Notes under the pieces: generated by a model
Told to the model about the DNA's origin: nothing
What the model saw: only the letters and a program-made list of their open reading frames with translations
Database searches by the model: none
Made by a program: the position numbers and the translations under genes
Assembly: GCA_013822725.1 (NCBI GenBank)
Contig: PNKX01000006.1
Span: 125,549 to 189,548, forward strand
Origin: Pirellula sp.
Lineage (GTDB): Bacteria; Planctomycetota; Planctomycetia; Pirellulales; Lacipirellulaceae
Direction of reading: 5' to 3'
Length of the DNA stretch: 64,000 bases
Shown: positions 1-64,000 of the stretch, piece by piece
How the letters are laid out: each line of letters begins with the position of its first letter
Numbering within the stretch: the stretch's first letter is position 1

Positions 1-274
1 AGCGCCGCGACGTTCCACGAACGGCGCGTCGAGCGAAGAAGGGGGCGCGGTTGATCTGGCGGAGTTCCTCGACGACCGCATCGCTTCTGGGTCGGAGAAC
101 GTCTACCAAGAGTCGCTCCAGTTCATGGAGCGATATCTGCTAACGCGAGTGCTTCGCGAAACCCAAGGGAATCAATCGAAGGCGGCTTTGCGGCTTGGCA
201 TCACGCGGGGAAGTCTCCGCAATAAGATGCGCGAACTCGGGATCCAAGTTGGCCAAGTGGTTGAGGGCGATTGA
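1..274 (+). CDS. C-terminus of an NtrC-type sigma-54-dependent response regulator (partial)
   Basis: The frame is open from the window edge and ends at TGA 272-274, so only about the last 90 residues are visible. They hold a linker, the conserved stretch YLLTRVLRETQGNQSKAAL, and a Fis-type helix-turn-helix ending in GITRGSLRNKMRELGI. This is the DNA-binding tail of bacterial enhancer-binding proteins, which bind upstream activating sites and use an AAA+ ATPase to open sigma-54 holoenzyme complexes. The AAA+ and receiver domains would lie outside the window. Context supports the call: sigma-54-type promoters sit upstream of the two minus-strand stress operons next to it. That this protein drives them is inference. 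Fis-type tails also occur in a few other regulators, but the combination is most typical of the NtrC family. Confidence 0.85.
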   Translation, partial: APRRSTNGASSEEGGAVDLAEFLDDRIASGSENVYQESLQFMERYLLTRVLRETQGNQSKAALRLGITRGSLRNKMRELGIQVGQVVEGD

Positions 275-293
275 TCGTCTCCATCGGCCGACG

Positions 294-500
294 TCACCAA
301 GGTTTCAACTTCCAGCCGAGGACGAAACCGATGCCGAACGCCCACATCGCCACAACCTCGGGCCGCTCGCGGGCATAGTCGCGGAAGAACGTGACCGCGG
401 CGTCGCAGGCGTCGGCGCCTTGCAGAGCAGCGGGGTTTAGGCCTTGGTGAGAGCGCCAGTTAGTTTGCTCGGCGTACTCTTGATATCCGGTAGGTTGCAT
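294..500 (-). CDS. Small membrane protein, last gene of the CsbD/DUF883 operon
   Basis: A 68-residue protein with a polar N-terminal half and one C-terminal hydrophobic segment (about residues 48-64, WAFGIGFVLGWKL) ending in a short basic tail. The layout resembles the ElaB/YqjD/DUF883 group of tail-anchored stress proteins, where a soluble helix precedes a glycine-rich membrane anchor. I do not recognise a specific family. An AGGAG Shine-Dalgarno sits 8 nt before the ATG. It follows the YqjE-like gene by about 50 nt on the same strand and probably belongs to the same transcript. It is likely an inner-membrane protein with its N-terminus in the cytoplasm; its function is unknown. Confidence 0.7.
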   Translation of the reverse strand: MQPTGYQEYAEQTNWRSHQGLNPAALQGADACDAAVTFFRDYARERPEVVAMWAFGIGFVLGWKLKPW

Positions 501-551
501 CGAAGAGATCTCCTATTCAACCGCAACGACTTGTTGATTGATGATCAATGA

Positions 552-1001
552 TCAGTCGACGTTCGCGGCGGGAGAACTTCGCAGCGTCTCCTTGAGCCAG
601 TGAACGTTCTTACGAAGCTCGGTGCTGAAGCGGTGAAGGATGCGGCGGTCGCGCTTCAATAGCCAGACGCCAGTACCGGCCGAAATTGCTGCAAACCCGA
701 GGCCGACGCCGGCGGCTGTCATCATCGCTCCCCACAGTGGGAGTTCAGTCTTCGCCGCGAGCAGATAGCCAAGGCTGACCAGTGCTACCGGCGCTGTGGC
801 CAGCAAAATGATCGCCGCCGCAACCAGCGCGGCCAACGGTCGGATGAAACTCTGCACCCATTCGCGGACGTCGAGTTGCAGGAGCTCCGCCTGCAGTTCC
901 ATCAGCGTGATGACGTCGCTGCTAAGTTGCCGCACGCTGCGACCCATCGAACGGGCCGGCGCAGACGCGTTATTCGCCGAAGTTCGATTGGCACTACTCA
1001 T
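552..1001 (-). CDS. Phage-holin-fold family (DUF1469/YqjE-like) membrane protein
   Basis: 149 residues. An N-terminal amphipathic region with SDVITLMELQAELLQLDVRE is followed by two hydrophobic segments (about residues 57-80 and 90-115), separated by a short loop, and then a basic C-terminal helix. This is the pattern of the Actinobacteriophage holin superfamily III (DUF1469), whose E. coli member YqjE sits beside the DUF883 protein YqjD. Here too the preceding gene is DUF883-like. An upstream in-frame ATG at 1013 exists, but the ATG at 1001 gives a 4-nt ATGA overlap with the upstream stop and has GGTGAAG in front, so it is preferred. The role of the family in envelope stress is not established. 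Confidence 0.8.
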   Translation of the reverse strand: MSSANRTSANNASAPARSMGRSVRQLSSDVITLMELQAELLQLDVREWVQSFIRPLAALVAAAIILLATAPVALVSLGYLLAAKTELPLWGAMMTAAGVGLGFAAISAGTGVWLLKRDRRILHRFSTELRKNVHWLKETLRSSPAANVD

Positions 1002-1210
1002 CGCTTCACCCATTTGCCAATGAGTAGGCCAACGGCGAAGGCGGCGCCAATGGCGATAGCCGGATGCGACGCCAAGGAGCGCGTTGCGCGTTGGGCTACG
1101 CCGTCGCCGCGATCAAAGTTCTCGACCGCCTCATCGACGGCAGCCGTTACCGATCGAACGTCGGCTGCGGTCTGTTCGATCTTGAAGTGATTGTGGAGTC
1201 GGTTGTGCAT
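998..1210 (-). CDS. DUF883/YqjD-ElaB-like tail-anchored protein
   Basis: A 70-residue protein: a helical, charged N-terminal part with SVTAAVDEAVENF, then SLASHPAIAIGAAFAVGLLIGKWVKR, the glycine-rich membrane anchor with basic end typical of DUF883 proteins. Family members such as E. coli YqjD and ElaB are inner-membrane proteins that bind ribosomes in stationary phase. It is shorter than the usual 90-105 residues, so the N-terminal helix is abbreviated. AGGTGA precedes the ATG. It starts 4 nt after the upstream gene and overlaps the downstream YqjE-like gene by 4 nt, so translation of the three is probably coupled. The yqjD-yqjE gene order is the same as in enterobacteria. Confidence 0.75.
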   Translation of the reverse strand: MHNRLHNHFKIEQTAADVRSVTAAVDEAVENFDRGDGVAQRATRSLASHPAIAIGAAFAVGLLIGKWVKR

Positions 1211-1214
1211 GGCG

Positions 1215-1691
1215 TCACCTCGGGATGTTGAACTCCTCGAAGGTTTGTTCTACGCCCTCTTCGGTAGGTTCGGTTGCTGACGCCGCCTTGGCGCCACCGA
1301 ACAGCGAAGTCCAATCGCCGCCCGACGCCATCCGAGTCTGCGCGAAGTTGAGCGCGGTCCGAATGAGAAACGGCGTGGCGATCCCGGCGACGGTTTTCAG
1401 GAGGCCGCTCGGCGGCCCTTCAACGGTCACGCCGCGAACATGATGCTTTTTGAGGAGCTCGATAAGCTCCTTCGCATCGTCGCCTCCTGGAACCTGCGGC
1501 GCTTTCTTACGCGGAATCAGCATAAAGCCCAATCCCGCTGCGGCTCCCGCTAGTAGGTAGGGGTGATTCTTGACGTAGTAACGCCAATCGGACAACGTCT
1601 TCGCCGATTGGACGATCGTCTCCACCTCTTCGCCGGCAGTGCGGCGAACGGCTTCCATACGTCGGCAGATATCGTCGGCTGAACTATCCAT
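1215..1691 (-). CDS. Hypothetical single-pass membrane protein of the stress operon
   Basis: 158 residues. The N-terminal helix resembles DUF3618/DUF883-type proteins (DDICRRMEAVRRTAGEEVE), then comes a YVKNHPYLLAGAAAGLGFMLIP segment (about residues 38-60) that probably spans the membrane. A soluble stretch with KELIELLKKHHVRGVTVEGPP follows, then a second weakly hydrophobic part and an acidic C-terminus. The phrase NHP-YLLAGAAAGLGF is the type of anchor seen in DUF883 proteins. No enzymatic motif is visible. No clear Shine-Dalgarno precedes the ATG. The next gene starts 4 nt after the stop, indicating one operon. Function unknown; likely a structural inner-membrane protein made with its neighbours. 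Confidence 0.7.
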   Translation of the reverse strand: MDSSADDICRRMEAVRRTAGEEVETIVQSAKTLSDWRYYVKNHPYLLAGAAAGLGFMLIPRKKAPQVPGGDDAKELIELLKKHHVRGVTVEGPPSGLLKTVAGIATPFLIRTALNFAQTRMASGGDWTSLFGGAKAASATEPTEEGVEQTFEEFNIPR

Positions 1692-1788
1692 GATTGACTG
1701 AAGTGCGTCTTGCAGGTGTAGGACGACGACCGCCGCGATCGCGCGGCCTCAGAGCGTGTCCGAGACCGCGCGCCAACTTAACCGCTGG

Positions 1789-1962
1789 TTAAACCGGCGG
1801 CCGTCCACGTAGGGCGCTCACCACGGCGCTGATCAAGAATAGCACAATAAACACGAAGAATAGGATTTGCGCAAAACCGACGAAACTGCCGGCAAGACCG
1901 CCAAATCCGAGCAAAGCGGCCACCAGGGCCAGGATCAACATGGTTACGGCAAGGGATAACAT
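1789..1962 (-). CDS. DUF1328 (YtjA-like) small membrane protein
   Basis: A 57-residue protein that is almost entirely two transmembrane helices: MLSLAVTMLILALVAALLGF, then a GGLAGSFVGFAQ turn, then a second helix LFFVFIVLFLISAVVSALRG. The AALLGFGG...AQILFF pattern is diagnostic of DUF1328 (E. coli YtjA), a family of about 50-60 residues, so the length is normal. AGGAG lies 7 nt before the ATG. It sits between the CsbD gene and the membrane-protein genes on the same strand. DUF1328 members are commonly found with CsbD and other general-stress genes; the molecular role is unknown. Confidence 0.88.
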   Translation of the reverse strand: MLSLAVTMLILALVAALLGFGGLAGSFVGFAQILFFVFIVLFLISAVVSALRGRPPV

Positions 1963-2005
1963 CACTCTACTCCTTCTATCAAATTCAGGGCCACAGGTTA
2001 TTTAA

Positions 2006-2031
2006 CAGCAGACCGGCTAACCGATCTGCTG
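2006..2031 (-). terminator. Weak hairpin between the CsbD and DUF1328 genes
   Basis: CAGCAGA and TCTGCTG form a stem with an inner CGG/CCG pairing around CTAA. On the minus strand it is followed by TTAAATAA rather than a clean T-run, so it is probably a partial terminator or an RNA-processing site that lets the CsbD gene be expressed above the rest of the operon. Confidence 0.35.
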
Positions 2032-2046
2032 GACCGCGGTCGCGCG

Positions 2047-2469
2047 TTAGCGCGACCGCATGACCAATCCAAGCACCACGCCAGTGATCAGCCCGGCGCC
2101 GAAACCAACAGCAAGCGATTCGATCGGACGCTGCTGCACCATTCGCTCCGTCTGCACATAGCCGCCGCGGACGGCGTCGCTTGCGCGGCCACGCACATCA
2201 CCGAGCGATTCGGCAGCGCTGCCGGCATAGCCGCGGACTGCTTCGGCGACCTTGCTGACGCCTGAAGCGCCATTTGCGGTTACTTCGCTGAGATACCGCT
2301 CCACTTGATCGCGGGCTTCGCCGGTCTTCTTCTGGATCATGCCGACCAACTGGTCGACGCTGCCGCGAGCCTTTTGCAGATCGTCGTTGGTGAGTTCACC
2401 CCACCGCTCGTGAAGCTTCCCTTTGATTTCGTTCCAGTTGCCTTCCAGCGTTTGTTGATTCAATTTCAT
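2047..2469 (-). CDS. CsbD-family stress protein fused to a DUF883-like membrane anchor
   Basis: 140 residues with two parts. Residues 1-60 are a CsbD domain (LEGNWNEIKGKLHERWGELT, then LVGMIQKKTGEARDQVE), a general-stress family of about 60 residues in most bacteria. Residues 65-140 form a helix and end in QQRPIESLAVGFGAGLITG and VVLGLVMRSR, the glycine-rich anchor of DUF883 proteins. The fusion would tether CsbD to the inner membrane. A longer frame reaches 2553, but the ATG at 2469 starts exactly at the CsbD consensus and has GGATG upstream. A near-perfect sigma-54 promoter lies 85-100 bp upstream on the same strand. It appears to be the first gene of the operon running to 294. Confidence 0.9.
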   Translation of the reverse strand: MKLNQQTLEGNWNEIKGKLHERWGELTNDDLQKARGSVDQLVGMIQKKTGEARDQVERYLSEVTANGASGVSKVAEAVRGYAGSAAESLGDVRGRASDAVRGGYVQTERMVQQRPIESLAVGFGAGLITGVVLGLVMRSR

Positions 2470-2553
2470 CACAGCATCCTTTGTGCGTGGTGTCGTATTT
2501 CGTATCCCCGTAGGCCTGAGCGGGAATGCTCTGAGGCCATGGTGAAGATACAT

Positions 2554-2569
2554 TGCAAGGTCTGTGCCA
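2554..2569 (-). promoter_or_regulatory. Sigma-54 (-24/-12) promoter of the CsbD operon
   Basis: Read on the minus strand: TGGCAC-AGACC-TTGCA. Against TGGCACG-N4-TTGCW the only mismatch is A for G at the seventh position, and the invariant GG and GC are exactly 10 nt apart. The predicted start near 2543 gives a leader of about 75 nt before the CsbD ATG at 2469. The upstream side (2570-2882) lies between this and a plus-strand candidate and contains CAATCG-N6-CGATTG at 2712-2729, a possible activator site. Confidence 0.75.
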
Positions 2570-2882
2570 GAACCTGGCCTGAGGGGTGCAATACCCTGCT
2601 AACCCTCTTAAAGCATCTAGGGAGTTCCTTGCGCTGAGGATAGTCCTGGCACGAGGAAGAAACAGCGAACTCGAACAACGGTGCGGCCACGGCAACTGGG
2701 CAGGAGGCTACCAATCGGAGCGGCGATTGATCTGTTGACGACCATTCACTCGCCACGGCTTCCGAGGCTTTCGCGAAGCCCCTTGGGCCAACGTCGGATC
2801 CAGAGGGGAAAAACCGCGGTGATTGGCCGCACTCGCCATCCGCAGGCTGCTGGCCAGGCTGGAGACGTCGGAGGGAGAAGAA

Positions 2883-2898
2883 TGGCACGGAGAATGCA
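2883..2898 (+). promoter_or_regulatory. Candidate sigma-54 promoter facing the BON gene
   Basis: TGGCACG-GAGA-ATGCA: complete -24 box and the -12 GC at the right distance (GG-N10-GC), with ATGC replacing TTGC. It points toward the structured region 2991-3084 and the BON gene and would start RNA near 2909. Confidence 0.5.
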
Positions 2899-2908
2899 GC
2901 GGTTTTCA

Positions 2909-3084
2909 TCACCAAGCCAGCGACGGCAGCGGCCTCGGCTGCTGCGTCTGATCGGCCATCAGCACCCCCGCGGGACAGAATCACGGAAGCGCCGACGGGC
3001 GAAAAACCATACCGGCTACAATGTCGTTGCTCTGGTGTCCGCAACGTCGTTAGGCAAGTAGGGTTGTCGCCCGTCGGCTTTTTT
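2909..3084 (+). ncRNA. Candidate small RNA ending in a long terminator-like stem
   Basis: Perfect 12-nt arms at 2991-3002 (GCCGACGGGCGA) and 3067-3078 (TCGCCCGTCGGC) are followed directly by T6 at 3079-3084. The 64-nt interior is itself ordered: AACC 3005-3008 faces GGTT 3062-3065, and GTTGC 3026-3030 faces GCAAC 3041-3045 with a 10-nt loop. A near-consensus sigma-54 promoter lies about 95 nt upstream of the structure, so the 5' end near 2909 is inferred from it. It could be a free sRNA of about 175 nt or a leader attenuator for the BON/permease genes. It matches no RNA family that I recognise. Confidence 0.4.
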
Positions 3085-3127
3085 CAGGCGCATTTTCTGT
3101 CGCACCGCCACCGATAAAGTTGCCGCA

Positions 3128-3478
3128 ATGCCAGATGCTCTTCTCACGACGAATTCGCACCGTCGTCTCAACGTAAGTTCGCACGCCAATTCCGAACGAG
3201 GTGACTTGCAGCAAGTCCAGTCAGGTCGCCGACGAACCGATGGCCAGCCTTCTGGGCTGGACCGTTGCCTCGACGAACTCCGCGGGCGCGTCGTCCAGGC
3301 GCTGGCGTCGCTCGGCTACCCGTCGCTGGTTGCCGTCGACTGCGAAGTCGCTGCGGACCGCATAGTTCTCTCCGGCGCCTTGCCGAGCTATCATCTCAAG
3401 CAGATGGCTCAGGTGGCCGCTCTCCGCGTCGCTGGCCCGGGTAAGGTCGACAATCGCGTCGTCGTCACATCGCTCTAA
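3128..3478 (+). CDS. BON-domain protein
   Basis: 116 residues. The first 50 or so are polar and probably disordered. The rest (about 47-116, VVQALASLGYPSL..VDCEVAADRIVLSGALPSYHLKQMAQ..VDNRVVVTSL) has the alpha-beta pattern of a BON domain: a short helix, a strand with the invariant glycine of VLSG, a second helix, and the closing V-D-N-x-V-V strand. BON domains bind phospholipid surfaces and occur in osmotic-stress proteins such as OsmY. No signal peptide is seen, so the protein may be cytoplasmic. No strong Shine-Dalgarno is visible and the start is uncertain. It lies 32 nt before the permease gene and is probably cotranscribed with it. Confidence 0.75.
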   Translation: MPDALLTTNSHRRLNVSSHANSERGDLQQVQSGRRRTDGQPSGLDRCLDELRGRVVQALASLGYPSLVAVDCEVAADRIVLSGALPSYHLKQMAQVAALRVAGPGKVDNRVVVTSL

Positions 3479-3510
3479 GGGAACGTCGGCGTCGCTCGCC
3501 GACGCCATGC

Positions 3511-5427
3511 ATGGCTCGAACTCGCTCGTCTGGTTCCGGATCCCCGCTGCTGACGTTGGCGTCGATCGTCGTCGCGATCGCTGCGCTCCATCTCGCGAAA
3601 GAGATCCTGGTGCCGTTGGCGCTCGCGATCTTCTTGAGCTTCTTGCTCACGCCATTGGCCGACCGGTTGGAAGGCTGGGGGTTGGGACGCATTCCATCGG
3701 TGATCTCGGTTGTCGCCGTCACGTTTGTGATCTTGGGGTTCCTCGGTTGGATCGTCACGAGCCAACTCGTCGACTTGAGCGTTCAACTGCCGGATTGGAA
3801 AGACGAGATCGTCGAAAAGATCCAAGAGCTGAAGCCCGACTCCGAGGTGTTGGATAAGGTGACGCAGACTATTGATGAAGTCTCCAAGAAGGTCAGCGAG
3901 GAGAAGCCAGCAAAGCCCGAAGAGCCAGATGCCGCAGGGTCCAAGGCCAATGAATCGGCGGATGGTTCGGCTGGCGAGCCGTCCGAAGAGACAGGCTTAC
4001 TCGATCGACTCACCCGTCAGATCAAAGCGCCAGCGAAGCAGGAGCCGATGGACGTTCGCGTCGTCGGCTTGCCGCCGTCGCCTTTGGAGCAGATTCAGAA
4101 CTGGCTCGGCCCCATCGTCGCCCCCCTCTCAGCAGCCGGCATCGCCGTCGTGCTCGTTATCTTTATCCTCCTCAAGCGCGAAGACCAGCGGAATCGCCTC
4201 CTGCAGTTGTTCGGCGCCTCGAACCTCCATGCTTCCACGGAAGCGTTGACCGACGTTACCGAGCGGGTGAGCAAGTATCTGCGGATGCAATTTCTCATCA
4301 ACGCCGGCTACGGAATCTGCGTGGGAGTCGGGTTGGCCGCGATTGGCGTGCCAAGCGCGATCACCTGGGGGGTGCTGAGCTTCTCGCTCCGCTTCTTGCC
4401 GTACATCGGTCCCTGGCTCTCGGCGATCATGCCGCTGACCGTCTCCCTCGCGACGTCGACGGGATGGACGGAGCCGATGTTCGTGGCGGGGTTGTTCGTT
4501 GTGCTCGAATTGCTGGTGAACAATGTGGCGGAACCGATGCTCTACGGTCGTAGCACTGGCGTCTCGGGCGTGGGGGTGATCATCGCGGCGATCTTTTGGA
4601 CGTGGATTTGGGGACCTATCGGGCTCGTGCTGGCCATGCCGCTGACGGTGTGCGTCGTGGTGATGGCGAAGTACATTCCCGGGATCCAATTCCTGTCCGT
4701 ATTGCTGGGCGATCAATCGGCCCTATCGGCGCCGGAGCGGATTTACCAACGGTTACTCGCCGGCGATTGCGATGAGGCGGCCGAACATGCCGGCGCGGCG
4801 GTCGCCGGGGGAACGCTCGCCGAGACGTTCGACGAAGGGGTCATTCCGGCGTTGATCATGGCCGAGAACGATCGCCACGGCGGTCGTTTGCACGACGAGC
4901 AAGCGGCGCTAGTGCATGAAACCGCGCGGGACCTGGTCGACGAGCTCGGCGAACTTTCCGCGGAACGGGAGGCCGCCGTCGCCGCGAAAGTGGTGGACGA
5001 GCAACCTCTTTCCGACCGTGCGCCGCTGAGAGTTCTCTGCATTCCGTTGCGGGACCAGGCGGACGACATTGGTTCCGCGATGCTGGGGAGGTTACTGGTT
5101 GGCGAGGGAGTTGTCGTTGAGCAGGGCGCCGTCTCGGCGCTCACCAGCGAACTGGTCGACTCGGTGGAGTCGCTGCACGTCGACCTGGTCATCTTGTCCA
5201 TCATTCCGCCGTTGCCGCCGCGAAGCAGCCGGCTGCTCTGCCGGCGTTTACACGATCGGTATCCGCAGCTGCCTGTCGTGATCGGCTATTGGGGAGGCGG
5301 TAAGGCCGAGGAGATTCGCCGGCGGTTGGCGGACGACCAGTCGGAGATCGTCACGACGCTTGGCGCCGCGGTGGAGCGGGTGCGGGCGATTGCGGCGCGG
5401 CCGACGTTGGCAGAGAAGGCGAGTTGA
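3511..5427 (+). CDS. AI-2E/PerM-family permease with a long C-terminal cytoplasmic domain
   Basis: 638 residues, against about 350-370 for the family. Residues 8-92 hold three transmembrane helices including ILVPLALAIFLSFLLTPLAD. A charged loop rich in Glu, Lys and Ala follows (about 125-170). The second membrane block spans about 195-400 and includes GVPSAITWGVLSFSLRFLPYIGPWLSAI, conserved in AI-2E_transport proteins. Beyond 400 comes a soluble region of about 230 residues whose last 130 (LRVLCIPLRDQADDIGSAML..VDLVILSIIPP..PVVIGYWGG) look like a Rossmann/B12-binding-type fold without the DxHxxG motif. Family substrates include AI-2, and some members act as sodium-proton antiporters, so the substrate cannot be assigned. 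It follows the BON gene closely. Confidence 0.85.
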   Translation: MARTRSSGSGSPLLTLASIVVAIAALHLAKEILVPLALAIFLSFLLTPLADRLEGWGLGRIPSVISVVAVTFVILGFLGWIVTSQLVDLSVQLPDWKDEIVEKIQELKPDSEVLDKVTQTIDEVSKKVSEEKPAKPEEPDAAGSKANESADGSAGEPSEETGLLDRLTRQIKAPAKQEPMDVRVVGLPPSPLEQIQNWLGPIVAPLSAAGIAVVLVIFILLKREDQRNRLLQLFGASNLHASTEALTDVTERVSKYLRMQFLINAGYGICVGVGLAAIGVPSAITWGVLSFSLRFLPYIGPWLSAIMPLTVSLATSTGWTEPMFVAGLFVVLELLVNNVAEPMLYGRSTGVSGVGVIIAAIFWTWIWGPIGLVLAMPLTVCVVVMAKYIPGIQFLSVLLGDQSALSAPERIYQRLLAGDCDEAAEHAGAAVAGGTLAETFDEGVIPALIMAENDRHGGRLHDEQAALVHETARDLVDELGELSAEREAAVAAKVVDEQPLSDRAPLRVLCIPLRDQADDIGSAMLGRLLVGEGVVVEQGAVSALTSELVDSVESLHVDLVILSIIPPLPPRSSRLLCRRLHDRYPQLPVVIGYWGGGKAEEIRRRLADDQSEIVTTLGAAVERVRAIAARPTLAEKAS

Positions 5428-5447
5428 AGTGCGAGTTTTTCTGAATG

Positions 5448-5549
5448 CAGCCCCTGGCTCCGCCAGGGGGTAGCGCAACGCTGGGCGATGTCTACCTATA
5501 TAGTGAGTTTATCGGTCTGGTGACCGACCCCCGGCGTAGCCGAGGGCTG
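5448..5549. repeat. Family A palindromic intergenic repeat, copy 1 (divergent)
   Basis: Starts CAGCCCCTGGCTCCGCCAG, continues GGGGGTAGCGC, and ends with ACCCCCGG and CGAGGGCTG. The left arm is itself a hairpin and the right arm is its degenerate inverted copy. This copy is 102 bp because the middle is expanded. The four other copies are 85-86 bp. Confidence 0.75.
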
Positions 5550-5577
5550 AAATCCAAAGCCCGGCGGCTGCGCAATG

Positions 5578-5613
5578 AAAAAGGGCGCCGGCAACCGTTG
5601 GTCGCCGACGCCC
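5578..5613 (-). terminator. Rho-independent terminator of the lipoprotein operon
   Basis: On the minus strand a 10-bp stem (GGGCGTCGGC / GCCGGCGCCC, one G-U pair) with an 11-nt loop is followed by T5. It lies 30 nt after the stop of the coiled-coil lipoprotein gene. Confidence 0.75.
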
Positions 5614-5644
5614 CTAACACTCGGACGTTATCAGGAATCAATCG

Positions 5645-6289
5645 TTATTGATTGGTCTGCAGCAACTGCTGCAGCGTGCTGACTTCCTGCTGCACCGTAC
5701 GCTGATGCTCTTGCCACTTCATCAGTTCTTCGCCCTTCAGATCGTCGATCGCATCCTTCACACGATCACGCTGTGACTTCAAGGCGTCGATTTGCTTCTG
5801 CAGCACCTCCGCATCCGCCCCTTCGGCGTTGTCGTGACGCTCTTCTAATTGAGCGATCCGCTCGTCGGCCAGGGCGATTTGCTGGTCAGCCTGCTTCGCA
5901 AACCCGTCCCGAGCCAGCGTTGCCTGATGCTCGATTTCCGTCTTCTTCAAATCGGCGGCCGCGGCGTCGACGTCCTTCTGTTCGTCGCGAACGTCGGCAT
6001 TGGCGTCAGCCTGCGCTTCCGCCACGTTTTGGTTGGCATCGGCGACCTCTTCGGCCGCGTCTCCTTCCAGTACTGGTTTCATCGCTTCGTGTCGCGCCTG
6101 GTCGGCGTCGTGCTTGGCGTCGGCCACCTCTTCGGCGCCGTCACGTTGCGCCTCGGCGACGTCTTGTTGTTCTTCGCGTAGGTCCTCGCGCGCTTCGGCG
6201 ACGTCGCTACGAGTCGTTGCTTCCTGGCACCCGGCAAATCCTAAAGCGAGGCCGGCTACCACTACATGAGGGGTAAATTTAAGTGACAT
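5645..6289 (-). CDS. Coiled-coil lipoprotein
   Basis: 214 residues. The N-terminus MSLKFTPHVVVAGLALGFAGC is a lipoprotein signal with the modified cysteine at residue 20. The rest is charged and helical: tandem segments rich in Ala, Asp, Glu and Gln (VAEAREDLREEQQDVAEAQ, then VADANQNVAEAQADANADV), then a longer helix with QIALADERIAQLEERHDNAEG and KSQRDRVKDAIDDLKGEE. This predicts a periplasmic coiled coil anchored in a membrane. No enzymatic motif is visible. Downstream of the CsbD and 47-residue genes, it is probably the last gene of that operon, and a terminator follows. It may space or stiffen the envelope like a Braun-type or osmotically induced lipoprotein; that is inference. Confidence 0.75.
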   Translation of the reverse strand: MSLKFTPHVVVAGLALGFAGCQEATTRSDVAEAREDLREEQQDVAEAQRDGAEEVADAKHDADQARHEAMKPVLEGDAAEEVADANQNVAEAQADANADVRDEQKDVDAAAADLKKTEIEHQATLARDGFAKQADQQIALADERIAQLEERHDNAEGADAEVLQKQIDALKSQRDRVKDAIDDLKGEELMKWQEHQRTVQQEVSTLQQLLQTNQ

Positions 6290-6358
6290 CTGTATGTTCC
6301 TATAACTGACGTAGGTTGTTGTTTAATCGCAAGCCACTGACGACATTACGCCATCGGC

Positions 6359-6559
6359 TTATTTGCAAGCGCTACAGAATTCCTCAACTTCAGCTTCGGC
6401 CTTCTCGCGTGCGTAGCCGTAGCGGCTTTGCACCTTGCCGACTAACTCGACGCGTTTTCCGTTAATCGTGTCGAAGTCGTCGTCAGTCAGCTTACCCCAC
6501 TGCTGCTGGACGCGGCCTTTGAGTTGCTTCCAGTTTCCTTCGATCTGATCCCAGTTCAT
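6359..6559 (-). CDS. CsbD-family general stress protein
   Basis: 66 residues, normal family length. MNWDQIEGNWKQLKGRVQQ, then QWGKLTDDDFDTINGKR and LVGKVQSRYGYAREKAE, cover the whole CsbD domain including the conserved EGNWKQ.KG..QQ.WGKLTDDD core. An unusual feature is the cysteine-containing tail EEFCSACK, with CxxC spacing that could be oxidised or bind metal. The E. coli member is YjbJ and B. subtilis CsbD is a sigma-B target; the molecular function remains unknown. It is the second CsbD gene within 4 kb. It lies between the 47-residue membrane gene and the lipoprotein gene and is probably served by the sigma-54 promoter at 6900-6915. Confidence 0.92.
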   Translation of the reverse strand: MNWDQIEGNWKQLKGRVQQQWGKLTDDDFDTINGKRVELVGKVQSRYGYAREKAEAEVEEFCSACK

Positions 6560-6581
6560 GACAATTCCTCCCGCTAGTGAA

Positions 6582-6595
6582 TGCTCGCGAGCATT
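6582..6595. repeat. 14-bp perfect palindrome upstream of the CsbD gene
   Basis: ATGCTCGCGAGCAT reads the same on both strands. It lies 23 nt upstream of the CsbD ATG, between it and the 47-residue gene. It could be a regulator site or a short RNA hairpin. Confidence 0.5.
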
Positions 6596-6641
6596 TCATC
6601 TCGCACGATGGTTCATGACCCGCTAATTGGCGACGTACGCG

Positions 6642-6785
6642 TTAAAAGTCGCAGCCGCGAAAGAACAACGCGAGAATAATAATGGGGAGCGGTAAGCCTA
6701 GCAGCCACGCGAAAATGCCGTATTTAATCTTGCCGGCACGATGCAAAGGGCTACCCGCTCCTCGCGGTGACGTAAGACGTTGCAT
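6642..6785 (-). CDS. 47-residue single-pass membrane protein
   Basis: The ATG at 6785 has a strong AGGAGA 6-10 nt upstream, which decides the start against a longer frame reaching 6845. The product is 47 residues: a basic N-terminus (SPLHRAGKIKYG), one hydrophobic segment, IFAWLLGLPLPIIILALFF, and the end RGCDF. Positive residues before the helix predict a cytoplasmic N-terminus. I do not recognise the family. The proline-rich centre of the helix is unusual and recalls small membrane stress peptides. It is the promoter-proximal gene of the 47-residue/CsbD/lipoprotein set. Confidence 0.7.
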   Translation of the reverse strand: MQRLTSPRGAGSPLHRAGKIKYGIFAWLLGLPLPIIILALFFRGCDF

Positions 6786-6899
6786 GTTTTCTCTCCTGCT
6801 TGATATGGCGCCGTTGGCATCGTTCCGATTCACTCGAAAGGCCAACAGCTAAGCTTAAAAGTGTTCGGCTGTGATCGCCGCTTGATTGGGTAGGTAATA

Positions 6900-6915
6900 C
6901 GCAAGTGACGTGCCA
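6900..6915 (-). promoter_or_regulatory. Sigma-54 promoter of the 47-residue/CsbD/lipoprotein operon
   Basis: On the minus strand TGGCACG-TCAC-TTGCG: the full TGGCACG box and TTGC with exact GG-N10-GC spacing; only the last position is not A or T. The predicted start is near 6889 and the leader to the ATG at 6785 is about 105 nt. Confidence 0.75.
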
Positions 6916-7106
6916 AGCCATTCCGCTCGGCGTTTCTAGGGTTCGATCGAGGTGTTCGGCAGTGGAGTGGTTGTTGAGTCAACGAGGCGGACGCTAAGCG
7001 TCCACGTCTTTTTAAAGTTGGTAAGGAGCTAATAACCAAGTCGAGTAAAGCAGCGTCGAGCGAAACAGGGATGAAGAGATCGATTGCCCGTCGCAGCAAC
7101 AGATCG

Positions 7107-7122
7107 CGGAACACTGTTTGCT
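7107..7122 (+). promoter_or_regulatory. Weaker sigma-54 candidate upstream of the Hpt gene
   Basis: CGGAACA-CTGT-TTGCT keeps GG-N10-GC and TTGCT but differs at three positions of the -24 box. It lies about 90 bp before the Hpt ATG and diverges from the promoter at 6900-6915. Confidence 0.35.
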
Positions 7123-7210
7123 ACCTGATGCAGAGAGAAGAACGCTAGCAATGGACTGCAGTTAGACGGAGAGGCGGCGACGTCCAGAACAGACTGGCAG
7201 GACTAGTATC

Positions 7211-7597
7211 ATGAGGACCATCACTTCGCCCCACGACGGCCATGATTCGTCATCCGCCCCCATGGACGTGCCAGATGCACTCAGCCGACTAGGCGACGAC
7301 CGCGAGTTGCTCAGCGCCATCATCGAGATCTTTCTCGAGGATTATCCCGCGCTATTGGACAAGATTCGTCGTGCCGTGATGGGAAACGATCCCCCCACGT
7401 TGCAGCGTGCCGCTCACAATCTGAAAGGGCTCGCCGTCACGCTCAGCGCCGGCGACGTCGCGGCGGCTGCCAGTCGACTCGAACACATGGGTTCTGCGAA
7501 CTGTCTTAGCGACGCCGCCGCGGCCGTGGCCGAGTTGGAATCGCATTTGAACGACTTAAACTCGGCGGCCCAGCGATACGTCAAGAACCCCCGCTAG
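7211..7597 (+). CDS. Stand-alone histidine phosphotransfer (Hpt) protein
   Basis: 128 residues: a disordered N-terminus of about 20 residues, then a four-helix Hpt domain. LLSAIIEIFLEDYPALLDKI is the first long helix. The phosphoacceptor helix is AAHNLKGLAVTLSA with the active histidine at residue 69. The final helices contain AAASRLEHMG and AVAELESHLNDL. Hpt proteins shuttle phosphate between the receiver of a hybrid histidine kinase and another response regulator. No kinase is adjacent, so this is an orphan relay protein. The nearest regulator candidates are the activator tail at 1-274 and the two-component pair near 26-29 kb. AGGA lies 8 nt before the ATG. Confidence 0.85.
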   Translation: MRTITSPHDGHDSSSAPMDVPDALSRLGDDRELLSAIIEIFLEDYPALLDKIRRAVMGNDPPTLQRAAHNLKGLAVTLSAGDVAAAASRLEHMGSANCLSDAAAAVAELESHLNDLNSAAQRYVKNPR

Positions 7598-7602
7598 CCG
7601 CC

Positions 7603-7640
7603 AATTCGGCGCGTCTGTAACAATTCCGCGCGTCTGTAAC
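7603..7640. repeat. Two tandem 19-bp direct repeats after the Hpt gene
   Basis: AATTCGGCGCGTCTGTAAC and AATTCCGCGCGTCTGTAAC are adjacent with a single mismatch. They begin 6 nt after the Hpt stop and lie about 140 bp upstream of the TPR lipoprotein gene. Confidence 0.7.
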
Positions 7641-7777
7641 AATGCGGCGCCGACGGCGCTGAATGGGGGAGTTGTAGGGGCTTCGTCGCGTTCTCGCCCA
7701 GTGCGGCAGGAGAAAGGTATATTGAAGGGATCGACTTCTCTTCACTTATCTACTTGGCCTCTCGGAGGCGCTCTGGC

Positions 7778-9124
7778 ATGCTCTGTTCACGATCACATTT
7801 CGTCGCCTTCCGCTCCTGCGGATTAGCTGCGGTCGCAATACTCGGCATGGCGGGTTGCTCGCGACCGACTGGCGACGCCGATGTCTCCGCCAACGTCGCG
7901 AAGCCAGCTGCCACATCTTCAGCGCCAGCCCCAGGGCCGGCTGTCGTGGCGACCAACCAGGCCGTTGAGCAAACAGAGACGGGAAGCAAGCTCCTCGAAG
8001 CAGGCGATTACGAGCAAGCCGTCGAGCAATTCACGCTCGCCATTAAATCAGCGGGCGTCAACGTCGAGCCGGTCGTCGTCGACAATGCCGCCGCGTCGCT
8101 CTATCGCAAGCGCGGCATCGCCTACCTGCGGATGGGATTCCCCGATACGGCGAAGGAGGATTTCACCGACGCGATCACTTTTGCGCCGGCCGATCCCGCG
8201 TCGTACGAACAACGAGCTATCGCCTACATGCAACTGGGCGATTTGTTCAATGCCGTGCGCGACGCGACGCAGGCGATTCGCCTTAATCCGCGCAATGCGG
8301 CCGCCTACCATACGCGCGGGTTGGTCTACCTGCGACGCCAGCAGTTTGAACGCGCCGTCCCCGATTTGGAGCAAGCGCTGGTTGAGGACCCGACTCTAAC
8401 CGCGGTCGTGACGCCGCAACTCGGCGAAGCATACTACCGCTGGAGCGAACAGCTCGACGACGACGGCGACGAGGCGGCTGCAGCGGAGAAGATGGCGGCG
8501 GCAAATCGTTTAGCGCCCGAGTACGTGCGACGCCAGATCGCGCTGGCCGCGACGCCGGAGGTGGAAGAAGTCGAGGTGATCGAACAGACGGTCGCCAAAC
8601 CGATCGTCAGCGAGGCTGATGAGCACTTCGGCCGCGGCGTCGAACTACAGCAGCGCGGCGAAAACGATCAGGCGATTATCGAGTTCACCGAGTCGATCAC
8701 GCTCGATCGCGACCAAACGGCCGCGTACCTCCGCCGCGGCGAAACGCTGCTGGCAATGAACTTTCCCGATACGGCGCTTGCAGATTTTCAATCGGCTGAA
8801 GCCCGCAGCGGACCGACGGCTGAGATCCACCGGCTGCAGGCCCGCACTTACCTCGCTCTCGAAAGCCCGCACCGCGCCGCGATGTCGGCGACCGATGCTC
8901 TGCACGACAACCCGAGCGACGCGTCGATGTACGCCCTCCGTGGCGAGGCGTATCTCCAGATGGAGAACTGGGACCGCGCGATCGCCGACCTGGAGGAAGC
9001 GATTCGGCGCGATCCGAAACTCAAAGAGTCGCTGACGCCGTCGCTCGCCGCCGCTCAGAAGGGACGCGAAGAAGCGCGTGCGAAGCAGATGCAGACGGCT
9101 TACTCGATTACGATGCCCGAGTGA
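7778..9124 (+). CDS. TPR-repeat lipoprotein
   Basis: 448 residues. The signal region SCGLAAVAILGMAGC ends in a lipobox, so the protein should be membrane-anchored and extracytoplasmic. A low-complexity Ala/Pro linker follows. Two blocks of tetratricopeptide repeats then appear: about residues 50-195 (KLLEAGDYEQAVEQFTLAI, YRKRGIAYLRMGFPDTAKED, YHTRGLVYLRRQQFERAVPD) and about 275-425 (GVELQQRGENDQAIIEFTES, ALRGEAYLQMENWDRAIADL). TPRs form superhelical protein-binding scaffolds. A TTG at 7754 extends the frame, but the ATG at 7778 has GGAGG 9 nt upstream. No catalytic motif is present. Partner unknown. Confidence 0.85.
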   Translation: MLCSRSHFVAFRSCGLAAVAILGMAGCSRPTGDADVSANVAKPAATSSAPAPGPAVVATNQAVEQTETGSKLLEAGDYEQAVEQFTLAIKSAGVNVEPVVVDNAAASLYRKRGIAYLRMGFPDTAKEDFTDAITFAPADPASYEQRAIAYMQLGDLFNAVRDATQAIRLNPRNAAAYHTRGLVYLRRQQFERAVPDLEQALVEDPTLTAVVTPQLGEAYYRWSEQLDDDGDEAAAAEKMAAANRLAPEYVRRQIALAATPEVEEVEVIEQTVAKPIVSEADEHFGRGVELQQRGENDQAIIEFTESITLDRDQTAAYLRRGETLLAMNFPDTALADFQSAEARSGPTAEIHRLQARTYLALESPHRAAMSATDALHDNPSDASMYALRGEAYLQMENWDRAIADLEEAIRRDPKLKESLTPSLAAAQKGREEARAKQMQTAYSITMPE

Positions 9125-9139
9125 GTCGCTGGAATCTAT

Positions 9140-9224
9140 AGCCCCCGACTCCGCCGGGGGGTAGCGCACCGTGGGACGTTGCGTGCCGGCATGGTACGCG
9201 ACCCCCCGGCGGAGCCGGGGGCTG
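9140..9224. repeat. Family A palindromic intergenic repeat, copy 2
   Basis: Left arm AGCCCCCGACTCCGCCGGGG, then GGTAGC. Right arm CCCCCCGGCGGAGCCGGGGG, then CTG. It fills the gap between the convergent TPR lipoprotein and DUF1501 genes. Confidence 0.85.
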
Positions 9225-9231
9225 TAGCGCG

Positions 9232-10701
9232 TTACGCCAAAATCCCCTTCACAACATGCGCTTCCTCGACGCCCGTCAGCTTCGTGTCGAGTCCGCGGAA
9301 CTTGTACGTGAATCGCGCGTGATCGATTCCCAAACAGTGAAGAATCGTCGCGTGGAGATCGCGGAGGTGGACCGGGTTCTCGACGATGTTGTAGCAGAAG
9401 TCGTCGGTCTTGCCGTATTCGATCCCCGGTTTCACGCCGGCGCCCGCCAGCCACACGGTGAAACAGCGGCCGTGATGGTCGCGCCCCATGCCGGGATCGC
9501 CCAACTCTCCCTGGCTGAACACCGTCCGGCCGAACTCGGTGGCGAAGACCACGAGCGTATCTTCGAGCAGCCCGCGTTGCCGTAGGTCTTTGATGAGCGC
9601 CGCCGTCGGTTGATCGACGTCTTTGCACTGGTTCGGCAGTTGTTTAGCGATCGCGATGTGCTGATCCCAGCCGCGGTGAAAGAGCTGCACGAACCGCACG
9701 TCGCGCTCCAGCAGCCGTCGCGCGAGCAAGCAGTTCGCTGCGTAGCTCCCCGCCTTCGCTACCTCGGGGCCGTAGGAAGCGAGCGTCTCGGGCGACTCGT
9801 CGCTGGTGTTGGTCAGTTCCGGCACCGAGGTCTGCATCCGGAACGCCATCTCGTAGGCGTTGATCCGCGCCAGCGTTTCGGGATCGCCTAGTTCTCGACC
9901 CCGCAGGTAATTCAAGTGGGCGAGGTCGTCGAGCATCTCGCGCCGCTGGACACGATTCGTCCCCGGTGGGTCTTTCAAATAGAGCACCGGGTTAGCGCCG
10001 GGCCTTAATCCCACACCTTGGTGCGACGATGGCAAGAAGCCGCTTCCCCAGAGTCGCGAGAAGATCGGTTGGCCCGGATTCTTCCCCGATCCCTGCGAGA
10101 CCATGGCGATAAAAGTCGGCAGGTTGTCGTTCGCGCTGCCGAGGCCGTAGCTCACCCACGCCCCCATGCTGGCGTACCCCGGTTGCTGGTTGCCGGTGTT
10201 CATGTAGGTGATGGCGGGGTCGTGGTTGATCGCCTCGGTATGCATCGACTTGATGATGCACATCTCGTCGGCGATCGTTTGCATGTGGGGGAGCAGGTCG
10301 CTCATCCACGTCCCTTGCTCGCCGCAGCGCCGGCCCGGCCACAACGGCGCCACCACTGGATACGCCGATTGCCCGGAAGTCATCCCGGTAAGGCGTTGCT
10401 CGCCCTTGACCGAAGCAGGGATCTCCTTGCCGTGAAACTGCGCGAGCGTCGGCTTGTGGTCGAACAGATCAACGTGCGAGAAACCTTCCGACTGGAACAG
10501 ACAGAGGACCCGCTTCGCCTTCGGCGCGAAATGCGGCAGCCCCAGCGACCCGCTCCCCATGCCGTTAGTAGCCGCAGCGAGCTGGCGGGCTTGTCCCGCC
10601 AGTAACGAACCGAGCGCCGCCGTCCCCAGCGTCCCCGCCGCACCGCCGAGAAAGGTGCGCCGCGTGAGATGCCGTGCGAATTCTTCAGATGGATCGATCA
10701 C
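9232..10701 (-). CDS. DUF1501 family protein (Tat-exported, sulfatase-like fold)
   Basis: 489 residues. The N-terminus has a twin-arginine motif, [13 protein letters not shown], with Arg-Arg at about residues 14-15, followed by an alanine-rich hydrophobic stretch, so export folded through Tat is likely. [22 protein letters not shown] matches the start of DUF1501, [15 protein letters not shown] and [19 protein letters not shown] are its C-terminal motifs, and the end [20 protein letters not shown] is characteristic. The family belongs to the alkaline phosphatase/sulfatase superfamily and is strongly expanded in planctomycetes; substrates are unknown. A TTG at 10725 would extend it; GTG 10701 with GAGGA 6 nt upstream is preferred. 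It lies downstream of the PSD1 gene on the same strand, the usual planctomycete pairing. Confidence 0.92.
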
Positions 10702-10716
10702 GCTAGTTCCTCGCCT

Positions 10717-10909
10717 CAGGCCCAACGGGCCGGCAGTTCATAGCCAGGGGCGCCAGCCCCTGGTCAACCGTCGTCGTTTAATTGTAAGCCCCAACGGGGC
10801 GGCAGTGGCTCGCAGCGCACTGTCGCTCCGTTGGAGCTTCGGTTCATGTTGTCACCGCGTCTCCAGGGGCTGGCGCCCCTGGCTATTGACGGTCGCCCCG
10901 TTGGGGCTC
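10717..10909. repeat. Family B composite palindromic repeat, copy 1
   Basis: Outer arms carry AGGCCCAACGGGCC and GCCCCGTTGGGGC. Inside, AGCCAGGGGCGCCAGCCCCT at 10742 faces its inverted copy near 10863-10883, and a central AGCCCCAACGGGGCGGC motif occurs near 10787. It occupies most of the gap between the PSD1 and DUF1501 genes. Confidence 0.75.
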
Positions 10910-10936
10910 GTGCGTCGCCGACGAATGGCGGGTTGC

Positions 10937-13900
10937 TCAGTTCCTCGTCACCGTTTCACTCAGGTTCATCATCAACGAAGCCACTTGCGACCACGCGGCA
11001 TGTTCGCTCGGCGAAATCGCTTCGTCGCGCACCGATTCGCCGCTGGCCAAATACGCTTCCGCCGCGACTTCGTCTGTGGCATATCGTTGCCGCTCGCGGC
11101 CGAGCGCCACGGCGAGCACGACAAGTTCTTCTTCCGTCGGCGGCCGCGACGTGCATTCTTCAAAGCCCCACCGCAGCCGCGCCGCGTCGTCGTCGGAGTG
11201 CTTGATGATCCGCTCGGCAAGGGCCCGACTCGCCTCGACGAACTGCACGTCGTTCAGCAGCACGAGCGCTTGCAGCGGCGTGGTCGTCGACGCCCGCTGC
11301 ACCGTGCAGATCTCGCGGTTTGGCGCATCGAACGCCACCATGTTCGGCGGCGGCACGGTTCGCTTCCAGTAGGTGTAGAGCGAGCGCCGGTACAGCTTCT
11401 CGCCATGGTCCTGCATGAACGCCTGCGAGGTCGCCGGCGAACTGCCGTAGTGGCTGATCTCCCGCCACAAGTCGCCGGGCGTGTAGGGATTGACGCTCGG
11501 GCCGCCGATGCGGTCGACGAGCAGGCCGCTTGATTTGAGCGCCGCGTCGCGAATGAACTCGGCCGGCAACCGAAACCGCGGGCCACGCGCGAGCAGTTGG
11601 TTCGCCGGATCGCGTTCGAGCAGATCGTCGCTCGCGGCCGACGTTTGCCGGTAAGTCGCCGACGTGACGATCTTGCGCACGAGCGCCTTCACGTCCCAAC
11701 CGCTTTCGACGAAGTCGACCGCCAGCCAATCGAGCAGTTCGGGATGGCTCGGCCATTCGCCTTGAGCGCCGAAGTCGGCGGTTGTCTTGACGATGCCCGT
11801 GCCGAAGAGCGTCTGCCAGAAGCGATTGACCGCCACCCGCGCCGTGAGCGGGTGATTCGGCGCCGCGATCCACTGGGCCAGCCCGAGCCGATTCCCAGGC
11901 GCGTCGGCGGGGAGCGGCGGCAAGGCGGCGGGCGTCCCGGGCGACACCTTCTCCGTCGGGGCTGCGTAATTGCCTCGCTCCAGAATAAACGTGTCGCGCG
12001 GCTGCTCCGCCTGGTCCATCACCATTGTCGGAAACTTCTCGGTCAGCACGCGTAGTCGCTCTTCGAGATTGGCGAGCTCCACGCGCTGCCGCTGCGTCGC
12101 TTCAGCATGCTCAACGAAGTAGGCGGCGACCGCTCGGCGTTCGTACGCGGCTTGGTCGCTAGCTGGCTTCTCGATGATTGAGATGATCTCCGCCGGCAGG
12201 TCGCTGCCGTCGTCTGCGCCCGTCACCGCGAGGAATTCGAATCGTTTGGCAACCAGCGGCGCGTTGACGCCGAAATTAATTTGCGTCGTCAGGTAAGGCG
12301 TCTGCGACGCATCGATCGGTTCGGCAAATGTCAGTGTCAAGTGGACGGGGCCGTCATGCGAGACCTCCGGCGACCAGCCGCTGAGTCCCGTATCGAGGAC
12401 CCCTTCGGGCCGATAGTCTGCGCGCCAGCTGTTCGCCGTCGCCTTCCGTACCTCGCGTAGGAGGTTGAGATTCACCTGATCGCCCGTCACGCTTTCGGCG
12501 CTGGCTGAGAACGACGTCACGACAAACGTCCCTTTCCCCGCTGCTGCGTCGGCTTTGGCGTCAGCCGTCGGCAACTTGCCGAAGCCCCAGCCGCCGCCTG
12601 GGGCGTCCGTATCAGGATGGAACACGATCCGGACGCCGGTAACCGGCTGGTCGGTGGCTGGCAATCGCATCGCTACGTCGTACGCCACTAGGCCGCCGCC
12701 ACTGGCAATCTTCACGAATCGGCCAGCTTCTACCTCGAAACCCGAACCGGCGTTGGGCGTGCTGACTTTGAGCACCTCCGCTTGGTGCAACTTCAAGTCG
12801 CGCCCACGCGCGCCGAGCAACTGCTGTTGTTCTGATACCCACCGGTCGATGGCTTCCTCAGCGGGGTGTTCCAATTCTTCGCGCAGCTTGGCGATGCGCT
12901 CCCGCAGCGCGGGCGCCTCGTCCGTTGGCAGCACCGTCTTCGCCTCGAAGTAGGGCCGCGGGTTCACCCCCGCGTTGCCGTCGAGGCCGATATCGCTCAG
13001 CGTGTTGAAGTACGCGAAGAACTGGTAGTACTCCCGCTGCGTGAGGGGATCGTACTTGTGATCGTGGCACTGGGCGCAGCCCAAGGTGAGGCCCAGCACC
13101 GCCTCGCCGAACGTCTTCACCCGGTCGGCGTTGTAGTTGGTGAGATTTTCCTCGGGGATCGTCCCCCCCTCATGCGTCACCATGTTATTCCGCTGGAAGC
13201 CGCTGGCGACGAGTTGGGCGTCGGTGTGGTTTGGCAACAGATCGCCCGCCAGTTGTTCCACGAGGAACTGGTCGTACGGCATGTTCGTGTTAAAGGCGTT
13301 GATCACCCAATCGCGCCACAGCCACATGTGCCGGCCGCCGTCGATCGAGAAGCCGTTCGTGTCGGCATAGCGCGCCGAGTCGAGCCACTCCAGCGCCATC
13401 CGCTCGCCGAAGTGGGGGCTGGCGAGCAATTGGTCGACCAATCGTTCGTAGGCGTCGGGCCGCTCATCAGCGACAAACGCTTCCACTTCCTCTACGCTAG
13501 GCGGCAACCCCGTCAAGTCGAAGAATAGCCGGCGGATCACCATCCGCCGGGAGGCCTCATCGGACGGCTGCAGCCCCTCAGTTTCGAGCTTTGCCAAAAC
13601 GAAACGATCAATCTCGTTCTTCACCCACGCCTGTTCGGCGACGTCGGGCAAGGCTTGCTTGACCGGCGGAATGAACGCCCAGTGCTTCGCGTAGACTGCC
13701 CCCTCATCGATCCACCGCCGCAGGATTTCTTTTTGTTCGGCCGTTAGCTCGCGATGCGAGTCGACCGGCGGCATCACCTCCGCTTCGTCCTCGCTGGTAA
13801 TCCGCCGCCACGCTTCGCTTGCCGCCGAATCGCCGGCGACGATCGCGGCGTGCCCGTCGCGGTCTGCGGTGGCCGAATCCGCAACGTCTAGCCGCAGCTC

Positions 13901-14098
13901 GGCTTCGCGCGACGCCTCATCAAATCCATGGCACGCGAAGCAGTTTTCCGACAGGATCGGACGCACGTCGCGGTTGTAGTCGACCTTCGCCTCGGACGCC
14001 GACGCCTTGGCGAACATCGCGGCGAACAGGAGCGGAGCCAGCCAGGCCAGCCGCCGCGGATGGAGAGCGCTGTCGCGCCCGAGAGGAGAGATTGGCAT
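10937..14098 (-). CDS. PSD1-type planctomycete cytochrome protein (DUF1549/DUF1553)
   Basis: 1053 residues. The start MPISPLGRDSALHPRRLAWL begins a signal peptide ending near residue 35. A planctomycete cytochrome C domain follows with VDYNRDVRPILSENCFACHG; C53 and C56-H57 form a CxxCH haem motif. DUF1549 lies at about 165-370 (EIDRFVLAKLETEGLQPS.. FFDLTGLPPS .. DYARYADTNGF type motifs). A region resembling a carbohydrate-binding jelly roll lies in the middle. DUF1553 (about 750-1020) includes NRFWQTLFGTGIVKTTADFG and FDAPNREICTVQR. The frame extends to 14377, but ATG 14098 fits the signal peptide. These multidomain proteins always travel with DUF1501 proteins in planctomycetes and are thought to act on polysaccharides with electron transfer; this is not proven. 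Confidence 0.92.
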   Translation of the reverse strand: MPISPLGRDSALHPRRLAWLAPLLFAAMFAKASASEAKVDYNRDVRPILSENCFACHGFDEASREAELRLDVADSATADRDGHAAIVAGDSAASEAWRRITSEDEAEVMPPVDSHRELTAEQKEILRRWIDEGAVYAKHWAFIPPVKQALPDVAEQAWVKNEIDRFVLAKLETEGLQPSDEASRRMVIRRLFFDLTGLPPSVEEVEAFVADERPDAYERLVDQLLASPHFGERMALEWLDSARYADTNGFSIDGGRHMWLWRDWVINAFNTNMPYDQFLVEQLAGDLLPNHTDAQLVASGFQRNNMVTHEGGTIPEENLTNYNADRVKTFGEAVLGLTLGCAQCHDHKYDPLTQREYYQFFAYFNTLSDIGLDGNAGVNPRPYFEAKTVLPTDEAPALRERIAKLREELEHPAEEAIDRWVSEQQQLLGARGRDLKLHQAEVLKVSTPNAGSGFEVEAGRFVKIASGGGLVAYDVAMRLPATDQPVTGVRIVFHPDTDAPGGGWGFGKLPTADAKADAAAGKGTFVVTSFSASAESVTGDQVNLNLLREVRKATANSWRADYRPEGVLDTGLSGWSPEVSHDGPVHLTLTFAEPIDASQTPYLTTQINFGVNAPLVAKRFEFLAVTGADDGSDLPAEIISIIEKPASDQAAYERRAVAAYFVEHAEATQRQRVELANLEERLRVLTEKFPTMVMDQAEQPRDTFILERGNYAAPTEKVSPGTPAALPPLPADAPGNRLGLAQWIAAPNHPLTARVAVNRFWQTLFGTGIVKTTADFGAQGEWPSHPELLDWLAVDFVESGWDVKALVRKIVTSATYRQTSAASDDLLERDPANQLLARGPRFRLPAEFIRDAALKSSGLLVDRIGGPSVNPYTPGDLWREISHYGSSPATSQAFMQDHGEKLYRRSLYTYWKRTVPPPNMVAFDAPNREICTVQRASTTTPLQALVLLNDVQFVEASRALAERIIKHSDDDAARLRWGFEECTSRPPTEEELVVLAVALGRERQRYATDEVAAEAYLASGESVRDEAISPSEHAAWSQVASLMMNLSETVTRN

Positions 14099-14363
14099 AG
14101 TCCTATGATTATAGACGGCCAAAGCACGGAGCGGCCACGACGGCGCTGCGCGAAAGATCCGTTGTTTCGGGACGCTCTGAACGGCTGCAGCGGACGCAAG
14201 GCGTCGGATTTTCGCCGTATATCGGACGCTCCGCCGCCTCGATGGCGCCGTGGCGGTCGAGTGGTCGCCCCTCAGATTTGGACGAAGCGCTACGACGGCA
14301 GCACCGTGCGCTGCCGTGCCGCCGTCTGATTCGCGTTGGTGGTAACGCAAAGTTGCAGTGTGT

Positions 14364-17300
14364 ATGCTATCTCGCATGGTGAATGCACTTTACGCGAAAA
14401 TTGTCGTCACGGGGACTGTGTTCCTGACGATTGTTCATGGTTCCACGGGGCCGCTGGTCGCTGCCGAGGCCTCCACGGCCGATTCCGTCGACCGCGATTA
14501 CTCGGCCGACCTGCCTCGGATCCCCGCGCTGAGTCCTGCAGAGGCCCCCCAGTCGTTCGAAGTGGAGCTTGGTTTCGCCCTCGAACAGGCCGCCGTTGAG
14601 CCTCAAGTCACCGATCCGGTGGCCATCGACTTCGACGAACATGGGAGACTCTTCGTCGTGGAAATGCTCGGCTACAGCGAGAACCCGGACGACAGGATTG
14701 GTCGGGTCCGCCTGCTCGAAGACGCCGACCATGACGGCCGCTTCGAGCGGAGCACGGTCTACGCCGACGGACTTGGCTGGCCGACGGCGGTCCTCTGCTA
14801 CGACGGCGGCGTCTTCGTCGCGGCGGCGCCGGAGATTCTGTACTTCAAGGACGTGGATGGCGATGGCAAGGCCGAGGTCCGCAAGGTCGCATTTACTGGA
14901 TTTGGGACGCATAACGTTCAAGGGCTTCTGAATTCATTTCGCTGGGGATTGGACAATCGCATCCACGTCGCCGTGAGCAGCTGCGGGGCCGATCTCCGCC
15001 GCGGCGATCAACCGGACGCCGAGCCGCTCGTGCTGCGGGGGCGGAACTTTTCGTTCGATCCAAAGACGCTCGAAGCCCGCGCCGAGAGCGGGGCGAGCCA
15101 GCATGGCTACTTTATCGATCCGCTGGGGCGTGAGTTCACCTGCAACAACAGCAATCACATCCAGCAGATTGTCTGCGACGATGCCGACCTCTCGCGGAAT
15201 CCTTACCTCCAGGCGCCGTCGCCGCTCCGTAGCATTGCCGTCGAGGGGCCGACGGCCGACGTGTTTCGCATCAGCCCAGTCGAGCCATGGCGCGAGATCC
15301 GCACGCGGCTGCGTAAGAAGGGGATCGTTGAGGGCATTGTCGAAGGGGGCGGCCGCCCCGCGGGGTATTTTACGAGCGCCACCGGCGTGACGATTTACAC
15401 TGGCGACGCTTGGCCAGCCGAGTATCGCGGCAACGCCTTCATCGGCGACGTTGGCAGCAATCTGGTCCATCGCAAGACGGTGGAGTCGAACCCCGCCGAC
15501 GTCGCTCTGGTCGCCCGCCGTGCGACGCCGGAGCGGGAGTTCGTCGCTTCGAAGGACATCTGGTTTCGGCCGGTTCAGTTCGCCAACGGGCCCGACGGCA
15601 ACCTCTACATCCTCGATATGTACCGCGAGGTGATTGAGCATCCCGACAGTCTACCGCCGGTGATCAAGAAGCATCTCGACCTGACGAGCGGTCGTGATAA
15701 GGGGCGACTCTATCGCGTCATCCGCGCCGATTGGAGCGACGAGCAACGACGCGAGCAATTCACGCGGGCCTTGCCGGGCGATGCGACCACCGCCGAACTC
15801 GTCGCGATGCTCGCGCACCCGAACGGTTGGCATCGAACGACGGCGGCGCGATTGTTGTACGAACGAAACGATCCGGCGGCCGTGGGTGAACTGCGCAAGT
15901 TGCTCGATAAGAGCGGAGCGCCGATCGAAGGGCGAGTGCTCGCGCTCTATGGGCTGCAGAGCGCCGGGCAACTCGACTCCGCCGTGTTGCAAGCGACGTT
16001 GTCCGCTGCTGAACCGGAGTTGCGTGAGCATGCCGCGAAACTCGCGAGTCGCTGGTTGCGCGAGCCGGCCCACGAGGAGTCGCCCAGCCGAGCTGGCGCC
16101 GAGCGAGCGTTGATCGCCCTCGCGGACGACCCCGACTTGAATGTTCGTTATCGCGTGGCGTTCGCACTGGGCGACTGCGGCGATGCGCCGCGGATTGCAG
16201 CGTTGGCGAAGATCGTCAAACGGGACGCCGCCAACGTCGACGTGCAAGTGGCCGTGTTGAGTTCGCTGACTCAAGGCGCTGAGTCGCTGCTGCATGCTTT
16301 GATCGCTGATCAAGAGTTCGCCGCGACGCCGGCGGGGCGAACGTTTCTCGCCGAGATCGCGCGCCAGATTGGCGCCCGGGGCGATCAGCGTGAGTTGGCG
16401 TCGCTCGCCGCCGACGTCGTGGCCGCTCGTCAACTGAAACAGCCGATCGCTAGTGAGTTGTTGGTGGCCGCACTGCGCGGGGCAGGGGGGCAGGCTGCGG
16501 ACGTACGCACTCAATTGAGCACGCAGGCCGCGGCGATCGAGCCGTTGATCAAGGACCTTGTCGCAGCCTCGTTGCAGGTCGCCGTCGATGAGAATGCGGA
16601 GACTGAGGCACGGGTTGCGGCTGTGAATCAACTCGCGATGGGAGAGTTCGTCGCCGTGGCGCCGACGCTGGGCGAGTTGATCGCTCCGCACCAACCGCAA
16701 GAGGTGCAGGCCGCGGCGCTCGCCGCACTGAGGCAGTTCAGCGAAGGGGATATCTCTGAGCCGGTTGTCGCCGCTTGGCGTGGGATGAGTCCCGCATTGC
16801 GACTGCAGGGGGCCGACTTGCTGCTCTCGCGCGCCGCCACGGCTGCGGCGCTGGTGGCTGCGGTGGAGAGCGGGCAACTCACATCGCGCGATCTCGATCC
16901 GTCGACGATCCAACGGTTGAAGACGCACGCCGACGCTGCCGTTCGCGAGCGCGCCGTGAAGGCGTTCGCAGCTTCTGCGTCGACGCGCGATGAAGTGCTT
17001 GCGGCTTACGCGAAGGCGCTGGAACTCGACGGCAACGTTGACCAGGGCCGAGCCCTGTTTCGCAAGCACTGCGTCGTCTGCCATCGTCGCGAAGGGGTTG
17101 GAACTGAGGTTGGCGCCGACCTCGCCACGGTCCTCACGCGAACTCCCGAGGCGTTGCTGGTGAACGTGCTCGACCCCAATCGTGAGGTCGATCCGAAGTT
17201 TATTCAGTACAATATCGTGACCGTCGACGGCCTCGCCCACAGCGGCGTCGTCTCGGCGGAGACGGCGAGCACGGTGACGCTCACCGGGGCCGAAAAGGCG

Positions 17301-17435
17301 ACGCAGACGGTGCCGCGGGCCGACATCGACGTGATGGAATCGACCGGGTTGTCGTTGATGCCGGAAGGATTTGAGCGTGAGATCGATCCGCAGGGGATTG
17401 CGGATTTGATTGCTTATCTGCGTAGTGAATTGTAA
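14364..17435 (+). CDS. PVC-type haem-binding dehydrogenase with HEAT-like repeats
   Basis: 1023 residues. A signal peptide (about 1-35) precedes a beta-propeller-like dehydrogenase region (about 60-450) with VAIDFDEHGRLFVVEMLGY, FKDVDGDGKAEVRKVAFTGF and FANGPDGNLYILDMYREVIE, the hallmarks of the planctomycete membrane-bound dehydrogenase (PVC) family. Residues 470-880 are helical HEAT-like repeats. The C-terminus has a class I cytochrome c haem site, RKHCVVCHRREGVGTEVGADL split as CVVCH at 903-907, and a domain with NVLDPNREVDPKF. It probably oxidises sugars or similar substrates outside the cytoplasm and passes electrons to the haem. The start is uncertain: GTG 14358, ATG 14364 or ATG 14376, none with a clear Shine-Dalgarno. 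Divergent from the PSD1 gene across a 265-bp shared promoter region. Confidence 0.9.
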   Translation: MLSRMVNALYAKIVVTGTVFLTIVHGSTGPLVAAEASTADSVDRDYSADLPRIPALSPAEAPQSFEVELGFALEQAAVEPQVTDPVAIDFDEHGRLFVVEMLGYSENPDDRIGRVRLLEDADHDGRFERSTVYADGLGWPTAVLCYDGGVFVAAAPEILYFKDVDGDGKAEVRKVAFTGFGTHNVQGLLNSFRWGLDNRIHVAVSSCGADLRRGDQPDAEPLVLRGRNFSFDPKTLEARAESGASQHGYFIDPLGREFTCNNSNHIQQIVCDDADLSRNPYLQAPSPLRSIAVEGPTADVFRISPVEPWREIRTRLRKKGIVEGIVEGGGRPAGYFTSATGVTIYTGDAWPAEYRGNAFIGDVGSNLVHRKTVESNPADVALVARRATPEREFVASKDIWFRPVQFANGPDGNLYILDMYREVIEHPDSLPPVIKKHLDLTSGRDKGRLYRVIRADWSDEQRREQFTRALPGDATTAELVAMLAHPNGWHRTTAARLLYERNDPAAVGELRKLLDKSGAPIEGRVLALYGLQSAGQLDSAVLQATLSAAEPELREHAAKLASRWLREPAHEESPSRAGAERALIALADDPDLNVRYRVAFALGDCGDAPRIAALAKIVKRDAANVDVQVAVLSSLTQGAESLLHALIADQEFAATPAGRTFLAEIARQIGARGDQRELASLAADVVAARQLKQPIASELLVAALRGAGGQAADVRTQLSTQAAAIEPLIKDLVAASLQVAVDENAETEARVAAVNQLAMGEFVAVAPTLGELIAPHQPQEVQAAALAALRQFSEGDISEPVVAAWRGMSPALRLQGADLLLSRAATAAALVAAVESGQLTSRDLDPSTIQRLKTHADAAVRERAVKAFAASASTRDEVLAAYAKALELDGNVDQGRALFRKHCVVCHRREGVGTEVGADLATVLTRTPEALLVNVLDPNREVDPKFIQYNIVTVDGLAHSGVVSAETASTVTLTGAEKATQTVPRADIDVMESTGLSLMPEGFEREIDPQGIADLIAYLRSEL

Positions 17436-17439
17436 TCGT

Positions 17440-17484
17440 CCGCGACCGGCGCGTGGTTTCCGCGACCACCGGTCGCGGCTTTTT
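17440..17484 (+). terminator. Rho-independent terminator after the PVC dehydrogenase gene
   Basis: CCGCGACC at 17460-17467 pairs with GGTCGCGG at 17471-17478, followed by CTTTTT. An alternative 10-bp pairing uses CCGCGACCGG at 17440-17449. It starts 5 nt after the stop and ends 1 nt before the Shine-Dalgarno of the next gene. Confidence 0.75.
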
Positions 17485-17494
17485 GGAGTGGATG

Positions 17495-18892
17495 ATGCGA
17501 TATTGGTTGATTCTTGTTGGCGTGGTGATTGCGTTGGCTGCAGCGGGCGCCACTGCGGCGCTCACTGTCGCTGCGGACTCGGAGCCGTCGAAGCTCTCCG
17601 TCGGGACGTTCAAGGTCGACGTGACGCCGCCGCTGGGGACGCCGTTGTGCGACGCGCTCTGCCCGCCGGCGTCGGCAGTCGACGATCCGCTCTCGGCCCG
17701 CGGCGTGGTGCTCGTGCCTGCGGGGCAGAAGCCGATTGTGCTCGTAGCGCTCGATTGGGTCGGCGTCGGCAACGACGGCCAGGATGCTTGGAAGGAAGCG
17801 CTCGCCGCTGCGGCGGGGACGTCGGTCGATCGGGTCGCCGTCCATGCACTCCATCAGCATGACGCGCCGGGGTGCGACTTTGGCGCCGACAAGTTGGCCA
17901 GCGAATATGGGCTCGGCGGGAAGCAGTTCGACGTTGCGTTCGCTCGCGACTCGATCGCGCGGACGGCTGCCGCGGTGAAGGAGGCGACCGCGGCGACTAA
18001 GCCGGTGACGCATGTGAGCCAGGGCGTGGGGATCGTCGAGAAGGTCGCGTCGAATCGTCGCTGCCTGGGGCCCGACGGGAAGGTGAAGTGGGTTCGCTAC
18101 ACCGCCTGCACCGATCCTGAAGCGATCGCGCAGCCGGAGGGGATCATCGATCCCAAGGCTCGCGCGATCGGTTTCTGGAACGGCGACGAACCAGTCGCCG
18201 TGCTGACCTATTACGCCACTCATCCGCAGAGTTACTACGGAAAGGGACGGGTTAGCGCCGACTATCCGGGGTTGGCGCGCGGACTGCGCGAGGAGGCGCT
18301 GCCGGGGCCGCTGCATGTCCATTTCAATGGGGCGGGGGGGAACATCGGGGCGGGCAAATACAACGACGGGTCGCCGGAGATGCGGCCGGAACTCGCGCGC
18401 CGCGTCGCCGCCGGGATGAAGCAGGCGTGGGACGCGAGCGCCAAGGAGCCGATCGACGAGTCGACCGTGATCGACTGGTCGACGCGCGACGTGGCGCTGC
18501 CGCCGGGGAAGCATCTCGACGAAGCGGAGTTGCTGCGCGTTATCGCCGACACAAGTGCGGCCGAAGGGGAACGGCTTCAGGCGGTGCGGCATCTGCAGTT
18601 CCTCCGCGAGTGTCAGGCGGGGCGACAAGTGTCGCTCAGCCGACTGCGAGTCGGCGACGTCGATTTGCTTCATCTTCCCGGCGAGTTGTTCGTCGAGTAC
18701 CAACTGGCCGCTCAGCAGTTACGGCCGAAATCGGCGGTGTGCGTGGCGGCCTACGGCGACTATGGCTGCGGGTACATCGGGCTCCACGACTCGTACGCCC
18801 AAGGTGGGTACGAGACGGGGCCGGGGGCGTCGCGGGTGGCGCCGAGCGTTGAGGGGGTGTTGATGGAAGGGATGCAGGAACTTTTGAAATGA
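17495..18892 (+). CDS. Neutral/alkaline ceramidase-like secreted hydrolase
   Basis: 465 residues with an N-terminal hydrophobic signal (RYWLILVGVVIALAAAGATA). The following domain resembles the N-terminal domain of neutral/alkaline non-lysosomal ceramidases, found in many planctomycete proteins: VGTFKVDVTPPLGTPLCD at the start, the histidine-rich VHALHQHDAPGCDF, YYATHPQSYYGKGRVSADYP, and HFNGAGGNIGAGKYNDG, which hold likely zinc ligands. The C-terminal immunoglobulin-like domain of true ceramidases is missing, so amide or ester hydrolysis is likely but the substrate is open. GGAG lies 6 nt before ATG 17495; ATG 17492 is adjacent and also possible. The preceding terminator suggests independent transcription. 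Confidence 0.8.
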   Translation: MRYWLILVGVVIALAAAGATAALTVAADSEPSKLSVGTFKVDVTPPLGTPLCDALCPPASAVDDPLSARGVVLVPAGQKPIVLVALDWVGVGNDGQDAWKEALAAAAGTSVDRVAVHALHQHDAPGCDFGADKLASEYGLGGKQFDVAFARDSIARTAAAVKEATAATKPVTHVSQGVGIVEKVASNRRCLGPDGKVKWVRYTACTDPEAIAQPEGIIDPKARAIGFWNGDEPVAVLTYYATHPQSYYGKGRVSADYPGLARGLREEALPGPLHVHFNGAGGNIGAGKYNDGSPEMRPELARRVAAGMKQAWDASAKEPIDESTVIDWSTRDVALPPGKHLDEAELLRVIADTSAAEGERLQAVRHLQFLRECQAGRQVSLSRLRVGDVDLLHLPGELFVEYQLAAQQLRPKSAVCVAAYGDYGCGYIGLHDSYAQGGYETGPGASRVAPSVEGVLMEGMQELLK

Positions 18893-19501
18893 CGAATGAC
18901 GAATGCGCTGCGCGAGCGCGGCGGCAAGTTGTCGTTTGGCGGCGATGACGCCGAAGCGATTTTTGGCGACAGTAGGTCGTCGTTCTTAACTCCTTGTCTT
19001 GTAAGCGGTTTCGTCGAATGTCGGCGTCGAGGCGACGCTTCTGTCGCGACAGATATCCGCGACAGTAAGGGGGCGCCGGGGCGCTAGCTGGGCCGCCGTG
19101 GGTGATGGCGCAAGTCGTCATTTGGGCCAAAGGTTCGGCAGCTAAGACCCTCGCAGCCGTTGCTGGCACGAGCGACCGGCGTGGGAGTCGGATCGAGTTT
19201 TCAAAGAGCTGTGCTGGCGACGGAACAATGGTCGCAGTCTGGGTAGAAGCTAGCACCAAATCGTGCGACTAGATTCTTCACTTCGCTCAGAATGACCGCT
19301 GGCCGGCTCCTCAGCGCGTCGGTCTGGAGGCGCCGCGACGTTGAGCATGGCACAAACGGTGGCCCATTTTCAACTCCTTAGCGGCGCGATTTTCGAGACG
19401 CGTCGGCGCCGGGTGGCGTTGACCGGCGCGGCCAAAAAAAGTATCTAGACGCGGTTTTTTGCTCGCCGTTTTTCGCCGCGGGATCCGCCGGAGTTGGTTG
19501 G
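18893..19501. other. Gene-free stretch after the ceramidase-like gene
   Basis: About 600 bp in which I find no credible gene. It opens with two ATGACGA direct repeats and contains AGATTCTTCACTTCGCTCAG near 19270, a motif that resembles other dispersed intergenic repeats. It ends with the GGAG of the next lipoprotein gene. Short frames here lack start signals and family features. Confidence 0.6.
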
Positions 19502-19702
19502 ATGAATCGTTTCTTCTCATTGTTAATCGTCTCTCTCGCCGCGGCGGTGACGGGCTGCGCGGCGCCGGCGTCTTCGTCGGGCAGCGGCTCGTTCTGGGGG
19601 TCAGAGCGCGGAGCGGAACTCAATGATTCGCTTGATCGGGCTGGGACGCATGTGGCGAAGTTTGAGAAGCAGGCGGAGGAGATCCAGCGCGACGTGGAGT
19701 GA
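19502..19702 (+). CDS. Small lipoprotein
   Basis: 66 residues. MNRFFSLLIVSLAAAVTGC is a clear lipoprotein signal with the acylated cysteine at residue 19. The mature part is short, first Ser/Ala/Gly-rich, then a charged helix with HVAKFEKQAEEIQRDVE. GGAG lies 8 nt before the ATG. I do not recognise a family. Another small lipoprotein gene follows within 110 bp on the same strand, separated by a hairpin. The two share the same design and may be related outer- or inner-membrane-anchored peptides. Function unknown. Confidence 0.7.
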   Translation: MNRFFSLLIVSLAAAVTGCAAPASSSGSGSFWGSERGAELNDSLDRAGTHVAKFEKQAEEIQRDVE

Positions 19703-19746
19703 TGAGGTGGGTGGAGTGATGGGGGAGGAACGGCGCGTGTGGGGCT

Positions 19747-19770
19747 GACTGGCCGCTGAAGCGGCCAGTC
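19747..19770. repeat. Short palindromic hairpin between the lipoprotein genes
   Basis: GACTGGCCGCT and AGCGGCCAGTC form an 11-bp inverted repeat separated by GA. No T-run follows, so it looks like a dispersed REP-type palindrome rather than a terminator. Confidence 0.6.
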
Positions 19771-19809
19771 CGAATTTGGCGGCCTTTGGAGTGCGGCGGA
19801 GGGTTTGCG

Positions 19810-20052
19810 ATGGGGCTGGGCCACGCGTCTAAGGTCGCTAGTTCGTTGGCGCTCGCGGCGGCGCTCGGCGGGTGCGCGTCGGCGAAGACGATGTGGGCGA
19901 CGATGACCGGCGATGCGCTCAACGGCGCCATCGAAGAGCAGGGGACCTACGTCGATCGCGGCGAGCGTGAAGCTCGCGACGCCGGTTGGAAAGATTATTG
20001 GCGGTCGAACCCTGACGCCAATCCGCGGATGGCGGAGGCGTTTGCGGAGTGA
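19810..20052 (+). CDS. Small lipoprotein
   Basis: 80 residues. The start ATG 19810 has GGAGGG 7 nt upstream and is preferred over the frame start at 19786. GHASKVASSLALAAALGGC is a lipoprotein signal. The mature protein of about 60 residues contains MWATMTGDALNGAIEEQGTY, then an arginine/glutamate-rich stretch and KDYWRSNPDANPRMAEAFAE, an amphipathic and acidic end. No recognised domain. It is the second small lipoprotein in tandem and ends 12 nt before the convergent membrane protein gene. Confidence 0.7.
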   Translation: MGLGHASKVASSLALAAALGGCASAKTMWATMTGDALNGAIEEQGTYVDRGEREARDAGWKDYWRSNPDANPRMAEAFAE

Positions 20053-20064
20053 GACGTCCGGCAG

Positions 20065-20334
20065 TCAGGTGCGCCACAGCAAGTTGATCAGGGCGACGAG
20101 ACAGCCGACGAAGAAGGCGCGGCCCATGACGCCGAAGAAACTGCCAATCGCTGCAAGCGGCGCTGCGAACAGCGCGAAGTAATGAACCATGCCGAAGAGC
20201 GCTCGCGGTTCAATCGGTCGGTTGACGGGATAGCTCGCGGCGTGCGTACCCCAGGTTGTCCACGCGGCTAGCGAGACGGCAGTCCAGAACGTGACCGCGA
20301 AGACCTGTGACAAGCGGATGGTGATCTTGGTCAT
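20065..20334 (-). CDS. Small multi-pass membrane protein
   Basis: 89 residues with three hydrophobic segments: LSQVFAVTFWTAVSLAAWTT, ALFGMVHYFALFAAPLAAIGSFF, and AFFVGCLVALINLLW at the C-terminus. Start choice is uncertain. ATG 20334 begins a natural N-terminus (MTKITIRLSQ), while the longer frame to 20415 adds a serine-rich stretch that looks non-coding though a G-run precedes it. No family recognised and no catalytic motif. Convergent with the small lipoprotein and divergent from the LRR membrane protein. Confidence 0.55.
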   Translation of the reverse strand: MTKITIRLSQVFAVTFWTAVSLAAWTTWGTHAASYPVNRPIEPRALFGMVHYFALFAAPLAAIGSFFGVMGRAFFVGCLVALINLLWRT

Positions 20335-20582
20335 GGCGCAAGCATTAAGGGAAGGCGACAGGCTGGCGGCACTCCAGATGATACAGATTGCGGACGAGGA
20401 ACTCGACGCCTTCATATCGGTAACCCCCAGGCTTCTAAACCGGATTCGTCGAAAAATTTAAAACGATCGCGATAATTCATCGAGCAATTCATGGAGCCTT
20501 GGCCAGGGCGTCGCTATACTGCCGAACAAGAGTGTGAGTTCATCTTTTCGCCGAGCAGAGGCACGCCGTGGACGCCGTGGCG

Positions 20583-21617
20583 ATGAATTTGTCGGGACGT
20601 TTCTATTCGCGTACGACGCTGCTCGTTGCGTTTCTTCTTTTCGAACTGACGCTTGCTTGGTCATTTCGGAATTTGGGTTGGTTTGAGACCGGGGGAGTTA
20701 TTCGGTGGGGAGCTTGCGCGATCATGGCCCTGCTGCCATTGGCAGTGGCGGCGGCGCTAATGGCGCGGAGACGTTTTCGGTTTGGTTTGCGCACGTTGCT
20801 GATCGCCATGTCACTGTTGGCGATCTTCATGTGCGTGAGCGTGCTGCCGTTGTATGAGGCGATTGAAGCGCGTCGAGGGAGCCAATCGCTCGAGGCATGC
20901 GGCGCGCAGATGGATTTGGCGTTTAACAATGACGAGTATTTTAAGCAGATGGGTTATGATCCGCGCCGTGCCGCGCCGGTCTATCAGCCGGAGGCTACAT
21001 TGCCCGTTTGGCTGCGACCATTGGCGGCGGAGACGCTCCAGGTAGCCCCAGACGATTCAGTTCGCGGGATCGGGCTCGAAAACGATGTGCAAGTCGCAGC
21101 GTTTGCTGAGCATGCGTCGCGATTCACGTGCGTCACTTCCATCGGCTTGGGGAGAGGCGTTGGATTACGCAGCCGGCAAACGCTGGCGAAACTGATGAGC
21201 GAGTTGCCAGACGTCGATCAGTTGCACGTCTATAGTCCGGTTACTGCAGGATGGCTTCGTGCAGATGCGTTCGATCGCTTGAGATCGCTCACGATATATG
21301 GGATGCCCCAGTCCCCCGACCTGATCAGCGACGAGCTGCTGAAAGAGATTGCCGGGCTTCCTGATTTACGCCACTTGTCGCTGCGGTGGGTCGAAACCAG
21401 CGATGCGGATTTGCAGCTGCTCGCGAAGTCGGCTAGTTTGCGGCTGATCGTCTTGGGAGTCGTAGGCGCGACGAGCCCGGGTTTCGAAGAGTTGGAACGG
21501 GCGATGCCAAATTGTCAGATCAAGGGAACGGTCGTCTTGAAGCAACCGTCTCGCTGGCCGAGAAGCATCACCTCGGGGCGTAGAACACGGGCAACTCGGG
21601 CTGACGGCTCGCCGTGA
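20583..21617 (+). CDS. Membrane-anchored leucine-rich-repeat-like protein
   Basis: 344 residues. The N-terminal 120 hold three transmembrane segments, including FRFGLRTLLIAMSLLAIFMC, a motif (F-x-LRTLLI) seen at the membrane end of many planctomycete proteins of unknown role. The rest is soluble with degenerate leucine-rich repeats, clearest at about 220-315: DQLHVYSPVTAGWL, LRSLTIYGMP, LPDLRHLSLRWVETSDADLQLL, LRLIVLGVVG. A basic C-terminus follows. ATG 20583 is chosen over GTG 20568; neither has a convincing Shine-Dalgarno. It probably presents an LRR surface on one side of the cytoplasmic membrane. Function unknown. Confidence 0.7.
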   Translation: MNLSGRFYSRTTLLVAFLLFELTLAWSFRNLGWFETGGVIRWGACAIMALLPLAVAAALMARRRFRFGLRTLLIAMSLLAIFMCVSVLPLYEAIEARRGSQSLEACGAQMDLAFNNDEYFKQMGYDPRRAAPVYQPEATLPVWLRPLAAETLQVAPDDSVRGIGLENDVQVAAFAEHASRFTCVTSIGLGRGVGLRSRQTLAKLMSELPDVDQLHVYSPVTAGWLRADAFDRLRSLTIYGMPQSPDLISDELLKEIAGLPDLRHLSLRWVETSDADLQLLAKSASLRLIVLGVVGATSPGFEELERAMPNCQIKGTVVLKQPSRWPRSITSGRRTRATRADGSP

Positions 21618-21683
21618 TACATGAGGAGTTATAAGTCATCTCTTTCTTCAAGGGATGTTTCCCGAGTCTTATTCCCATGCAGT

Positions 21684-21875
21684 TTAGCTCTTGCGACGGA
21701 ACGCCAGGACCAGCGTGATCCAAATCGCGGAGCTGATCGCGAACAGGATGGCGCCGAGTTTGACGACTTCTGATCGGCTGCTGAGAAACAGGATGCGGCC
21801 GAAGAGGGTGCTGACCAGGGCTGCGCCTGCTGCGGAGATGGCGAGCGCTAGGAGGATATGGGGGAGTCTTTTCAT
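21684..21875 (-). CDS. Small two-helix membrane protein
   Basis: 63 residues with two transmembrane helices: ILLALAISAAGAALVSTLFG and LGAILFAISSAIWITLVLAF, joined by a short polar loop with RSEVVK, and a basic end FRRKS. No recognised family. No strong Shine-Dalgarno. It lies between two unrelated genes and could be monocistronic; the distance to the phosphatase gene upstream on the same strand is 113 bp. Existence is supported mainly by the regular membrane topology with the positive-inside rule. Confidence 0.5.
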   Translation of the reverse strand: MKRLPHILLALAISAAGAALVSTLFGRILFLSSRSEVVKLGAILFAISSAIWITLVLAFRRKS

Positions 21876-21988
21876 TTGGCTACGCGCCCGTGCAGGGCTA
21901 AATCAGACGCCTCCGCGCCTCCGTGTCTGGCGGCAGCCATCGTGCAAGTCGTCGGAATGGGTCAAGGTGGGGGCAGAAGCACCGCACC

Positions 21989-23245
21989 CTACGGGACGGG
22001 CTTCGTGCGAGGTTCCTTGATCTCTAATTCGTCGAAGGCTTCGCCCTCGGCGTCGATGGCTTCGAATTCGACTTTGCCGTCGGGATCGAGTTCGACGCGC
22101 CAGAGGTGGTTGCGGCCTTCAGCCTTGGCGAGCCACCAGGCGTCTTTGGGGACTTCGCGTGGTTCGACGCCCCAGGCGCCGTCGCCGAGGTAGAGGATGC
22201 CGTTGGCGTCGTCGCGTTGGCGATTGCGGATGCGGTGCGAGCGTTTGTAGTTGTGGTGGTCGTTTTCGAAGATGGCGGTGGCGCCAAAGCGTTCGAAGCT
22301 GGGGCACCAGTTCTTTTGGATAGCGAGGGCCTGCGGGGAGTCGATCGGCGTGCCTCCTTCGGGTTCCTTCGTCGTGCCGTAGGCGGGGAAGTGGTAGCAG
22401 GCGAAGAGGAATTGTTGGTCGCCGCGCTGAGACATCGCCTCGGCGAGCCAGTCGGCTTGCGGGCCAGCGATGGGATTGGTGTGTTGCGAGTCGAGGATCA
22501 CGAGCGAGAGGTACTTGCCGAAGTCGAGGGCGTAGTACGAGCGGTTCTGCGGTAGCGGGAAGATGCTGTAGAAATAGGGGGCGTCTTGCGGCGGCGTGCC
22601 GTTGTAGCCCCCTTTCACTTCGTGGTTGCCGATGGTGATCACGAGCGGGATGAGCCGTTTGTCCTTGGTGACAGCGTGGTTGGTCCACGACTGTAGCCAG
22701 TCGATCCAGTGAGTGCCGTGGATGCCGTTCTCGTAAGCGATGTCGCCGCCGAGGAGGGCGAAGTCGGGCTCGAGCTTTTGCATCTCTTCGTTCATGTCGT
22801 CGACCATGGCGCGGTTGTGCATCATGTCGCCGCCGGCAACAAAGGTGAGCGGTTCGGTGAGCTTGGCGGGCATCGTGTCGAACCGCCAGAACTGGGTGAC
22901 GTCTTTGGTCTTGTCGCCGATGCCGAACTCGTAGCGCGTGCCGGGTTCGAGGCCGGTGAGCTCGACGCGGCGGAGCTGAAGCGTCGTGGGGCCCATCGTG
23001 GATTGCTTGGCCGTGGCGGTTTGCCACTTGGTGTCGGCGGAGTGTTTCTGGCCGTCGTACTTGCGATAGAGGATCGTCGAGCTGCTATCGGCGTAGATGT
23101 CGACCCAGGTGACGGTCATCGTCGTCGTGGGGTCTTGCTGCCAGGAGAGGAACATGCCGATGAGGTCCTCGGCGCTGGCGGCGCGCGGAGCGATGAGGAG
23201 GAGCAGGGCGAACAGTAGGGATGGAGCGAAGCGGTGGGTGGGCAT
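21989..23245 (-). CDS. Secreted purple-acid-phosphatase-like metallophosphoesterase
   Basis: 418 residues. A Sec signal peptide (about 1-25) is followed by a fibronectin-like purple acid phosphatase N-terminal domain with TMTVTWVDIYADSSSTILYR and ELTGLEPGTRYEFGIG. The calcineurin-like phosphoesterase domain follows with its metal ligands in order: VAGGDMMHN, LLGGDIAYEN, TIGNHEVKGGY, CYHFPAYGT and NDHHNYKR. All five motifs are intact, so it should be an active two-metal phosphatase outside the cytoplasm. The natural substrate is unknown. It lies 84 bp downstream of the thioredoxin-like gene on the same strand, possibly in one transcript. It could help scavenge phosphate; no Pho box was identified. 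Confidence 0.88.
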   Translation of the reverse strand: MPTHRFAPSLLFALLLLIAPRAASAEDLIGMFLSWQQDPTTTMTVTWVDIYADSSSTILYRKYDGQKHSADTKWQTATAKQSTMGPTTLQLRRVELTGLEPGTRYEFGIGDKTKDVTQFWRFDTMPAKLTEPLTFVAGGDMMHNRAMVDDMNEEMQKLEPDFALLGGDIAYENGIHGTHWIDWLQSWTNHAVTKDKRLIPLVITIGNHEVKGGYNGTPPQDAPYFYSIFPLPQNRSYYALDFGKYLSLVILDSQHTNPIAGPQADWLAEAMSQRGDQQFLFACYHFPAYGTTKEPEGGTPIDSPQALAIQKNWCPSFERFGATAIFENDHHNYKRSHRIRNRQRDDANGILYLGDGAWGVEPREVPKDAWWLAKAEGRNHLWRVELDPDGKVEFEAIDAEGEAFDELEIKEPRTKPVP

Positions 23246-23329
23246 GATGCTTGTTGCTTGTTGCTGGATGAGTGATGAATGACGAATGCAGCTCGCTCCG
23301 CTGGCGCGTCGCGGCTAACGTTGTTGCGG

Positions 23330-23983
23330 CTAACGTTGTTTTTGGCGCGGGTATTTGATGCGGCAGCCGCGAGGGGCGGTTTCTTGCACGGCGGGGGCTT
23401 CGCCTTTCAGCGCGGCGGCGAGGGCGGGTTCGAGGTAATTTGATTTTACACGATCGGCGTAGGTGCTGTCGTCCATGGCGCCCATGTAGAGGATGCGGCG
23501 CTGGTCGGGCTTGCCGGGGCTGAGGAGGAAGAACTCGGGGGTAAAGTTGGCGCCGTAGGTTTGGCCGAGGGCTTGCGACTTGTCGAAGAGATAGGCGTAG
23601 GGGAACTTCTTTTGCTCGGCCCGTTCCTGCATGCGGGGGAGGGCGTCGGCGGGTTTCGCGCTGGCGCAGATGGCGACGACGACGACTTCGCCCTGGTGCT
23701 TCTTGGAAAACTCGATGATGCGGTCTTCATAGTCGGTCGCGACGTCGCAGCTGTTGCAGGTGAAGACGACGATGACTGGTTTGTTCGGATCGACGTCTGC
23801 AAGCGAATGGGTCTTGTCGTCGACGCCGGGGAGATTGGTCCAGATGGGCGCCGAGTCGTTGACGCTTAGCGTGGGGTTGAATTCGCCGGCGGAGAGTTGG
23901 CCGCTAAGAGGCGCAAGAAACGAAAAAAGTAGGGAGAGAACGATTGTGGCGACGGGACGCGGGGATATGCGGCGTGGGGGCAT
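23330..23983 (-). CDS. Secreted thioredoxin-fold (TlpA/AhpC-type redoxin) protein
   Basis: 217 residues with a signal peptide ending near residue 32. The redoxin domain has NDSAPIWTNLPGVDDKTHSL, a typical peroxiredoxin/TlpA opening, then PVIVVFTCNSCDVATDYED, where CNSC is the CxxC active site near residue 76. Beta-strand VVVVAICAS, the cis-proline region ANFTPEFFLLSPG, and LYMGAMDD complete the fold. It should be a periplasmic thiol-disulfide oxidoreductase or redox carrier. The tail is basic with an extra cysteine (PRGCRIKYPRQKQR). Redoxins of this kind often occur near planctomycete cytochrome proteins. Precedes the phosphatase gene on the same strand. Confidence 0.82.
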   Translation of the reverse strand: MPPRRISPRPVATIVLSLLFSFLAPLSGQLSAGEFNPTLSVNDSAPIWTNLPGVDDKTHSLADVDPNKPVIVVFTCNSCDVATDYEDRIIEFSKKHQGEVVVVAICASAKPADALPRMQERAEQKKFPYAYLFDKSQALGQTYGANFTPEFFLLSPGKPDQRRILYMGAMDDSTYADRVKSNYLEPALAAALKGEAPAVQETAPRGCRIKYPRQKQR

Positions 23984-24097
23984 GGGGCGAGCCTCCGGTC
24001 GGGGAATGCAATAGAGGCACTATACTTGATTCGCGGGCGGGTTTCGACCGGGAGCGTCGATTGCGATTAGGGATCATCAAGATAAAGGGAAGATGAA

Positions 24098-24844
24098 ATG
24101 GGGATGAAGTTTTCGACGCCAGTTGGGGCGTTGAGCGCGGCGATCTGGCTGGCTGCGGGAAGCGTTCTGTGGAGTGAGGCTGCCGAGCCGGGTAATACGC
24201 TGGGCGAGATCGTGGCGATCGACGTGTTGCTCCACCCCGACGCGACGATGCTCGCGGCGGCGGCGCAGGCGAATGCCGAGCTGCGCGGCGACTACCCGGC
24301 GGGGTTTGCGCTCGACAAGTTGCACACGCCGCACATCTCGATGATCCAGCGGTTCGTGCGGCGGGACGACTTGGAGCGGATTGAAGGTGAGCTCGATAAG
24401 GTATTTGCTGAAGTGGCGCCGACGAGTCTGGAGCTTCAGGCCATCGGTTACTACTCGCTACCGGTGGGGGAGCTGGGCTTGGCTGGGATCGTCGTGGCGC
24501 CGACGAAGGAACTTCGAGGGTTGCAAGACAAGATTATTGCGGCGGTGGAGCCGTTTGCCGTCAAGGGGACGGTGGCGGCGTTTGTGCCGTCGGCGGACGG
24601 GGCGGCGATCGCGCCGTCGATTGTGGAGTACGTCAACACCTATGTGCCGGAACGGAGCGGCAAGAATTTTAATCCGCACGTGACGGTCGGGCTCGGGACG
24701 GCGCCGTTCGTCAAGCGGATGATCGCGACGCCATTTCCGAAGTTCGCGTTCACCATCAAGGGGGCGAGCGTCTACCACCTGGGGAACTACGGCACGGCGG
24801 CGGTGGAGTTGTGGTCGCCGGCTGGCCAAGGGACGGCCAAGTAA
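24098..24844 (+). CDS. Secreted 2H phosphoesterase (2'-5' RNA ligase superfamily)
   Basis: 248 residues. The N-terminal 28 look like a Sec signal peptide (ALSAAIWLAAGSVLWSEAAEP). The domain contains both 2H motifs: HTPHISMIQRF and NPHVTVGLG, each giving the H-x-T/S-x pair that forms the active site of the ligT/2'-5' RNA ligase superfamily. These proteins open cyclic phosphodiesters or act on 2'-5' linkages. Family members are usually cytoplasmic, so the apparent export is unusual and points to scavenging of nucleotides or RNA fragments. Start ATG 24098 (MGMKFS) or 24104; AGGGAAG lies upstream. No partner genes adjacent. Confidence 0.8.
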   Translation: MGMKFSTPVGALSAAIWLAAGSVLWSEAAEPGNTLGEIVAIDVLLHPDATMLAAAAQANAELRGDYPAGFALDKLHTPHISMIQRFVRRDDLERIEGELDKVFAEVAPTSLELQAIGYYSLPVGELGLAGIVVAPTKELRGLQDKIIAAVEPFAVKGTVAAFVPSADGAAIAPSIVEYVNTYVPERSGKNFNPHVTVGLGTAPFVKRMIATPFPKFAFTIKGASVYHLGNYGTAAVELWSPAGQGTAK

Positions 24845-24992
24845 GCGGCGGCGCGGGTTCCAGATCGCTCGCTCTGCTCTGCGCTTGCCGCCATCTTCTG
24901 CTTCTCTGCGGAGAGGCGTCATCGGCTAAATCGGCGTAACGCTGGGGCGTGGCAATGGTTTGCGCGCTGCTGGCACTCCGACTAGCGAGAAA

Positions 24993-25008
24993 CGGCACGG
25001 GGTTCGCT
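24993..25008 (+). promoter_or_regulatory. Sigma-54 candidate upstream of the DUF2383 gene
   Basis: CGGCACG-GGGT-TCGCT has the full GGCACG box, exact GG-N10-GC spacing and the final T; mismatches are C for the first T and C in TTGC. The predicted start near 25019 gives a leader of about 58 nt. Confidence 0.5.
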
Positions 25009-25076
25009 TTGGCTCATTGGCGGACACAAACGACCCATGCCGACTCAGGCAGTTATCTCTAGAGGAGTGAGCGACG

Positions 25077-25541
25077 ATGGAAACTAAACATAATCTCCGC
25101 GATGAAACGATCGAAAAGGTCCAGGACCTCATTCAGATCAACATCGATAGCCAAAAGGGCTTCGCCGAGGCGGCCGACAAGGTGAAAGATCAAAAGATCG
25201 CCACGCTGTTCCGGCAACTCGGCGGCGAGCGAAAAACGAACACGACCGAACTTCAGCAGATCGTCAATTTCAACGGCGAAGAGCCGCAGGAAGACGGGTC
25301 GTTCAAGGCGACCGTGCATCGCGCCTGGCTCGACGTGCGGGCAGCGCTCAACGGCGGCGACGCGAGCGTGATCCTCAGCGAGGCGGAGCGCGGCGAAGAT
25401 GCGATCAAGGAACTATACGAGGACGTGCTCAAGGAGACGGCTGGCTCGGCGGTGAACGACGTGTTGACGCGCCAATACGCCAAGGTGAAGGCGGGGCACG
25501 ACAGAGTGCGTGACTTGCGAGACGCCTACGCTCACGCCTAG
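25077..25541 (+). CDS. DUF2383/PA2169-type four-helix-bundle protein
   Basis: 154 residues, usual family length. EKVQDLIQINIDSQKGFAEA opens the ferritin-like four-helix fold of DUF2383; KDQKIATLFRQLGGERKTNT, GSFKATVHRAWLDVRAALNG and DAIKELYEDVLKET are conserved parts. The motif around HRAW is diagnostic. Proteins of this group are soluble and stress-associated, often near CsbD, DUF892/YciE-type or ferritin-like genes. Metal binding is uncertain because a complete di-iron set is not evident. GAGGAG lies 9 nt before the ATG. A sigma-54-like promoter upstream would place it in the same regulon as the CsbD operons. A strong terminator follows. Confidence 0.88.
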   Translation: METKHNLRDETIEKVQDLIQINIDSQKGFAEAADKVKDQKIATLFRQLGGERKTNTTELQQIVNFNGEEPQEDGSFKATVHRAWLDVRAALNGGDASVILSEAERGEDAIKELYEDVLKETAGSAVNDVLTRQYAKVKAGHDRVRDLRDAYAHA

Positions 25542-25571
25542 TTCCGCCGTTTCAATTTTAACCATCGTGCG

Positions 25572-25610
25572 ACCGGGGGCGGCCTGTAGACGGGCTGCCT
25601 CCGGTTTTTT
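25572..25610 (+). terminator. Rho-independent terminator of the DUF2383 gene
   Basis: A 13-bp stem (ACCGGGGGCGGCC / GGCTGCCTCCGGT, two G-U pairs) with an 8-nt loop runs into T6. It separates the gene from the convergent response regulator. Confidence 0.85.
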
Positions 25611-25613
25611 GCG

Positions 25614-26036
25614 TTAGCGCGGGCGACGTTCGGTAGCCTCGTGCCGGGGAAACCCTCCGGGGATGGTCGCCGCGACGACGAATTTCACCATGTAACCCAG
25701 GTCTTCTTGGTCGAAGGGCTTGGTGATGTAAAAGTCGCAGCCGGCGCTGCGGGCGGCGTCTTCATCTTCTTTCAGCGCGCGGGCGGTGACGGCCCAGATG
25801 GGGATCTGGCGGGTGGCGGGATCGGCGCGGAGCCGGCGGGTCGCTTCCAGGCCGCACATGCCGGGAAGGCCGATGTCCATCAGGACGAGATCGGGCGGCG
25901 TGTGCAACGCGAACTCCAGCGCCTCCTCGGCCGAAGCGACGCAAATGAGTTTGGCGGCCACTCCTTCGAAGGCGAATACGTCTTCGATCAGGAGCGTGTT
26001 ATCGGCGTTGTCTTCAACAAGCAAAACGGTTTTCAT
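25614..26036 (-). CDS. CheY-like single-domain response regulator
   Basis: 140 residues, a lone receiver domain. VLLVEDNADN gives the acidic pocket (E8, D9), VLMDIGLPGM carries the phosphoacceptor D54, WAVTARA has the conserved Thr/Ala switch, and FYITKPFD has K106. There is no output domain. The histidine kinase gene precedes it by 61 nt on the same strand, so the pair probably forms one operon and phosphorelay. Lone receivers of this type act as phosphate shuttles or bind targets; the orphan Hpt protein encoded at 7211-7597 could be a partner, which is speculative. Confidence 0.9.
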   Translation of the reverse strand: MKTVLLVEDNADNTLLIEDVFAFEGVAAKLICVASAEEALEFALHTPPDLVLMDIGLPGMCGLEATRRLRADPATRQIPIWAVTARALKEDEDAARSAGCDFYITKPFDQEDLGYMVKFVVAATIPGGFPRHEATERRPR

Positions 26037-26097
26037 GGTTGATCAATCGGCGGAAGGCGGGAGAGGTAGACGGGGTGCGTTAGCGCGGGTCGGAAAC

Positions 26098-28833
26098 TCA
26101 ACGTTGAGGCGGAAGGAGGCGTTGCTTCTTCAACGCGCCGAGCGGTCTGGGATCGATCGAGGCCAGGGAGTCCGTCCAAGCGTCGTCGTCGTTCAGCCCT
26201 TGCGGACCGTCGGCTTGGGGAACGATCACCGTAAATGCGCTGCCGACGCCGAGCCGACTTGTCAGCGTGATGGTGCCGCACATCGCATTGGCGAGCGCGG
26301 CGCAAATCGACAAGCCCAGGCCGGTTCCCTCGACTCTACGTCCAGGGGAATGGACCTGTTCAAAATTCTCGAAGACGCGAAGTTGGTCGTCGGCCGAGAT
26401 GCCGATGCCAGTATCGGAAACCACGAATCGCCACTCCTCGGCGACGCAAGCGGCGCTTAACGTGATCGTGCCGTGGTCGGTAAACTTCGCGGCGTTGCTG
26501 AGCAGGTTGAGGAGAATCTGCTTGAGCTTCGCTCGATCAAGAATGGGTACCGGCAGGCCGTCGGCGAGATGGACGTCAAGCTTCACCGCTGGTCGCTTTT
26601 GCAGGAGCGGCTCGGCCATCGCGACGAGTTCTTCGAACAACTCGAGGAGATCAATCGGTTCTGACTGATGCGATTGCTCTTTGGCCTCGGCCTTGGCGAT
26701 GTCGAGGACGTTGTTGACCAGTCCGAGAAGATGTCGCCCGCTGGCGGCAATGCGTTCGACGCGGTCGCGTTGATGCTCGTCGAGGTCATGAGCGGCGACA
26801 TGCCGGAGGAGGCCGGTGGAGAAGCCGATGATCGAGTTCAGCGGGGTGCGCAACTCGTGACTCATGTTGCGGAGAAAGATTGTCTTGGCGGCGGCTGCGG
26901 CCTCGGCGGCTTCCGCCAGGTCGGCCAGTCTTTCGTTGGATTCGGCGATCGTTTCCACATGCTCGAGAAGTTGACGCTGGGCTTCGCGTTCTTCGGTGAT
27001 GTCGGTAATGGAACCGGCCATGCGGACCGGCTGGCCGTTCGCATCCCAGGCGCCTTGGCCGCGAATGCGGAGCCAGACCCAATCGTCGCGGAAGGTGAGG
27101 AACTTGATAACGACGTCGTAGGCGGCCCCCCGTTGAAAATGGTCGTCGATTGCTTGCTGAATTCGCGGGACGTCTTCAGCGCTGACGCGCGTGAACCAAT
27201 GTTGATAAGAGAGCGGTTCGTCATCCGGCGGGTAGCCGAGCATCTCTCGATAACGGGGCGACGCATAGAAGCCGTCGATGCCTAGTCGCCATTCCCAAAT
27301 GCCGTCCTGAGAGGCGCACACGGCCAGATCGAAACGTTGCTCGCTGTCGCGCAGCGCCGCTGCGCTGCGCTCGGCTTCAGCGGTGCGTTGCACGGCGCGT
27401 TGGCGGAGTTGGATCGTAATGCCGATCAGCAAAGCGCTAAACAGCCCCTTCGATAAGGCGAGGGAGGGGCCGTAAGAATAGTGTCCAGCCACGGTTTGAG
27501 CGGTGGGCCAGACGTTGAATTGCCAGTGCAGGCCGCGCAGGTCGAGCTTGGAGGCGACTACTATCGCGGGGTCGGGGGCAGGGTCGAGCGACGTGGAAAA
27601 GATTTGCTGGTCGTGGTTTTGGTCGCTGACGCTGAAGTCAAACCCCGTGTGGCGGCGGTCGTTCGCGATGGCGTCGAGGATCATATTCAGCCGGAAGATG
27701 GCGGCGGCGCAACCATTCATTTCGCCCTGACGACTGACGGTGGGCCTGTAGCCGATGAAGCCGGTCTCGCCATGAAGCAGCGTCAGGACCGGCGTGAAGG
27801 TGAAGCGACCGGTGTCGCGAGCCCGTTTGACGGCGGCATGACGCGGACCTGGCGGCAGCGGATGGCCGATATAGTCTTGCCGATCGTCGGCGGTGCACAT
27901 CCAACGAACGTGAAGATCGTCGTCGATCCAGTAGAGGGAGAGAATCCCGTCGAAGTCCTCCAGTAGTCGCTTGGCGTCCTTGTATTGTTCGACGGGTTCA
28001 AGTGAATTCCAGCGCAGGGCAAAGCGATCGACGGCCCTCAGACTCGCTTGCAGCCGCTCGCGGACCTGCGTTCGCACCGCCGTCGCCGCCGCGGCGGTTT
28101 CCCGGCGCAGATGAATGGTCTCATTGTCGACGAGTTCGCACCAAATCATGAAGCTGACGGCGGCAAAGGCGAGAGAGAGAGAGTATGAGAGCCAATGGGT
28201 CGATTCCGCCGAGTGGCGCGGACCGCACGAAATTGCAATGATCGCGACGCCCAGGAGGAAGAGGCCAGCCGCCGTCGTGAAGGCCATGCCGGCGGTGACG
28301 CACCAGCCGACCTTCGCGTCGGCGCCCATGAAGTAGTGATTCATCGCCACCCAGGAGATCATGCAGATCATGATCCCCAGCAGTAGAGCGAACAACGAAC
28401 CATGCCGGAGGCGATGCTGCGCCAGAATCGACAGGCTGAACATCAACATGCTCAGGCCCGTGGCGAGCGCCACCTTGCCGGGTCCGATACGCTCGGACAT
28501 CGCGGCAGAGGGACGAAAGAGCATGTTGTCGACGTCGAGGCCGATGAGTTTGAGGCTCTTGGCAATGCACAGCAGGGAAAGTAGCAAGGCCGCCAGCGCG
28601 ATGCCTTCCGCTGTCTTGCGATGGCCGAAGATACTGCAGGCCAAACTTAGCCCGCAGAGGGCGAACAGCACCGCCGTATTGAAGCGGAGCGTCGGCCCAG
28701 GGCTGACAAGTTCGAGCAGGCCGATCAGTTCGTAGGCCCAGGCAATGATCATCGTGACGCCAAGCGCGGTGACGGCCGCGGCGACGACAAGGGCGCCCCA
28801 TTCAACCGGCGAGTAGCGTCGGATCGGCGTCAT
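26098..28833 (-). CDS. Membrane sensor histidine kinase with CHASE-like and PAS domains
   Basis: 911 residues. The N-terminal 240 contain about seven transmembrane segments (a MASE-like block). A further helix then leads into a large sensor region (about 265-460, with REERLQASLRAVDRFALR-type helix and WIDDDLHVRWM), resembling CHASE extracellular domains. A last transmembrane helix precedes a PAS domain (about 510-630, DSEQRFDLAVCASQDGIWEW to GSITDITEERE). The kinase core has FLRNMSHELRTPLNSIIGFS with H659, LLNLLSNAAKF (N box), DTGIGI and EGTGLGLSI. It ends without a receiver. ATG 28833 is chosen over a frame reaching 28989. Cotranscribed with the downstream receiver gene; the ligand is unknown. 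Confidence 0.9.
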   Translation of the reverse strand: MTPIRRYSPVEWGALVVAAAVTALGVTMIIAWAYELIGLLELVSPGPTLRFNTAVLFALCGLSLACSIFGHRKTAEGIALAALLLSLLCIAKSLKLIGLDVDNMLFRPSAAMSERIGPGKVALATGLSMLMFSLSILAQHRLRHGSLFALLLGIMICMISWVAMNHYFMGADAKVGWCVTAGMAFTTAAGLFLLGVAIIAISCGPRHSAESTHWLSYSLSLAFAAVSFMIWCELVDNETIHLRRETAAAATAVRTQVRERLQASLRAVDRFALRWNSLEPVEQYKDAKRLLEDFDGILSLYWIDDDLHVRWMCTADDRQDYIGHPLPPGPRHAAVKRARDTGRFTFTPVLTLLHGETGFIGYRPTVSRQGEMNGCAAAIFRLNMILDAIANDRRHTGFDFSVSDQNHDQQIFSTSLDPAPDPAIVVASKLDLRGLHWQFNVWPTAQTVAGHYSYGPSLALSKGLFSALLIGITIQLRQRAVQRTAEAERSAAALRDSEQRFDLAVCASQDGIWEWRLGIDGFYASPRYREMLGYPPDDEPLSYQHWFTRVSAEDVPRIQQAIDDHFQRGAAYDVVIKFLTFRDDWVWLRIRGQGAWDANGQPVRMAGSITDITEEREAQRQLLEHVETIAESNERLADLAEAAEAAAAAKTIFLRNMSHELRTPLNSIIGFSTGLLRHVAAHDLDEHQRDRVERIAASGRHLLGLVNNVLDIAKAEAKEQSHQSEPIDLLELFEELVAMAEPLLQKRPAVKLDVHLADGLPVPILDRAKLKQILLNLLSNAAKFTDHGTITLSAACVAEEWRFVVSDTGIGISADDQLRVFENFEQVHSPGRRVEGTGLGLSICAALANAMCGTITLTSRLGVGSAFTVIVPQADGPQGLNDDDAWTDSLASIDPRPLGALKKQRLLPPQR

Positions 28834-29074
28834 GCTGTGAACATCAATGAGGTAGGGCCTGCGACCGTGAGGCGAATGGCGTCGAGAAACTGCGGGAAGC
28901 GACGCGAATTCGCGACAACGACGCGGCCCGTTTTCGTATATTTGCGAAAGCGTGCAAAGAGAAGTTTTCGGCAGTCCGCAGCGTGCCATTCGCTCGTTGT
29001 GGAAGGAGTTCGTGCTCGCCCCTCTGTAGGGGGTGTGCGGCGACTCTTGGTTTGCAGAACAGGAGCGTGCTGGG

Positions 29075-30082
29075 ATGAAGGCATTTCAATATGAGTCGTT
29101 TGGGCTTGATGGGTTAAAACTTGTTGATGTCGCTGAGCCGACGCCGGGGCCGCGTGAGGCGGCGGTGCGATTTCGCGCGGCCTCGCTCAACTACCGTGAC
29201 CTGCTCTTCGCGTGGGGCGTCTACAATCCGCGGGCGAAGTTTCCGACGATTCCGCTATCTGACGGAGCGGGGGAAGTCACCGCAGTCGGCAGCGAGGTGA
29301 CTCGCTGGAAGGTCGGCGACCGGGTTTGCCCGATCTTCGCGCAGGGGTGGCTCGAAGGGCCGTACAACTCGGCGAAGGCAGGGACGACGCTCGGCGCCGG
29401 CGACTTGCCGGGCGTGCTGCGCGAGGTCGGCTGCTTCGATGAGCAGTCGCTCGTGCGGATCCCGGAGCATCTTTCGTACGAAGAAGCGGCGACGCTGCCG
29501 TGCGCGGGGGTGACGGCGTGGAACTCGCTGGTCGTGTTCGGGAACCTCCAAGCAGGCGAGACGGTCCTGACTTTAGGAACCGGCGGCGTCTCGATCTTCG
29601 CGTTGCAACTCGCGAAGCTGCATGGCGCGCGGGTGATCGCCACGAGCAGCAGCGACGAAAAACTTGCGCGGGTCCGCGGGATGGGGGCTGATGAGACGAT
29701 CAATTACAAGTCGACGCCCGACTGGGAAAAGGAAGTCTTGCGGCTGACTGGCGGCGTGGGGGTTGACCATGTGGTCGAGGTAGGCGGCGCTGGGACGATT
29801 GGCAAGTCGATTGCCGCCGCACGGATCGCCGGGAAGATCAGCGTCATCGGCGTGCTGGCGCAAGGCGAAGGGATCAATCCGATGTTCCTGTTGATGAAGA
29901 CGCTGGCGCTACAAGGAATTTTTGTGGGATCGCGGGAGATGTTTGAGCATCTCAACTCGGCGATCAGCGTCGCGCAGCTTAGGCCGGTGATCGATCGGAC
30001 GTTTGCGTTTGAAGAGGCGGTCGAAGCGCTGAAGCATATGGAGGCGGGGTCGCACTTTGCGAAGATTGTGTTGCGGTATTGA
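29075..30082 (+). CDS. Zinc-independent MDR family NAD(P)-dependent alcohol dehydrogenase/quinone oxidoreductase
   Basis: 335 residues. MKAFQYESFGLDGLKLVDV begins a medium-chain dehydrogenase. The GroES-like N-terminal domain has SLNYRDLLFAWGVYNP and DGAGEVTAVGSEVTRWKVGDRV. The nucleotide-binding domain has VLTLGTGGVSIFALQLAKLHGA and VIATSSSDEKL, a Rossmann fold whose ATSSS end suggests NADP preference. The catalytic zinc cysteine of classical ADHs is replaced (SLNYRD), pointing to the zinc-free group of quinone reductase-type enzymes. Substrate unknown. GGAG lies 9 nt before the ATG, which is preferred over a frame start at 29033. The next gene begins 8 nt after the stop. Confidence 0.87.
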   Translation: MKAFQYESFGLDGLKLVDVAEPTPGPREAAVRFRAASLNYRDLLFAWGVYNPRAKFPTIPLSDGAGEVTAVGSEVTRWKVGDRVCPIFAQGWLEGPYNSAKAGTTLGAGDLPGVLREVGCFDEQSLVRIPEHLSYEEAATLPCAGVTAWNSLVVFGNLQAGETVLTLGTGGVSIFALQLAKLHGARVIATSSSDEKLARVRGMGADETINYKSTPDWEKEVLRLTGGVGVDHVVEVGGAGTIGKSIAAARIAGKISVIGVLAQGEGINPMFLLMKTLALQGIFVGSREMFEHLNSAISVAQLRPVIDRTFAFEEAVEALKHMEAGSHFAKIVLRY

Positions 30083-30090
30083 GCGTTCGA

Positions 30091-30387
30091 ATGTGTGAGA
30101 ACTGGCGAACATTGAAGCCCGGTGAGCGCATTCGCTTGCTTTGCGTTCCGGTAAGCGATTTGCGGCAGCGAGAGCGCGAGCTTCAGGATGGCGCCGAAAT
30201 GGCTGGCTGGACGGCTGATACCCTTGAGCGAATTCTGAGCATCGATCCTGTGGTAACGATCGATCATGTTGATGAATATGGCATGCCGTGGTTCAGATAT
30301 GAGCTGATCGGGGCGGAAGGCGTGGTCGAACATCACTCGTTGGCGATTTACGATGATGAATCTTGGGAACGTGTGGCGCGCGATTGA
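30091..30387 (+). CDS. Hypothetical small soluble protein
   Basis: 98 residues from ATG 30091. NWRTLKPGERIRLLCVPVSD begins a small beta-rich domain, followed by a helical RERELQDGAEMAGWTADTLER and the C-terminal VTIDHVDEYGMPWFRYELIG. The phrase LKPGERIRLL is common in small SH3-like beta-barrels. No membrane segment or signal. It begins 8 nt after the dehydrogenase stop and is probably cotranscribed with it. Its low-GC stretches differ from the flanking genes. Function not recognised. Confidence 0.6.
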   Translation: MCENWRTLKPGERIRLLCVPVSDLRQRERELQDGAEMAGWTADTLERILSIDPVVTIDHVDEYGMPWFRYELIGAEGVVEHHSLAIYDDESWERVARD

Positions 30388-30400
30388 CGCTTGTCGTCAC

Positions 30401-30512
30401 GGCAACCCTGATTCAACCCTTTCAGGGTTGCCACATGTACATTGATGGCTTACCCAGGGTAGTTCGCTGCGCGACCAACCCTGGGCTGGATGATTGAATC
30501 CTTTCAGGATTC
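30401..30512. repeat. Family C three-hairpin intergenic repeat
   Basis: Three hairpins in a row: GGCAACCCTG / CAGGGTTGCC (30401-30432), CCCAGGGT / ACCCTGGG (30453-30485) and GAATCC / GGATTC (30496-30512). The ACCCAGGGTAG ... CAACCCTGGGCT core looks like a dispersed repeat rather than a terminator since no T-run follows. Confidence 0.7.
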
Positions 30513-30565
30513 GAGTACGTTCTGTTCGCCTAGTTCTTTCTCACCATGAACCTGCTACGCCGCCT

Positions 30566-31699
30566 ATGTTGTTCTACCTGAGCACTCTCCTGGGCATCGG
30601 GCTCATTCTGTTGGCGCTCTACGACGCCTTCGAAACGCTCGTGTTGCCGCGGCGCGTGACGCGGCGGTTGCGGATCGCGAAAAACTACTTTTGGGCGACT
30701 TGGAGCGTGTGGCGCCGGCTGTGCGATTTGATCAAGCCGGGGCATGCTCGTGAAAGCACGCTCAGCGTGTTTGGGCCGCTGTCGCTCTTCGGGCTGTTCG
30801 CCTGTTGGGTGGCGATCATCATCACTGGTTTTGCCCTGTTGCACTGGCTCGGCAATACGCTGACGCCCCCCTCGAATCGTGAGTTCCGTCAGTGTCTGTA
30901 CCACAGCGGCGAAACATTTTTCACGTTGGGTTACGGCGACGTCACGCCGGTGACCTACATCGGCAAATTCTTGGCGGTGATGGAGGCGGGGATCGGGTTC
31001 GGGTTCATGGCGGTGGTCATCGGGTATCTGCCGGTGTTGTATCAAGCCTTTTCAAGCCGCGAGCGGAGCATCTCGCTGCTCGATGCCCGCGCGGGTTCGC
31101 CGCCGACGGCGTTCGAGCTTTGGAAACGATTTGGCCGCCTTGCCGATCGACACGAAACGGATCGCTTCCTGGCCGAGTGGGAGATCTGGTCGGCGGAGTT
31201 GTTGGAAAGCCATCTCTCGTTCCCCGTGTTGGGTTACTATCGCTCGCAGCATGACAATCAGTCTTGGTTGGCGGCGCTCGCGCTCGTGCTTGACGCCTCG
31301 TCGATGTTGTTGGTGCGGGGCGCCGCCGAGTCGCAGCAACGCGCGCGGTTGACCTTCGCCATGGCCAGACATGCGTCGGTCGATATGTGTCTCGTGTTTA
31401 AGTTGCCGCCGCGCGAACCGAACGTCGAGCGGCTGACGGACGACGAGATCTCTCGGCTGTTCGTCGGCGACGACGCACGGCGACCGACTGCGGAACAAAT
31501 TCGACAGCTGCGCGAGTTGCAATCGCTGTACGAACCGTTCTTGCAAGCGCTGGCCGACTACTTTCGTCTCTTCCTGCCGCGATTCGTTTCCGATCGACCG
31601 GCGGTCGACAACTGGCAGACGAGTCCGTGGACAAGTCGGGCGCCGCGCTTGGGAGAGCTTTCTGGCGAGGATCGTGCGTCGAACGAGCACTTTCGGTGA
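30566..31699 (+). CDS. Two-TM-type potassium channel family protein
   Basis: 377 residues. Transmembrane segments: FYLSTLLGIGLILLALYDAF, LFGLFACWVAIIITGFALLH and FLAVMEAGIGFGFMAVVIGY. Between the last two lies the pore helix and selectivity filter ETFFTLGYGDVTP, the GYGD signature of potassium channels. The C-terminal half (about 170-377) is cytoplasmic, charged and helical, with no recognised RCK domain. ATG 30566 starts directly at the first membrane helix; the upstream frame runs into the repeat and is rejected. It could set membrane potential or potassium flux; selectivity beyond the filter sequence cannot be proven. Confidence 0.85.
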   Translation: MLFYLSTLLGIGLILLALYDAFETLVLPRRVTRRLRIAKNYFWATWSVWRRLCDLIKPGHARESTLSVFGPLSLFGLFACWVAIIITGFALLHWLGNTLTPPSNREFRQCLYHSGETFFTLGYGDVTPVTYIGKFLAVMEAGIGFGFMAVVIGYLPVLYQAFSSRERSISLLDARAGSPPTAFELWKRFGRLADRHETDRFLAEWEIWSAELLESHLSFPVLGYYRSQHDNQSWLAALALVLDASSMLLVRGAAESQQRARLTFAMARHASVDMCLVFKLPPREPNVERLTDDEISRLFVGDDARRPTAEQIRQLRELQSLYEPFLQALADYFRLFLPRFVSDRPAVDNWQTSPWTSRAPRLGELSGEDRASNEHFR

Positions 31700-31900
31700 G
31701 GGCGCGGCGAGGCTGAGACGATGCGGCGCCGCTCCGGCAGGTCGTTGACCCGCGGCTGCGGGGTTTTGGCTCAAGTTTTTGTGCAAGAACGTCGATCAGG
31801 GGCAATGCGTGTGCGCCTTGGCGCACCTTCTCTGCTAGCGGCTGCGCGCGACGGATCGCGCCGCAGCGTTGGTCGTTGCTGTTCCTGCGGAGCGTCGGTC

Positions 31901-32449
31901 ATGGAAGGTCAGTCGTCGCGCAATTCGCTCTTGGCGTCCGGAACGGTGATCGCGGCGCTGATCAGCGGCGTGACGGCGCTTGTCACCGCGCTGTTGCCGT
32001 GGTTGTTGCCGGAGAAGGCGCCGACGGGCGTGGAACCGGCGGCGATTGTCGCCATGCGGGACGCGCCAGCGAAAAGCGGCGTCCCCAATCTCACGATTGG
32101 CACGTGGACCATCGTCTCAAGCGTCGATGACGCCGGCAACGACTACGCGGGGAGCACGCTGCGGTTTCTCACGCAGCACGACCTCGGCGAACGCGTCGAG
32201 GCGAGCGGTTTCTTCGAGTGGAGGTTCGGCCAGCAGGCGCTCGGCCGCGAGCAAGTCGTCGCCACCTACGATCCGGCGACGCGGCAGCTGTTCATTGAGG
32301 GAAAGTACACCGACAACCCCGAGGTGCTCGCGCCTGGGTCGTTCTCAGCGGAACTCTCGGAGGATGGCCGGCAACTGGTGAATGGCCGGTGGGGGAATGT
32401 GCCTGGGGAGCGGGTTGGCATCCTGGGGACGTGGGAAGCCCGCCGTTAG
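31901..32449 (+). CDS. Hypothetical membrane-anchored protein
   Basis: 182 residues. After a short polar N-terminus, SGTVIAALISGVTALVTALL is a single transmembrane segment (about residues 13-33). The exposed part (about 65-182) looks beta-rich and lipocalin-like: GTWTIVSSVDDAGNDYAGSTL, ASGFFEWRFGQQ, VVATYDPATRQLFIEGKY, SFSAELSEDGRQLVNGRWG. No enzymatic motif is visible. ATG 31901 with GGAG 9 nt upstream is preferred over a start at 31721 that would add a cysteine- and arginine-rich segment. Function unknown; it may bind a small ligand at the membrane surface. Confidence 0.65.
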   Translation: MEGQSSRNSLLASGTVIAALISGVTALVTALLPWLLPEKAPTGVEPAAIVAMRDAPAKSGVPNLTIGTWTIVSSVDDAGNDYAGSTLRFLTQHDLGERVEASGFFEWRFGQQALGREQVVATYDPATRQLFIEGKYTDNPEVLAPGSFSAELSEDGRQLVNGRWGNVPGERVGILGTWEARR

Positions 32450-32656
32450 GAATCAGCAATTGTTGATGCTCTTTTCGCTAAGGCTGGCCGTTGCTCTGCG
32501 CTGGAACGAATCGTGGCGACGGCCGCTGATTCAGCTTATAATGCACTTCTAGCGAACAGAGGCGAGACGGTTGGCCACGTCGCCTTGCGGCCTGTCAGAT
32601 GCGGCTGACAGATCAAGCCGAACTTGTCCACTTCTCAAGGCGACAGTGAGGAAGAA

Positions 32657-33265
32657 ATGAGGCGATTTTTTTCGCGAGCATGGCTCGCGGCAGCCGTGGC
32701 GTTGGCCTCAACGGCCATCAACGCGGCGAACTACGACGAAACATTGTTGGGGGATCTTTCCGGCGTCCCCGCGACCCCGACGACTTGGAATTTAGCGGCT
32801 GGGGCCAACGTCCTGAAGGGTTCGGCCGGCACGTCGAGCGACTACGACATTTTCTCGCTCACGATTCCCGCCGGGCATCGGCTTGATTCGCTGACTCTCG
32901 ACGCCTACCAGAACCAGGGATACGCATCATTCCTTGGCATTCAAGCGGGAACGACGTGGACGGCTGGCTTGGGATGGTCCGTGGATGGCAACGCGCTGCT
33001 GGGCTACGACCTGTTCGACATTGGTTTCGTAGGAACAAACCGTTTGCCCGACATTGCGTTGAACGGCAACACGATTGGTCCGCAGTTTACGCCGCCGTTG
33101 GGAAGCGGGACCTACACGATGCTGCTACAGGATACGGGCAGCACCTACGGCTACCAATTCACGTTCAACGTCTCGGCCGTGCCGGAGCCGGCGACGCTGG
33201 GGCTAGCGGCCGTTGGTTTGATCGGCATTGCTAGATTTGCCCGCCGCGCTGATCGCGTGCAATGA
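32657..33265 (+). CDS. PEP-CTERM sorted extracellular protein
   Basis: 202 residues. Signal peptide MRRFFSRAWLAAAVALASTA, then a beta-rich mature region with SDYDIFSLTIPAGHRLDSLTL that resembles pre-peptidase C-type or related beta-sandwich domains, and a C-terminal sorting signal VPEPATLGLAAVGLIGIARF followed by basic residues. PEP-CTERM proteins are processed by exosortase and usually reach the exopolysaccharide-rich surface. GAGG lies before ATG 32657. It stands alone between the membrane-anchored protein and the SDR gene. The function of the mature domain is not known. Confidence 0.85.
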   Translation: MRRFFSRAWLAAAVALASTAINAANYDETLLGDLSGVPATPTTWNLAAGANVLKGSAGTSSDYDIFSLTIPAGHRLDSLTLDAYQNQGYASFLGIQAGTTWTAGLGWSVDGNALLGYDLFDIGFVGTNRLPDIALNGNTIGPQFTPPLGSGTYTMLLQDTGSTYGYQFTFNVSAVPEPATLGLAAVGLIGIARFARRADRVQ

Positions 33266-33297
33266 TAAGAGCGAGTCGCAGCTCGTTGTAGCATTTC

Positions 33298-33383
33298 CAG
33301 CCCCGGGCTCCGCCCGGGGGTAGCATCACGCGCGACGACGCCTACCGGAATAGAAACCGACCTCCGGGCGAAGCCCGGGGCTG
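33298..33383. repeat. Family A palindromic intergenic repeat, copy 3
   Basis: 86 bp from CAGCCCCGGGCTCCGCCCGG to GGGCGAAGCCCGGGGCTG. The middle contains the conserved ACCGGAAT and CCGAC words. It lies 32 bp after the PEP-CTERM gene. Confidence 0.85.
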
Positions 33384-33428
33384 CAAGGATGCACGCGGGC
33401 TCTGAGATCGCACTTGCCACTCAATACA

Positions 33429-33460
33429 AACAGCCCTGACCAAGACTGGTCAGGGCTGTT
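33429..33460 (-). terminator. Terminator-like hairpin after the SDR gene
   Basis: AACAGCCCTGACCA and TGGTCAGGGCTGTT form a perfect 14-bp stem with a 4-nt loop, 41 bp past the SDR stop. The T-run is weak on both strands (TGTTTGTATT on the minus strand). Confidence 0.7.
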
Positions 33461-33501
33461 GGCGTTAACGGGTACGGCGTTGTCCGATTACGGAGCTGAG
33501 A

Positions 33502-34257
33502 TCAAGTGAAGCCGCCGCCGACGCGGATCGCATCGCCGGTGACCCAACCCGATTCGCTCGACGCGAGGAACGCCACGACGGGACCGACGTCTTGCGGCTG
33601 GCCGATGCGGCCAAGCGGCGTTTGAGCTTCGGTGAGCTTGCGGAAATCGCTGTCGTGGGCCGTGATTTGGGCGGTTTGCGTTCCTTCCGTCTCGATCATC
33701 CCGGGGTTGACCGAATTGACGCGAATGCCGCGCGGGCCGAGTTCTTTTGCCAGCGAGCGGGTGATCGCGTCGACCGACGCTTTCGTCGCGCTGTAAACGG
33801 CGGTTTGCGGTAAGGCAGTCGTCGAGACGATCGAACTAATGTTGATGATGCTGCCGCCGCCGTCGCCGAAGAGTTTTACTGCTTCCTGCGTCGCGAGCAG
33901 TAGGCCGAGGACGTTGAGATTGAATTGCTTGTGAAAGTGCTCGGGCGTGATCGCTTCGATGCCGGCAAACTCGTAGATGCCGGCGTTGTTTACGAGGATG
34001 TCGAGCTTGCCGTAGGCCTTCTTGGCTTCGGCGAAGAGCTTTACCACGTCGGTCGGGTCGGCGACGTTGGCGCCGACGGCGACGGCCTTACCTCCCTTGG
34101 CGGTGATCTCGCTCACGACCTTGTCGGCGCCACTCTTGCTGCTGGAGTAATTGACGACGACTGAGGCGCCTTGAGAGGCAAGTTCTTTAGCGATGGCGGC
34201 GCCGATGCCCTTCGAGGCTCCGGTAACGAGGGCAACTTTTCCGGCGAGAGTAGGCAT
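33502..34257 (-). CDS. SDR family NAD(P)-dependent oxidoreductase (3-oxoacyl-ACP-reductase-like)
   Basis: 251 residues, a classical short-chain dehydrogenase. ALVTGASKGIGAAIAKELA is the TGxxxGIG cofactor motif. VVVNYSSSKSGADKV suggests NADP preference. DILVNNAGIYEF is the NNAG motif. The catalytic set is NISSIVS (Ser), YSATKAS (Tyr and Lys). The C-terminus has VNPGMIETEGT and FLASSESGWVTGDAIRVGGG. The protein resembles FabG or glucose-1-dehydrogenase-type enzymes; with a dedicated TetR regulator it more likely reduces or detoxifies an aldehyde or ketone than acts in housekeeping fatty acid synthesis. Divergent from the TetR gene with a shared operator region. Confidence 0.9.
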   Translation of the reverse strand: MPTLAGKVALVTGASKGIGAAIAKELASQGASVVVNYSSSKSGADKVVSEITAKGGKAVAVGANVADPTDVVKLFAEAKKAYGKLDILVNNAGIYEFAGIEAITPEHFHKQFNLNVLGLLLATQEAVKLFGDGGGSIINISSIVSTTALPQTAVYSATKASVDAITRSLAKELGPRGIRVNSVNPGMIETEGTQTAQITAHDSDFRKLTEAQTPLGRIGQPQDVGPVVAFLASSESGWVTGDAIRVGGGFT

Positions 34258-34314
34258 GGGTAGGGTTCCTTATACGGGGCGGGTGAGTTGGCGGGAAGTT
34301 TGACCGTGATTCTA

Positions 34315-34360
34315 CCCCCTGGCGGAGCCAGGGGCCGATCAGCCGAAAGATCGGCTGCAG
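34315..34360. repeat. Relic right arm of a family A repeat plus a second hairpin
   Basis: CCCCTGGC-GGA-GCCAGGGG (34316-34334) matches the right arm of family A. It runs into GCCGATC-N8-GATCGGC (34334-34355). It lies in the SDR/TetR promoter region, upstream of the SDR start. Confidence 0.6.
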
Positions 34361-34404
34361 GCGATCATTGGAACTGGTTACGCAGGGGAGCGGAAAGAGT
34401 TCTG

Positions 34405-34469
34405 TACCGTTCAGTAAAAAAATATCCGGTTCGCTCGGCACGGCAAGTGCTATAATTTACTGAACGGTA
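34405..34469. promoter_or_regulatory. Paired operator for the TetR regulator with -10 box
   Basis: TACCGTTCAGTAAA at 34405-34418 and its perfect inverted copy TTTACTGAACGGTA at 34456-34469 flank 37 bp. TATAAT at 34451-34456 abuts the second copy and is a good -10 for the TetR gene. Sites of the type ACTGAAC..GTTCAGT are known for TetR repressors. Autorepression together with repression of the SDR gene is the likely role. Confidence 0.8.
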
Positions 34470-34488
34470 AAAAAGTCGGAGTTTTCCC

Positions 34489-35073
34489 ATGCCTGTTGGC
34501 AGACCACGCAGTTTCGACGCGGACAAAGCGCTGGAGAAAGCCCTGCGCGTGTTCTGGCGGCGCGGATACGAAGGGGCGTCGCTCCCGGAATTGACCAAGG
34601 CGATGGGGATCAACCGGCCGAGCATGTATGCGACGTTCGGCAACAAGGAACAACTGTTCAAGAAAGCGGTCGATCGTTACTGCGTGGAGCCGACGGCTCA
34701 TTTGATGGAGTGCCTGGCAGCGCCGACGGTTCGTGAAGTCGCCGAGCGGCTGATCCGCGATACGGCTGAGAAGCTGGCGTGTCCGAAGAATCCGCGCGGC
34801 TGTCTGATTCTGCAAGGCGCCTTGGCGTGCGGGAAGGAATCTGATGCGATCCGCCGTGACCTCACGGCGCGGCGCGCTGAACGCGAGCGGGCGATCTGCG
34901 AGCGCTTTGCGCAAGCGAAGGCGAGTGAATTGCCTAAAGGCGTCGATGCTGATGATTTGGCGCGTTATGTCTCTACCGTCATGCAAGGCATGGCGGTTCA
35001 AGCGGCCAGCGGCGCGACGGGCGAAGAGTTGCTAGGCATTGCCGAGGTCGCGCTGCGAAACTGGCCGGCGTGA
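34489..35073 (+). CDS. TetR family transcriptional repressor
   Basis: 194 residues, normal TetR length. The N-terminal helix-turn-helix domain is GRPRSFDADKALEKALRVFW, then GYEGASLPELTKAMGINRPS and MYATFGNKEQLFKKAV, all typical. The C-terminal ligand domain has ACPKNPRGCLILQGALACG, a cysteine-bearing segment found in regulators that respond to electrophiles or aldehydes (NemR-like groups). GGAG lies 7 nt before the ATG. It is divergent from the SDR gene across 231 bp that hold a perfect paired operator. Ligand unknown. Confidence 0.9.
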   Translation: MPVGRPRSFDADKALEKALRVFWRRGYEGASLPELTKAMGINRPSMYATFGNKEQLFKKAVDRYCVEPTAHLMECLAAPTVREVAERLIRDTAEKLACPKNPRGCLILQGALACGKESDAIRRDLTARRAERERAICERFAQAKASELPKGVDADDLARYVSTVMQGMAVQAASGATGEELLGIAEVALRNWPA

Positions 35074-35100
35074 GCGACTCAATCGTTGCCGTCGTGATGA

Positions 35101-35799
35101 CTAATATCCGAAGTGCGCCGCAGCGTGGAGCTTCGCTTGCTCGTCGATCTCCAGCCCTTCGATATGGGCGGGGTCGAACGAGTGGTCGCGGGTGAGATGT
35201 TCCCAGTAGGTCATCCCAACGACGTCGGCTTCGGGGACGTCGATCGTTTTTAGCCAGATGCTCAATTCGTCGGCGTGGAGGCTGCGGAGCCATTTGCTCG
35301 GCGGGCGACCGTGGCGGGCGCGGCGCTTCTCGCTCGGTTCGTGCTCGTCGAAGTCGAGCGACGGATTGGGCGCCGCGGCGTCGGCCGTTGATGCGGCGAC
35401 CAATTCCTCAGATTCGTCTGACTTCGTGGCGGTTGACGAGCTCTTCTCGGCAGCGAGCGCTTCTTCCGCCTTAAGCGTCGGCTTGCGGCGGCGGACTTCG
35501 GCGGGAACGATCGCGTCGTCGAGGTACCCCTCTTGGGCGGGAGCGAGTTCACCCGTCTCCATGCGGACCGGCGTGGTGATGCCGCTCAACTTCCACTGGC
35601 CGTCGACGAACGTTTCGCGTTCGAACCAGCGCCAAACGCCGTTGTCGGCCAGCCGCCAGTGGGTCGGCAGCGCGGCGGCGGGGTTCTTGTCGTCGCGCAT
35701 CATTGCCGCGGCGAGTTCGTCGAGGCCGTAAACTTTCAGACGGTCGGCGAGGGTGAACAGGCCGAAGCTGAACCAAAAGGCAAAGTGGCGGCGATTCAT
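35101..35799 (-). CDS. Hypothetical protein with disordered centre
   Basis: 232 residues from ATG 35799; the frame extends to 35868, into a repeat, and is not used. The N-terminus MNRRHFAFWFSFGLFTLADR carries a hydrophobic stretch and looks like a Tat-like or signal-anchor start, but is short. A W-rich domain follows (THWRLADNGVWRWFERET.. QWKLSGIT). Residues 110-160 are Ala/Glu/Ser-rich and probably disordered. The C-terminal part, ADELSIWLKTIDVPEADVVG and MTYWEHLTRDHSFDP, is conserved-looking. Not recognised. Confidence 0.6.
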   Translation of the reverse strand: MNRRHFAFWFSFGLFTLADRLKVYGLDELAAAMMRDDKNPAAALPTHWRLADNGVWRWFERETFVDGQWKLSGITTPVRMETGELAPAQEGYLDDAIVPAEVRRRKPTLKAEEALAAEKSSSTATKSDESEELVAASTADAAAPNPSLDFDEHEPSEKRRARHGRPPSKWLRSLHADELSIWLKTIDVPEADVVGMTYWEHLTRDHSFDPAHIEGLEIDEQAKLHAAAHFGY

Positions 35800-35834
35800 G
35801 GCGCGGGAGAGAGTTAGCAGGCGGGATGTTAGGT

Positions 35835-35920
35835 CAGCCCCGGGCTCCGCCCGGGGGTAGCGCCACATGGGGCGACGCCATTCGGAATGGATGCCGACCC
35901 CCCGGCGGAGCCGGGGGCTG
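35835..35920. repeat. Family A palindromic intergenic repeat, copy 4
   Basis: 86 bp from CAGCCCCGGGCTCCGCCCGG to CCCCCGGCGGAGCCGGGGGC plus TG, with GGCGACGCCATTCGGAATGG in the middle. It lies just upstream of the hypothetical protein gene at 35101-35799. Confidence 0.85.
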
Positions 35921-36144
35921 CAGAGGGCGATTGAAGTTTAGGTTGAGCGTGCGTGCGTGAGCCGTGAACTCGACCCCGCATAGGCAGGAGAATCGTTTCA
36001 ACCGGAATGGCCGCAGGTGTCGGCGGCCGCCGCGGCACGATATAGTGGCGACAGGACGGAGCTGCGCCGTTCGCCTATGTTGCGAGGCCCAAGCTCTTGG
36101 GAATTTCCGGCCTATCGGGTGCTAAGCCTGAAGGAGAAACCGAG

Positions 36145-36915
36145 ATGACGCTATTTCGCTCCCCTGAACGACGGATGTGGTTGAATTCGTTAGCGTTGTT
36201 GCTGGGGTTGCGTTTGTTGACAGGAGCCCTGCCGCTGGCGGGCGCCGCTGAGTCGTCCGGCGAGTGGATTGTACTGACAGGCGGACCGTCGCTCGACGCG
36301 TGGCAGGAAGACCACACCGGCTGGTCGTTGGCCGGCGACGTGAAACTCAATCCCGAGCATCCGCGACAGCTGGTTGCGGTTTCCGGCGACGGCGTCTTGG
36401 TGAGCGACGGCGACGCAGTGAACTTCTACACGCGGCAGGAGTTTCAGGACGTCGAACTGAAGTGCGAGTTCTTCGTTCCGGAAGGTTCGAACTCGGGCGT
36501 GAAGCTCGACGGGTTATACGAAATTCAGATTCGCGACACCCACGATATGAAAGAATTGACCGGCGACATGTGCGGCGGAGTCTACCCGCGAGCCAAGCTG
36601 GAGCCGCGGTATACGCATATCGATGAGGGAGTGGCGCCGAGTGAGAACGCCGCGAAGCCGGCCGGCGAGTGGCAGACGCTGCAGTTGACGTTTTATTCGC
36701 CGCGATTCGATGACGCCGGGAAGAAGATTGAGAATGCACGTTTTGAGCATGTGCTGCTCAATGGCATAGAGGTCCATAAGCTGGTCGAGCTTCTCTATCC
36801 GACCGGCGCCGCGTGGAACATGATGCCTGAAGTGCCGCGCGGGCCGCTGATGCTGCAAGGGGATCATGGACCGGTGGCATTTCGCAGCATTCAAGTGCGG
36901 CCGCTAAGCAAGTAG
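36145..36915 (+). CDS. DUF1080 (3-keto-disaccharide hydrolase-like) secreted protein
   Basis: 256 residues. A signal peptide covers about 1-35 (LALLLGLRLLTGALPLAGAA). The DUF1080 domain (LamG/concanavalin-like jelly roll) spans about 40-250: SLDAWQEDHTGWSL, LVSDGDAVNFYTRQEFQDVELKCEF, FVPEGSNSGVKLDGLYEIQI, and PRGPLMLQGDHGPVAFRSI. GNSGV, YEIQI and LQGDHG are family hallmarks. The family is expanded in planctomycetes and is thought to act on glycans; the hydrolase name comes from a structural relative. AAGGAG lies 8 nt before ATG 36145. Precedes hrpB closely on the same strand, perhaps by chance. Confidence 0.85.
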   Translation: MTLFRSPERRMWLNSLALLLGLRLLTGALPLAGAAESSGEWIVLTGGPSLDAWQEDHTGWSLAGDVKLNPEHPRQLVAVSGDGVLVSDGDAVNFYTRQEFQDVELKCEFFVPEGSNSGVKLDGLYEIQIRDTHDMKELTGDMCGGVYPRAKLEPRYTHIDEGVAPSENAAKPAGEWQTLQLTFYSPRFDDAGKKIENARFEHVLLNGIEVHKLVELLYPTGAAWNMMPEVPRGPLMLQGDHGPVAFRSIQVRPLSK

Positions 36916-36935
36916 ACGGGCGGTTGCCGTTACTC

Positions 36936-39488
36936 ATGAGCGACAAGCTCCCCGCTGATCTGCTGCTTGATTTACCTGTCGCCGGTGCGCTGCTGCAGAT
37001 TATCGCGACGTCGCGAAGCGGAGCCGTGGTGGTGACGGCGCCTCCTGGTTCGGGCAAGACGATGCTCGTCCCGGCGGCGGTGATGGACGATTTGCCGGCG
37101 GGACAAAAGCTCGCGCTCATTCAACCCCGGCGACTGGCGGCACGCGCCGTGGCGCGGCAGATCGCGCGTCTACGCGGGGCGCGGCTGGGCGGCGAGGTCG
37201 GCTATCTCGTGCGGTTCGACGCCTGCGTCAGTCGCGAGACGCGGCTGGTGGTCGAGACGACCGGTATCATGCTGCGGCGGTTGCTCGATGATATTTCGCT
37301 GGAAGGCATCGGCGCCGTCGTGCTCGACGAGTTCCACGAGCGAACAATCGAGATGGATCTCGTGCTCGGGCTGCTGGTACGGGTGCGCCAGACGTTGCGG
37401 CCCGATCTGCGGATTGTCGTGATGAGCGCCACGCTCGCTGCGGAACCGGTGGCGAAGCTGCTTGGCGACTGCCCCGTGATTCATGCCGAGGGGCGGCGAT
37501 TTCCGGTGAGCGTTCGCTACCAGCGGCGCGGCGAGCAGCGTGAGCTTCCCGATTTGGTGGCGGCGACGGTTCCTGAAGCATTGCGTGAGACCGACGGCCA
37601 CGTGCTGGTCTTCCTGCCAGGCGTCGGCGAGATTATGCGGTGTGAAGCGGCGCTGGCGCCATTGGCGGAACGGCAGGGGCACGCGCTGCTAAAACTCTTT
37701 GGCGATTTGCCGCCGGAGGAGCAAGATCGCGCGCTGCTCGACACGGGGCAGCGGAAGATCATTCTGTCGACGAATGTGGCGGAGACTTCGCTCACGATTC
37801 CTGGCGTGACGGCGGTCATTGATTCCGGCCAAGCGCGGCAGTTGCGCGTGGCGCTGGCGACGGGGCTGCCGCGATTGGAACTTGTGCCGATCTCACAAGC
37901 GTCGGCCGAGCAGCGCGCGGGTCGCGCGGGACGCACAGCCCCCGGCGTCTGCTGGCGGCTCTGGGAGGAGGCGACCCACCGGCATCGCTCGGCGGCTGAA
38001 ACGCCCGAGGCGCTGCGGAGCGATTTGGCGGAGCCGCTCTTGCAGTTGCTCACGCTGGGAGAACTCGACGAGTTTCCTTGGCTCGACGCGCCGCCGACGG
38101 AGGCGATCGAGAACGCGCGGCGGTTGCTACGATTGCTCGGCGCCATCGACGACGCCAATCGGGTGACGCCGCTCGGGAAAGAATTGTCGCGGTTGCCGGC
38201 CCATCCCCGGTTGGGGCGATTGCTGCTTGCGGGGGCGCATCACGGCGTGCTGCGCGAGACGTCGATCGCGGCGGCGCTCCTCTCGGAGCGCGATCCCTTT
38301 CGGATCGGCGACCAAGGGCGACGCGGGCCGCGCGATCATCAAACGGTGCGCACGCGATCAGACGTCGTCGATCGGGTGGCGGCGCTGCAGGCGTTTCACG
38401 GCGGGATGCGGCTGGCCGATCCGGCGCTGGAACTGCACCACGTCGGCGCCCGCAATGTGCTGCGGTCGGCGGAGCAGCTTTATCGGCTCGTTGACAGTGA
38501 ACTCGGGCCCCGCAGCGAGACGCCGGAGATCAGCTTGATGCAAGCGCTGCTCGAGGCGTTTCCCGATCGGTTGGCGAAGCTGCGCGGCGGGACGCAAGAT
38601 CGGGCGACGATGGTCGGCGGCCGCGGCGTGCGGCTCGACGGCGGCTCGCGCGTGCGCGGCGAGTCGCTGTTGCTGGCGATCGACCTCAACGACGCCGGCG
38701 GTGAAGCGCGAGCGCGCCTAGCGTCGGCTGTCGATCGCGAATGGTTGCCGGCGGAATTGCTCTCGACGCGTGAGGAGCTGTTCTACAATTCGACCCGCGG
38801 GCAGGTGGAAGCGCGCTCGCGCACCTACTGGGCCGATTTGCTGCTCGAAGAAACGCCGGTAGCGATCAGCGATCCGATCGCTGCTGGCGCGATCCTCGCG
38901 AAGGAAGCGCTGCCGCAGTTGGCGCGGTTCCTGCCGGCGGCTGACTCCGCGGCGGGAAGTTTTCTGGCTCGCGTCCGCTGGCTGACGGCGTCGCTACCCG
39001 ATTTGGAGCTGCCAACGTTCGACGACGCCGAAATCGCGGCGATGTTGCCCGACGTCTGCATTGGACTCCGGTCGCTCGACGACATTCGGACCGCCGACTG
39101 GATGTCGCGCTTGCAGCAGCGCGTGGGGTACGAGCGGATTGCAGAGATCGAACGGCTGGCGCCGCGGGAGTTCGAACTTTCGAACGGCAATCGCCATCCG
39201 CTCACTTACGAACCAGACCGACCGCCGCTTCTGGCGGTGAAAATTCAGGAACTGTTCGGCGTTCGCGAGACGCCGCGCATTGGCGGCGGCCGCGTCGCGG
39301 TGCTGCTGCACCTGCTCGGCCCTAACAAACGGCCGCAGCAGGTGACGGCCGACCTTGCCAGTTTTTGGGCCAACACCTATCCCGAGGTGAAGAAGGAACT
39401 ACGACGGCGCTATCCGAAACATGCCTGGCCTGACGACCCGCTGGCGACGCAAGCGACGCGGTCGGGGTTGAAGCGGGATATGAAGTGA
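36936..39488 (+). CDS. hrpB: ATP-dependent helicase HrpB
   Basis: 850 residues, normal for the DEAH-box helicase HrpB. Motifs in order: Walker A TAPPGSGKT (about 34-42), QPRRLAARAVA (Ia), VLDEFHERT with DEFH at 131-134 (motif II), MSATL (164-168, motif III), ILSTNVAETSLTIPGV (V) and SQASAEQRAGRAGRTAPG (VI). The C-terminal HrpB-specific domain contains LPAHPRLGRLLLAGAHHGV, YFNSTRGQVEAR-like YNSTRGQVEARSRTYWADLL and LARFLPAADS. HrpB is a putative RNA helicase of unknown physiological substrate. A TTG at 36924 extends the frame; ATG 36936 is preferred. It is 20 nt from the DUF1080 stop. Confidence 0.93.
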   Translation: MSDKLPADLLLDLPVAGALLQIIATSRSGAVVVTAPPGSGKTMLVPAAVMDDLPAGQKLALIQPRRLAARAVARQIARLRGARLGGEVGYLVRFDACVSRETRLVVETTGIMLRRLLDDISLEGIGAVVLDEFHERTIEMDLVLGLLVRVRQTLRPDLRIVVMSATLAAEPVAKLLGDCPVIHAEGRRFPVSVRYQRRGEQRELPDLVAATVPEALRETDGHVLVFLPGVGEIMRCEAALAPLAERQGHALLKLFGDLPPEEQDRALLDTGQRKIILSTNVAETSLTIPGVTAVIDSGQARQLRVALATGLPRLELVPISQASAEQRAGRAGRTAPGVCWRLWEEATHRHRSAAETPEALRSDLAEPLLQLLTLGELDEFPWLDAPPTEAIENARRLLRLLGAIDDANRVTPLGKELSRLPAHPRLGRLLLAGAHHGVLRETSIAAALLSERDPFRIGDQGRRGPRDHQTVRTRSDVVDRVAALQAFHGGMRLADPALELHHVGARNVLRSAEQLYRLVDSELGPRSETPEISLMQALLEAFPDRLAKLRGGTQDRATMVGGRGVRLDGGSRVRGESLLLAIDLNDAGGEARARLASAVDREWLPAELLSTREELFYNSTRGQVEARSRTYWADLLLEETPVAISDPIAAGAILAKEALPQLARFLPAADSAAGSFLARVRWLTASLPDLELPTFDDAEIAAMLPDVCIGLRSLDDIRTADWMSRLQQRVGYERIAEIERLAPREFELSNGNRHPLTYEPDRPPLLAVKIQELFGVRETPRIGGGRVAVLLHLLGPNKRPQQVTADLASFWANTYPEVKKELRRRYPKHAWPDDPLATQATRSGLKRDMK

Positions 39489-39498
39489 TGGGGGATTG

Positions 39499-39541
39499 GT
39501 GAGTGGTGAGTAGGTGAGTAGGTGAGTAGGTGAGTAGGTGG
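39499..39541. repeat. Tandem 8-bp GTGAGTAG repeat
   Basis: One GTGAGTGG followed by four GTGAGTAG-type units directly after hrpB. The regular 8-bp periodicity indicates slipped-strand expansion. No coding frame is supported. Confidence 0.75.
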
Positions 39542-39578
39542 CGGGGTGAAGTTCCGTTTGGGTATTAGAAGTCCGTCT

Positions 39579-39779
39579 TTGAGGCCCGCAGGGCCGACAG
39601 GTAATAGCCGGGGGCGTGAGCCCCCGGTTTCCGTTCGCAAGGAAACCAAGCCCCAACGGGGCGATACTTATTTCCGGATTACGACAGGACTGCCGCCCCC
39701 TCGGGGCTCCCATTGGTTACCTGATCGCTGTCCGGGGGCTTCCGCCCCCGGCTATTAAATTTCGCCCCTTTGGGGCTTC
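39579..39779. repeat. Family B composite palindromic repeat, copy 2
   Basis: Begins TTGAGGCCCGCAGGGCCGAC, continues with ATAGCCGGGGGCGTGAGCCC, a central AAGCCCCAACGGGGCGATAC, and the inverted counterparts CCGGGGGCTTCCGCCCCCGG and GCCCCTTTGGGGC. Same architecture as the copies at 10717 and 53662. The flanks of the gap (39489-39904) hold only this repeat and a tandem repeat. Confidence 0.75.
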
Positions 39780-39904
39780 GGATTGCGCGATGATATTTCG
39801 GCTCCTTGCCAATCTGCTTGGTTTGAAGATGCTTAGATGAACGCGCTGGCGCTGACGGCGCGCTCAATCACATTACATCGTCGAACAAATCAACAAAGGT
39901 TGGA

Positions 39905-40963
39905 ATGGCATTCATCCGAAAAACCATCGCTCGGTGCGGCCGCTTCTGTTGTGCGTTTGGCTGGTGGTTCATCGGCGTCTGGTCGGCGCTGGCGATTTAC
40001 TTCACCGGGCCGGGGCCGAAGTGGGTGACGGGCGCGCTGGCGGCGGCGATTGTCTGGCTTTTCTGGCAAGGCCGCGGCGAGCCGTTGCGGTTATGGCAAT
40101 GGTTCCGCACGGCTTGGGGCGACAAACGCTGGACGACGCTGGGGCTTGCGGCGGCGACGGCAACGGCGGTTTATTTCTTCGGCTTCGTCACGCCCGATAC
40201 GAACGTCGAGTGGTCGCCCGAGCAGGCCAGAAATCCGATCGTGGAGATCGACGGCGATAAGATCCATGTGCAGAACGTGCGGAACTTCACCTGGCGGTCG
40301 CGAACCGACTACACGCCAGGGTTCTACGACCGGACGTACGATTTGTCGAAGCTGAATTCGATGTACTACGTCGTGGCGCCGATGCCGGGGCTCGATGCGG
40401 TCGCCCATGTGTTCGTTTGTTTTGGGTTCTCCGACGGCCAGACGGTCGCCGTCTCGGTCGAAGGACGGCGGCGATTGGGGCAGCCGTACCAGTTAATCCC
40501 GTCGATGTTCCGGCAACTGCAGCTAATGTACGTCGTCGGCGACGAGCGCGACGTGGTGGGGCTGCGCGGGAAGATCTGGAAAGTCCCCGTCTTCTTCTAT
40601 CCGGCAAACACGACGCCCGAGCGGATGCGAGCGATCTTGACGTCGATGATGGAAGGCGCCCATCAGTTGGAGGAGAAGCCGGAGTTCTACAACCTCATCT
40701 GGAACAACTGCATGACGCGGATCCTGATGCATCTGCGACGTCTCGGCGGGCATTCGTTGCCGCACGATCTGCAGGTGCTGCTGACCGGGTTGTCGGATCG
40801 CATCGCGTTCAATCTGGGTTACATCGACACCGACCTGAATTTCGAACAAGCGCGACGGGCATTTCGCGTCGACGGGTGGATGCATAACACGCCGCTAGAC
40901 GAAACGTTTGGGCAGCGGTTGCGGGAGACAATTCAGCGGCAGGAGGCGGAGGAACGGAAATAG
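39905..40963 (+). CDS. DUF4105 (Lnb N-terminal-like) membrane protein
   Basis: 352 residues. Three hydrophobic segments near the N-terminus (FGWWFIGVWSALAIYFTGPG, WVTGALAAAIVWLFW and LGLAAATATAVYFFGF) anchor the protein. The following exported domain matches the DUF4105/Lnb N-terminal type: SKLNSMYYVVAPMPGLDAVA then HVFVCFGFSDGQTVAVSVEG (potential catalytic region), RGKIWKVPVFFYPANTT, and FYNLIWNNCMTRILMHLRR, where NNCxTR is the signature cysteine. Lnb enzymes transfer acyl chains on lipoproteins in Bacteroidetes; whether this one does is unknown. AGG/GGA lie just upstream of the ATG. Confidence 0.8.
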   Translation: MAFIRKTIARCGRFCCAFGWWFIGVWSALAIYFTGPGPKWVTGALAAAIVWLFWQGRGEPLRLWQWFRTAWGDKRWTTLGLAAATATAVYFFGFVTPDTNVEWSPEQARNPIVEIDGDKIHVQNVRNFTWRSRTDYTPGFYDRTYDLSKLNSMYYVVAPMPGLDAVAHVFVCFGFSDGQTVAVSVEGRRRLGQPYQLIPSMFRQLQLMYVVGDERDVVGLRGKIWKVPVFFYPANTTPERMRAILTSMMEGAHQLEEKPEFYNLIWNNCMTRILMHLRRLGGHSLPHDLQVLLTGLSDRIAFNLGYIDTDLNFEQARRAFRVDGWMHNTPLDETFGQRLRETIQRQEAEERK

Positions 40964-40964
40964 C

Positions 40965-41122
40965 CAGTTGTCAGTTGTCAGTTGTCAGTTGTCAGTTGTC
41001 AGTTGTCAGTTGCTGTTGCTGTTGCTGTTGCTGTTGGCGAGCAGGGGGCTTCCCCTTGAACACCGTATCAAATTTCAATTACCGTCTTTCGCAACTGACA
41101 ACGGACCACTGACAACTGACAA
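40965..41122. repeat. CAGTTGT tandem array with inverted counterpart
   Basis: Seven CAGTTGT units at 40965-41012 are followed by four CTGTTG units (41013-41036). After 55 bp the inverted counterparts CAACTGACAA and CACTGACAACTGACAA appear (41092-41122). The whole can fold as a long imperfect hairpin. It directly follows the DUF4105 gene. Confidence 0.75.
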
Positions 41123-41138
41123 ACAAGGAAAATCGGCC

Positions 41139-41154
41139 CGGCACGCCAATTGCT
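41139..41154 (+). promoter_or_regulatory. Sigma-54 promoter of the DUF2892 gene
   Basis: CGGCACG-CCAA-TTGCT: only the first T of TGGCACG-N4-TTGCW is changed, and GG-N10-GC spacing is exact. The predicted start is near 41165, 38 nt before the ATG. Confidence 0.75.
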
Positions 41155-41202
41155 CCAAAATCTAGCTAGCTTCAGTCACTTTCTGATAGCAGGAGCCAAG
41201 CC

Positions 41203-41616
41203 ATGATTCCCTCCACAATCGATCGCGTGCCGCAGCAAACGGCCGCTCATGTGAACGAACAGATTCGCCGGCAGACCGACGCCAACATTGCTCGTGCGCT
41301 CACCACTGGTCCCACGGCGATCAGGCAGCGGCTGGCTGAGCTTGAGCGCGAATGGGATATCGAACGACTGCTGGAAACTAATGCGTCGTCGGCAATCCTG
41401 GCGAGCTGTGCTCTGGGGGCGTTTGTCGATAAACGGTTCTTTGCCATTCCAGCGGTGATCGCCGCGTTCCTACTGCAGCATGCCATTCAAGGCTGGTGTC
41501 CGCCATTGCCGGTCATGCGACGTCTGGGCGTGCGGACTTCGGAAGAGATCAATCGCGAACGTGAGGCGCTTAAACGGGCGCTGGGCGAAGATAGCGCGAC
41601 TAGGCGGGCTTCCTGA
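41203..41616 (+). CDS. DUF2892-like membrane protein
   Basis: 137 residues. A polar helical N-terminus (QTDANIARALTTGPTAIRQR) precedes WDIERLLETNASSAILASC, ALGAFVDKRFFAIPAVIAAFLL and HAIQGWCPPLPVMRRLGVRT. The pattern ER.LE.N...., two hydrophobic helices and GWCPPLP followed by R-R-x-G-x-R-T is the DUF2892 inner-membrane domain widespread in stress and rhodanese-linked proteins. The C-terminus is charged (SEEINREREALKRALGE). GGAG lies upstream. Sigma-54 control is indicated by the promoter 50 bp upstream. The cysteine in GWCPP is conserved in the family. Function unknown. Confidence 0.82.
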   Translation: MIPSTIDRVPQQTAAHVNEQIRRQTDANIARALTTGPTAIRQRLAELEREWDIERLLETNASSAILASCALGAFVDKRFFAIPAVIAAFLLQHAIQGWCPPLPVMRRLGVRTSEEINREREALKRALGEDSATRRAS

Positions 41617-41630
41617 AATTGGTGTTTTGG

Positions 41631-41704
41631 GTGCCACTGGCATTTTGCCAGTGCCGAAGCGGGTACTCGCTTGGCACTTCTCACTGGCAGGATGCCAGTG
41701 GCAC
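41631..41704. repeat. GTGCCACTGGC palindromic repeat
   Basis: GTGCCACTGGCATTTTGCCA with GTGCC, then after about 27 bp CACTGGCAGGATGCCAGTGG and CAC. Both halves are hairpins and together an inverted repeat. It resembles short dispersed repeats that carry the GTGCCACTGGC word. Confidence 0.65.
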
Positions 41705-41715
41705 TCACAAAAACG

Positions 41716-41760
41716 AAAAATGGCCGATCGCGCATTTTGCGCGATCGGCCATTCGTTTTT
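41716..41760. terminator. Bidirectional Rho-independent terminator
   Basis: A perfect 15-bp stem, AATGGCCGATCGCGC / GCGCGATCGGCCATT, with a 5-nt loop, preceded by A5 and followed by TCGTTTTT. It sits between the convergent DUF2892 and HdeD-like genes and can terminate both. Confidence 0.85.
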
Positions 41761-41780
41761 CAGATCAGCGGATGTTGCGC

Positions 41781-42368
41781 TTACTTCACTTCACGCGGAC
41801 GGATGGCGAGCGACAGCATCACCCACGCCCAGCCGTTGAAGATCAGTTCGATGCCAATGAACAGGCCGATGACCCACAGGCCCGAGTAGGGCCACTGCTT
41901 GTAGATCAACATGCCCAGCAGCAGGGTGACGGCGCCGTTGAGCAGCACCCAGCCCCAACCCGTGAATTGCTCGCTCAGGGCGAAGACAATGCGGAGGATG
42001 CCGCTGAAGACTAAGAAGACAGCCAACAGCAGCGTCAGCTGCACAGCGCTTTGGACTGGCGTGTCGACGATCATGATGCCGACCACCGTGTACAAAATGC
42101 CGATCAACAAGTGGACGACCGTGCCGCTCCACTTGCCGGCCCAAAAGGCGCTGATGATTTCGGCGATGCCGCCGGCGAGCATCAGGAAGCCGAAGGCGAC
42201 GACCGCAACTTCGGTGGTGAGGATCGAGCAGCCGAGCGAGATCGTGCCGAGGACGACCATGCCGATGCCGAGCGCGAGGAACCACTTCCAGTGGTTGCGC
42301 AGCGTTTCAACTTCGGCGGCAATGACGGTGCGAAACGGGCCGGGGACGGGGGTCGTGGGACTGTCCAT
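41781..42368 (-). CDS. HdeD family (DUF308) acid-resistance membrane protein
   Basis: 195 residues with six transmembrane helices, the HdeD/DUF308 repeat pattern: WFLALGIGMVVLGTISLGCSI, VAVVAFGFLMLAGGIAEIISAF, VVHLLIGILYTVVGIMIVDTP, AVQLTLLLAVFLVFSGILRIVF, WVLLNGAVTLLLGMLIYKQWPY and LWVIGLFIGIELIFNGWAWVML. (Each is a stretch of the visible frame.) HdeD is linked to acid resistance in E. coli. MDSPTTPVPGPFRTVIAAEV is the soluble N-terminus. No clear sigma-54 motif precedes it. It converges on the DUF2892 gene with a shared terminator. Confidence 0.9.
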   Translation of the reverse strand: MDSPTTPVPGPFRTVIAAEVETLRNHWKWFLALGIGMVVLGTISLGCSILTTEVAVVAFGFLMLAGGIAEIISAFWAGKWSGTVVHLLIGILYTVVGIMIVDTPVQSAVQLTLLLAVFLVFSGILRIVFALSEQFTGWGWVLLNGAVTLLLGMLIYKQWPYSGLWVIGLFIGIELIFNGWAWVMLSLAIRPREVK

Positions 42369-42570
42369 GTTTTTCTCGCGGTACGGGTGATGAAAATGGG
42401 GCGGCGGGCGGAAGGCACGCGATTGTTTTTGGTACGCCGAGGGACGAAGGAACCGTTGCGTCCGCTTCGACCGGAAAGGCTAGGTTACGAATCGCGACTC
42501 GTCAAAGGGGGCTCAAAAAGCGGCCAAACGGCCGAAACGACAGGTTTTCGAGACAATGGAAGAATTAGTC

Positions 42571-42648
42571 TCACGCAAAGGCGCGAAGGCGCAAAGGAGT
42601 TAATAGAATTGCTGGCAGTTTTCTTTGCGCCTTCGCGCCTTTGCGTGA
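42571..42648. repeat. 26-bp perfect inverted repeat
   Basis: The left arm 42571-42596 (TCACGCAAAGGCGCGAAGGC then GCAAAG) is the exact reverse complement of 42623-42648, with a 26-nt loop. No T-run follows. It lies between the HdeD-like gene and the phosphatase gene, and the frame upstream of the chosen phosphatase start would read into it. Confidence 0.85.
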
Positions 42649-42715
42649 CATATTCACCGATGTCATTAAGAGGTGGCGTGAACCGCGAGCGAGATTATCA
42701 CTGGAAGGATTAGCA

Positions 42716-43312
42716 GTGAGCACGAAGCTACCGATCATTTACCTGGCGCGTCACGGACAGACCGAATGGAGCAAATCGGGACAGCATACCGGGCTGACCG
42801 ATATTCCGCTGTTGCCGGAGGGAGAGTACGACGCCGAACGGCTCGGCGCGCGGCTTCGCAAGATTCAGTTGGCGGCGGTGTGGACGAGCCCTTTGATTCG
42901 CGCGGCGCGCACCTGCGAGCTAGCCGGGTTCGGCGGCGTAGCGAAGGTCGATTCGGATCTCGTCGAGTGGAACTACGGCGAGTATGAGGGACTTACTAAC
43001 GCCCAAATAAAAGAGCGCCATCCTGGGTGGCGTGTTTTCGAACATGGCTGCCCTGGCGGCGAGACGCCGGAGCAAGTCGCCGCGCGGGCCGATCGGGTTC
43101 TCGCGCGAGCGCGGGCCGCCGACGGAAACGTACTGCTCTTCTCCAGCGGGCATTTTACGCGGATGCTTGGCGCCCGCTGGATTGGCCTGCCGCCTGTGAA
43201 CGGCGAGCTATTTACGCTGGCGACGGCGAGCCTCAGCGGGCTGGGTTATGAACACAATCTAAACGAGCCGGTCATTCAACTGTGGAATGACGTCTCGCAT
43301 TACGAAACTTAG
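42716..43312 (+). CDS. Histidine phosphatase superfamily protein
   Basis: 198 residues from GTG 42716, which has AAGGA about 7 nt upstream; the frame start at 42641 would lie within a repeat and is rejected. LPIIYLARHGQTEWSKSGQH is the RHGxT motif with the catalytic histidine. VWTSPLIRAARTCELAGFG, LVEWNYGEYEGLTNAQI and VLLFSSGHFTRMLGARWIGL are the later motifs (SGH with the second histidine). It belongs to the phosphoglycerate mutase-like branch and could be a broad phosphatase or act on sugar phosphates or alpha-ribazole phosphate. No cobalamin genes are nearby. Confidence 0.88.
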   Translation: MSTKLPIIYLARHGQTEWSKSGQHTGLTDIPLLPEGEYDAERLGARLRKIQLAAVWTSPLIRAARTCELAGFGGVAKVDSDLVEWNYGEYEGLTNAQIKERHPGWRVFEHGCPGGETPEQVAARADRVLARARAADGNVLLFSSGHFTRMLGARWIGLPPVNGELFTLATASLSGLGYEHNLNEPVIQLWNDVSHYET

Positions 43313-43323
43313 TTCCTTCAGCC

Positions 43324-43514
43324 CCTGGCTTTGAAGCTTATTCAACTGCCAGCATTCTCAAAATGCTTCACGGTTAGCGCCCTAACCACAGAGCACACAG
43401 AGAGCACAGAGGAAGATTTGGAGGTATTTGCTCTTTCTCGTCTGCTCTGTGGCCTCTGTGTGCTCTGTGGTAAATGCGATGGATGATGGCAATGAAATAA
43501 GCTTCAAAGCCAGG
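43324..43514. repeat. Nested double palindrome
   Basis: Outer arms, CCTGGCTTTGAAGCTTATT at 43324-43342 and its exact reverse complement at 43496-43514, enclose a second inverted repeat with 18-nt arms at 43385-43402 (ACCACAGAGCACACAGAG) and 43454-43471. One repeat appears inserted inside another. It fills the 209-bp gap between the convergent phosphatase and secreted-protein genes. Confidence 0.85.
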
Positions 43515-43521
43515 GATTGAT

Positions 43522-44064
43522 CTACTTGGCCGTGACGTTTACTTCGTACGTCTGATCCACCGGATCGCCGCCGCCGTTCGGCGTGTATTTGACATTCACG
43601 GCAGCGGGGCCTTCAGCCAACGCCTTAAACAAGAACCACGTGTAGCCGCCACCCATCAGCGGCTGGCCGTCCTTGTTGGTGCGAATGCCACGAACCTTGC
43701 CGAACGATTGCAGCAAGCCGTCAGGAGAGACTGTCGGCTCGGCGACTTCGGTGGGGTGGCTTTGGGTGTCGGGGACTTCGACAATCACCAGTCCGCCGGC
43801 GTTGATCTCGTGCGGCTTTGGCGCGAGGGCGTCGTCCTTTTCGGCTTTCTCGACCCGTTGCAGAATGACGACGCGGCCGTCCACCATCGGCACGGCGGTA
43901 TGGGCATTCTGTTCGATCAGCCCTTCCGCGACGCCCACGGCCGCGCCGGCGGCTTTGCGGAGTCGCTCGCGGCGCGCCTCAACGTCTTGCGCGACGGTAA
44001 CCCCCACCGAAGCAATGGCGACAGCAAACAGTGACAATGTGAGAATGGTGCGGCGACGAATCAT
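43522..44064 (-). CDS. Secreted hypothetical protein
   Basis: 180 residues with a signal peptide (TILTLSLFAVAIASVGVTVA, cleavage near residue 25). A charged helical piece with EARRERLRKAAGAAVGVAEG follows, then a beta-rich part: VDGRVVILQRVEKAEKDD, GGLVIVEVPDTQS, and FLFKALAEGPAAVNVKYTPN. The last 60 residues look like a small Ig-like domain. No enzyme motif and no recognised family. Expression start ATG 44064 has weak ribosome-binding features. It converges on the phosphatase gene and is divergent from the CLC gene. Confidence 0.65.
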   Translation of the reverse strand: MIRRRTILTLSLFAVAIASVGVTVAQDVEARRERLRKAAGAAVGVAEGLIEQNAHTAVPMVDGRVVILQRVEKAEKDDALAPKPHEINAGGLVIVEVPDTQSHPTEVAEPTVSPDGLLQSFGKVRGIRTNKDGQPLMGGGYTWFLFKALAEGPAAVNVKYTPNGGGDPVDQTYEVNVTAK

Positions 44065-44422
44065 CTATCAGTCTCCTGCGAAAGGGAAAAGTGCGAGTTG
44101 AAGTATAGCTTTCACGCGACGAGTTTGGATGGCGATCGCCGAGGAGGCCTAACGTCCGTGCCGGGCCGCCTCGACGTCAATCGCCGGATTCAGCCTGCGT
44201 GGGGGTGCATTTTGTTGTTGGAGCCGCCGAGATCCTGGATCGATCCATCAAACTCGGGCGCGACGGTCGATCGCTCCGCCGGGAAAGCTGAGCAATGGGC
44301 GTGCCAGCCGACGAAAGTAGCCGCGTTGGAGCTATGCGATGCCCAATTCAGGTCGACGGAACTCGGGTAACCCGCACTGAAACGATTTGCTATCTTTTGG
44401 AACTCTCGGGAGGAAAAACATC

Positions 44423-45745
44423 GTGCCGCCGCCGCTCAAGCCCAACTCCGCTCCACATGAAGCCGCTGCTGCGACTGCCGGTTTGGCGTCGCTCGCTGCG
44501 TTGTCGCTGGTGGTTGGGAGCGCAGCGGGGTTGCTCGGAGCCCTCTTTCGACGGGCATTGGAGGCGGCCGACCGACAGCGAGAATTGCTGGCCGTGTGGG
44601 CTCAGCAGCGCGAGTGGATCGGGCTGGCCGTGTTGGTCGTGGTCGCCGCGGCGGCGACGGCGCTGGCGGCGTGGCTAGTCCGAAGGTTCTCGCCGGAGGC
44701 GTCGGGGAGCGGCATTCCCCACGTCGAAGCAGTGTTAAACAAGCGCGAAGCGCCGGCGCCGCTGTGGCTGATTCCGGTAAAGTTTCTCGGCGGTTGGTTG
44801 GCCATCGGGGCAGGGCTCGCTCTCGGTCGTGAAGGGCCGACTGTGCAGATGGGGGCGAGCATCGCCCACTTGATCGGTCGGATCGGGCGGCGGAACGCGG
44901 ACGACTGCCTGACGCTGCTCGCTGCCGGCGCAGGGGCGGGACTGGCGACGGCGTTCAACGCGCCGATCGGCGGGGCCGTGTTTGTCATCGAGGAACTGCT
45001 GCGGCGATTTGAGACCCGTTCATCGATTGCCACGCTGGGCGCCTCGGCGAGCGCGATCGCCGTCAGCCGTCAAATCCTCGGGCAAGATCCCGATTTCATT
45101 CTGAAGGAATCGCCTTATCCGGGCGTGGGAGCGCTGCCATTCTTCTTGACGCTCGGCTTGATCGCAGGCCTGCTCGGCGTGGGCTACAGTCGAGCGATTC
45201 TGGGCGCGTTGGCGGCGGGCGCGACGTTGACGAAGCGGTGGTCCGTGGAGTTGCAGGCGGCGGCTATCGGCGGAGTCGTTGGCGCCCTGGCGTGGTGGGC
45301 TCCGAACTGGGTCGGCGGCGGCGAAGCGCTTACTGAGCAAACGCTGACGCAGCTGGCTCCTGTATCAATCGTGCTAGCGATGTTGGCGGTGCGGTTCGTG
45401 CTCGGGCCAGTCTCCTACGCGGCTCGGACGCCGGGCGGACTGTTTGCGCCGCTGCTCGCCGTGGGATCGCAGATCGGCGTGATTTACGGCGCCATCGTCG
45501 GCGGCTGGTTTCCACGGATTGAAACGAGTCCCGCCGCGGCGGGCGTCGTTGGGATGGCGGCGTTTTTCACGGCCGTGGTGCGGGCGCCGATGACTGGAAT
45601 CGTGTTGGTGATCGAAATGACCGGCAGTTTTAAGTTGCTGCTGCCGATGCTTTCGGCCTGCTTCGGCGCGATGGTCGTCACGACATTGCTGCGCGAGCCG
45701 CCGATTTATGATTCGCTGGCGGTGAGCAAGTCGGATAAGAAGTAG
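44423..45745 (+). CDS. CLC-type chloride/proton exchanger
   Basis: 440 residues from GTG 44423 with GAGGA 9 nt upstream; the longer frame from 44387 is not needed. About 10-11 helices fit the CLC fold. The signature motifs are EASGSGIPHVEAVL (chloride selectivity, GSGIP), LALGREGPTVQMGASIAHL (GREGP with the gating glutamate) and ATAFNAPIGGAVFVIEELL (proton glutamate region). AARTPGGLFAPLLAVGSQIG carries the GxFxP motif. Both glutamates are present, so a two-chloride/proton antiporter rather than a channel is expected, like E. coli ClcA, used in extreme acid resistance. No CBS domain. The last 40 nt overlap the convergent GH43 gene. Confidence 0.9.
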   Translation: MPPPLKPNSAPHEAAAATAGLASLAALSLVVGSAAGLLGALFRRALEAADRQRELLAVWAQQREWIGLAVLVVVAAAATALAAWLVRRFSPEASGSGIPHVEAVLNKREAPAPLWLIPVKFLGGWLAIGAGLALGREGPTVQMGASIAHLIGRIGRRNADDCLTLLAAGAGAGLATAFNAPIGGAVFVIEELLRRFETRSSIATLGASASAIAVSRQILGQDPDFILKESPYPGVGALPFFLTLGLIAGLLGVGYSRAILGALAAGATLTKRWSVELQAAAIGGVVGALAWWAPNWVGGGEALTEQTLTQLAPVSIVLAMLAVRFVLGPVSYAARTPGGLFAPLLAVGSQIGVIYGAIVGGWFPRIETSPAAAGVVGMAAFFTAVVRAPMTGIVLVIEMTGSFKLLLPMLSACFGAMVVTTLLREPPIYDSLAVSKSDKK

Positions 45746-48153
45746 TCGCCGTCCGCCGGCTCGTCTTCGTCAACGGGGCTTTCCTCTTGCCACCTGCGGA
45801 GCGATAAATGTCGCGGTGGCGAGTCGATCCGCCAGGTCTGATCGGTCGGCGGCGTTTCGCGTGGAGCCGTCAACCGTTGATCAGACGTCGGGCTTTCGAT
45901 CGGCTCCGCGACGTCGCTCAATGGTTCCGCTCGCCAGAAGGCGTTGGCCGCGAACGCTAAGTCGACCAACTCGGAATGTAGCAGGCGCGCCGGCGCCGAC
46001 TCGACGTATGATTCTTCGGCGGCTTGCAGGGCTGCGACGACGGCGGGTTCACTCGCGCTCTCCGTGGCGGCGATCGGCGGCGGCGTGGCGTCGAAATTTC
46101 GTTGCCACAGCAGGAACTCATTGCCATCGACGAACCCGTTCGCATCGCCGTCCGCCGAGACCCCCGGCGTGATCGGCAGCCCGAACAGCCCTGCGAATAC
46201 CGCGAGGTCGGCGGCGTTCGTTACGCCGCTGGCGTCGTAATCGCCGGGAACGAGGGGGCGATCGGCGTCGACGTACCCCGACGGAACTTCCACCGGCGTC
46301 GTCTTCGGGATCGGCGTGCCGAAGTTCGGCGTCCCGTCGGCGTTGAAGGTGAACTGCTGTATCAGAATGTCGCGGTCGTCTTGCCAGTTGTTGCGATCGT
46401 GGTGGGCGTGGTAGACGATCCAGTCTTCGGTTCCGTCAGGCGACTTCACGAAGGAGGCGTGCCCCGTGCCAACGATGTCGCCCGCCTGCTGGAACACTGG
46501 CGTCGCGGCCTTGGTCCACGAGTTCTGGTTCATGATCGAACCAACGCCGTCGTACGTGAGTCGGCCCAGCGAGTACTGGTCGGTCCAGTAGCCGCTGGCG
46601 GAATAAATGATGTGGAGCTTTCCCTCGTGCATCAGCACCTGCGGCCCCTCGTTGATCGGCAGGCCGTTTCGCTCCCAGCCGTAAGTCGGCGCGCTGAGGA
46701 GCGAGCGATTGCCGCTGATCGTCCAGGGATTCGACATCTCGGCTATATACAGGTTCTGCTGTCCGTCGGTCGTGCCGGGCCAGCCCGACCAGATGAAGTA
46801 GAGGCTTCCTTGCCACTCGAGCACGGTCCCGTCGATGGCCCACCGGTCTGTCGTCGCCGCGAGCTGGCCCTTGTAGACGTAGGCGCCCATCGGGTTCGGG
46901 TCGTCGCGTTCCAGCACATGCATGCGATGGGTCGCATTGGTGCCGCCGGAAGCGGCGACGTAGATGTACCATTTGCCGTTAAGCTGGTGGAGCTCCGGCG
47001 CCCAGATTTGGCTCGAGTAGTTCGTGCCGCCGGGAGCAGTCCAGACTTTCAGGCTCGTACTGTTCGGGTCGCTTGGATGGATGTCTTCTAAATGGTCGGC
47101 TTGATCGATCCAGACGCCGTTGCCTGCCGAGCGGACGTGAAGGTAGGTTCCCTCCCACTGGATAACGAACGGATCTTGTCCCGGACCGAGGGGATTCGTC
47201 ACGACGATTGGCGTCTCCTTGGCCGCGCGGAGATTCGCGGCGGGGATGGCCGTGAACTCGTCGCCAGGTTGAACGTCGTTCAGCCAGGCGAGTTTGATCT
47301 GCGCAGTTCCGGTAATGTCGGCGTACTCCACGCGGATGTCGTACCACTTGCCGGCTTCTAACTGCTTGACGCCGATGTCTTGAGTCAGCGCGTGGGGCGT
47401 CCAGTTGTCGATGATCAGCTCGTCGCCGATCCAGAGACGAACTCGCTCGTCGCTGTACATGCTGAACTGGTAGTTCGCGCTGACGTCGGCTCGCAGATAG
47501 CCAGTCCAGCGAACCTGAAAGTCGTCGGCGCCGACGCCGGAGATCGGCTGGCCGGTTCCCCAGTTGAAGTCGATCGTGGCATCGGTGCGGCCACTCGCGT
47601 GGCCGAAAGTATCGGTGTAGGCCCCCATGAGACCGGAGGGGCTCTCGTATAATTGCGTTGCCGGAATGCTCTGCAGCGGCTGGCTGGCGCTCGTCCATTG
47701 GAGCCGCAGCTGCGCGGAGTCGGCGGCGTCGAAATACTCCAAACGAATGTCGTATTGCTGCCCGGCCTGCAGGGCGATCGTTCCCGACTCGACCCGGGCG
47801 CTGGCGGGCGCCCAGTCGTCGATCAGCAGTTTGCCGTCGACCCATAGCCGCACGCCGTCGTCGCTGACCGTGCGAATCGTGTAGGTTTCGGTGAATTGCG
47901 CTTCGACCCGACCGAACCAGCGAACGCTGAACGACTCGGCGTTCATTCCCGGCGCCGGCGATGCGAGGCCCCAGGCGAAGTTAGGAGCTTCCACGCGCTC
48001 GGCCGCGAGACCGGTGAAGTCGGCGTTGTGAAAATATTGCGCCGTCAGCCCGGCGCCTGCCAGCACGCGGCGCGGTTCGAGCGATTCGAACCGGAGCGCC
48101 CTGGCAGCGGCCGTTCGCGGACTTACGGTGGTTCGATTTACCCAACGAGTCAT
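45706..48153 (-). CDS. Secreted GH43-family glycosidase with two PA14 domains and dockerin-like repeats
   Basis: 815 residues. The N-terminus has FESLEPRRVLAGAG, the LEPR-type motif found at the start of large exported planctomycete proteins. PA14 domains lie at about 35-155 (GLTAQYFHNADFTGLAAERV and RTVSDDGVRLWVDGKLLIDD) and about 165-300 (YQFSMYSDERVRLWIGDELI). The GH43 five-bladed propeller spans about 305-640: PGQDPFVIQWEGTYLHVRS (general base Asp), WAIDGTVLEWQGSLYFIWSG and LPINEGPQVLMHEGKLHIIY (general acid Glu). Calcium-binding dockerin-like repeats follow (GDYDASGVTNAADLAVFAG and DGDANGFVDGNEFLLWQRNF). A C-terminal acidic tail of about 120 residues ends the protein. ATG 48153 is preferred among two adjacent ATGs. 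It likely cleaves an arabinan or xylan-type glycan. Confidence 0.88.
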   Translation of the reverse strand: MTRWVNRTTVSPRTAAARALRFESLEPRRVLAGAGLTAQYFHNADFTGLAAERVEAPNFAWGLASPAPGMNAESFSVRWFGRVEAQFTETYTIRTVSDDGVRLWVDGKLLIDDWAPASARVESGTIALQAGQQYDIRLEYFDAADSAQLRLQWTSASQPLQSIPATQLYESPSGLMGAYTDTFGHASGRTDATIDFNWGTGQPISGVGADDFQVRWTGYLRADVSANYQFSMYSDERVRLWIGDELIIDNWTPHALTQDIGVKQLEAGKWYDIRVEYADITGTAQIKLAWLNDVQPGDEFTAIPAANLRAAKETPIVVTNPLGPGQDPFVIQWEGTYLHVRSAGNGVWIDQADHLEDIHPSDPNSTSLKVWTAPGGTNYSSQIWAPELHQLNGKWYIYVAASGGTNATHRMHVLERDDPNPMGAYVYKGQLAATTDRWAIDGTVLEWQGSLYFIWSGWPGTTDGQQNLYIAEMSNPWTISGNRSLLSAPTYGWERNGLPINEGPQVLMHEGKLHIIYSASGYWTDQYSLGRLTYDGVGSIMNQNSWTKAATPVFQQAGDIVGTGHASFVKSPDGTEDWIVYHAHHDRNNWQDDRDILIQQFTFNADGTPNFGTPIPKTTPVEVPSGYVDADRPLVPGDYDASGVTNAADLAVFAGLFGLPITPGVSADGDANGFVDGNEFLLWQRNFDATPPPIAATESASEPAVVAALQAAEESYVESAPARLLHSELVDLAFAANAFWRAEPLSDVAEPIESPTSDQRLTAPRETPPTDQTWRIDSPPRHLSLRRWQEESPVDEDEPADGDYFLSDLLTASES

Positions 48154-48238
48154 CATCTTTCCACGATAGGCCGCCGCTCCCTGGCGGACAATTTTCTGGG
48201 CGGGAGCTAGCGGCATACCGCAGAACTCTGGCCGGCGA

Positions 48239-49399
48239 TTAGCGCCGGCGCGAAACCATTCCCATGCAGACGATGGCCAGTCCACCGAGCGCCAGCGTCG
48301 CCGGTTCAGGCACGGCAGCGGCGGCGACCGCAGCGGGCGCTCCGCCGAACTGCGACTTCCAAATGGCGAGGTCGGCGCCATCGACGACGCCGTTGCCGTT
48401 GGCGTCGCCGGTGAGGTTTGTCCCCGTCGGGCCGAAGCCCCGCTGCCAGATCAAGAAGTCGGCGCCATCGACGACGTTGTCGCCATTGAAGTCGCCATCC
48501 TCGGCGACCGCGGAGGCGTCGAACAGGAACTGCTCGGGCGTCAGAATGGCGTCGCTGATGCGCACCTCATCGATCACGGCATTGGCCCAATCAGTCACGC
48601 CGTTGTTGAACATGCCGCGACCAACCGTAAACGACGTGGGATCAGGGAACAGGACATCCCCGCCTGGGCCGTCGAACGTACCGGTGAGCGAATCCTTCAG
48701 GACGTAACCGCCCGTCTCGCCGGCGACCCAGAGTTGAGCTTCGGTCGCGCTGAGCGTGAGCGCCACGTGATTCCACTCGCCGGCGACCACGGTTTCGCGC
48801 GTGGCGAGACTACGAATCACGCTGTTGCCGTCGATCCACTCGATGAAGAGTTGATTCGGCACGTCATCGGGGAAGGCGTCGTCGCGGATGAGAAACTTCA
48901 GCGGCGGCACGGGGCTGTCGCCGATCGGCTTGCCATCCTTGCCGAAAATCGCCTGCCAACCGCCGACCGAATTCATGTTGAACGCCAACTCGATGGTGAT
49001 CGAGTTGAACAGGTAGGTCTGAATTGGTTCGCCGGCGGTGTAATTGTCGTCGTTCTGGCCGCCGCCGTCGTCCGTGAAGCCGGTGGGGTTGGGCCCGAAG
49101 TCGAGCGACAGCGTATTCGGCAGGCCGCTGCGCAGCGGCAGCGGCGAGACGTTCGGCGTGTAGGTGGCCGCCGTGAACGGATCGACGCCCGAGGCGAACG
49201 TCTGCATGTGGTTGCCGTTGCCGGACGAGTCGAGCACGGTGTCTGGGCCGCCCGGAACGATCTGCCCGGCGGGGCCTTCCTCGTGGCGCCAGTAGGCGAC
49301 GTCGACGGCGCTCGCGGGACTGGCAAGCAGACCGGAAGCGAGCAGGGCGAGCGAACCAATCAGCAGGCGACGATGCTGAGTAAGTGACGACGATGACAT
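48239..49399 (-). CDS. LamG-domain PEP-CTERM protein with dockerin-like repeats
   Basis: 386 residues. Signal peptide LLIGSLALLASGLLASPASA. The LamG/concanavalin domain spans about 35-300: VAYWRHEEGPAGQIV, SSGNGNHMQTFASG, NSITIELAFNMNSVGGWQAI and VAGEWNHVALTLSATEAQLW, the last being diagnostic for LamG laminin-like domains. Then come two calcium-binding repeats (DGDFNGDNVVDGADFLIWQR, GDANGNGVVDGADLAIWKSQ). It ends in VPEPATLALGGLAIVCMG plus basic residues, an exosortase sorting signal. A strong GGAGGAGG precedes the ATG. It lies upstream of the GH43 gene on the same strand (85 bp) and may be cotranscribed; it likely binds glycan at the cell surface. Confidence 0.87.
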   Translation of the reverse strand: MSSSSLTQHRRLLIGSLALLASGLLASPASAVDVAYWRHEEGPAGQIVPGGPDTVLDSSGNGNHMQTFASGVDPFTAATYTPNVSPLPLRSGLPNTLSLDFGPNPTGFTDDGGGQNDDNYTAGEPIQTYLFNSITIELAFNMNSVGGWQAIFGKDGKPIGDSPVPPLKFLIRDDAFPDDVPNQLFIEWIDGNSVIRSLATRETVVAGEWNHVALTLSATEAQLWVAGETGGYVLKDSLTGTFDGPGGDVLFPDPTSFTVGRGMFNNGVTDWANAVIDEVRISDAILTPEQFLFDASAVAEDGDFNGDNVVDGADFLIWQRGFGPTGTNLTGDANGNGVVDGADLAIWKSQFGGAPAAVAAAAVPEPATLALGGLAIVCMGMVSRRR

Positions 49400-49740
49400 G
49401 ATGTGCCTCCTCCAATCGTGATCGAAGTTTCGTACGGGCGACTAATTGTGTCGACGCCGCGATGACGAGTGCGGTGCGTCGGCGTTAGTCGGGTGCGCGA
49501 TGCGTGCGCGGGCGAGCCGCATGTCGTATGCGGCTGAGCAGGGCAGGGCGTCGAGGGATGAGGGCCGCCTCACGAATCGACGCAGAGCTTACGGGGCAGT
49601 TTTGACTCTGCCCTGGTGCATTCTGAACCTTCTAGCATGACATGGTTTAAACTGAGGAGACAATGAGTTTGGTTGTCATTCGGTGCCGGCGGCCGTCGGC
49701 GCCGCGGCAAAGCGTTTGGCGTTACAATAAGCTGCGGAAA
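49400..49740. other. Divergent promoter region between the LamG and propeller genes
   Basis: About 340 bp separating the divergent genes. I find no additional gene or repeat. A GAGGAG at 49652-49657 lies near an alternative ATG at 49663 for the downstream gene. Confidence 0.5.
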
Positions 49741-51174
49741 ATGGCCGGTTTGCGGGACCCAAGGAGCCAGGCAGTGGCGAACGTTTGCGGAGTTGCTGGA
49801 CGTTTGATCGGGGCGGCGGCGCTGGCGCTGGCCCTCCTTGGGAGCGAGCGAGGTTGGTCCGCGGAGCCGTGCCGGATCGAAGTGGTCGATAAGGAAAACG
49901 GCTGGCCCGTGCCGCTCGTGGAACTGCGGACGACGAGCGACATCGTGCTGGTGACCGACAATGCCGGGCTGATTGCGGTCGATCAGCCCGATTTGATCAA
50001 TCGCGAAATCTGGTTCGACGTCGCGGGTCATGGCTACGGCGTGAAGGCGGACGGATTCGGCGCTCGGGGCGTACGGGTGACGCCGCGCGCCGGGAAAACG
50101 GTGCGGATCGAAGTCGAGCGGAGCATCATCGCCAAGCGGCTGGGGCGGCTCACCGGCGGCGGCATCTTTGCTGAGAGCCAGCAGCTCGGCGAGCGGGACG
50201 ACTGGCAGGAGTCGGGCGTCTTCGGGTGCGATACGGTGCAGGTCGCCAATCATCGCGGGCGGCGGTTCTGGTTGTGGGGCGACACCGATCTGCCGTCGTA
50301 TCGGTTCGGCGTGTTTCACAGCACGAGCGCGACGACCGAACTGCGACCGATCACGAAGTTCGAACCGCCGCTGGCGCTTCACTACGACTACTTCCGCAAC
50401 GAGCAGGGCGTGCCGCGCGGCGTCTCTGAGTTCCCCGGCAAAGGGCCGACGTGGATCGGCGGCTACGTGAGCCTGCCCGATCGCGACGGCAACGCCAAAC
50501 TGGTGGCGACCTACCTCAAAATTCGCCCGCCGCTGGAAGCGTACGAAGCGGGCCTCTGCGTCTGGAATGACGAGGCGGAGAAATTTGAACAGCTCCGCAA
50601 AGTCTGGACGAAGACGTCGGCGGCGCCGGATCGGCCGTTGATTCCCGACGGCCATCCCGCCTTGTGGCGCGACGACGCCGGCAAGGAGTGGCTGCTGCTG
50701 GGCAACCCGCTGCCGAACTTCCGCTGCCCGGCCACGTTCGAGGCGTGGCAAGATGCGGCGACTTGGGAAAAACTCACCCCGCAGGAAATGCTGCCGACGG
50801 TCGATGGCGGCAAAGTGAAGCCCCACACCGGGTCGATCGCGTGGAACGAATTCCGCGGTCGGTGGGTGACGGTCTTCATGGAGTCGTTCGGCAAGCCCTC
50901 GGCCTTCGGCGAACTATGGTACGCCGAGGCCGACGCCCCTACCGGCCTCTGGGGCCCGGCGGTGAAAGTGCTGTCGCACGACAACTACACCTTCTACAAC
51001 CCGCGGCTGCATGCGGAACTGACTGACGCCAAGTCGCCGGTGCTGTTGTTCGAAGGAACGTACACGACCAGCTTCGCCGACCGTCCGCAGCCGACGCCGC
51101 GGTACGACTACAACCAGATTCTGTACCGGTTGGATCTCGATGATCCTCGGCTCGCGAAGGCGCGCGGCGAGTGA
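49741..51174 (+). CDS. Conserved secreted beta-propeller-like protein
   Basis: 477 residues from ATG 49741, giving a signal peptide (RLIGAAALALALLGSERGWS). An alternative ATG at 49663, with GAGGAG only 3 nt away, would lengthen the N-terminus by 26 residues. The mature protein begins with a short Ig-like PCRIEVVDKENGWPVPLVEL. A larger beta-rich region follows with repeated blade-like motifs: VANHRGRRFWLWGDTDLPSY, FPGKGPTWIGGYVSLPDRDG, HPALWRDDAGKEWLLLGNPL, SIAWNEFRGRWVTVFMESFG and PVLLFEGTYTTSF. The pattern resembles GH32/GH43-like five-bladed propellers, but I see no assured catalytic triad. Conserved in planctomycetes by appearance; function unknown. Confidence 0.7.
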   Translation: MAGLRDPRSQAVANVCGVAGRLIGAAALALALLGSERGWSAEPCRIEVVDKENGWPVPLVELRTTSDIVLVTDNAGLIAVDQPDLINREIWFDVAGHGYGVKADGFGARGVRVTPRAGKTVRIEVERSIIAKRLGRLTGGGIFAESQQLGERDDWQESGVFGCDTVQVANHRGRRFWLWGDTDLPSYRFGVFHSTSATTELRPITKFEPPLALHYDYFRNEQGVPRGVSEFPGKGPTWIGGYVSLPDRDGNAKLVATYLKIRPPLEAYEAGLCVWNDEAEKFEQLRKVWTKTSAAPDRPLIPDGHPALWRDDAGKEWLLLGNPLPNFRCPATFEAWQDAATWEKLTPQEMLPTVDGGKVKPHTGSIAWNEFRGRWVTVFMESFGKPSAFGELWYAEADAPTGLWGPAVKVLSHDNYTFYNPRLHAELTDAKSPVLLFEGTYTTSFADRPQPTPRYDYNQILYRLDLDDPRLAKARGE

Positions 51175-51712
51175 CCGGGGCGGCGAGGTGTGTTCACTGC
51201 CCGAGTCTGCCATGTGTGCCATGTCTGCCAAGTCTGCCAATTAAAAATGTTGGCCGACTCGGGCGCAAGTGGCGACCTTGGCGATGCTACGCGCGCATCT
51301 TGAGCGCGGCCGCTCGGAGAGCCATTTCTAAGCGGTCAAAGTGTATTCAAGTTGTCAAAGAGCTTGCGGGTACATTTGTACCGTAGCAGGTTGCGCGGCC
51401 GTTTTCTGTAGGGTAGTTGGAAAAAATTTGGAGAGCGACCGGCGGCTTTAACGTCCCGGAGGGACGCGTCGACAATAGGTCAGGGAAGGACAGAATTAGC
51501 GCCTAGCGTTGCCAGAAACTAACCCCTCTGGTTCCCTCCCCTTGAGGGGGAGGGTTAGGGAGGGGTGATTGACGCCGCGTACCGGCGTTCCACCCCCTCC
51601 CCAGCCCTCCCCTCAAGGGGGAGGGAGCCACAAGTCCTTTGGAGAATTTCGGCTAGCGCCGAGTGCAAGTATCGCCCATTCAATTGGTAGTATGAGGAAC
51701 CAATTTATGGCC
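51175..51712. other. Repeat-rich gene-free stretch
   Basis: 538 bp without a credible gene. It holds TCTGCCATG/TCTGCCAAG short tandem words near 51206-51240, a CGTCCC-GGA-GGGACG hairpin (51452-51466), the 100-bp repeat at 51530-51629, and T/A-rich sequence before the pentapeptide gene's stop. Confidence 0.6.
51530..51629. repeat. CCCTCCCC palindromic intergenic repeat
   Basis: GGTTCCCTCCCCTTGAGGGG then GAGGGTTAGGGAGGGGTG on the left is answered on the right by CACCCCCTCCCCAGCCCTCC and CCTCAAGGGGGAGGGAGCC. It has long arms each with its own hairpin. Confidence 0.75.
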
Positions 51713-53578
51713 TCAGGCGGCGGCGACGTCGTCGAGAATTGCGCCGCAGTTGCGGGCGTGGCGGAGGGCGTCGGGGTCGAGTTTGGCGTCGCGGAGGTCG
51801 ACCAGATAGAAGTTGATGGCACCGAGCTTGGCGCCGCGCAGGTCGGCGCCGCGGAGGTTCGCCTTGCGGATTTCTTCAGGACGTTTGAAGACGCGATCTT
51901 CATAGTCGTCGTTGTAAAAGCCGGTCATATTTCCTTCGAGGGCGATGGGGCTGTTGACTAGGCCGCTGCGCGAGGAGCCCATGTGGAAGGTGGCGCCTTC
52001 GAGGTTGGCGTCGCGGAGGTCGGCATGTTCCCAGTTGATCTCCGCCAACCCGGCGTTCGAAAGATCGGCGTCTTGCAGGCAGGCGTGCGGCATGTACGAG
52101 CCGCTGAGCAGCGCCTTGGAAAGTTGCGCTCCCTGGAGTTTGGCGTCGGGGAGACGAATATCTTCCAGATTGGCGCGCACCAGCACGGCTTGCCGCAGGT
52201 CAGCGCCATGCAACCTCGCGGTGCGCAGATCGACGCCGCAGAGATTGGCGCGAACCAACGTGGCGTCGGTGAAGTCAGTTTCCGCTAACGTTGCGTGGGG
52301 CAAAGCCGCGCCTGAAAGGTCTGCGTTCGCGAAGCTTGCTCGGGTTAAATCGGCGTCAAACAACGTTGCGTGGAACAGATGCGCCGATTTGAGATTGGCG
52401 TCGACGAAGCAGGCCTTGAGCAACTTTGCTTCAGCGAGTTTGGCGCCCGTGAGAGTTGCTTGCGAGAAGTCCGCCTCCACTCCGCGGATTCTGTTCAGAT
52501 GGACGTTGCCGAGATTGGCGCCGGCGAGCGTAGCGCCCTGCAAGTTGGCGTCGGCAAGTGACGCCCCTGCAAGGCTTGCGTCGGAGAAGTCAGCGCCATG
52601 CAGGATAGCGCTACGGAGGTCGACGCCAGGCCAATTGACGCCGCACAGCGTCGCCTTGGTCAGTTGGCGATGATGGCGGGCGGCAGGCGCGGGACGCCAC
52701 TCGGGGTCAGCCGCGGCCAAGAGGCTCCAGACGGCGGATTGCAACTGTTGACCGGCGGGGGCGTCGCTCAAAAAGCGGAGCGTGGCGATCGCGTCGGGTC
52801 GATCTCGGCAGCGCCGCGCGGCGCGTTCGACAAGCGAACTGTTCAATGACGACGGAAGGTCCAAGCCGCCTCTGGCCAGTAACTCAATGATCTCGTCGCA
52901 GGCTAATTCGCAGACCACGAATTCGTGCAATAGCCACGCGCTCACAGCGGCCGGCAGGCGATGCGCCGCTAACTTGTGATGCGCTGTGAGCAGCGAGGCA
53001 GCGCGATTGGCCTGCGACGCCAGTGCGTACGACCGCGCGGCGTCGACGGCGTGATGCTGTTCGAATTGTTCGTAGACGTGCGAGAGAATCTCGGCCTCAG
53101 GATCGCAGGCCAACGGGTTCTCAGCATATCGATCGACCAAGATCGTCGCCAAACCGGGGGGCCAGGAGCGACTACCCGCGACGCCAAGTCGCGTTATGAC
53201 GGCTGAGCATGTTGCGGGATGCCGCTCGAGGGCGTACTCGATCAATTGATCGATCCGCCACGCCATCAGCAAAAGGCGAATCTGCGGCCGTTGGATCAAC
53301 TTCCAAGATGCGATGACGCAGAGTTTGTCGCCGTCGACGGCGGCAAGCTCGTCGCTCGTCGGATTGTCGAGCAGCAGGAGTGAGTTTTCGTGCGCAAACC
53401 GGGCGGCTAACCATGAGATCGCGGTTGTCTTGCCGCTTTGACGTCGGCCTGTGAGCGCGACGACGCCGCGAACGCCGTCGGCCAGCAGTTCTTCGATGAC
53501 ATCGTCCAGAGGGCGATCGTCGCCGTCGTAGACGACGCGCGGTCGTACGGGCGGGATGGCGGGGAGGATGGGATCCAT
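51713..53578 (-). CDS. P-loop NTPase fused to pentapeptide repeats
   Basis: 621 residues. The N-terminal 290 hold a P-loop ATPase-like domain: RGVVALTGRRQSGKTTAISW with Walker A at G44-T51, then HENSLLLLDNP, a possible Walker B with D71. A helical region (about 100-290, with RIDQLIEYALERHP and LLAARGGLDL-type helices) follows. Residues about 306-610 are a beta-helix of pentapeptide repeats: LCGVNWPGVDLRSAILHGAD, SLADANLQGATLAGANLGNV and many others with A(D/N)LxxA spacing. No membrane segment is seen. The Walker A plus helical plus repeat order recalls STAND/NACHT ATPases. Whether it acts in signalling, defence or DNA mimicry is unknown. No recognised partner gene adjoins it. Confidence 0.8.
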   Translation of the reverse strand: MDPILPAIPPVRPRVVYDGDDRPLDDVIEELLADGVRGVVALTGRRQSGKTTAISWLAARFAHENSLLLLDNPTSDELAAVDGDKLCVIASWKLIQRPQIRLLLMAWRIDQLIEYALERHPATCSAVITRLGVAGSRSWPPGLATILVDRYAENPLACDPEAEILSHVYEQFEQHHAVDAARSYALASQANRAASLLTAHHKLAAHRLPAAVSAWLLHEFVVCELACDEIIELLARGGLDLPSSLNSSLVERAARRCRDRPDAIATLRFLSDAPAGQQLQSAVWSLLAAADPEWRPAPAARHHRQLTKATLCGVNWPGVDLRSAILHGADFSDASLAGASLADANLQGATLAGANLGNVHLNRIRGVEADFSQATLTGAKLAEAKLLKACFVDANLKSAHLFHATLFDADLTRASFANADLSGAALPHATLAETDFTDATLVRANLCGVDLRTARLHGADLRQAVLVRANLEDIRLPDAKLQGAQLSKALLSGSYMPHACLQDADLSNAGLAEINWEHADLRDANLEGATFHMGSSRSGLVNSPIALEGNMTGFYNDDYEDRVFKRPEEIRKANLRGADLRGAKLGAINFYLVDLRDAKLDPDALRHARNCGAILDDVAAA

Positions 53579-53661
53579 GGCGGTTGCCGTGGCACTAGGA
53601 ATCTGTTCCGACGTGGTCTGAATTATAGAGGATGGGTGGTGGGAACGCGAAAACGATGCGA

Positions 53662-53838
53662 CTTGAGGCCCAATGGGCCGCGCTGTGAAAGCCCAGGGAT
53701 CAGCCCTGGGTTACCGATTTGAATAATCGTCCGAGCCCTGAAGGGGCGCGCTAGCGCCCCTTCAGGGCTCGCCACTTTCTCTCGTCCTCGCACCCAGGGC
53801 TGCGCCCTGGGCTTTCGCGGCGCGGCCTTTGAGGCCTG
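53662..53838. repeat. Family B composite palindromic repeat, copy 3
   Basis: Three concentric levels: an outer AGGCCCAATGGGCCGCG and CGCGGCCTTTGAGGCCT, a middle GCCCAGGGATCAGCCCTGGG facing CCCAGGGCTGCGCCCTGGGC, and an inner perfect 17-bp stem at 53733-53770 (GAGCCCTGAAGGGGCGC with loop GCTA). It fills most of the 362-bp gap between the pentapeptide gene and the membrane protein gene. Confidence 0.8.
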
Positions 53839-53940
53839 AATTTGGACTGGGGTATTTAATTCTCGCGCCATCACGTTAATGGCGGCGAGTACTCGCGGTT
53901 TCCTGCTTGGGCATGCATTGACCAAACAGGAGATCGAACC

Positions 53941-54528
53941 ATGTTTCGCCAGCAAGTGCGCAGCGGGCTGACCCATGTGGGGCTTGCGCTCCGCGATCCC
54001 GAGGAGTTTGCCGTCGTTTGGAACGAGGGGCGGGGCGCCTATCGGTGGCCCGTGTGGGGGGCGCTCCTCGCGACGGCGATTGCGGGGACGACGACTTACG
54101 GGATGACGATGGGGTTGCTTGGCGGAGCGGGCGATATTTTCTACAAGGCGATCATCTGCACGCTCGCGGCGGGGTTGGCGTGGGCGATTCCGTTGCCGGC
54201 GCTTTACATCCTCAATAGCCTTTCGGGTTCGCGGTTGCCGGCGAGCAGCACGCTGTTGGCGGCGCTCGTGACGGTGAGTTGGGGCGGGCTCGCCATGTTG
54301 GCGTCGATCCCGATCAATTGGTTCTTCACGGCGACCGTGCCGCACGCGGGGTTCGTGCTGCTGGTGAATCTCGTGGTGTTCGCCGGGGTGGGGGTGGCGA
54401 TGAGCGACGTCTTTCGGCGAGTGATGGAACGGCTCGAGCCGCAGCATGTGACGCCGGTGTGGTGGCTGCTGTTGGTGGGGGCGATTGGGGGGGAGTTGTT
54501 TTTCTTCTTTGGGTTGTTTGAGTTTTGA
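53941..54528 (+). CDS. Multi-pass membrane protein, YIP1-like
   Basis: 195 residues with five hydrophobic segments: VWGALLATAIAGTTTYGMTM, YKAIICTLAAGLAWAIPLP, STLLAALVTVSWGGLAMLAS, AGFVLLVNLVVFAGVGVAMS and VWWLLLVGAIGGELFFFFGL. The N-terminus carries an aromatic-rich cytoplasmic part (EEFAVVWNEGRGAYRWPV). The topology resembles YIP1-type proteins. AGGAG lies 8 nt before the ATG. The next gene, 175 bp downstream, has a similar layout, and both precede the PspA gene. Possibly part of an envelope-maintenance group; this is inferred only from order. Confidence 0.7.
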   Translation: MFRQQVRSGLTHVGLALRDPEEFAVVWNEGRGAYRWPVWGALLATAIAGTTTYGMTMGLLGGAGDIFYKAIICTLAAGLAWAIPLPALYILNSLSGSRLPASSTLLAALVTVSWGGLAMLASIPINWFFTATVPHAGFVLLVNLVVFAGVGVAMSDVFRRVMERLEPQHVTPVWWLLLVGAIGGELFFFFGLFEF

Positions 54529-54586
54529 TCGCGCGGCGTGGGTGATGGGGAATGATGGCAGCGCGGAAGGCGGCGGTCACAATAAA

Positions 54587-54646
54587 GGCCATTTAGCCGC
54601 GGGCGGTAGCCCGCGAACCCGCCGCGAGCGGGCGGGGCTAAATGGG
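54587..54646. repeat. Palindromic repeat with GGCCATTTAGCC arms
   Basis: CCATTTAGCC (54589-54598) faces GGCTAAATGG (54636-54645). Between them GCGGGCGGTAGCCCGC forms an inner hairpin and GCCGCGAGCGGGC another. The element separates the two membrane protein genes. Confidence 0.7.
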
Positions 54647-54703
54647 CGTGGCGGTGTGGGGCGTTCATAGAAAATACAAACGTCGTAAATTGAGGTTGGA
54701 ATC

Positions 54704-55633
54704 ATGTCGGCAACTCATAACGTTCCTGCGAATGCGACCGAACAACTTTTGGGCGTCCGTCGTCGGCTTCGTGACTCCACATTGCGAACGCCGGCGGCGG
54801 GTGCGCCTGGCTTGGTCGACGACGAGTTTTGTGCCGTCGAGGTGGTCGAACCGCCGGCGCCGCCGCGGCCGATTGATCCGCGTGAGTTGACGATGCTCAC
54901 GCTGCTGGAGTTGGTGCTGAAGGATCGGCCTCGGCTGTACCAAGCGTTGCGATTGCCGGCGGCGACGCCGAGGTTGTTGCCGCGGCTGCTGGCGATCTCG
55001 CTCACCGGGTTTGTGCTGTATGGCGTGGCGATGTCGCTGGTGTTTACCGCGACGGGGCGTTGGCCGTCGCTGATGTCGCTGCCGGCGTGGTTGGAGACGC
55101 CGCGGGCGACCTTGCTGGCGTTCGCGCCGATTGAATCGACGTTGGGCAATCTCGGGCCGTGGGTCAATGGCGAAGCGGCGGCGCTAGTGGCGGCGTATGC
55201 CTTTGGGTTGATTGCGGCGAGCGCCGTCTGCTTGCCGAGCCTCTACTTCTACTGCCTGCTAGCCGGGGTGCGGATGACGATGCTGGAGGTGGTGGTCCAC
55301 ACGCTCAAGTCGAAGGCGGTAGCGGCGGTGGCGCTGGTGGGGATCTTGCCGATTTACGTCGCGGTGGCGATGGGAGTGGTGATATTTGGCGCCGGGGAGT
55401 TGGTGCTCGCGGGGACGATGTGGCTGGGGCTGATCTTGCCGTTCATCGCCGGGCTGTGGGGGACGGTGGCGTTGTACCAAGGGTTCGCGCCGCTGTGCGA
55501 CACGATGCCGGCGGAGCGGGCGAAGCGGCGCGAGTGTTTTCTGCGGCGGCTCGTGTTGTCTTGGTCGGCCTGCTACACGGCGGTGGTGCCGGTGATGATT
55601 TATACGATTTGGGAGACGCTGTCGCGGGGGTAG
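54704..55633 (+). CDS. Multi-pass membrane protein, YIP1-like
   Basis: 309 residues. A 75-residue soluble N-terminus (Pro-rich VEVVEPPAPPRPIDPRELTM) is followed by five or six transmembrane segments: LLAISLTGFVLYGVAMSLVF, AALVAAYAFGLIAASAVCLP, AVAAVALVGILPIYVAVAMG, LVLAGTMWLGLILPFIAGLW and CYTAVVPVMIYTIWETLS. A helix with PRLYQALRLPAATPRLLPRL precedes the first segment. It resembles the preceding 195-residue protein in style but is longer; both may be related to the YIP1 superfamily. Start ATG 54704 has TTGGAAT upstream, weak. Precedes PspA by 289 bp, across a nested repeat, so cotranscription is uncertain. Confidence 0.7.
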   Translation: MSATHNVPANATEQLLGVRRRLRDSTLRTPAAGAPGLVDDEFCAVEVVEPPAPPRPIDPRELTMLTLLELVLKDRPRLYQALRLPAATPRLLPRLLAISLTGFVLYGVAMSLVFTATGRWPSLMSLPAWLETPRATLLAFAPIESTLGNLGPWVNGEAAALVAAYAFGLIAASAVCLPSLYFYCLLAGVRMTMLEVVVHTLKSKAVAAVALVGILPIYVAVAMGVVIFGAGELVLAGTMWLGLILPFIAGLWGTVALYQGFAPLCDTMPAERAKRRECFLRRLVLSWSACYTAVVPVMIYTIWETLSRG

Positions 55634-55656
55634 ACGTCACAACGTCGTTTTGATTG

Positions 55657-55873
55657 AACCGCCAAGGACGCCAAGAGCGCCAAGGAATTCGGGGAAGATT
55701 GACCGCGAATCACGCGAATTGACGCGAATGAAAAGAACTGGTTTTTGTTCATTCGCGCAGAAGAGCGTGATTCGCGGTTCCTTCAAATTCCAGTATTCCC
55801 GTCGTGCTCGTTGTGCCGTTGTGGTTCAACTCCCCCATGCACTTCCTTGACGCTCTTGGCGTCCTTGGCGGTT
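55657..55873. repeat. Nested composite palindrome upstream of pspA
   Basis: Outer 30-nt arms (55657-55686 starting AACCGCCAAGGACGCCAAG; 55844-55873) match at 29 of 30 positions. Inside, a second inverted repeat runs from 55701-55732 (GACCGCGAATCACGCG...) to 55748-55779. One repeat type sits inside another. Confidence 0.8.
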
Positions 55874-55921
55874 AGTTCTTTGACCATGTACTTCCCCTGT
55901 TTCATTAAAGGAAAACATGAT

Positions 55922-56581
55922 ATGAAACTGATCAAACGCATGAGTAATCTTCTCTCGGCGAACTTGAACGACGTGCTCGATAACTGCGAGGATCCCGAGA
56001 AGATGCTCCGGCAGGCGGTGCGGGAGATGGAGACGGCGCTCGGCCGGTTGATGGATGGGGCCGCGCGAGCGATCGGCCATCAGAAGTTGCTGGGCCGGCA
56101 ACTTGGCGAGCAGCGGCAGGCGATCGGGCAGCGGGTGCGGACGGCGGAGCTGGCCCTCGCGCGGGGCGACGAGGCGGCGGCGCGGCGGGAGCTGCGGCGG
56201 AAGATTGAGCATACGCAGATGGCGGATGCGCTGGCCCATCAGGCGGCGACGGCGGAGGAGCTAGGCGATCGGCTGCGACAGCAAGTGACGGCGATGCGGC
56301 TGAAGTTGGCCGAGGCGCGGCGGAAGCTGGCGGAGATTTCGGCGCGGAATCGGGCGGCGGTGGCGAGGCGGAAGTTTATTGAAGCGATTCCGCGTGAGGC
56401 GATCGACGGCGCGGTCGTGTCGACGTTCGATCGGATTTGTGCGCGGGTCGAGCAATCGGAAGCGGAGAGCGAGGCGCTGCTCGAACTGTTGGGCGTCGAC
56501 GAGTTCGCGGATCCGTTTGACGCCGACGTCGAGGCGGAGCTCCGCGCGATGCGGGAGGCGGCGAGCCATGTTACTCATTGA
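55922..56581 (+). CDS. pspA: PspA/IM30 (ESCRT-III-like) membrane-integrity protein
   Basis: 219 residues, normal for PspA/IM30. An amphipathic N-terminal helix (LIKRMSNLLSANLNDVLDNCED) precedes a long helical hairpin: PEKMLRQAVREMETALGRLM, then EQRQAIGQRVRTAELALARG and TAEELGDRLRQQVTAMRLKL. The conserved PEKxLxQxxxEM element (here PEKMLRQAVREM) is the family signature. PspA polymerises on damaged inner membrane and keeps proton-motive force. ATG 55922 has AAAGGA upstream; longer frames enter the repeat. E. coli pspA is sigma-54-dependent, but I see no -24/-12 match here. It overlaps the next gene by 14 nt. Confidence 0.85.
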   Translation: MKLIKRMSNLLSANLNDVLDNCEDPEKMLRQAVREMETALGRLMDGAARAIGHQKLLGRQLGEQRQAIGQRVRTAELALARGDEAAARRELRRKIEHTQMADALAHQAATAEELGDRLRQQVTAMRLKLAEARRKLAEISARNRAAVARRKFIEAIPREAIDGAVVSTFDRICARVEQSEAESEALLELLGVDEFADPFDADVEAELRAMREAASHVTH

Positions 56582-57248
56582 GACGGCGATTTTTTATCTG
56601 CTGTTTGGTGTCGTCGTGGCCGTGGCGTATTACCTCCGCGGAGGTGCGACCTTCGAGTTGGTGGCGGCGACGTTTTTTTGGCCGTTCTATCTGCCGATGT
56701 TGCTGGCTACGGGAGAAGATGCGGGGGAGACGCTAAGCGGCAAGCCACCGGTCGGGAACGATTCGTTGGAGGAACGTGATGCGTTGGCGACGGCGATTGG
56801 GCAAGTGGAGGGAGAACTGGATGCGGCGCTGGAGGGGCTCGACGGGTGGGCCGAGGATGTGCTGAACTGCGAGGCGCGGCGGTTGGTCGAACTCCGTTCG
56901 GCGTGGCGGCTGCAGGCGGAGCGGATTCGGCAGCTGGATCGGCTGCTGGCCGAGCCGGCGACGCATGACGATCCGCTTGCCGCGGCGGCGGCCGACGTCG
57001 GGAAGGCGCGGCACAGCGAAGAGGTGCGGCGTGAGAATATTCGGCAGCTGGCGGCGCTGCGGAAGCAGCTGCATGGCGATTTGATCGGCACGCTCGCGTG
57101 GGTGCGCGAGTTGGTGACGATGATTCACTTGGCGAAGTTCAGCGGGGCGCCGGCGGCGCGGGCGGAGGAGCTTGTCGCGCAGATTGCGGCGGCGGTGCAG
57201 GGGTTGTCGGAGGTGAACGCTTGGCGGGAGGAGGAACTGGCGGTGTGA
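56568..57248 (+). CDS. Membrane-anchored coiled-coil partner of PspA
   Basis: 226 residues. The N-terminus has two hydrophobic segments, IETAIFYLLFGVVVAVAYYL and LVAATFFWPFYLPMLLATGE. The rest is a charged coiled coil, with LEERDALATAIGQVEGELDA, LQAERIRQLDRLLAEPATHD and NIRQLAALRKQLHGDLIGTL. The start ATG 56568 overlaps the pspA stop by 14 nt and has GGAGG upstream, so the two proteins are translationally coupled. No PspB/PspC motif is visible. I infer a membrane anchor or regulator for PspA. It does not resemble a known Psp partner that I can name. Confidence 0.7.
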   Translation: MLLIETAIFYLLFGVVVAVAYYLRGGATFELVAATFFWPFYLPMLLATGEDAGETLSGKPPVGNDSLEERDALATAIGQVEGELDAALEGLDGWAEDVLNCEARRLVELRSAWRLQAERIRQLDRLLAEPATHDDPLAAAAADVGKARHSEEVRRENIRQLAALRKQLHGDLIGTLAWVRELVTMIHLAKFSGAPAARAEELVAQIAAAVQGLSEVNAWREEELAV

Positions 57249-57249
57249 A

Positions 57250-57420
57250 GGATGCTTGATGCTTGTTGCTGGATACTGGATGGAGTGACGAATGGGCAGT
57301 GGGCAGCGAGGAGGGGACGGGTTGGTTGTGCACGGTCGGTACTTAAGTACTTCGTACGCCGTACATGAGTACGGAGGCCAGATCCGCCATCTAGCAACCA
57401 GCAACGAGCATCCAGATTCC
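57250..57420. repeat. Imperfect nested inverted repeat
   Basis: GGATGCT and GTTGCTGG near 57250-57275 face CCAGCAACGAGCATCC near 57398-57413. Inside lies a GTACTTAAGTACTTCGTACG / CGTACATGAGTACGG palindromic cluster (57338-57377). It separates convergent genes. No T-run terminator is evident. Confidence 0.55.
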
Positions 57421-57424
57421 AACA

Positions 57425-59188
57425 TCACCTCTTCTTCACCTGTCGCCAGTATTTCCATCCCGGCAGGGCGAAGCACGCCGCCGAGACAATGCCGAAGAGG
57501 GTGAGGCCGAGGTTCGGCATGAAGGTTTGTACTTGGAGCCAGGCCATGGCGATGCCGGTGAGGCACAGTACGGCGGCGTGGATGTAGAAGCGGCCGGAGA
57601 GCATCGCCGCTTTCATCAAAAACACGGCGCCGCTGACGGGGCCGAGGACTGGCGATAGCGTGAGCACGGCGAGGCCGAGTTGCCATTCGATGATGTACAT
57701 CGACGTGTCGATGATCATGCTGCCGGCCCAGATGTGGGCGATCTGGCGTTCGACGAACGTGATCGGCCCGCTGCGGTGGCGGAGATTCCAGAAGATCGCG
57801 GCCCAGCTTCCCAGGCCGATCGTCCAGAGGCCGATGTAGGGCCAGCGCGAGGTGACGCCGGCGAGTTGGAAGCCGTTCGTGACGAGGCAGAGGACCAGGA
57901 GCACCGCGGCGTGGAGCATCCAGAGGAGGCCCCAGTTTTCGAGGATGCTCACATGATGCGTTTCGCGGAACGCGCGGGTGACGATGCCGGAGAAGCGGCC
58001 TGAGCGTGCGGAGATTGGTTCGTTCGCGAGATAAGCGTCGAGGTCGTCGGCCAGGTCGTCGGCGGTGGCGTAACGGAGTTCAATCGGCTTCTGCAAACAT
58101 TTCATCGCGATCATTTCGAGATCGCGATCGACGCGCGGGTTGAGGAGCTGCGGCGGCGCCGGTTCTTGTTCGAGTACGAGCAGCACCGTGTCGACTGGCG
58201 TGGCGCCCTGGAACGGCGGCCGGCCAGTGAGCGTCGCGTAGAGAATGGCGCCGAGGCTGTAGACGTCCGACGCCGGGCCGATCGAGCCGCGGCTGCCGGC
58301 GGCTTGTTCAGGGCTCATGTAGCCCGGCGTGCCGATGATGGCGCCCGTTTGAGTGAGCTGCGCAGCGTCGGCAATCGCGGCCGCGTCGTCGCTGTCGGGC
58401 GTGAGCCGTTTGGCGAGACCGAAGTCGCTCACATAGGGCTCGCCGTTTTCGTCGATCAACACGTTCGACGGTTTGAGATCGCGATGGAGGACGCCTTGTT
58501 GGTGGGCGGCGGCGATCGCACGAGCGATGGGGGCGAGGAGTCGGGCCGCTTCGCGTCCTGGCAGTGGGCCGTCGGCGACGCGGCTGGCGAGCGTGTGGCC
58601 TTCGACGTAACGCATCGTGAAGAATGGCAGATCGCCCTGTTGGCCGACTTCGTAGACCGGGACGATGCTGGGGTGGTTGAGCCGGGCGGCGGTCTCCGCT
58701 TCGCCGCGAAAGCGGGCGAGGTCGGCGAGGCTGGCCGTCGCGCCGCGGAGGATGATCTTCAGCGCGACGATGCGGTCGAGGCTGAGTTGCCGCGCGCGGT
58801 AGACGACCCCCATGCCGCCGCGGCCGAGTTCTTCGAGGAGTTCGTAGTCACCGAAGTCGCGGTCGGGGAGGGGGGTGAGTCGAGGATCGCGCTTGTTGGC
58901 GGCGGCGAGCGCTGCGGCTGGCTGGCGTGCGCGGCCGTCATGCCATTGTTGCGTGACTTCGGACTCGCTCTGGAACTCCTCGGCGAGGGCGGCGATGGCC
59001 CAGAGTTCGCGCAACTCGGCAGCGAGATCGGGGTGGCGCGCGGCGATGAGTGCTACGTCGATCGTTTCGCCGCGACGTTTGGCGGCTAGTAGTTCTTCCA
59101 GCAGCGCCGCTATCCGCTCTTCGTGATCGCTGGCTTGATGAGGGCCGTTGGCTTTGTCGGCGGACGAGCTTTCGAGAGGTTGAGCCAT
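57425..59188 (-). CDS. Ser/Thr protein kinase with C-terminal membrane domain
   Basis: 587 residues. A soluble N-terminus of about 110 residues (LLEELLAAKRRGETIDVALI) precedes the Hanks-type kinase domain at about 115-385: ELLEELGRGGMGVVYRARQL (glycine loop), ALKIIL (VAIK-like lysine), AARLNHPSIVPVYEVG, LHRDLKPSNVLID (catalytic loop), VSDFGLAKRL (DFG) and GTPGYMSPEQAAG. All catalytic residues are present. The remaining 180 residues hold six transmembrane helices (WGLLWMLHAAVLLVLCLVTN, WPYIGLWTIGLGSWAAIFWN). The gene starts 38 nt after the ECF sigma gene ends. ECF-kinase pairs are typical of planctomycetes; the kinase probably controls the sigma factor or shares its signal. ATG 59188 is preferred over GTG 59203. 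Confidence 0.9.
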   Translation of the reverse strand: MAQPLESSSADKANGPHQASDHEERIAALLEELLAAKRRGETIDVALIAARHPDLAAELRELWAIAALAEEFQSESEVTQQWHDGRARQPAAALAAANKRDPRLTPLPDRDFGDYELLEELGRGGMGVVYRARQLSLDRIVALKIILRGATASLADLARFRGEAETAARLNHPSIVPVYEVGQQGDLPFFTMRYVEGHTLASRVADGPLPGREAARLLAPIARAIAAAHQQGVLHRDLKPSNVLIDENGEPYVSDFGLAKRLTPDSDDAAAIADAAQLTQTGAIIGTPGYMSPEQAAGSRGSIGPASDVYSLGAILYATLTGRPPFQGATPVDTVLLVLEQEPAPPQLLNPRVDRDLEMIAMKCLQKPIELRYATADDLADDLDAYLANEPISARSGRFSGIVTRAFRETHHVSILENWGLLWMLHAAVLLVLCLVTNGFQLAGVTSRWPYIGLWTIGLGSWAAIFWNLRHRSGPITFVERQIAHIWAGSMIIDTSMYIIEWQLGLAVLTLSPVLGPVSGAVFLMKAAMLSGRFYIHAAVLCLTGIAMAWLQVQTFMPNLGLTLFGIVSAACFALPGWKYWRQVKKR

Positions 59189-59226
59189 TGGTGCTTCGTC
59201 CACCGGCGGAGCCGGATGGCTTTTAT

Positions 59227-59838
59227 TTACAACTCGACGTCGCCAAGGACCGATTTTAGCTGTCGCAGTGCGCGCAAGTAGCGCATCGCCGCCGCTGGTT
59301 GGCTCAGGCCCAACACTTCGGCGACTTCGCTGTTAGTTAGTTGCTCGGCATGCCGCATGAAGATGATCTCGCGATCGGGTTCGCTCAGCGTTTCCACTGC
59401 CGAATTGAACCGCTCGGCGAACTCTTGCCGCAGCAGCGCTTCGGCTGGCGTCAGTTCCTCGTCGCGTACCAACGCCGCCGGCGGGATGAAGTCGCTTCCC
59501 TCGCCGCCGACCGATTGTTCGTTGGCGACGCTCCGCTTGTCGGCCAGCTGCCGGCGATAAACGTCGTTGAGCCGATCGCGGGCGATCTGCCTCAGCCACG
59601 CGTGGAACGGCATCCGCGGATCGCGGACGTATTCGGCCATCCGCTTGCTCGCCGTGAGAAGCGTTTCTTGAACGACGTCACTCGCATCGACCCGCCGCGC
59701 CACGGCTCGATTGAGCCGCCCGCGGACCATTCGTTCGAGCGACTGGCGATGGCGTTCCATCAACCGATCGACGGCGTCGCGATCGCCCTCGCGGGCGTTG
59801 AGGAGGAGCTCTTCAGTTTCAGCGGCGTTAGGCCACAT
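59227..59838 (-). CDS. ECF-type RNA polymerase sigma factor
   Basis: 203 residues, typical ECF length. Region 2: LMERHRQSLERMVRGRLNRA and RRVDASDVVQETLLTASKRM, then PFHAWLRQIARDRLNDVYRR. A linker of about 40 residues (QSVGGEGSDFIPPAALVRDE) follows, longer than usual, then region 4: AVETLSEPDREIIFMRHAEQ and LTNSEVAEVLGLSQPAAAMR. No transmembrane anti-sigma gene is present; the neighbouring kinase fits the planctomycete ECF group that is controlled by protein kinases. It precedes the kinase by 38 nt on the same strand. Target promoters are unknown. Confidence 0.88.
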   Translation of the reverse strand: MWPNAAETEELLLNAREGDRDAVDRLMERHRQSLERMVRGRLNRAVARRVDASDVVQETLLTASKRMAEYVRDPRMPFHAWLRQIARDRLNDVYRRQLADKRSVANEQSVGGEGSDFIPPAALVRDEELTPAEALLRQEFAERFNSAVETLSEPDREIIFMRHAEQLTNSEVAEVLGLSQPAAAMRYLRALRQLKSVLGDVEL

Positions 59839-59997
59839 GGGTGCCGTGTGACTTTAGGGAATGCGTTGGGACGACTCGTGCATTCTAAACTAAAACGTAG
59901 CACCTGATGAGAACGGTCGGCGCAGTCCTCATGTACATAGTACTCAGTACCGTGTGCCCGTCGCACGATGCCGCGCCGATCAGGCCTGGGCCGCATT

Positions 59998-60816
59998 TCA
60001 CGCCGATTGGGTGAGTTCCAGCACCACGCCGGCCAAATGCCGGTTCGTCGCCACGGCGTTGCCGGTATGCACCGACGGCAGGCCCTTCCAATCGGAATAA
60101 TGCCCGCCGGCGCCTTCAATCACCGGCTTCAGCGCCGCCGCGTCCCAAAGGCTGATAAACAGGTCGACCATCACGTCGGCGCGGCCGGTGGCGACCAGGA
60201 GGAAGCCGTAGGCGTCGCCCCAGGTGCGGGTGAGGCGGGAGTGCTTTTCGAGATGGTTGTAGACGCCGCGGATGACCTGATTGCCTTGGCGGTCGAACTT
60301 GCTCACCTCGGTGGTGACGAACGTCGCCTCGGCGAGTTGGCCGGTGGTGGAGACGCGCGACTCGACCGGCTCGCTATCGCCGACGGCGAACCACGTCTTC
60401 CCGCCGACGGCGGCGTAGACGATCTCGCCGGTGGCGGGGGCGTAGATGACGCCGATGAGCGGTTGGTCGTCCTTCATCACGGCGACGAGCGTCGTGTAGA
60501 GGGGGATGCCACTGATGAAACTCTTCGTGCCGTCGATTGGATCGAGGACCCAGCGGTAGGGGGAGGTGCCGGGCTGCTCGCCGAATTCCTCGCCGAGGAT
60601 GGCGTCGTCGGGGAAGCGGGCCGAGATCTGCTCGCGGAGGTGGGTCTCCGAGGCGCGGTCGGCGGCGGTGACGGGGGAACCGTCGCCTTTTCGCTCGACG
60701 CCGAGGCCCGCCTGGCGGAACCATTGGAGGGTGATGGCGCCGGCCTCTTTGGCGGCGGCGACGGCGAGTTGGAGGCGGGCTTGGACGTGGGGATCGTCGG
60801 CGGGTGTGTGCGTCAT
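59998..60816 (-). CDS. hisN: Inositol monophosphatase family, probably histidinol-phosphatase
   Basis: 272 residues. Family motifs in order: GDGSPVTAADRASETHLREQ, ILGEEFGEQPGTS (GEE metal ligand), WVLDPIDGTKSFISGIPLYT (DPIDGT, two aspartates), and VMVDLFISLWDAAALKPVIE with the WDxAA motif, then GAGGHYSDWKG. All metal ligands are present, so it should be an active Mg-dependent phosphatase. IMPase-type histidinol-phosphatases (HisN) share WD and DLFISLWD-like sequence; inositol-1-phosphatase is the alternative. The last step before histidinol in histidine synthesis would be its role if HisN. No other his genes are in the window. Confidence 0.75.
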   Translation of the reverse strand: MTHTPADDPHVQARLQLAVAAAKEAGAITLQWFRQAGLGVERKGDGSPVTAADRASETHLREQISARFPDDAILGEEFGEQPGTSPYRWVLDPIDGTKSFISGIPLYTTLVAVMKDDQPLIGVIYAPATGEIVYAAVGGKTWFAVGDSEPVESRVSTTGQLAEATFVTTEVSKFDRQGNQVIRGVYNHLEKHSRLTRTWGDAYGFLLVATGRADVMVDLFISLWDAAALKPVIEGAGGHYSDWKGLPSVHTGNAVATNRHLAGVVLELTQSA

Positions 60817-60831
60817 AGATGACAGGCTACT

Positions 60832-60887
60832 AAAGTCCCTGCGGAGCGCCGAGAGGAACTCTCGGCGGTCTGCCGCAGGGACTTTTT
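60832..60887. repeat. Double-hairpin palindrome
   Basis: A 13-bp outer stem (AAAGTCCCTGCGG / CCGCAGGGACTTT) encloses an 8-bp inner hairpin (GCCGAGAG-GAA-CTCTCGGC). T5 follows on the plus strand. It lies 16 bp upstream of the phosphatase start, between it and the family A repeat. Confidence 0.75.
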
Positions 60888-60989
60888 CGCTGAGGGGCTC
60901 GTCGCGAATTGGACCCCCGTCAGTTTTCGCGACTTTTGCCCCGAAATCGAACGATGCTTTCGCTAGTCACTAGTAGTACACAGCGTTTT

Positions 60990-61075
60990 CAGCCCCGGGC
61001 TCCGCCCGGGGGTAGCACCACGTTGGACGTCGTCGACCGGAATGGTGGCCGACCCCCTGGCGGAGCCAGGGGCTG
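60990..61075. repeat. Family A palindromic intergenic repeat, copy 5
   Basis: 86 bp from CAGCCCCGGGCTCCGCCCGG to CCCCCTGGCGGAGCCAGGGG plus CTG, with GACGTCGTCGACCGGAATGG in the middle. It lies 11 bp after the stop of the PEP-CTERM gene. Confidence 0.85.
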
Positions 61076-61086
61076 CAAGGCTCGCG

Positions 61087-62241
61087 CTAACTGCGTTTGC
61101 GGATGGCGGCGCCAGCGAGCAGGGCGATCGCGGCGAGGGTCGCGGCGGCCGGCTCGGGGATGGCGGAGATCGGCGGCGGAGTGGCGCCAGCGCCGAAGTT
61201 CGTCTGCCAGGCGGCGAGGTCGAGGTCATTGACCGCGGCGTTGCCGTCGGCGTCACCCTGTTCGTTGGTGGCGCCTTCAGCGAGGCCGAGATTCTGCTGC
61301 CAAACCAGGAAATCGGCTCCGTCGACCAGCCCGTCGCCGTTGAAATCGGCGTCAGTCGTCGGCGGGGCGGGCTCGATGCTGTAGGTGATTGGCGTGCTCA
61401 ACTTGAAGCCCTTAAGCGACCAGGAACCAGCGTTCGTGGTCAGCGTCAGCGGAACATCGCCGCCGGCGGGAGCGAACGGGGCGCCGAGATTGTTATCGAT
61501 GATCAAGTTGTTGGCGACGCTTCCGGTCGACTGGCCGAATCCCCAAGTATTGGTTCCGTCGGACAACGTGGCGCCGGCCGACGCCTCGACGAAGTTGTTC
61601 GAACGGAACGCACTAAACTGCGTCGCGCCGACGGTTCCGGGCGTGAAGATGAAGGCCTCCGTCGGCGTGCCGGCCCACTCCGGAGCGCCCCTGGTGATCG
61701 CGCTGATCTGCAAGATTTCGCCGGCGTCGAGCGTGCCGTAGTTCTGGGAGGCGTCGCTGGCGATCGCCAGACCGTTGCCGGTGTTGCCGGTGAACGTGAC
61801 CAGATTGTTGCCGTTCGCCGCCGTGATGGTGAACGAGACGTCGTAGCTGAGAGTGATGCCTGCGGGGACGTTATTACCGTTGAGCCAGTCGTCGGCGGTG
61901 CCTGGCGTGAGGTCGACGCCGGCTGCGTTTGCGTTGCCGGCGATCGTCACGCGGCCACTGACCGTCGTGCTCGGGCCGATGGGCGAATCGACGGTGCTGT
62001 TAGGAGTCCTGATCGAGCCATGCAGCCCGGCGGAGGGGCCGGTGACGTACTGCGTTCCGTTGGTTGAGTGGACTGTGCCTGTGAAGAAGGGCGAACCGGG
62101 AGTCACGTCGCCGAATTGATCGTGGCTATGGTTGGTGAACCCGACGCCCGTAATCTCCACCGCGTCGGCGGTAAGGCCGAAACCGGCGAAGGCGGCGGCA
62201 AGCAACGGGGTTTTCAGTGCCTGGGAGAACTTGCGAATCAT
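61087..62241 (-). CDS. PEP-CTERM protein with dockerin-like repeats
   Basis: 384 residues. Signal peptide TPLLAAAFAGFGLTADAV. The mature domain is beta-rich with no named fold: VEITGVGFTNHSHDQFGDV, STVDSPIGPSTTVSGRVTIA and LVTFTGNTGNGLAIASDASQ. Two calcium-binding repeats follow near 305-360, DADFNGDGLVDGADFLVWQQ and GDADGNAAVNDLDLAAWQTN. The sorting signal is ISAIPEPAAATLAAIALLAG with basic RKRS end. The protein should be exported and processed by an exosortase. It lies downstream of the DUF1559 gene (72 bp) on the same strand. The repeat after its stop may act in 3' end formation. Confidence 0.87.
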   Translation of the reverse strand: MIRKFSQALKTPLLAAAFAGFGLTADAVEITGVGFTNHSHDQFGDVTPGSPFFTGTVHSTNGTQYVTGPSAGLHGSIRTPNSTVDSPIGPSTTVSGRVTIAGNANAAGVDLTPGTADDWLNGNNVPAGITLSYDVSFTITAANGNNLVTFTGNTGNGLAIASDASQNYGTLDAGEILQISAITRGAPEWAGTPTEAFIFTPGTVGATQFSAFRSNNFVEASAGATLSDGTNTWGFGQSTGSVANNLIIDNNLGAPFAPAGGDVPLTLTTNAGSWSLKGFKLSTPITYSIEPAPPTTDADFNGDGLVDGADFLVWQQNLGLAEGATNEQGDADGNAAVNDLDLAAWQTNFGAGATPPPISAIPEPAAATLAAIALLAGAAIRKRS

Positions 62242-62313
62242 GGTGGCGTGTCCGTGGGTGACTTGGGGTGATGAATAGTTGAAGGCGTATTTTTAACAGG
62301 ACGTCAATTACTG

Positions 62314-63372
62314 TTACTGTCCGTTGCCTTCGGGATCGACTTCTGAGAGGGGCGGATCGTCGCCGGCGATCGTGCTTTGCGAGCGCCAGACGGTTAGATC
62401 GACGTCGTTGCTGACGAACTCGGAGGAGCCGTCGCACTTCGAGACGCTGACGCCGCCGGGGTGAGCGCTGCGTGCAGCTAATACGAATTGGGCTTCAGCG
62501 CCTTGTTTCCGCTTGCAGGGAGCTAGGTGGTTGTTGTTCTCCGTGCAAACGGTGACGTCGGGCGACGATGAGTTTGGCGCCATGCGCGTCGTAATCTGAT
62601 AAGAACCAGAGGTGAACATCCAAACGCGTGAGCGCCGGTCGTTGTTGGTATCTTCCTCGGAAGGAACTTGACGCATCTCAAACTGCAAATAAGCGTTGCT
62701 GAGACCATCGCTGATCTGTTTGTAGTTGACCTGCTGGCCGGAGTTGTCTTTGTCTTTATTGGCGGAGGCGTTCTTGCCGAAGCGCCAGAACTCTGCCTGG
62801 GCGGCGTCGGCGGACAGGCCTGGAGCCGCAATGCCTGGGTTGGCGTAGAACGGTCCGCGTCGTGCGACATTGTTGGCGAGCTGAGCGTACGTGCCGTAGC
62901 CGTAGTTGAAGCCGTAGCTCGATTTGCGATCTCCGCCTTTGTCTTGTCCGCCAACAAGATGAATTTGCGACTCGTCGCTGGGGCACGCCATGGAGGGCTC
63001 GGGCCGAGCGAGCAGTGGTAAGTTGGTAGCGTCTAGCGGCCCTGCATTAAAGTTGTAAGCCGCGCGGAGGGCTGATCCTTCCATGAAAGGGAGTAACTGC
63101 AGATAGAGTTGCGAGCGATGCTTCGGCTGATTTGGCTGCCGATTGATGTCGACCGGAAGGTAGCGAAACGCATCGTGATGCATCTGGTTGGCGAGGCCGA
63201 GTTGCTTGAAGTTGTTCAGGCACTGGCTGCGGCGCGCGGCCTCGCGGGCGGCCTGGACGGCCGGCAATAGCAGCGCCACCAGGACGCCGATGATGGCGAT
63301 GACGACGAGCAGTTCGACTAACGTAAAGCCGAGGGAGCGGCGGGGGCGCCAATGGCGCGGGACGGCGGGCAT
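62314..63372 (-). CDS. DUF1559 pseudopilin-like protein
   Basis: 352 residues. [20 protein letters not shown] is a type IV prepilin N-methylation site with the +5 glutamate (E in LVE) and a hydrophobic alpha-1 helix. Then [20 protein letters not shown], the DUF1559 hallmark, and a globular domain with the H-X9-DG-like C-terminal motif: [20 protein letters not shown]1559 proteins occur in tens to hundreds of copies in planctomycetes, are processed by prepilin peptidase and may form pseudopili. ATG 63372 has AGGA 8 nt upstream; the frame extending to 63492 is not needed. It precedes the PEP-CTERM gene and is likely cotranscribed with it. Confidence 0.92.
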
Positions 63373-63809
63373 GTTCTGTTCCTGCGTGGCGGTCGTCGGG
63401 CGTACCCGACTCCAAAGTCGCTGGACCTTAAAGCCAACGGCATGCCAAACGTGCAGGATATGCGGGAAGTCACGGCAAGCGGCTCGCCCCAACAGTAACC
63501 TGACGCCGCGTTATGAGGGAATTGGCCCTATTCACGACGCTTTGCATGAAAACGGATAAAGCGCCTGCGGCGGCGATTGCGTGAAGCCGCTAGATGCATG
63601 CTGGCGTCCGGCCCTAGGAAACGACAGAAACGCCCGCGCGTCGCCGTCAATGTTCACGGCTCGTCCGTTAATAGTCACGGACGTGCGGCGAATAGCACGG
63701 GCTGATCTAAAATCTGGTGAGCGGCTAGCTTATCTCGCGGAGAGCCCCGTCGAGACACTGGCTGGCGCCTCAGGGCGAAGTGAAACCCCGCTTAAAATTC
63801 CGGCCTGCG
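63373..63809. other. Gene-free region upstream of the DUF1559 gene
   Basis: 437 bp with no credible gene; short frames have no family features. It should hold the promoter of the DUF1559/PEP-CTERM pair. I did not find a -24/-12 match. Confidence 0.55.
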
Positions 63810-64000
63810 CTAGCTGAAAATTTCTTGAGCCACGCGACCCCCCACGTCGGTCAGCCGGAAGTCGCGGCCAGCGTAGTTGTACGTGAGCCGTTCGTGGTCG
63901 AGCCCCATCAGAGCGAGCAGCGTCGCGTGCAGATCCATCGTGTGCATCCGACCTTCGACGGCGTGGCGCCCAAACTCATCGGTGGCGCCGTGGGTGTAGC
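63810..64000 (-). CDS. DUF1501 family protein, C-terminal part (partial)
   Basis: The minus-strand frame enters from the right edge and ends at TAG 63812-63810, giving about 62 residues. [20 protein letters not shown] then [20 protein letters not shown] and [16 protein letters not shown] match the end of DUF1501 proteins, where D-LHAT-L-L-GLDH-LTY is the closing motif also seen in the gene at 9232-10701 ([20 protein letters not shown]). The remainder lies outside the window. In planctomycetes a PSD1 gene usually lies upstream of such genes. Confidence 0.85.

Follow-up and report, generated by a model that had tools for sequence, protein, structure and literature searches.

Relation to described regulatory RNAs

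Among described systems, the element analyzed here comes closest to the generic leaders in which a terminator is controlled by a trans-acting factor (attenuators). With these it shares a 5' hairpin and U-tract directly upstream of genes, as well as conserved unpaired segments that are candidate recognition elements. It differs from them in having no conserved antiterminator and no known ligand or protein, in its sigma-54 promoter, and in a very long terminator hairpin that covaries. A further likeness is to small RNAs in the sigma-54 (RpoN) circuits of other bacteria, for example the flagellar sRNAs of Campylobacter jejuni, which are short RNAs tied to an RpoN-dependent circuit (PMC11187230); the present element belongs to another phylum, occurs without detected Hfq and may be the leader of BON and permease genes.

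Regulatory RNAs of planctomycetes seem to be little described, with few papers in the literature that we searched. One candidate cis-regulatory RNA from these bacteria is the Rhodopirellula-1 motif, which is listed for Planctomycetes and Proteobacteria without an Rfam number (PMC2864571, Table 1); the present element was found only within one genus. In a survey of Planctomycetia, sigma-54 control was predicted for several stress and envelope functions, such as those of MscS channels and universal stress proteins (PMC12316311), and this predicted regulon fits the setting of the hairpin locus.

A conserved hairpin downstream of a candidate sigma-54 promoter

The locus lies in a 64,000-nucleotide stretch of planctomycete DNA, here called the window, whose forward-strand positions are used throughout. 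The initial annotation had placed a -24/-12 element at 2883-2898, followed by perfect 12-nt arms around 64 nt and by T6, and all of these were found. The promoter match is TGGCACGGAGAATGCA (TGGCACG-GAGA-ATGCA), and from its GC at 2896-2897 a transcription start near 2909 is predicted. In the window sequence, the arms (2991-3002 and 3067-3078) pair perfectly at a spacing of exactly 64 nt, with T6 at 3079-3084, directly 3' of this basal stem. Two nested pairings reported between the arms are also present; they proved to belong to this one long hairpin, as its distal part. The annotation needs correction in one point: the conserved unit begins with the flank at 2982, and the 73 nt before it (2909-2981) are a variable leader without conservation.

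The conserved element comprises 103 nt (2982-3084). It starts with the flank CACGGAAG (2982-2989), which is single-stranded or pairs weakly with the U-tract, and continues with a hairpin (2991-3078) made up of the perfect 12-bp basal stem, an imperfect distal stem and a 10-nt apical loop, UCUGGUGUCC (3031-3040), before ending in the terminator-like U6. The hairpin (folded as 2984-3086) has a predicted energy of -51.6 kcal/mol (z = -6.2 relative to dinucleotide shuffles, with 0 of 200 shuffles as good), and the predicted transcript region 2909-3090 has a folding z of -3.4. This stretch very probably encodes a folded RNA.

Five genomes carry the element, namely the window genome, G002, G003 (Lacipirellula limnantheis I41, NZ_CP036339), G004 and G005. 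Their genus is Lacipirellula or a group containing it, with G001 as the sixth member. The annotation had suggested looking for conservation and compensatory base changes in related genomes: element and promoter are kept in five of the six genus members, and compensatory changes are present in the distal stem. All five share without change the flank, the loop with the GC that follows it, and 11 of the 12 basal pairs (GCCGACGGGCG/CGCCCGUCGGC), amid intergenic sequence that has diverged. The U-tract is U-rich in four species and weak (AUUUGC) in G002.

The promoter is likewise conserved amid otherwise diverged sequence, with TGGCA(C/T)-N6-TGC upstream of the hairpin in 5/5 genomes and 23-82 nt from the predicted start to the flank. 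Predicted RNA lengths in the five genomes are 176, 173, 126, 181 and 182 nt. A conserved -24/-12 element at fixed spacing points to a sigma-54-dependent transcript, and the proposal of a sigma-54-driven small RNA or leader/attenuator before the BON and permease genes is supported at this level.

Covariation of the distal stem

The distal stem varies in sequence and keeps its pairing. Each species has 20-22 arm-arm pairs in it despite widely differing arms, and the distal helices of G005 (UUUGAAAGCC/GGCUUUCAAA and UCGAUCC/GGAUCGA) bear little likeness to those of the window. In an alignment of the five sequences fitted to a covariance model, 11 of 31 pairs are changed on both sides and 94.7% of cells pair; none of 500 shuffles reached any of the measures, in a setting where the fitted alignment leans towards structure and the shuffles ignore relatedness. 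A MAFFT alignment of four sequences gave five pairs changed on both sides, a value reached by 6 of 500 shuffles. In both alignments, the signal was abolished by sliding the pairing partners by 1-3 columns.

Folding the distal arms and loop separately gave mixed scores, from z +1.4 (G002) to -5.6 (G005), and we therefore regard the covariation test as the better evidence. The distal arms of G002 alone pair no better than shuffled arms (z -0.2). The compensatory changes are those expected of a conserved structured RNA, as judged from the aligned sequences.

Distribution and the improbable reading as an ordinary terminator

The element occurs once per genome, in the same place before a BON-domain gene and an AI-2E-family permease gene. 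At the DNA level, a search through 98 related genomes identified three further genus members with 87%, 84% and 75% identity, their matches limited almost exactly to 2982-3084. The divergent fifth copy, in G005 (59.5 bits), was recovered with a covariance model based on four sequences. The sixth member, G001, whose genome is 68% complete, gave no match. In a search for the exact flank-plus-loop pattern, each of the five genomes contained it once, whereas 392 further genomes of the order did not contain it. Covariance-model searches in samples of the family, order and class, run with stricter filters that may miss weak members, gave no convincing further member. In line with the annotation, which named no matching RNA family, our Rfam search yielded nothing at the gathering threshold, nor at E<=5 on 2500-3600. 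The element is apparently an uncatalogued, narrowly distributed structured RNA of one genus.

Simple palindromes with GCCGACGGGC/GCCCGTCGGC-like stems recur in five genomes of the same order (G009, G016, G033, G037 and G177), as they would if the hairpin were an ordinary intrinsic terminator or REP-like palindrome with no special regulatory role. We consider this improbable: those palindromes lack the flank, loop and distal stem; flank and loop of our element are invariant in 5/5 genomes amid diverged neighboring DNA; its 10-nt stem (spacer 10-40 nt) is not repeated within the genus, save for one match in G002; and it comes after a promoter, not after a gene.

These GCCGACGGGC/GCCCGTCGGC-like palindromes, single hairpins at loci L072, L069, L071, L070 and L093, form a possible REP family and a possible origin of the basal stem.

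Neighboring genes

The BON-domain gene (3128-3478, forward strand; Pfam PF04972) starts 49 nt 3' of the stem in the window, and its orthologue has the same place and orientation in 5/5 genomes, starting 41-96 nt downstream of the stem. It is followed by the permease gene (3511-5427, forward strand; Pfam PF01594), whose genus orthologues are 61-85% identical. No sigma-54 match was found between hairpin and BON gene in the window genome, G002, G003 or G004; promoters of other types may be present there.

Nine more distant permease loci have neither the hairpin motifs nor a convincing BON gene. A sigma-54 match precedes the permease in two distant homologues that lack the hairpin, at distances of 140 and 57 nt, which suggests that the permease itself can be under a promoter of this kind. 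On the other side of the locus, a csbD-like gene (2047-2469, reverse strand; Pfam PF05532) is divergently oriented and has its own candidate sigma-54 promoter, TGGCACAGACCTTGCA (2554-2569, reverse strand), with matches in 5/5 genomes. The csbD and BON-permease pairing may represent a sigma-54 module. The C-terminal extension of the permease has a weak match to a B12-binding domain, below the curated cut-off.

A leader terminator as the preferred reading

From promoter motif, fold, conservation, covariation and position, all read from sequence, we infer a sigma-54-driven leader RNA whose conserved terminator hairpin limits read-through into the BON and permease genes and releases an RNA of 126-182 nt. 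We put the probability of this reading at roughly one half. Sigma-54 holoenzyme, aided by an enhancer-binding activator, would transcribe rightwards from about 2909, and the nascent RNA at 2982-3084 would fold into a long hairpin whose GC-rich base and U-tract act as an intrinsic terminator. Many transcripts would end here as an RNA of about 176 nt in the window (126-182 nt across species), and the remaining ones would extend into BON and permease. The level of read-through would be set by a factor acting in trans, most probably a protein, that recognizes the single-stranded flank and loop; the invariance of these two is most simply explained in this way. The GC-rich stem with adjoining U-tract, found in 4/5 genomes, indicates termination; G002, with no good U-tract, is the exception.

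Classical attenuation is unlikely because the leader offers no competing fold. Leader:stem pairing amounts to -13 to -24 kcal/mol versus -43 to -59 kcal/mol for the hairpin in all five genomes, and the basal stem is retained in each predicted full-transcript fold. A two-state attenuator or riboswitch thus finds no support, as the leader is not conserved and contains no conserved, mutually exclusive antiterminator in any of the five genomes.

The general CsrA core is ANGGA. A special case of the leader-terminator reading would have a CsrA paralogue bind the ACGGA of the flank and control termination or translation. The flank sequence CACGGA agrees with the core, and each genus genome (G000-G005) has 5-8 CsrA-family matches; there is, however, a single conserved GGA site and none in the loop, and we regard such putative binding as quite unlikely.

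The main rival to the leader terminator is a stand-alone, trans-acting sRNA (about 126-182 nt) made from the same sigma-54 promoter and ended by its own terminator, whose loop or flank would bind mRNAs or a protein, with BON and permease transcribed separately. It would account for the promoter, the terminator-like end in 4/5 genomes, the invariant and unpaired loop and flank, and the fact that the element is more constrained in sequence than the intergenic DNA around it. It is harder to reconcile with a single copy per genome that always lies directly before BON. Synteny within one genus fits a leader and an independent sRNA alike. Exact complements of the full loop were not found at any locus common to the species, short seeds being still possible, and no complementary sites for loop or flank with conserved position were found in the csbD and BON-permease genes. 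Hfq was detected in none of the six genus genomes, several of which are incomplete. Given the unshared loop complement, the undetected Hfq and the CsrA-family matches, we prefer, with modest confidence, a leader terminator that works with a partner protein to a trans sRNA of the classical type, which we rate as possible but rather doubtful.

The hairpin RNA has its promoter and a clear fold; it offers two invariant motifs as candidate recognition sites, and the operon beside it is defined. It may tentatively be seen as a planctomycete RNA switch, in which a regulator bound by the invariant loop and flank of a sigma-54-driven terminator hairpin gates a membrane-associated operon in bacteria with several CsrA paralogues and no detected Hfq. 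Since one carrier, Lacipirellula limnantheis I41, is a named strain whose chromosome has been sequenced, the element is directly testable.

Rejected readings and other observations in the window

A coding function was rejected, since the length differences of the element between species are not multiples of three and none of the frames is kept in all five genomes. An RNA on the reverse strand was also dismissed: U-tract and promoter both suit the forward strand, and reverse model matches reflect the palindrome. One copy per genome argues against a mobile or repeated element. A pseudoknot joining the flank (CGGA) to the loop (UCCG) is implausible from geometry, as a long helix holds the two apart, one at each end. 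Weak model matches in G009, G016, G033, G037, G012, G283 and G177 lack loop and flank and were set aside as generic palindromes or chance. Pattern matches in Nonomuraea, Nitrospinae and bin.10 lack the rest of the element and were put down to chance.

Other near-consensus sigma-54 matches lie at 44291-44306 and 6900-6915, both on the reverse strand. The window also contains four matches to Acido-Lenti-1 (RF01687), at 10718-10908 and 39582-39777, arranged head to head in two doublets at a distance of about 150 nt, and GCCCC/GGGGC palindromes lie in between. These doublets look like REP/BIME-type repeats rather than independent sRNAs.
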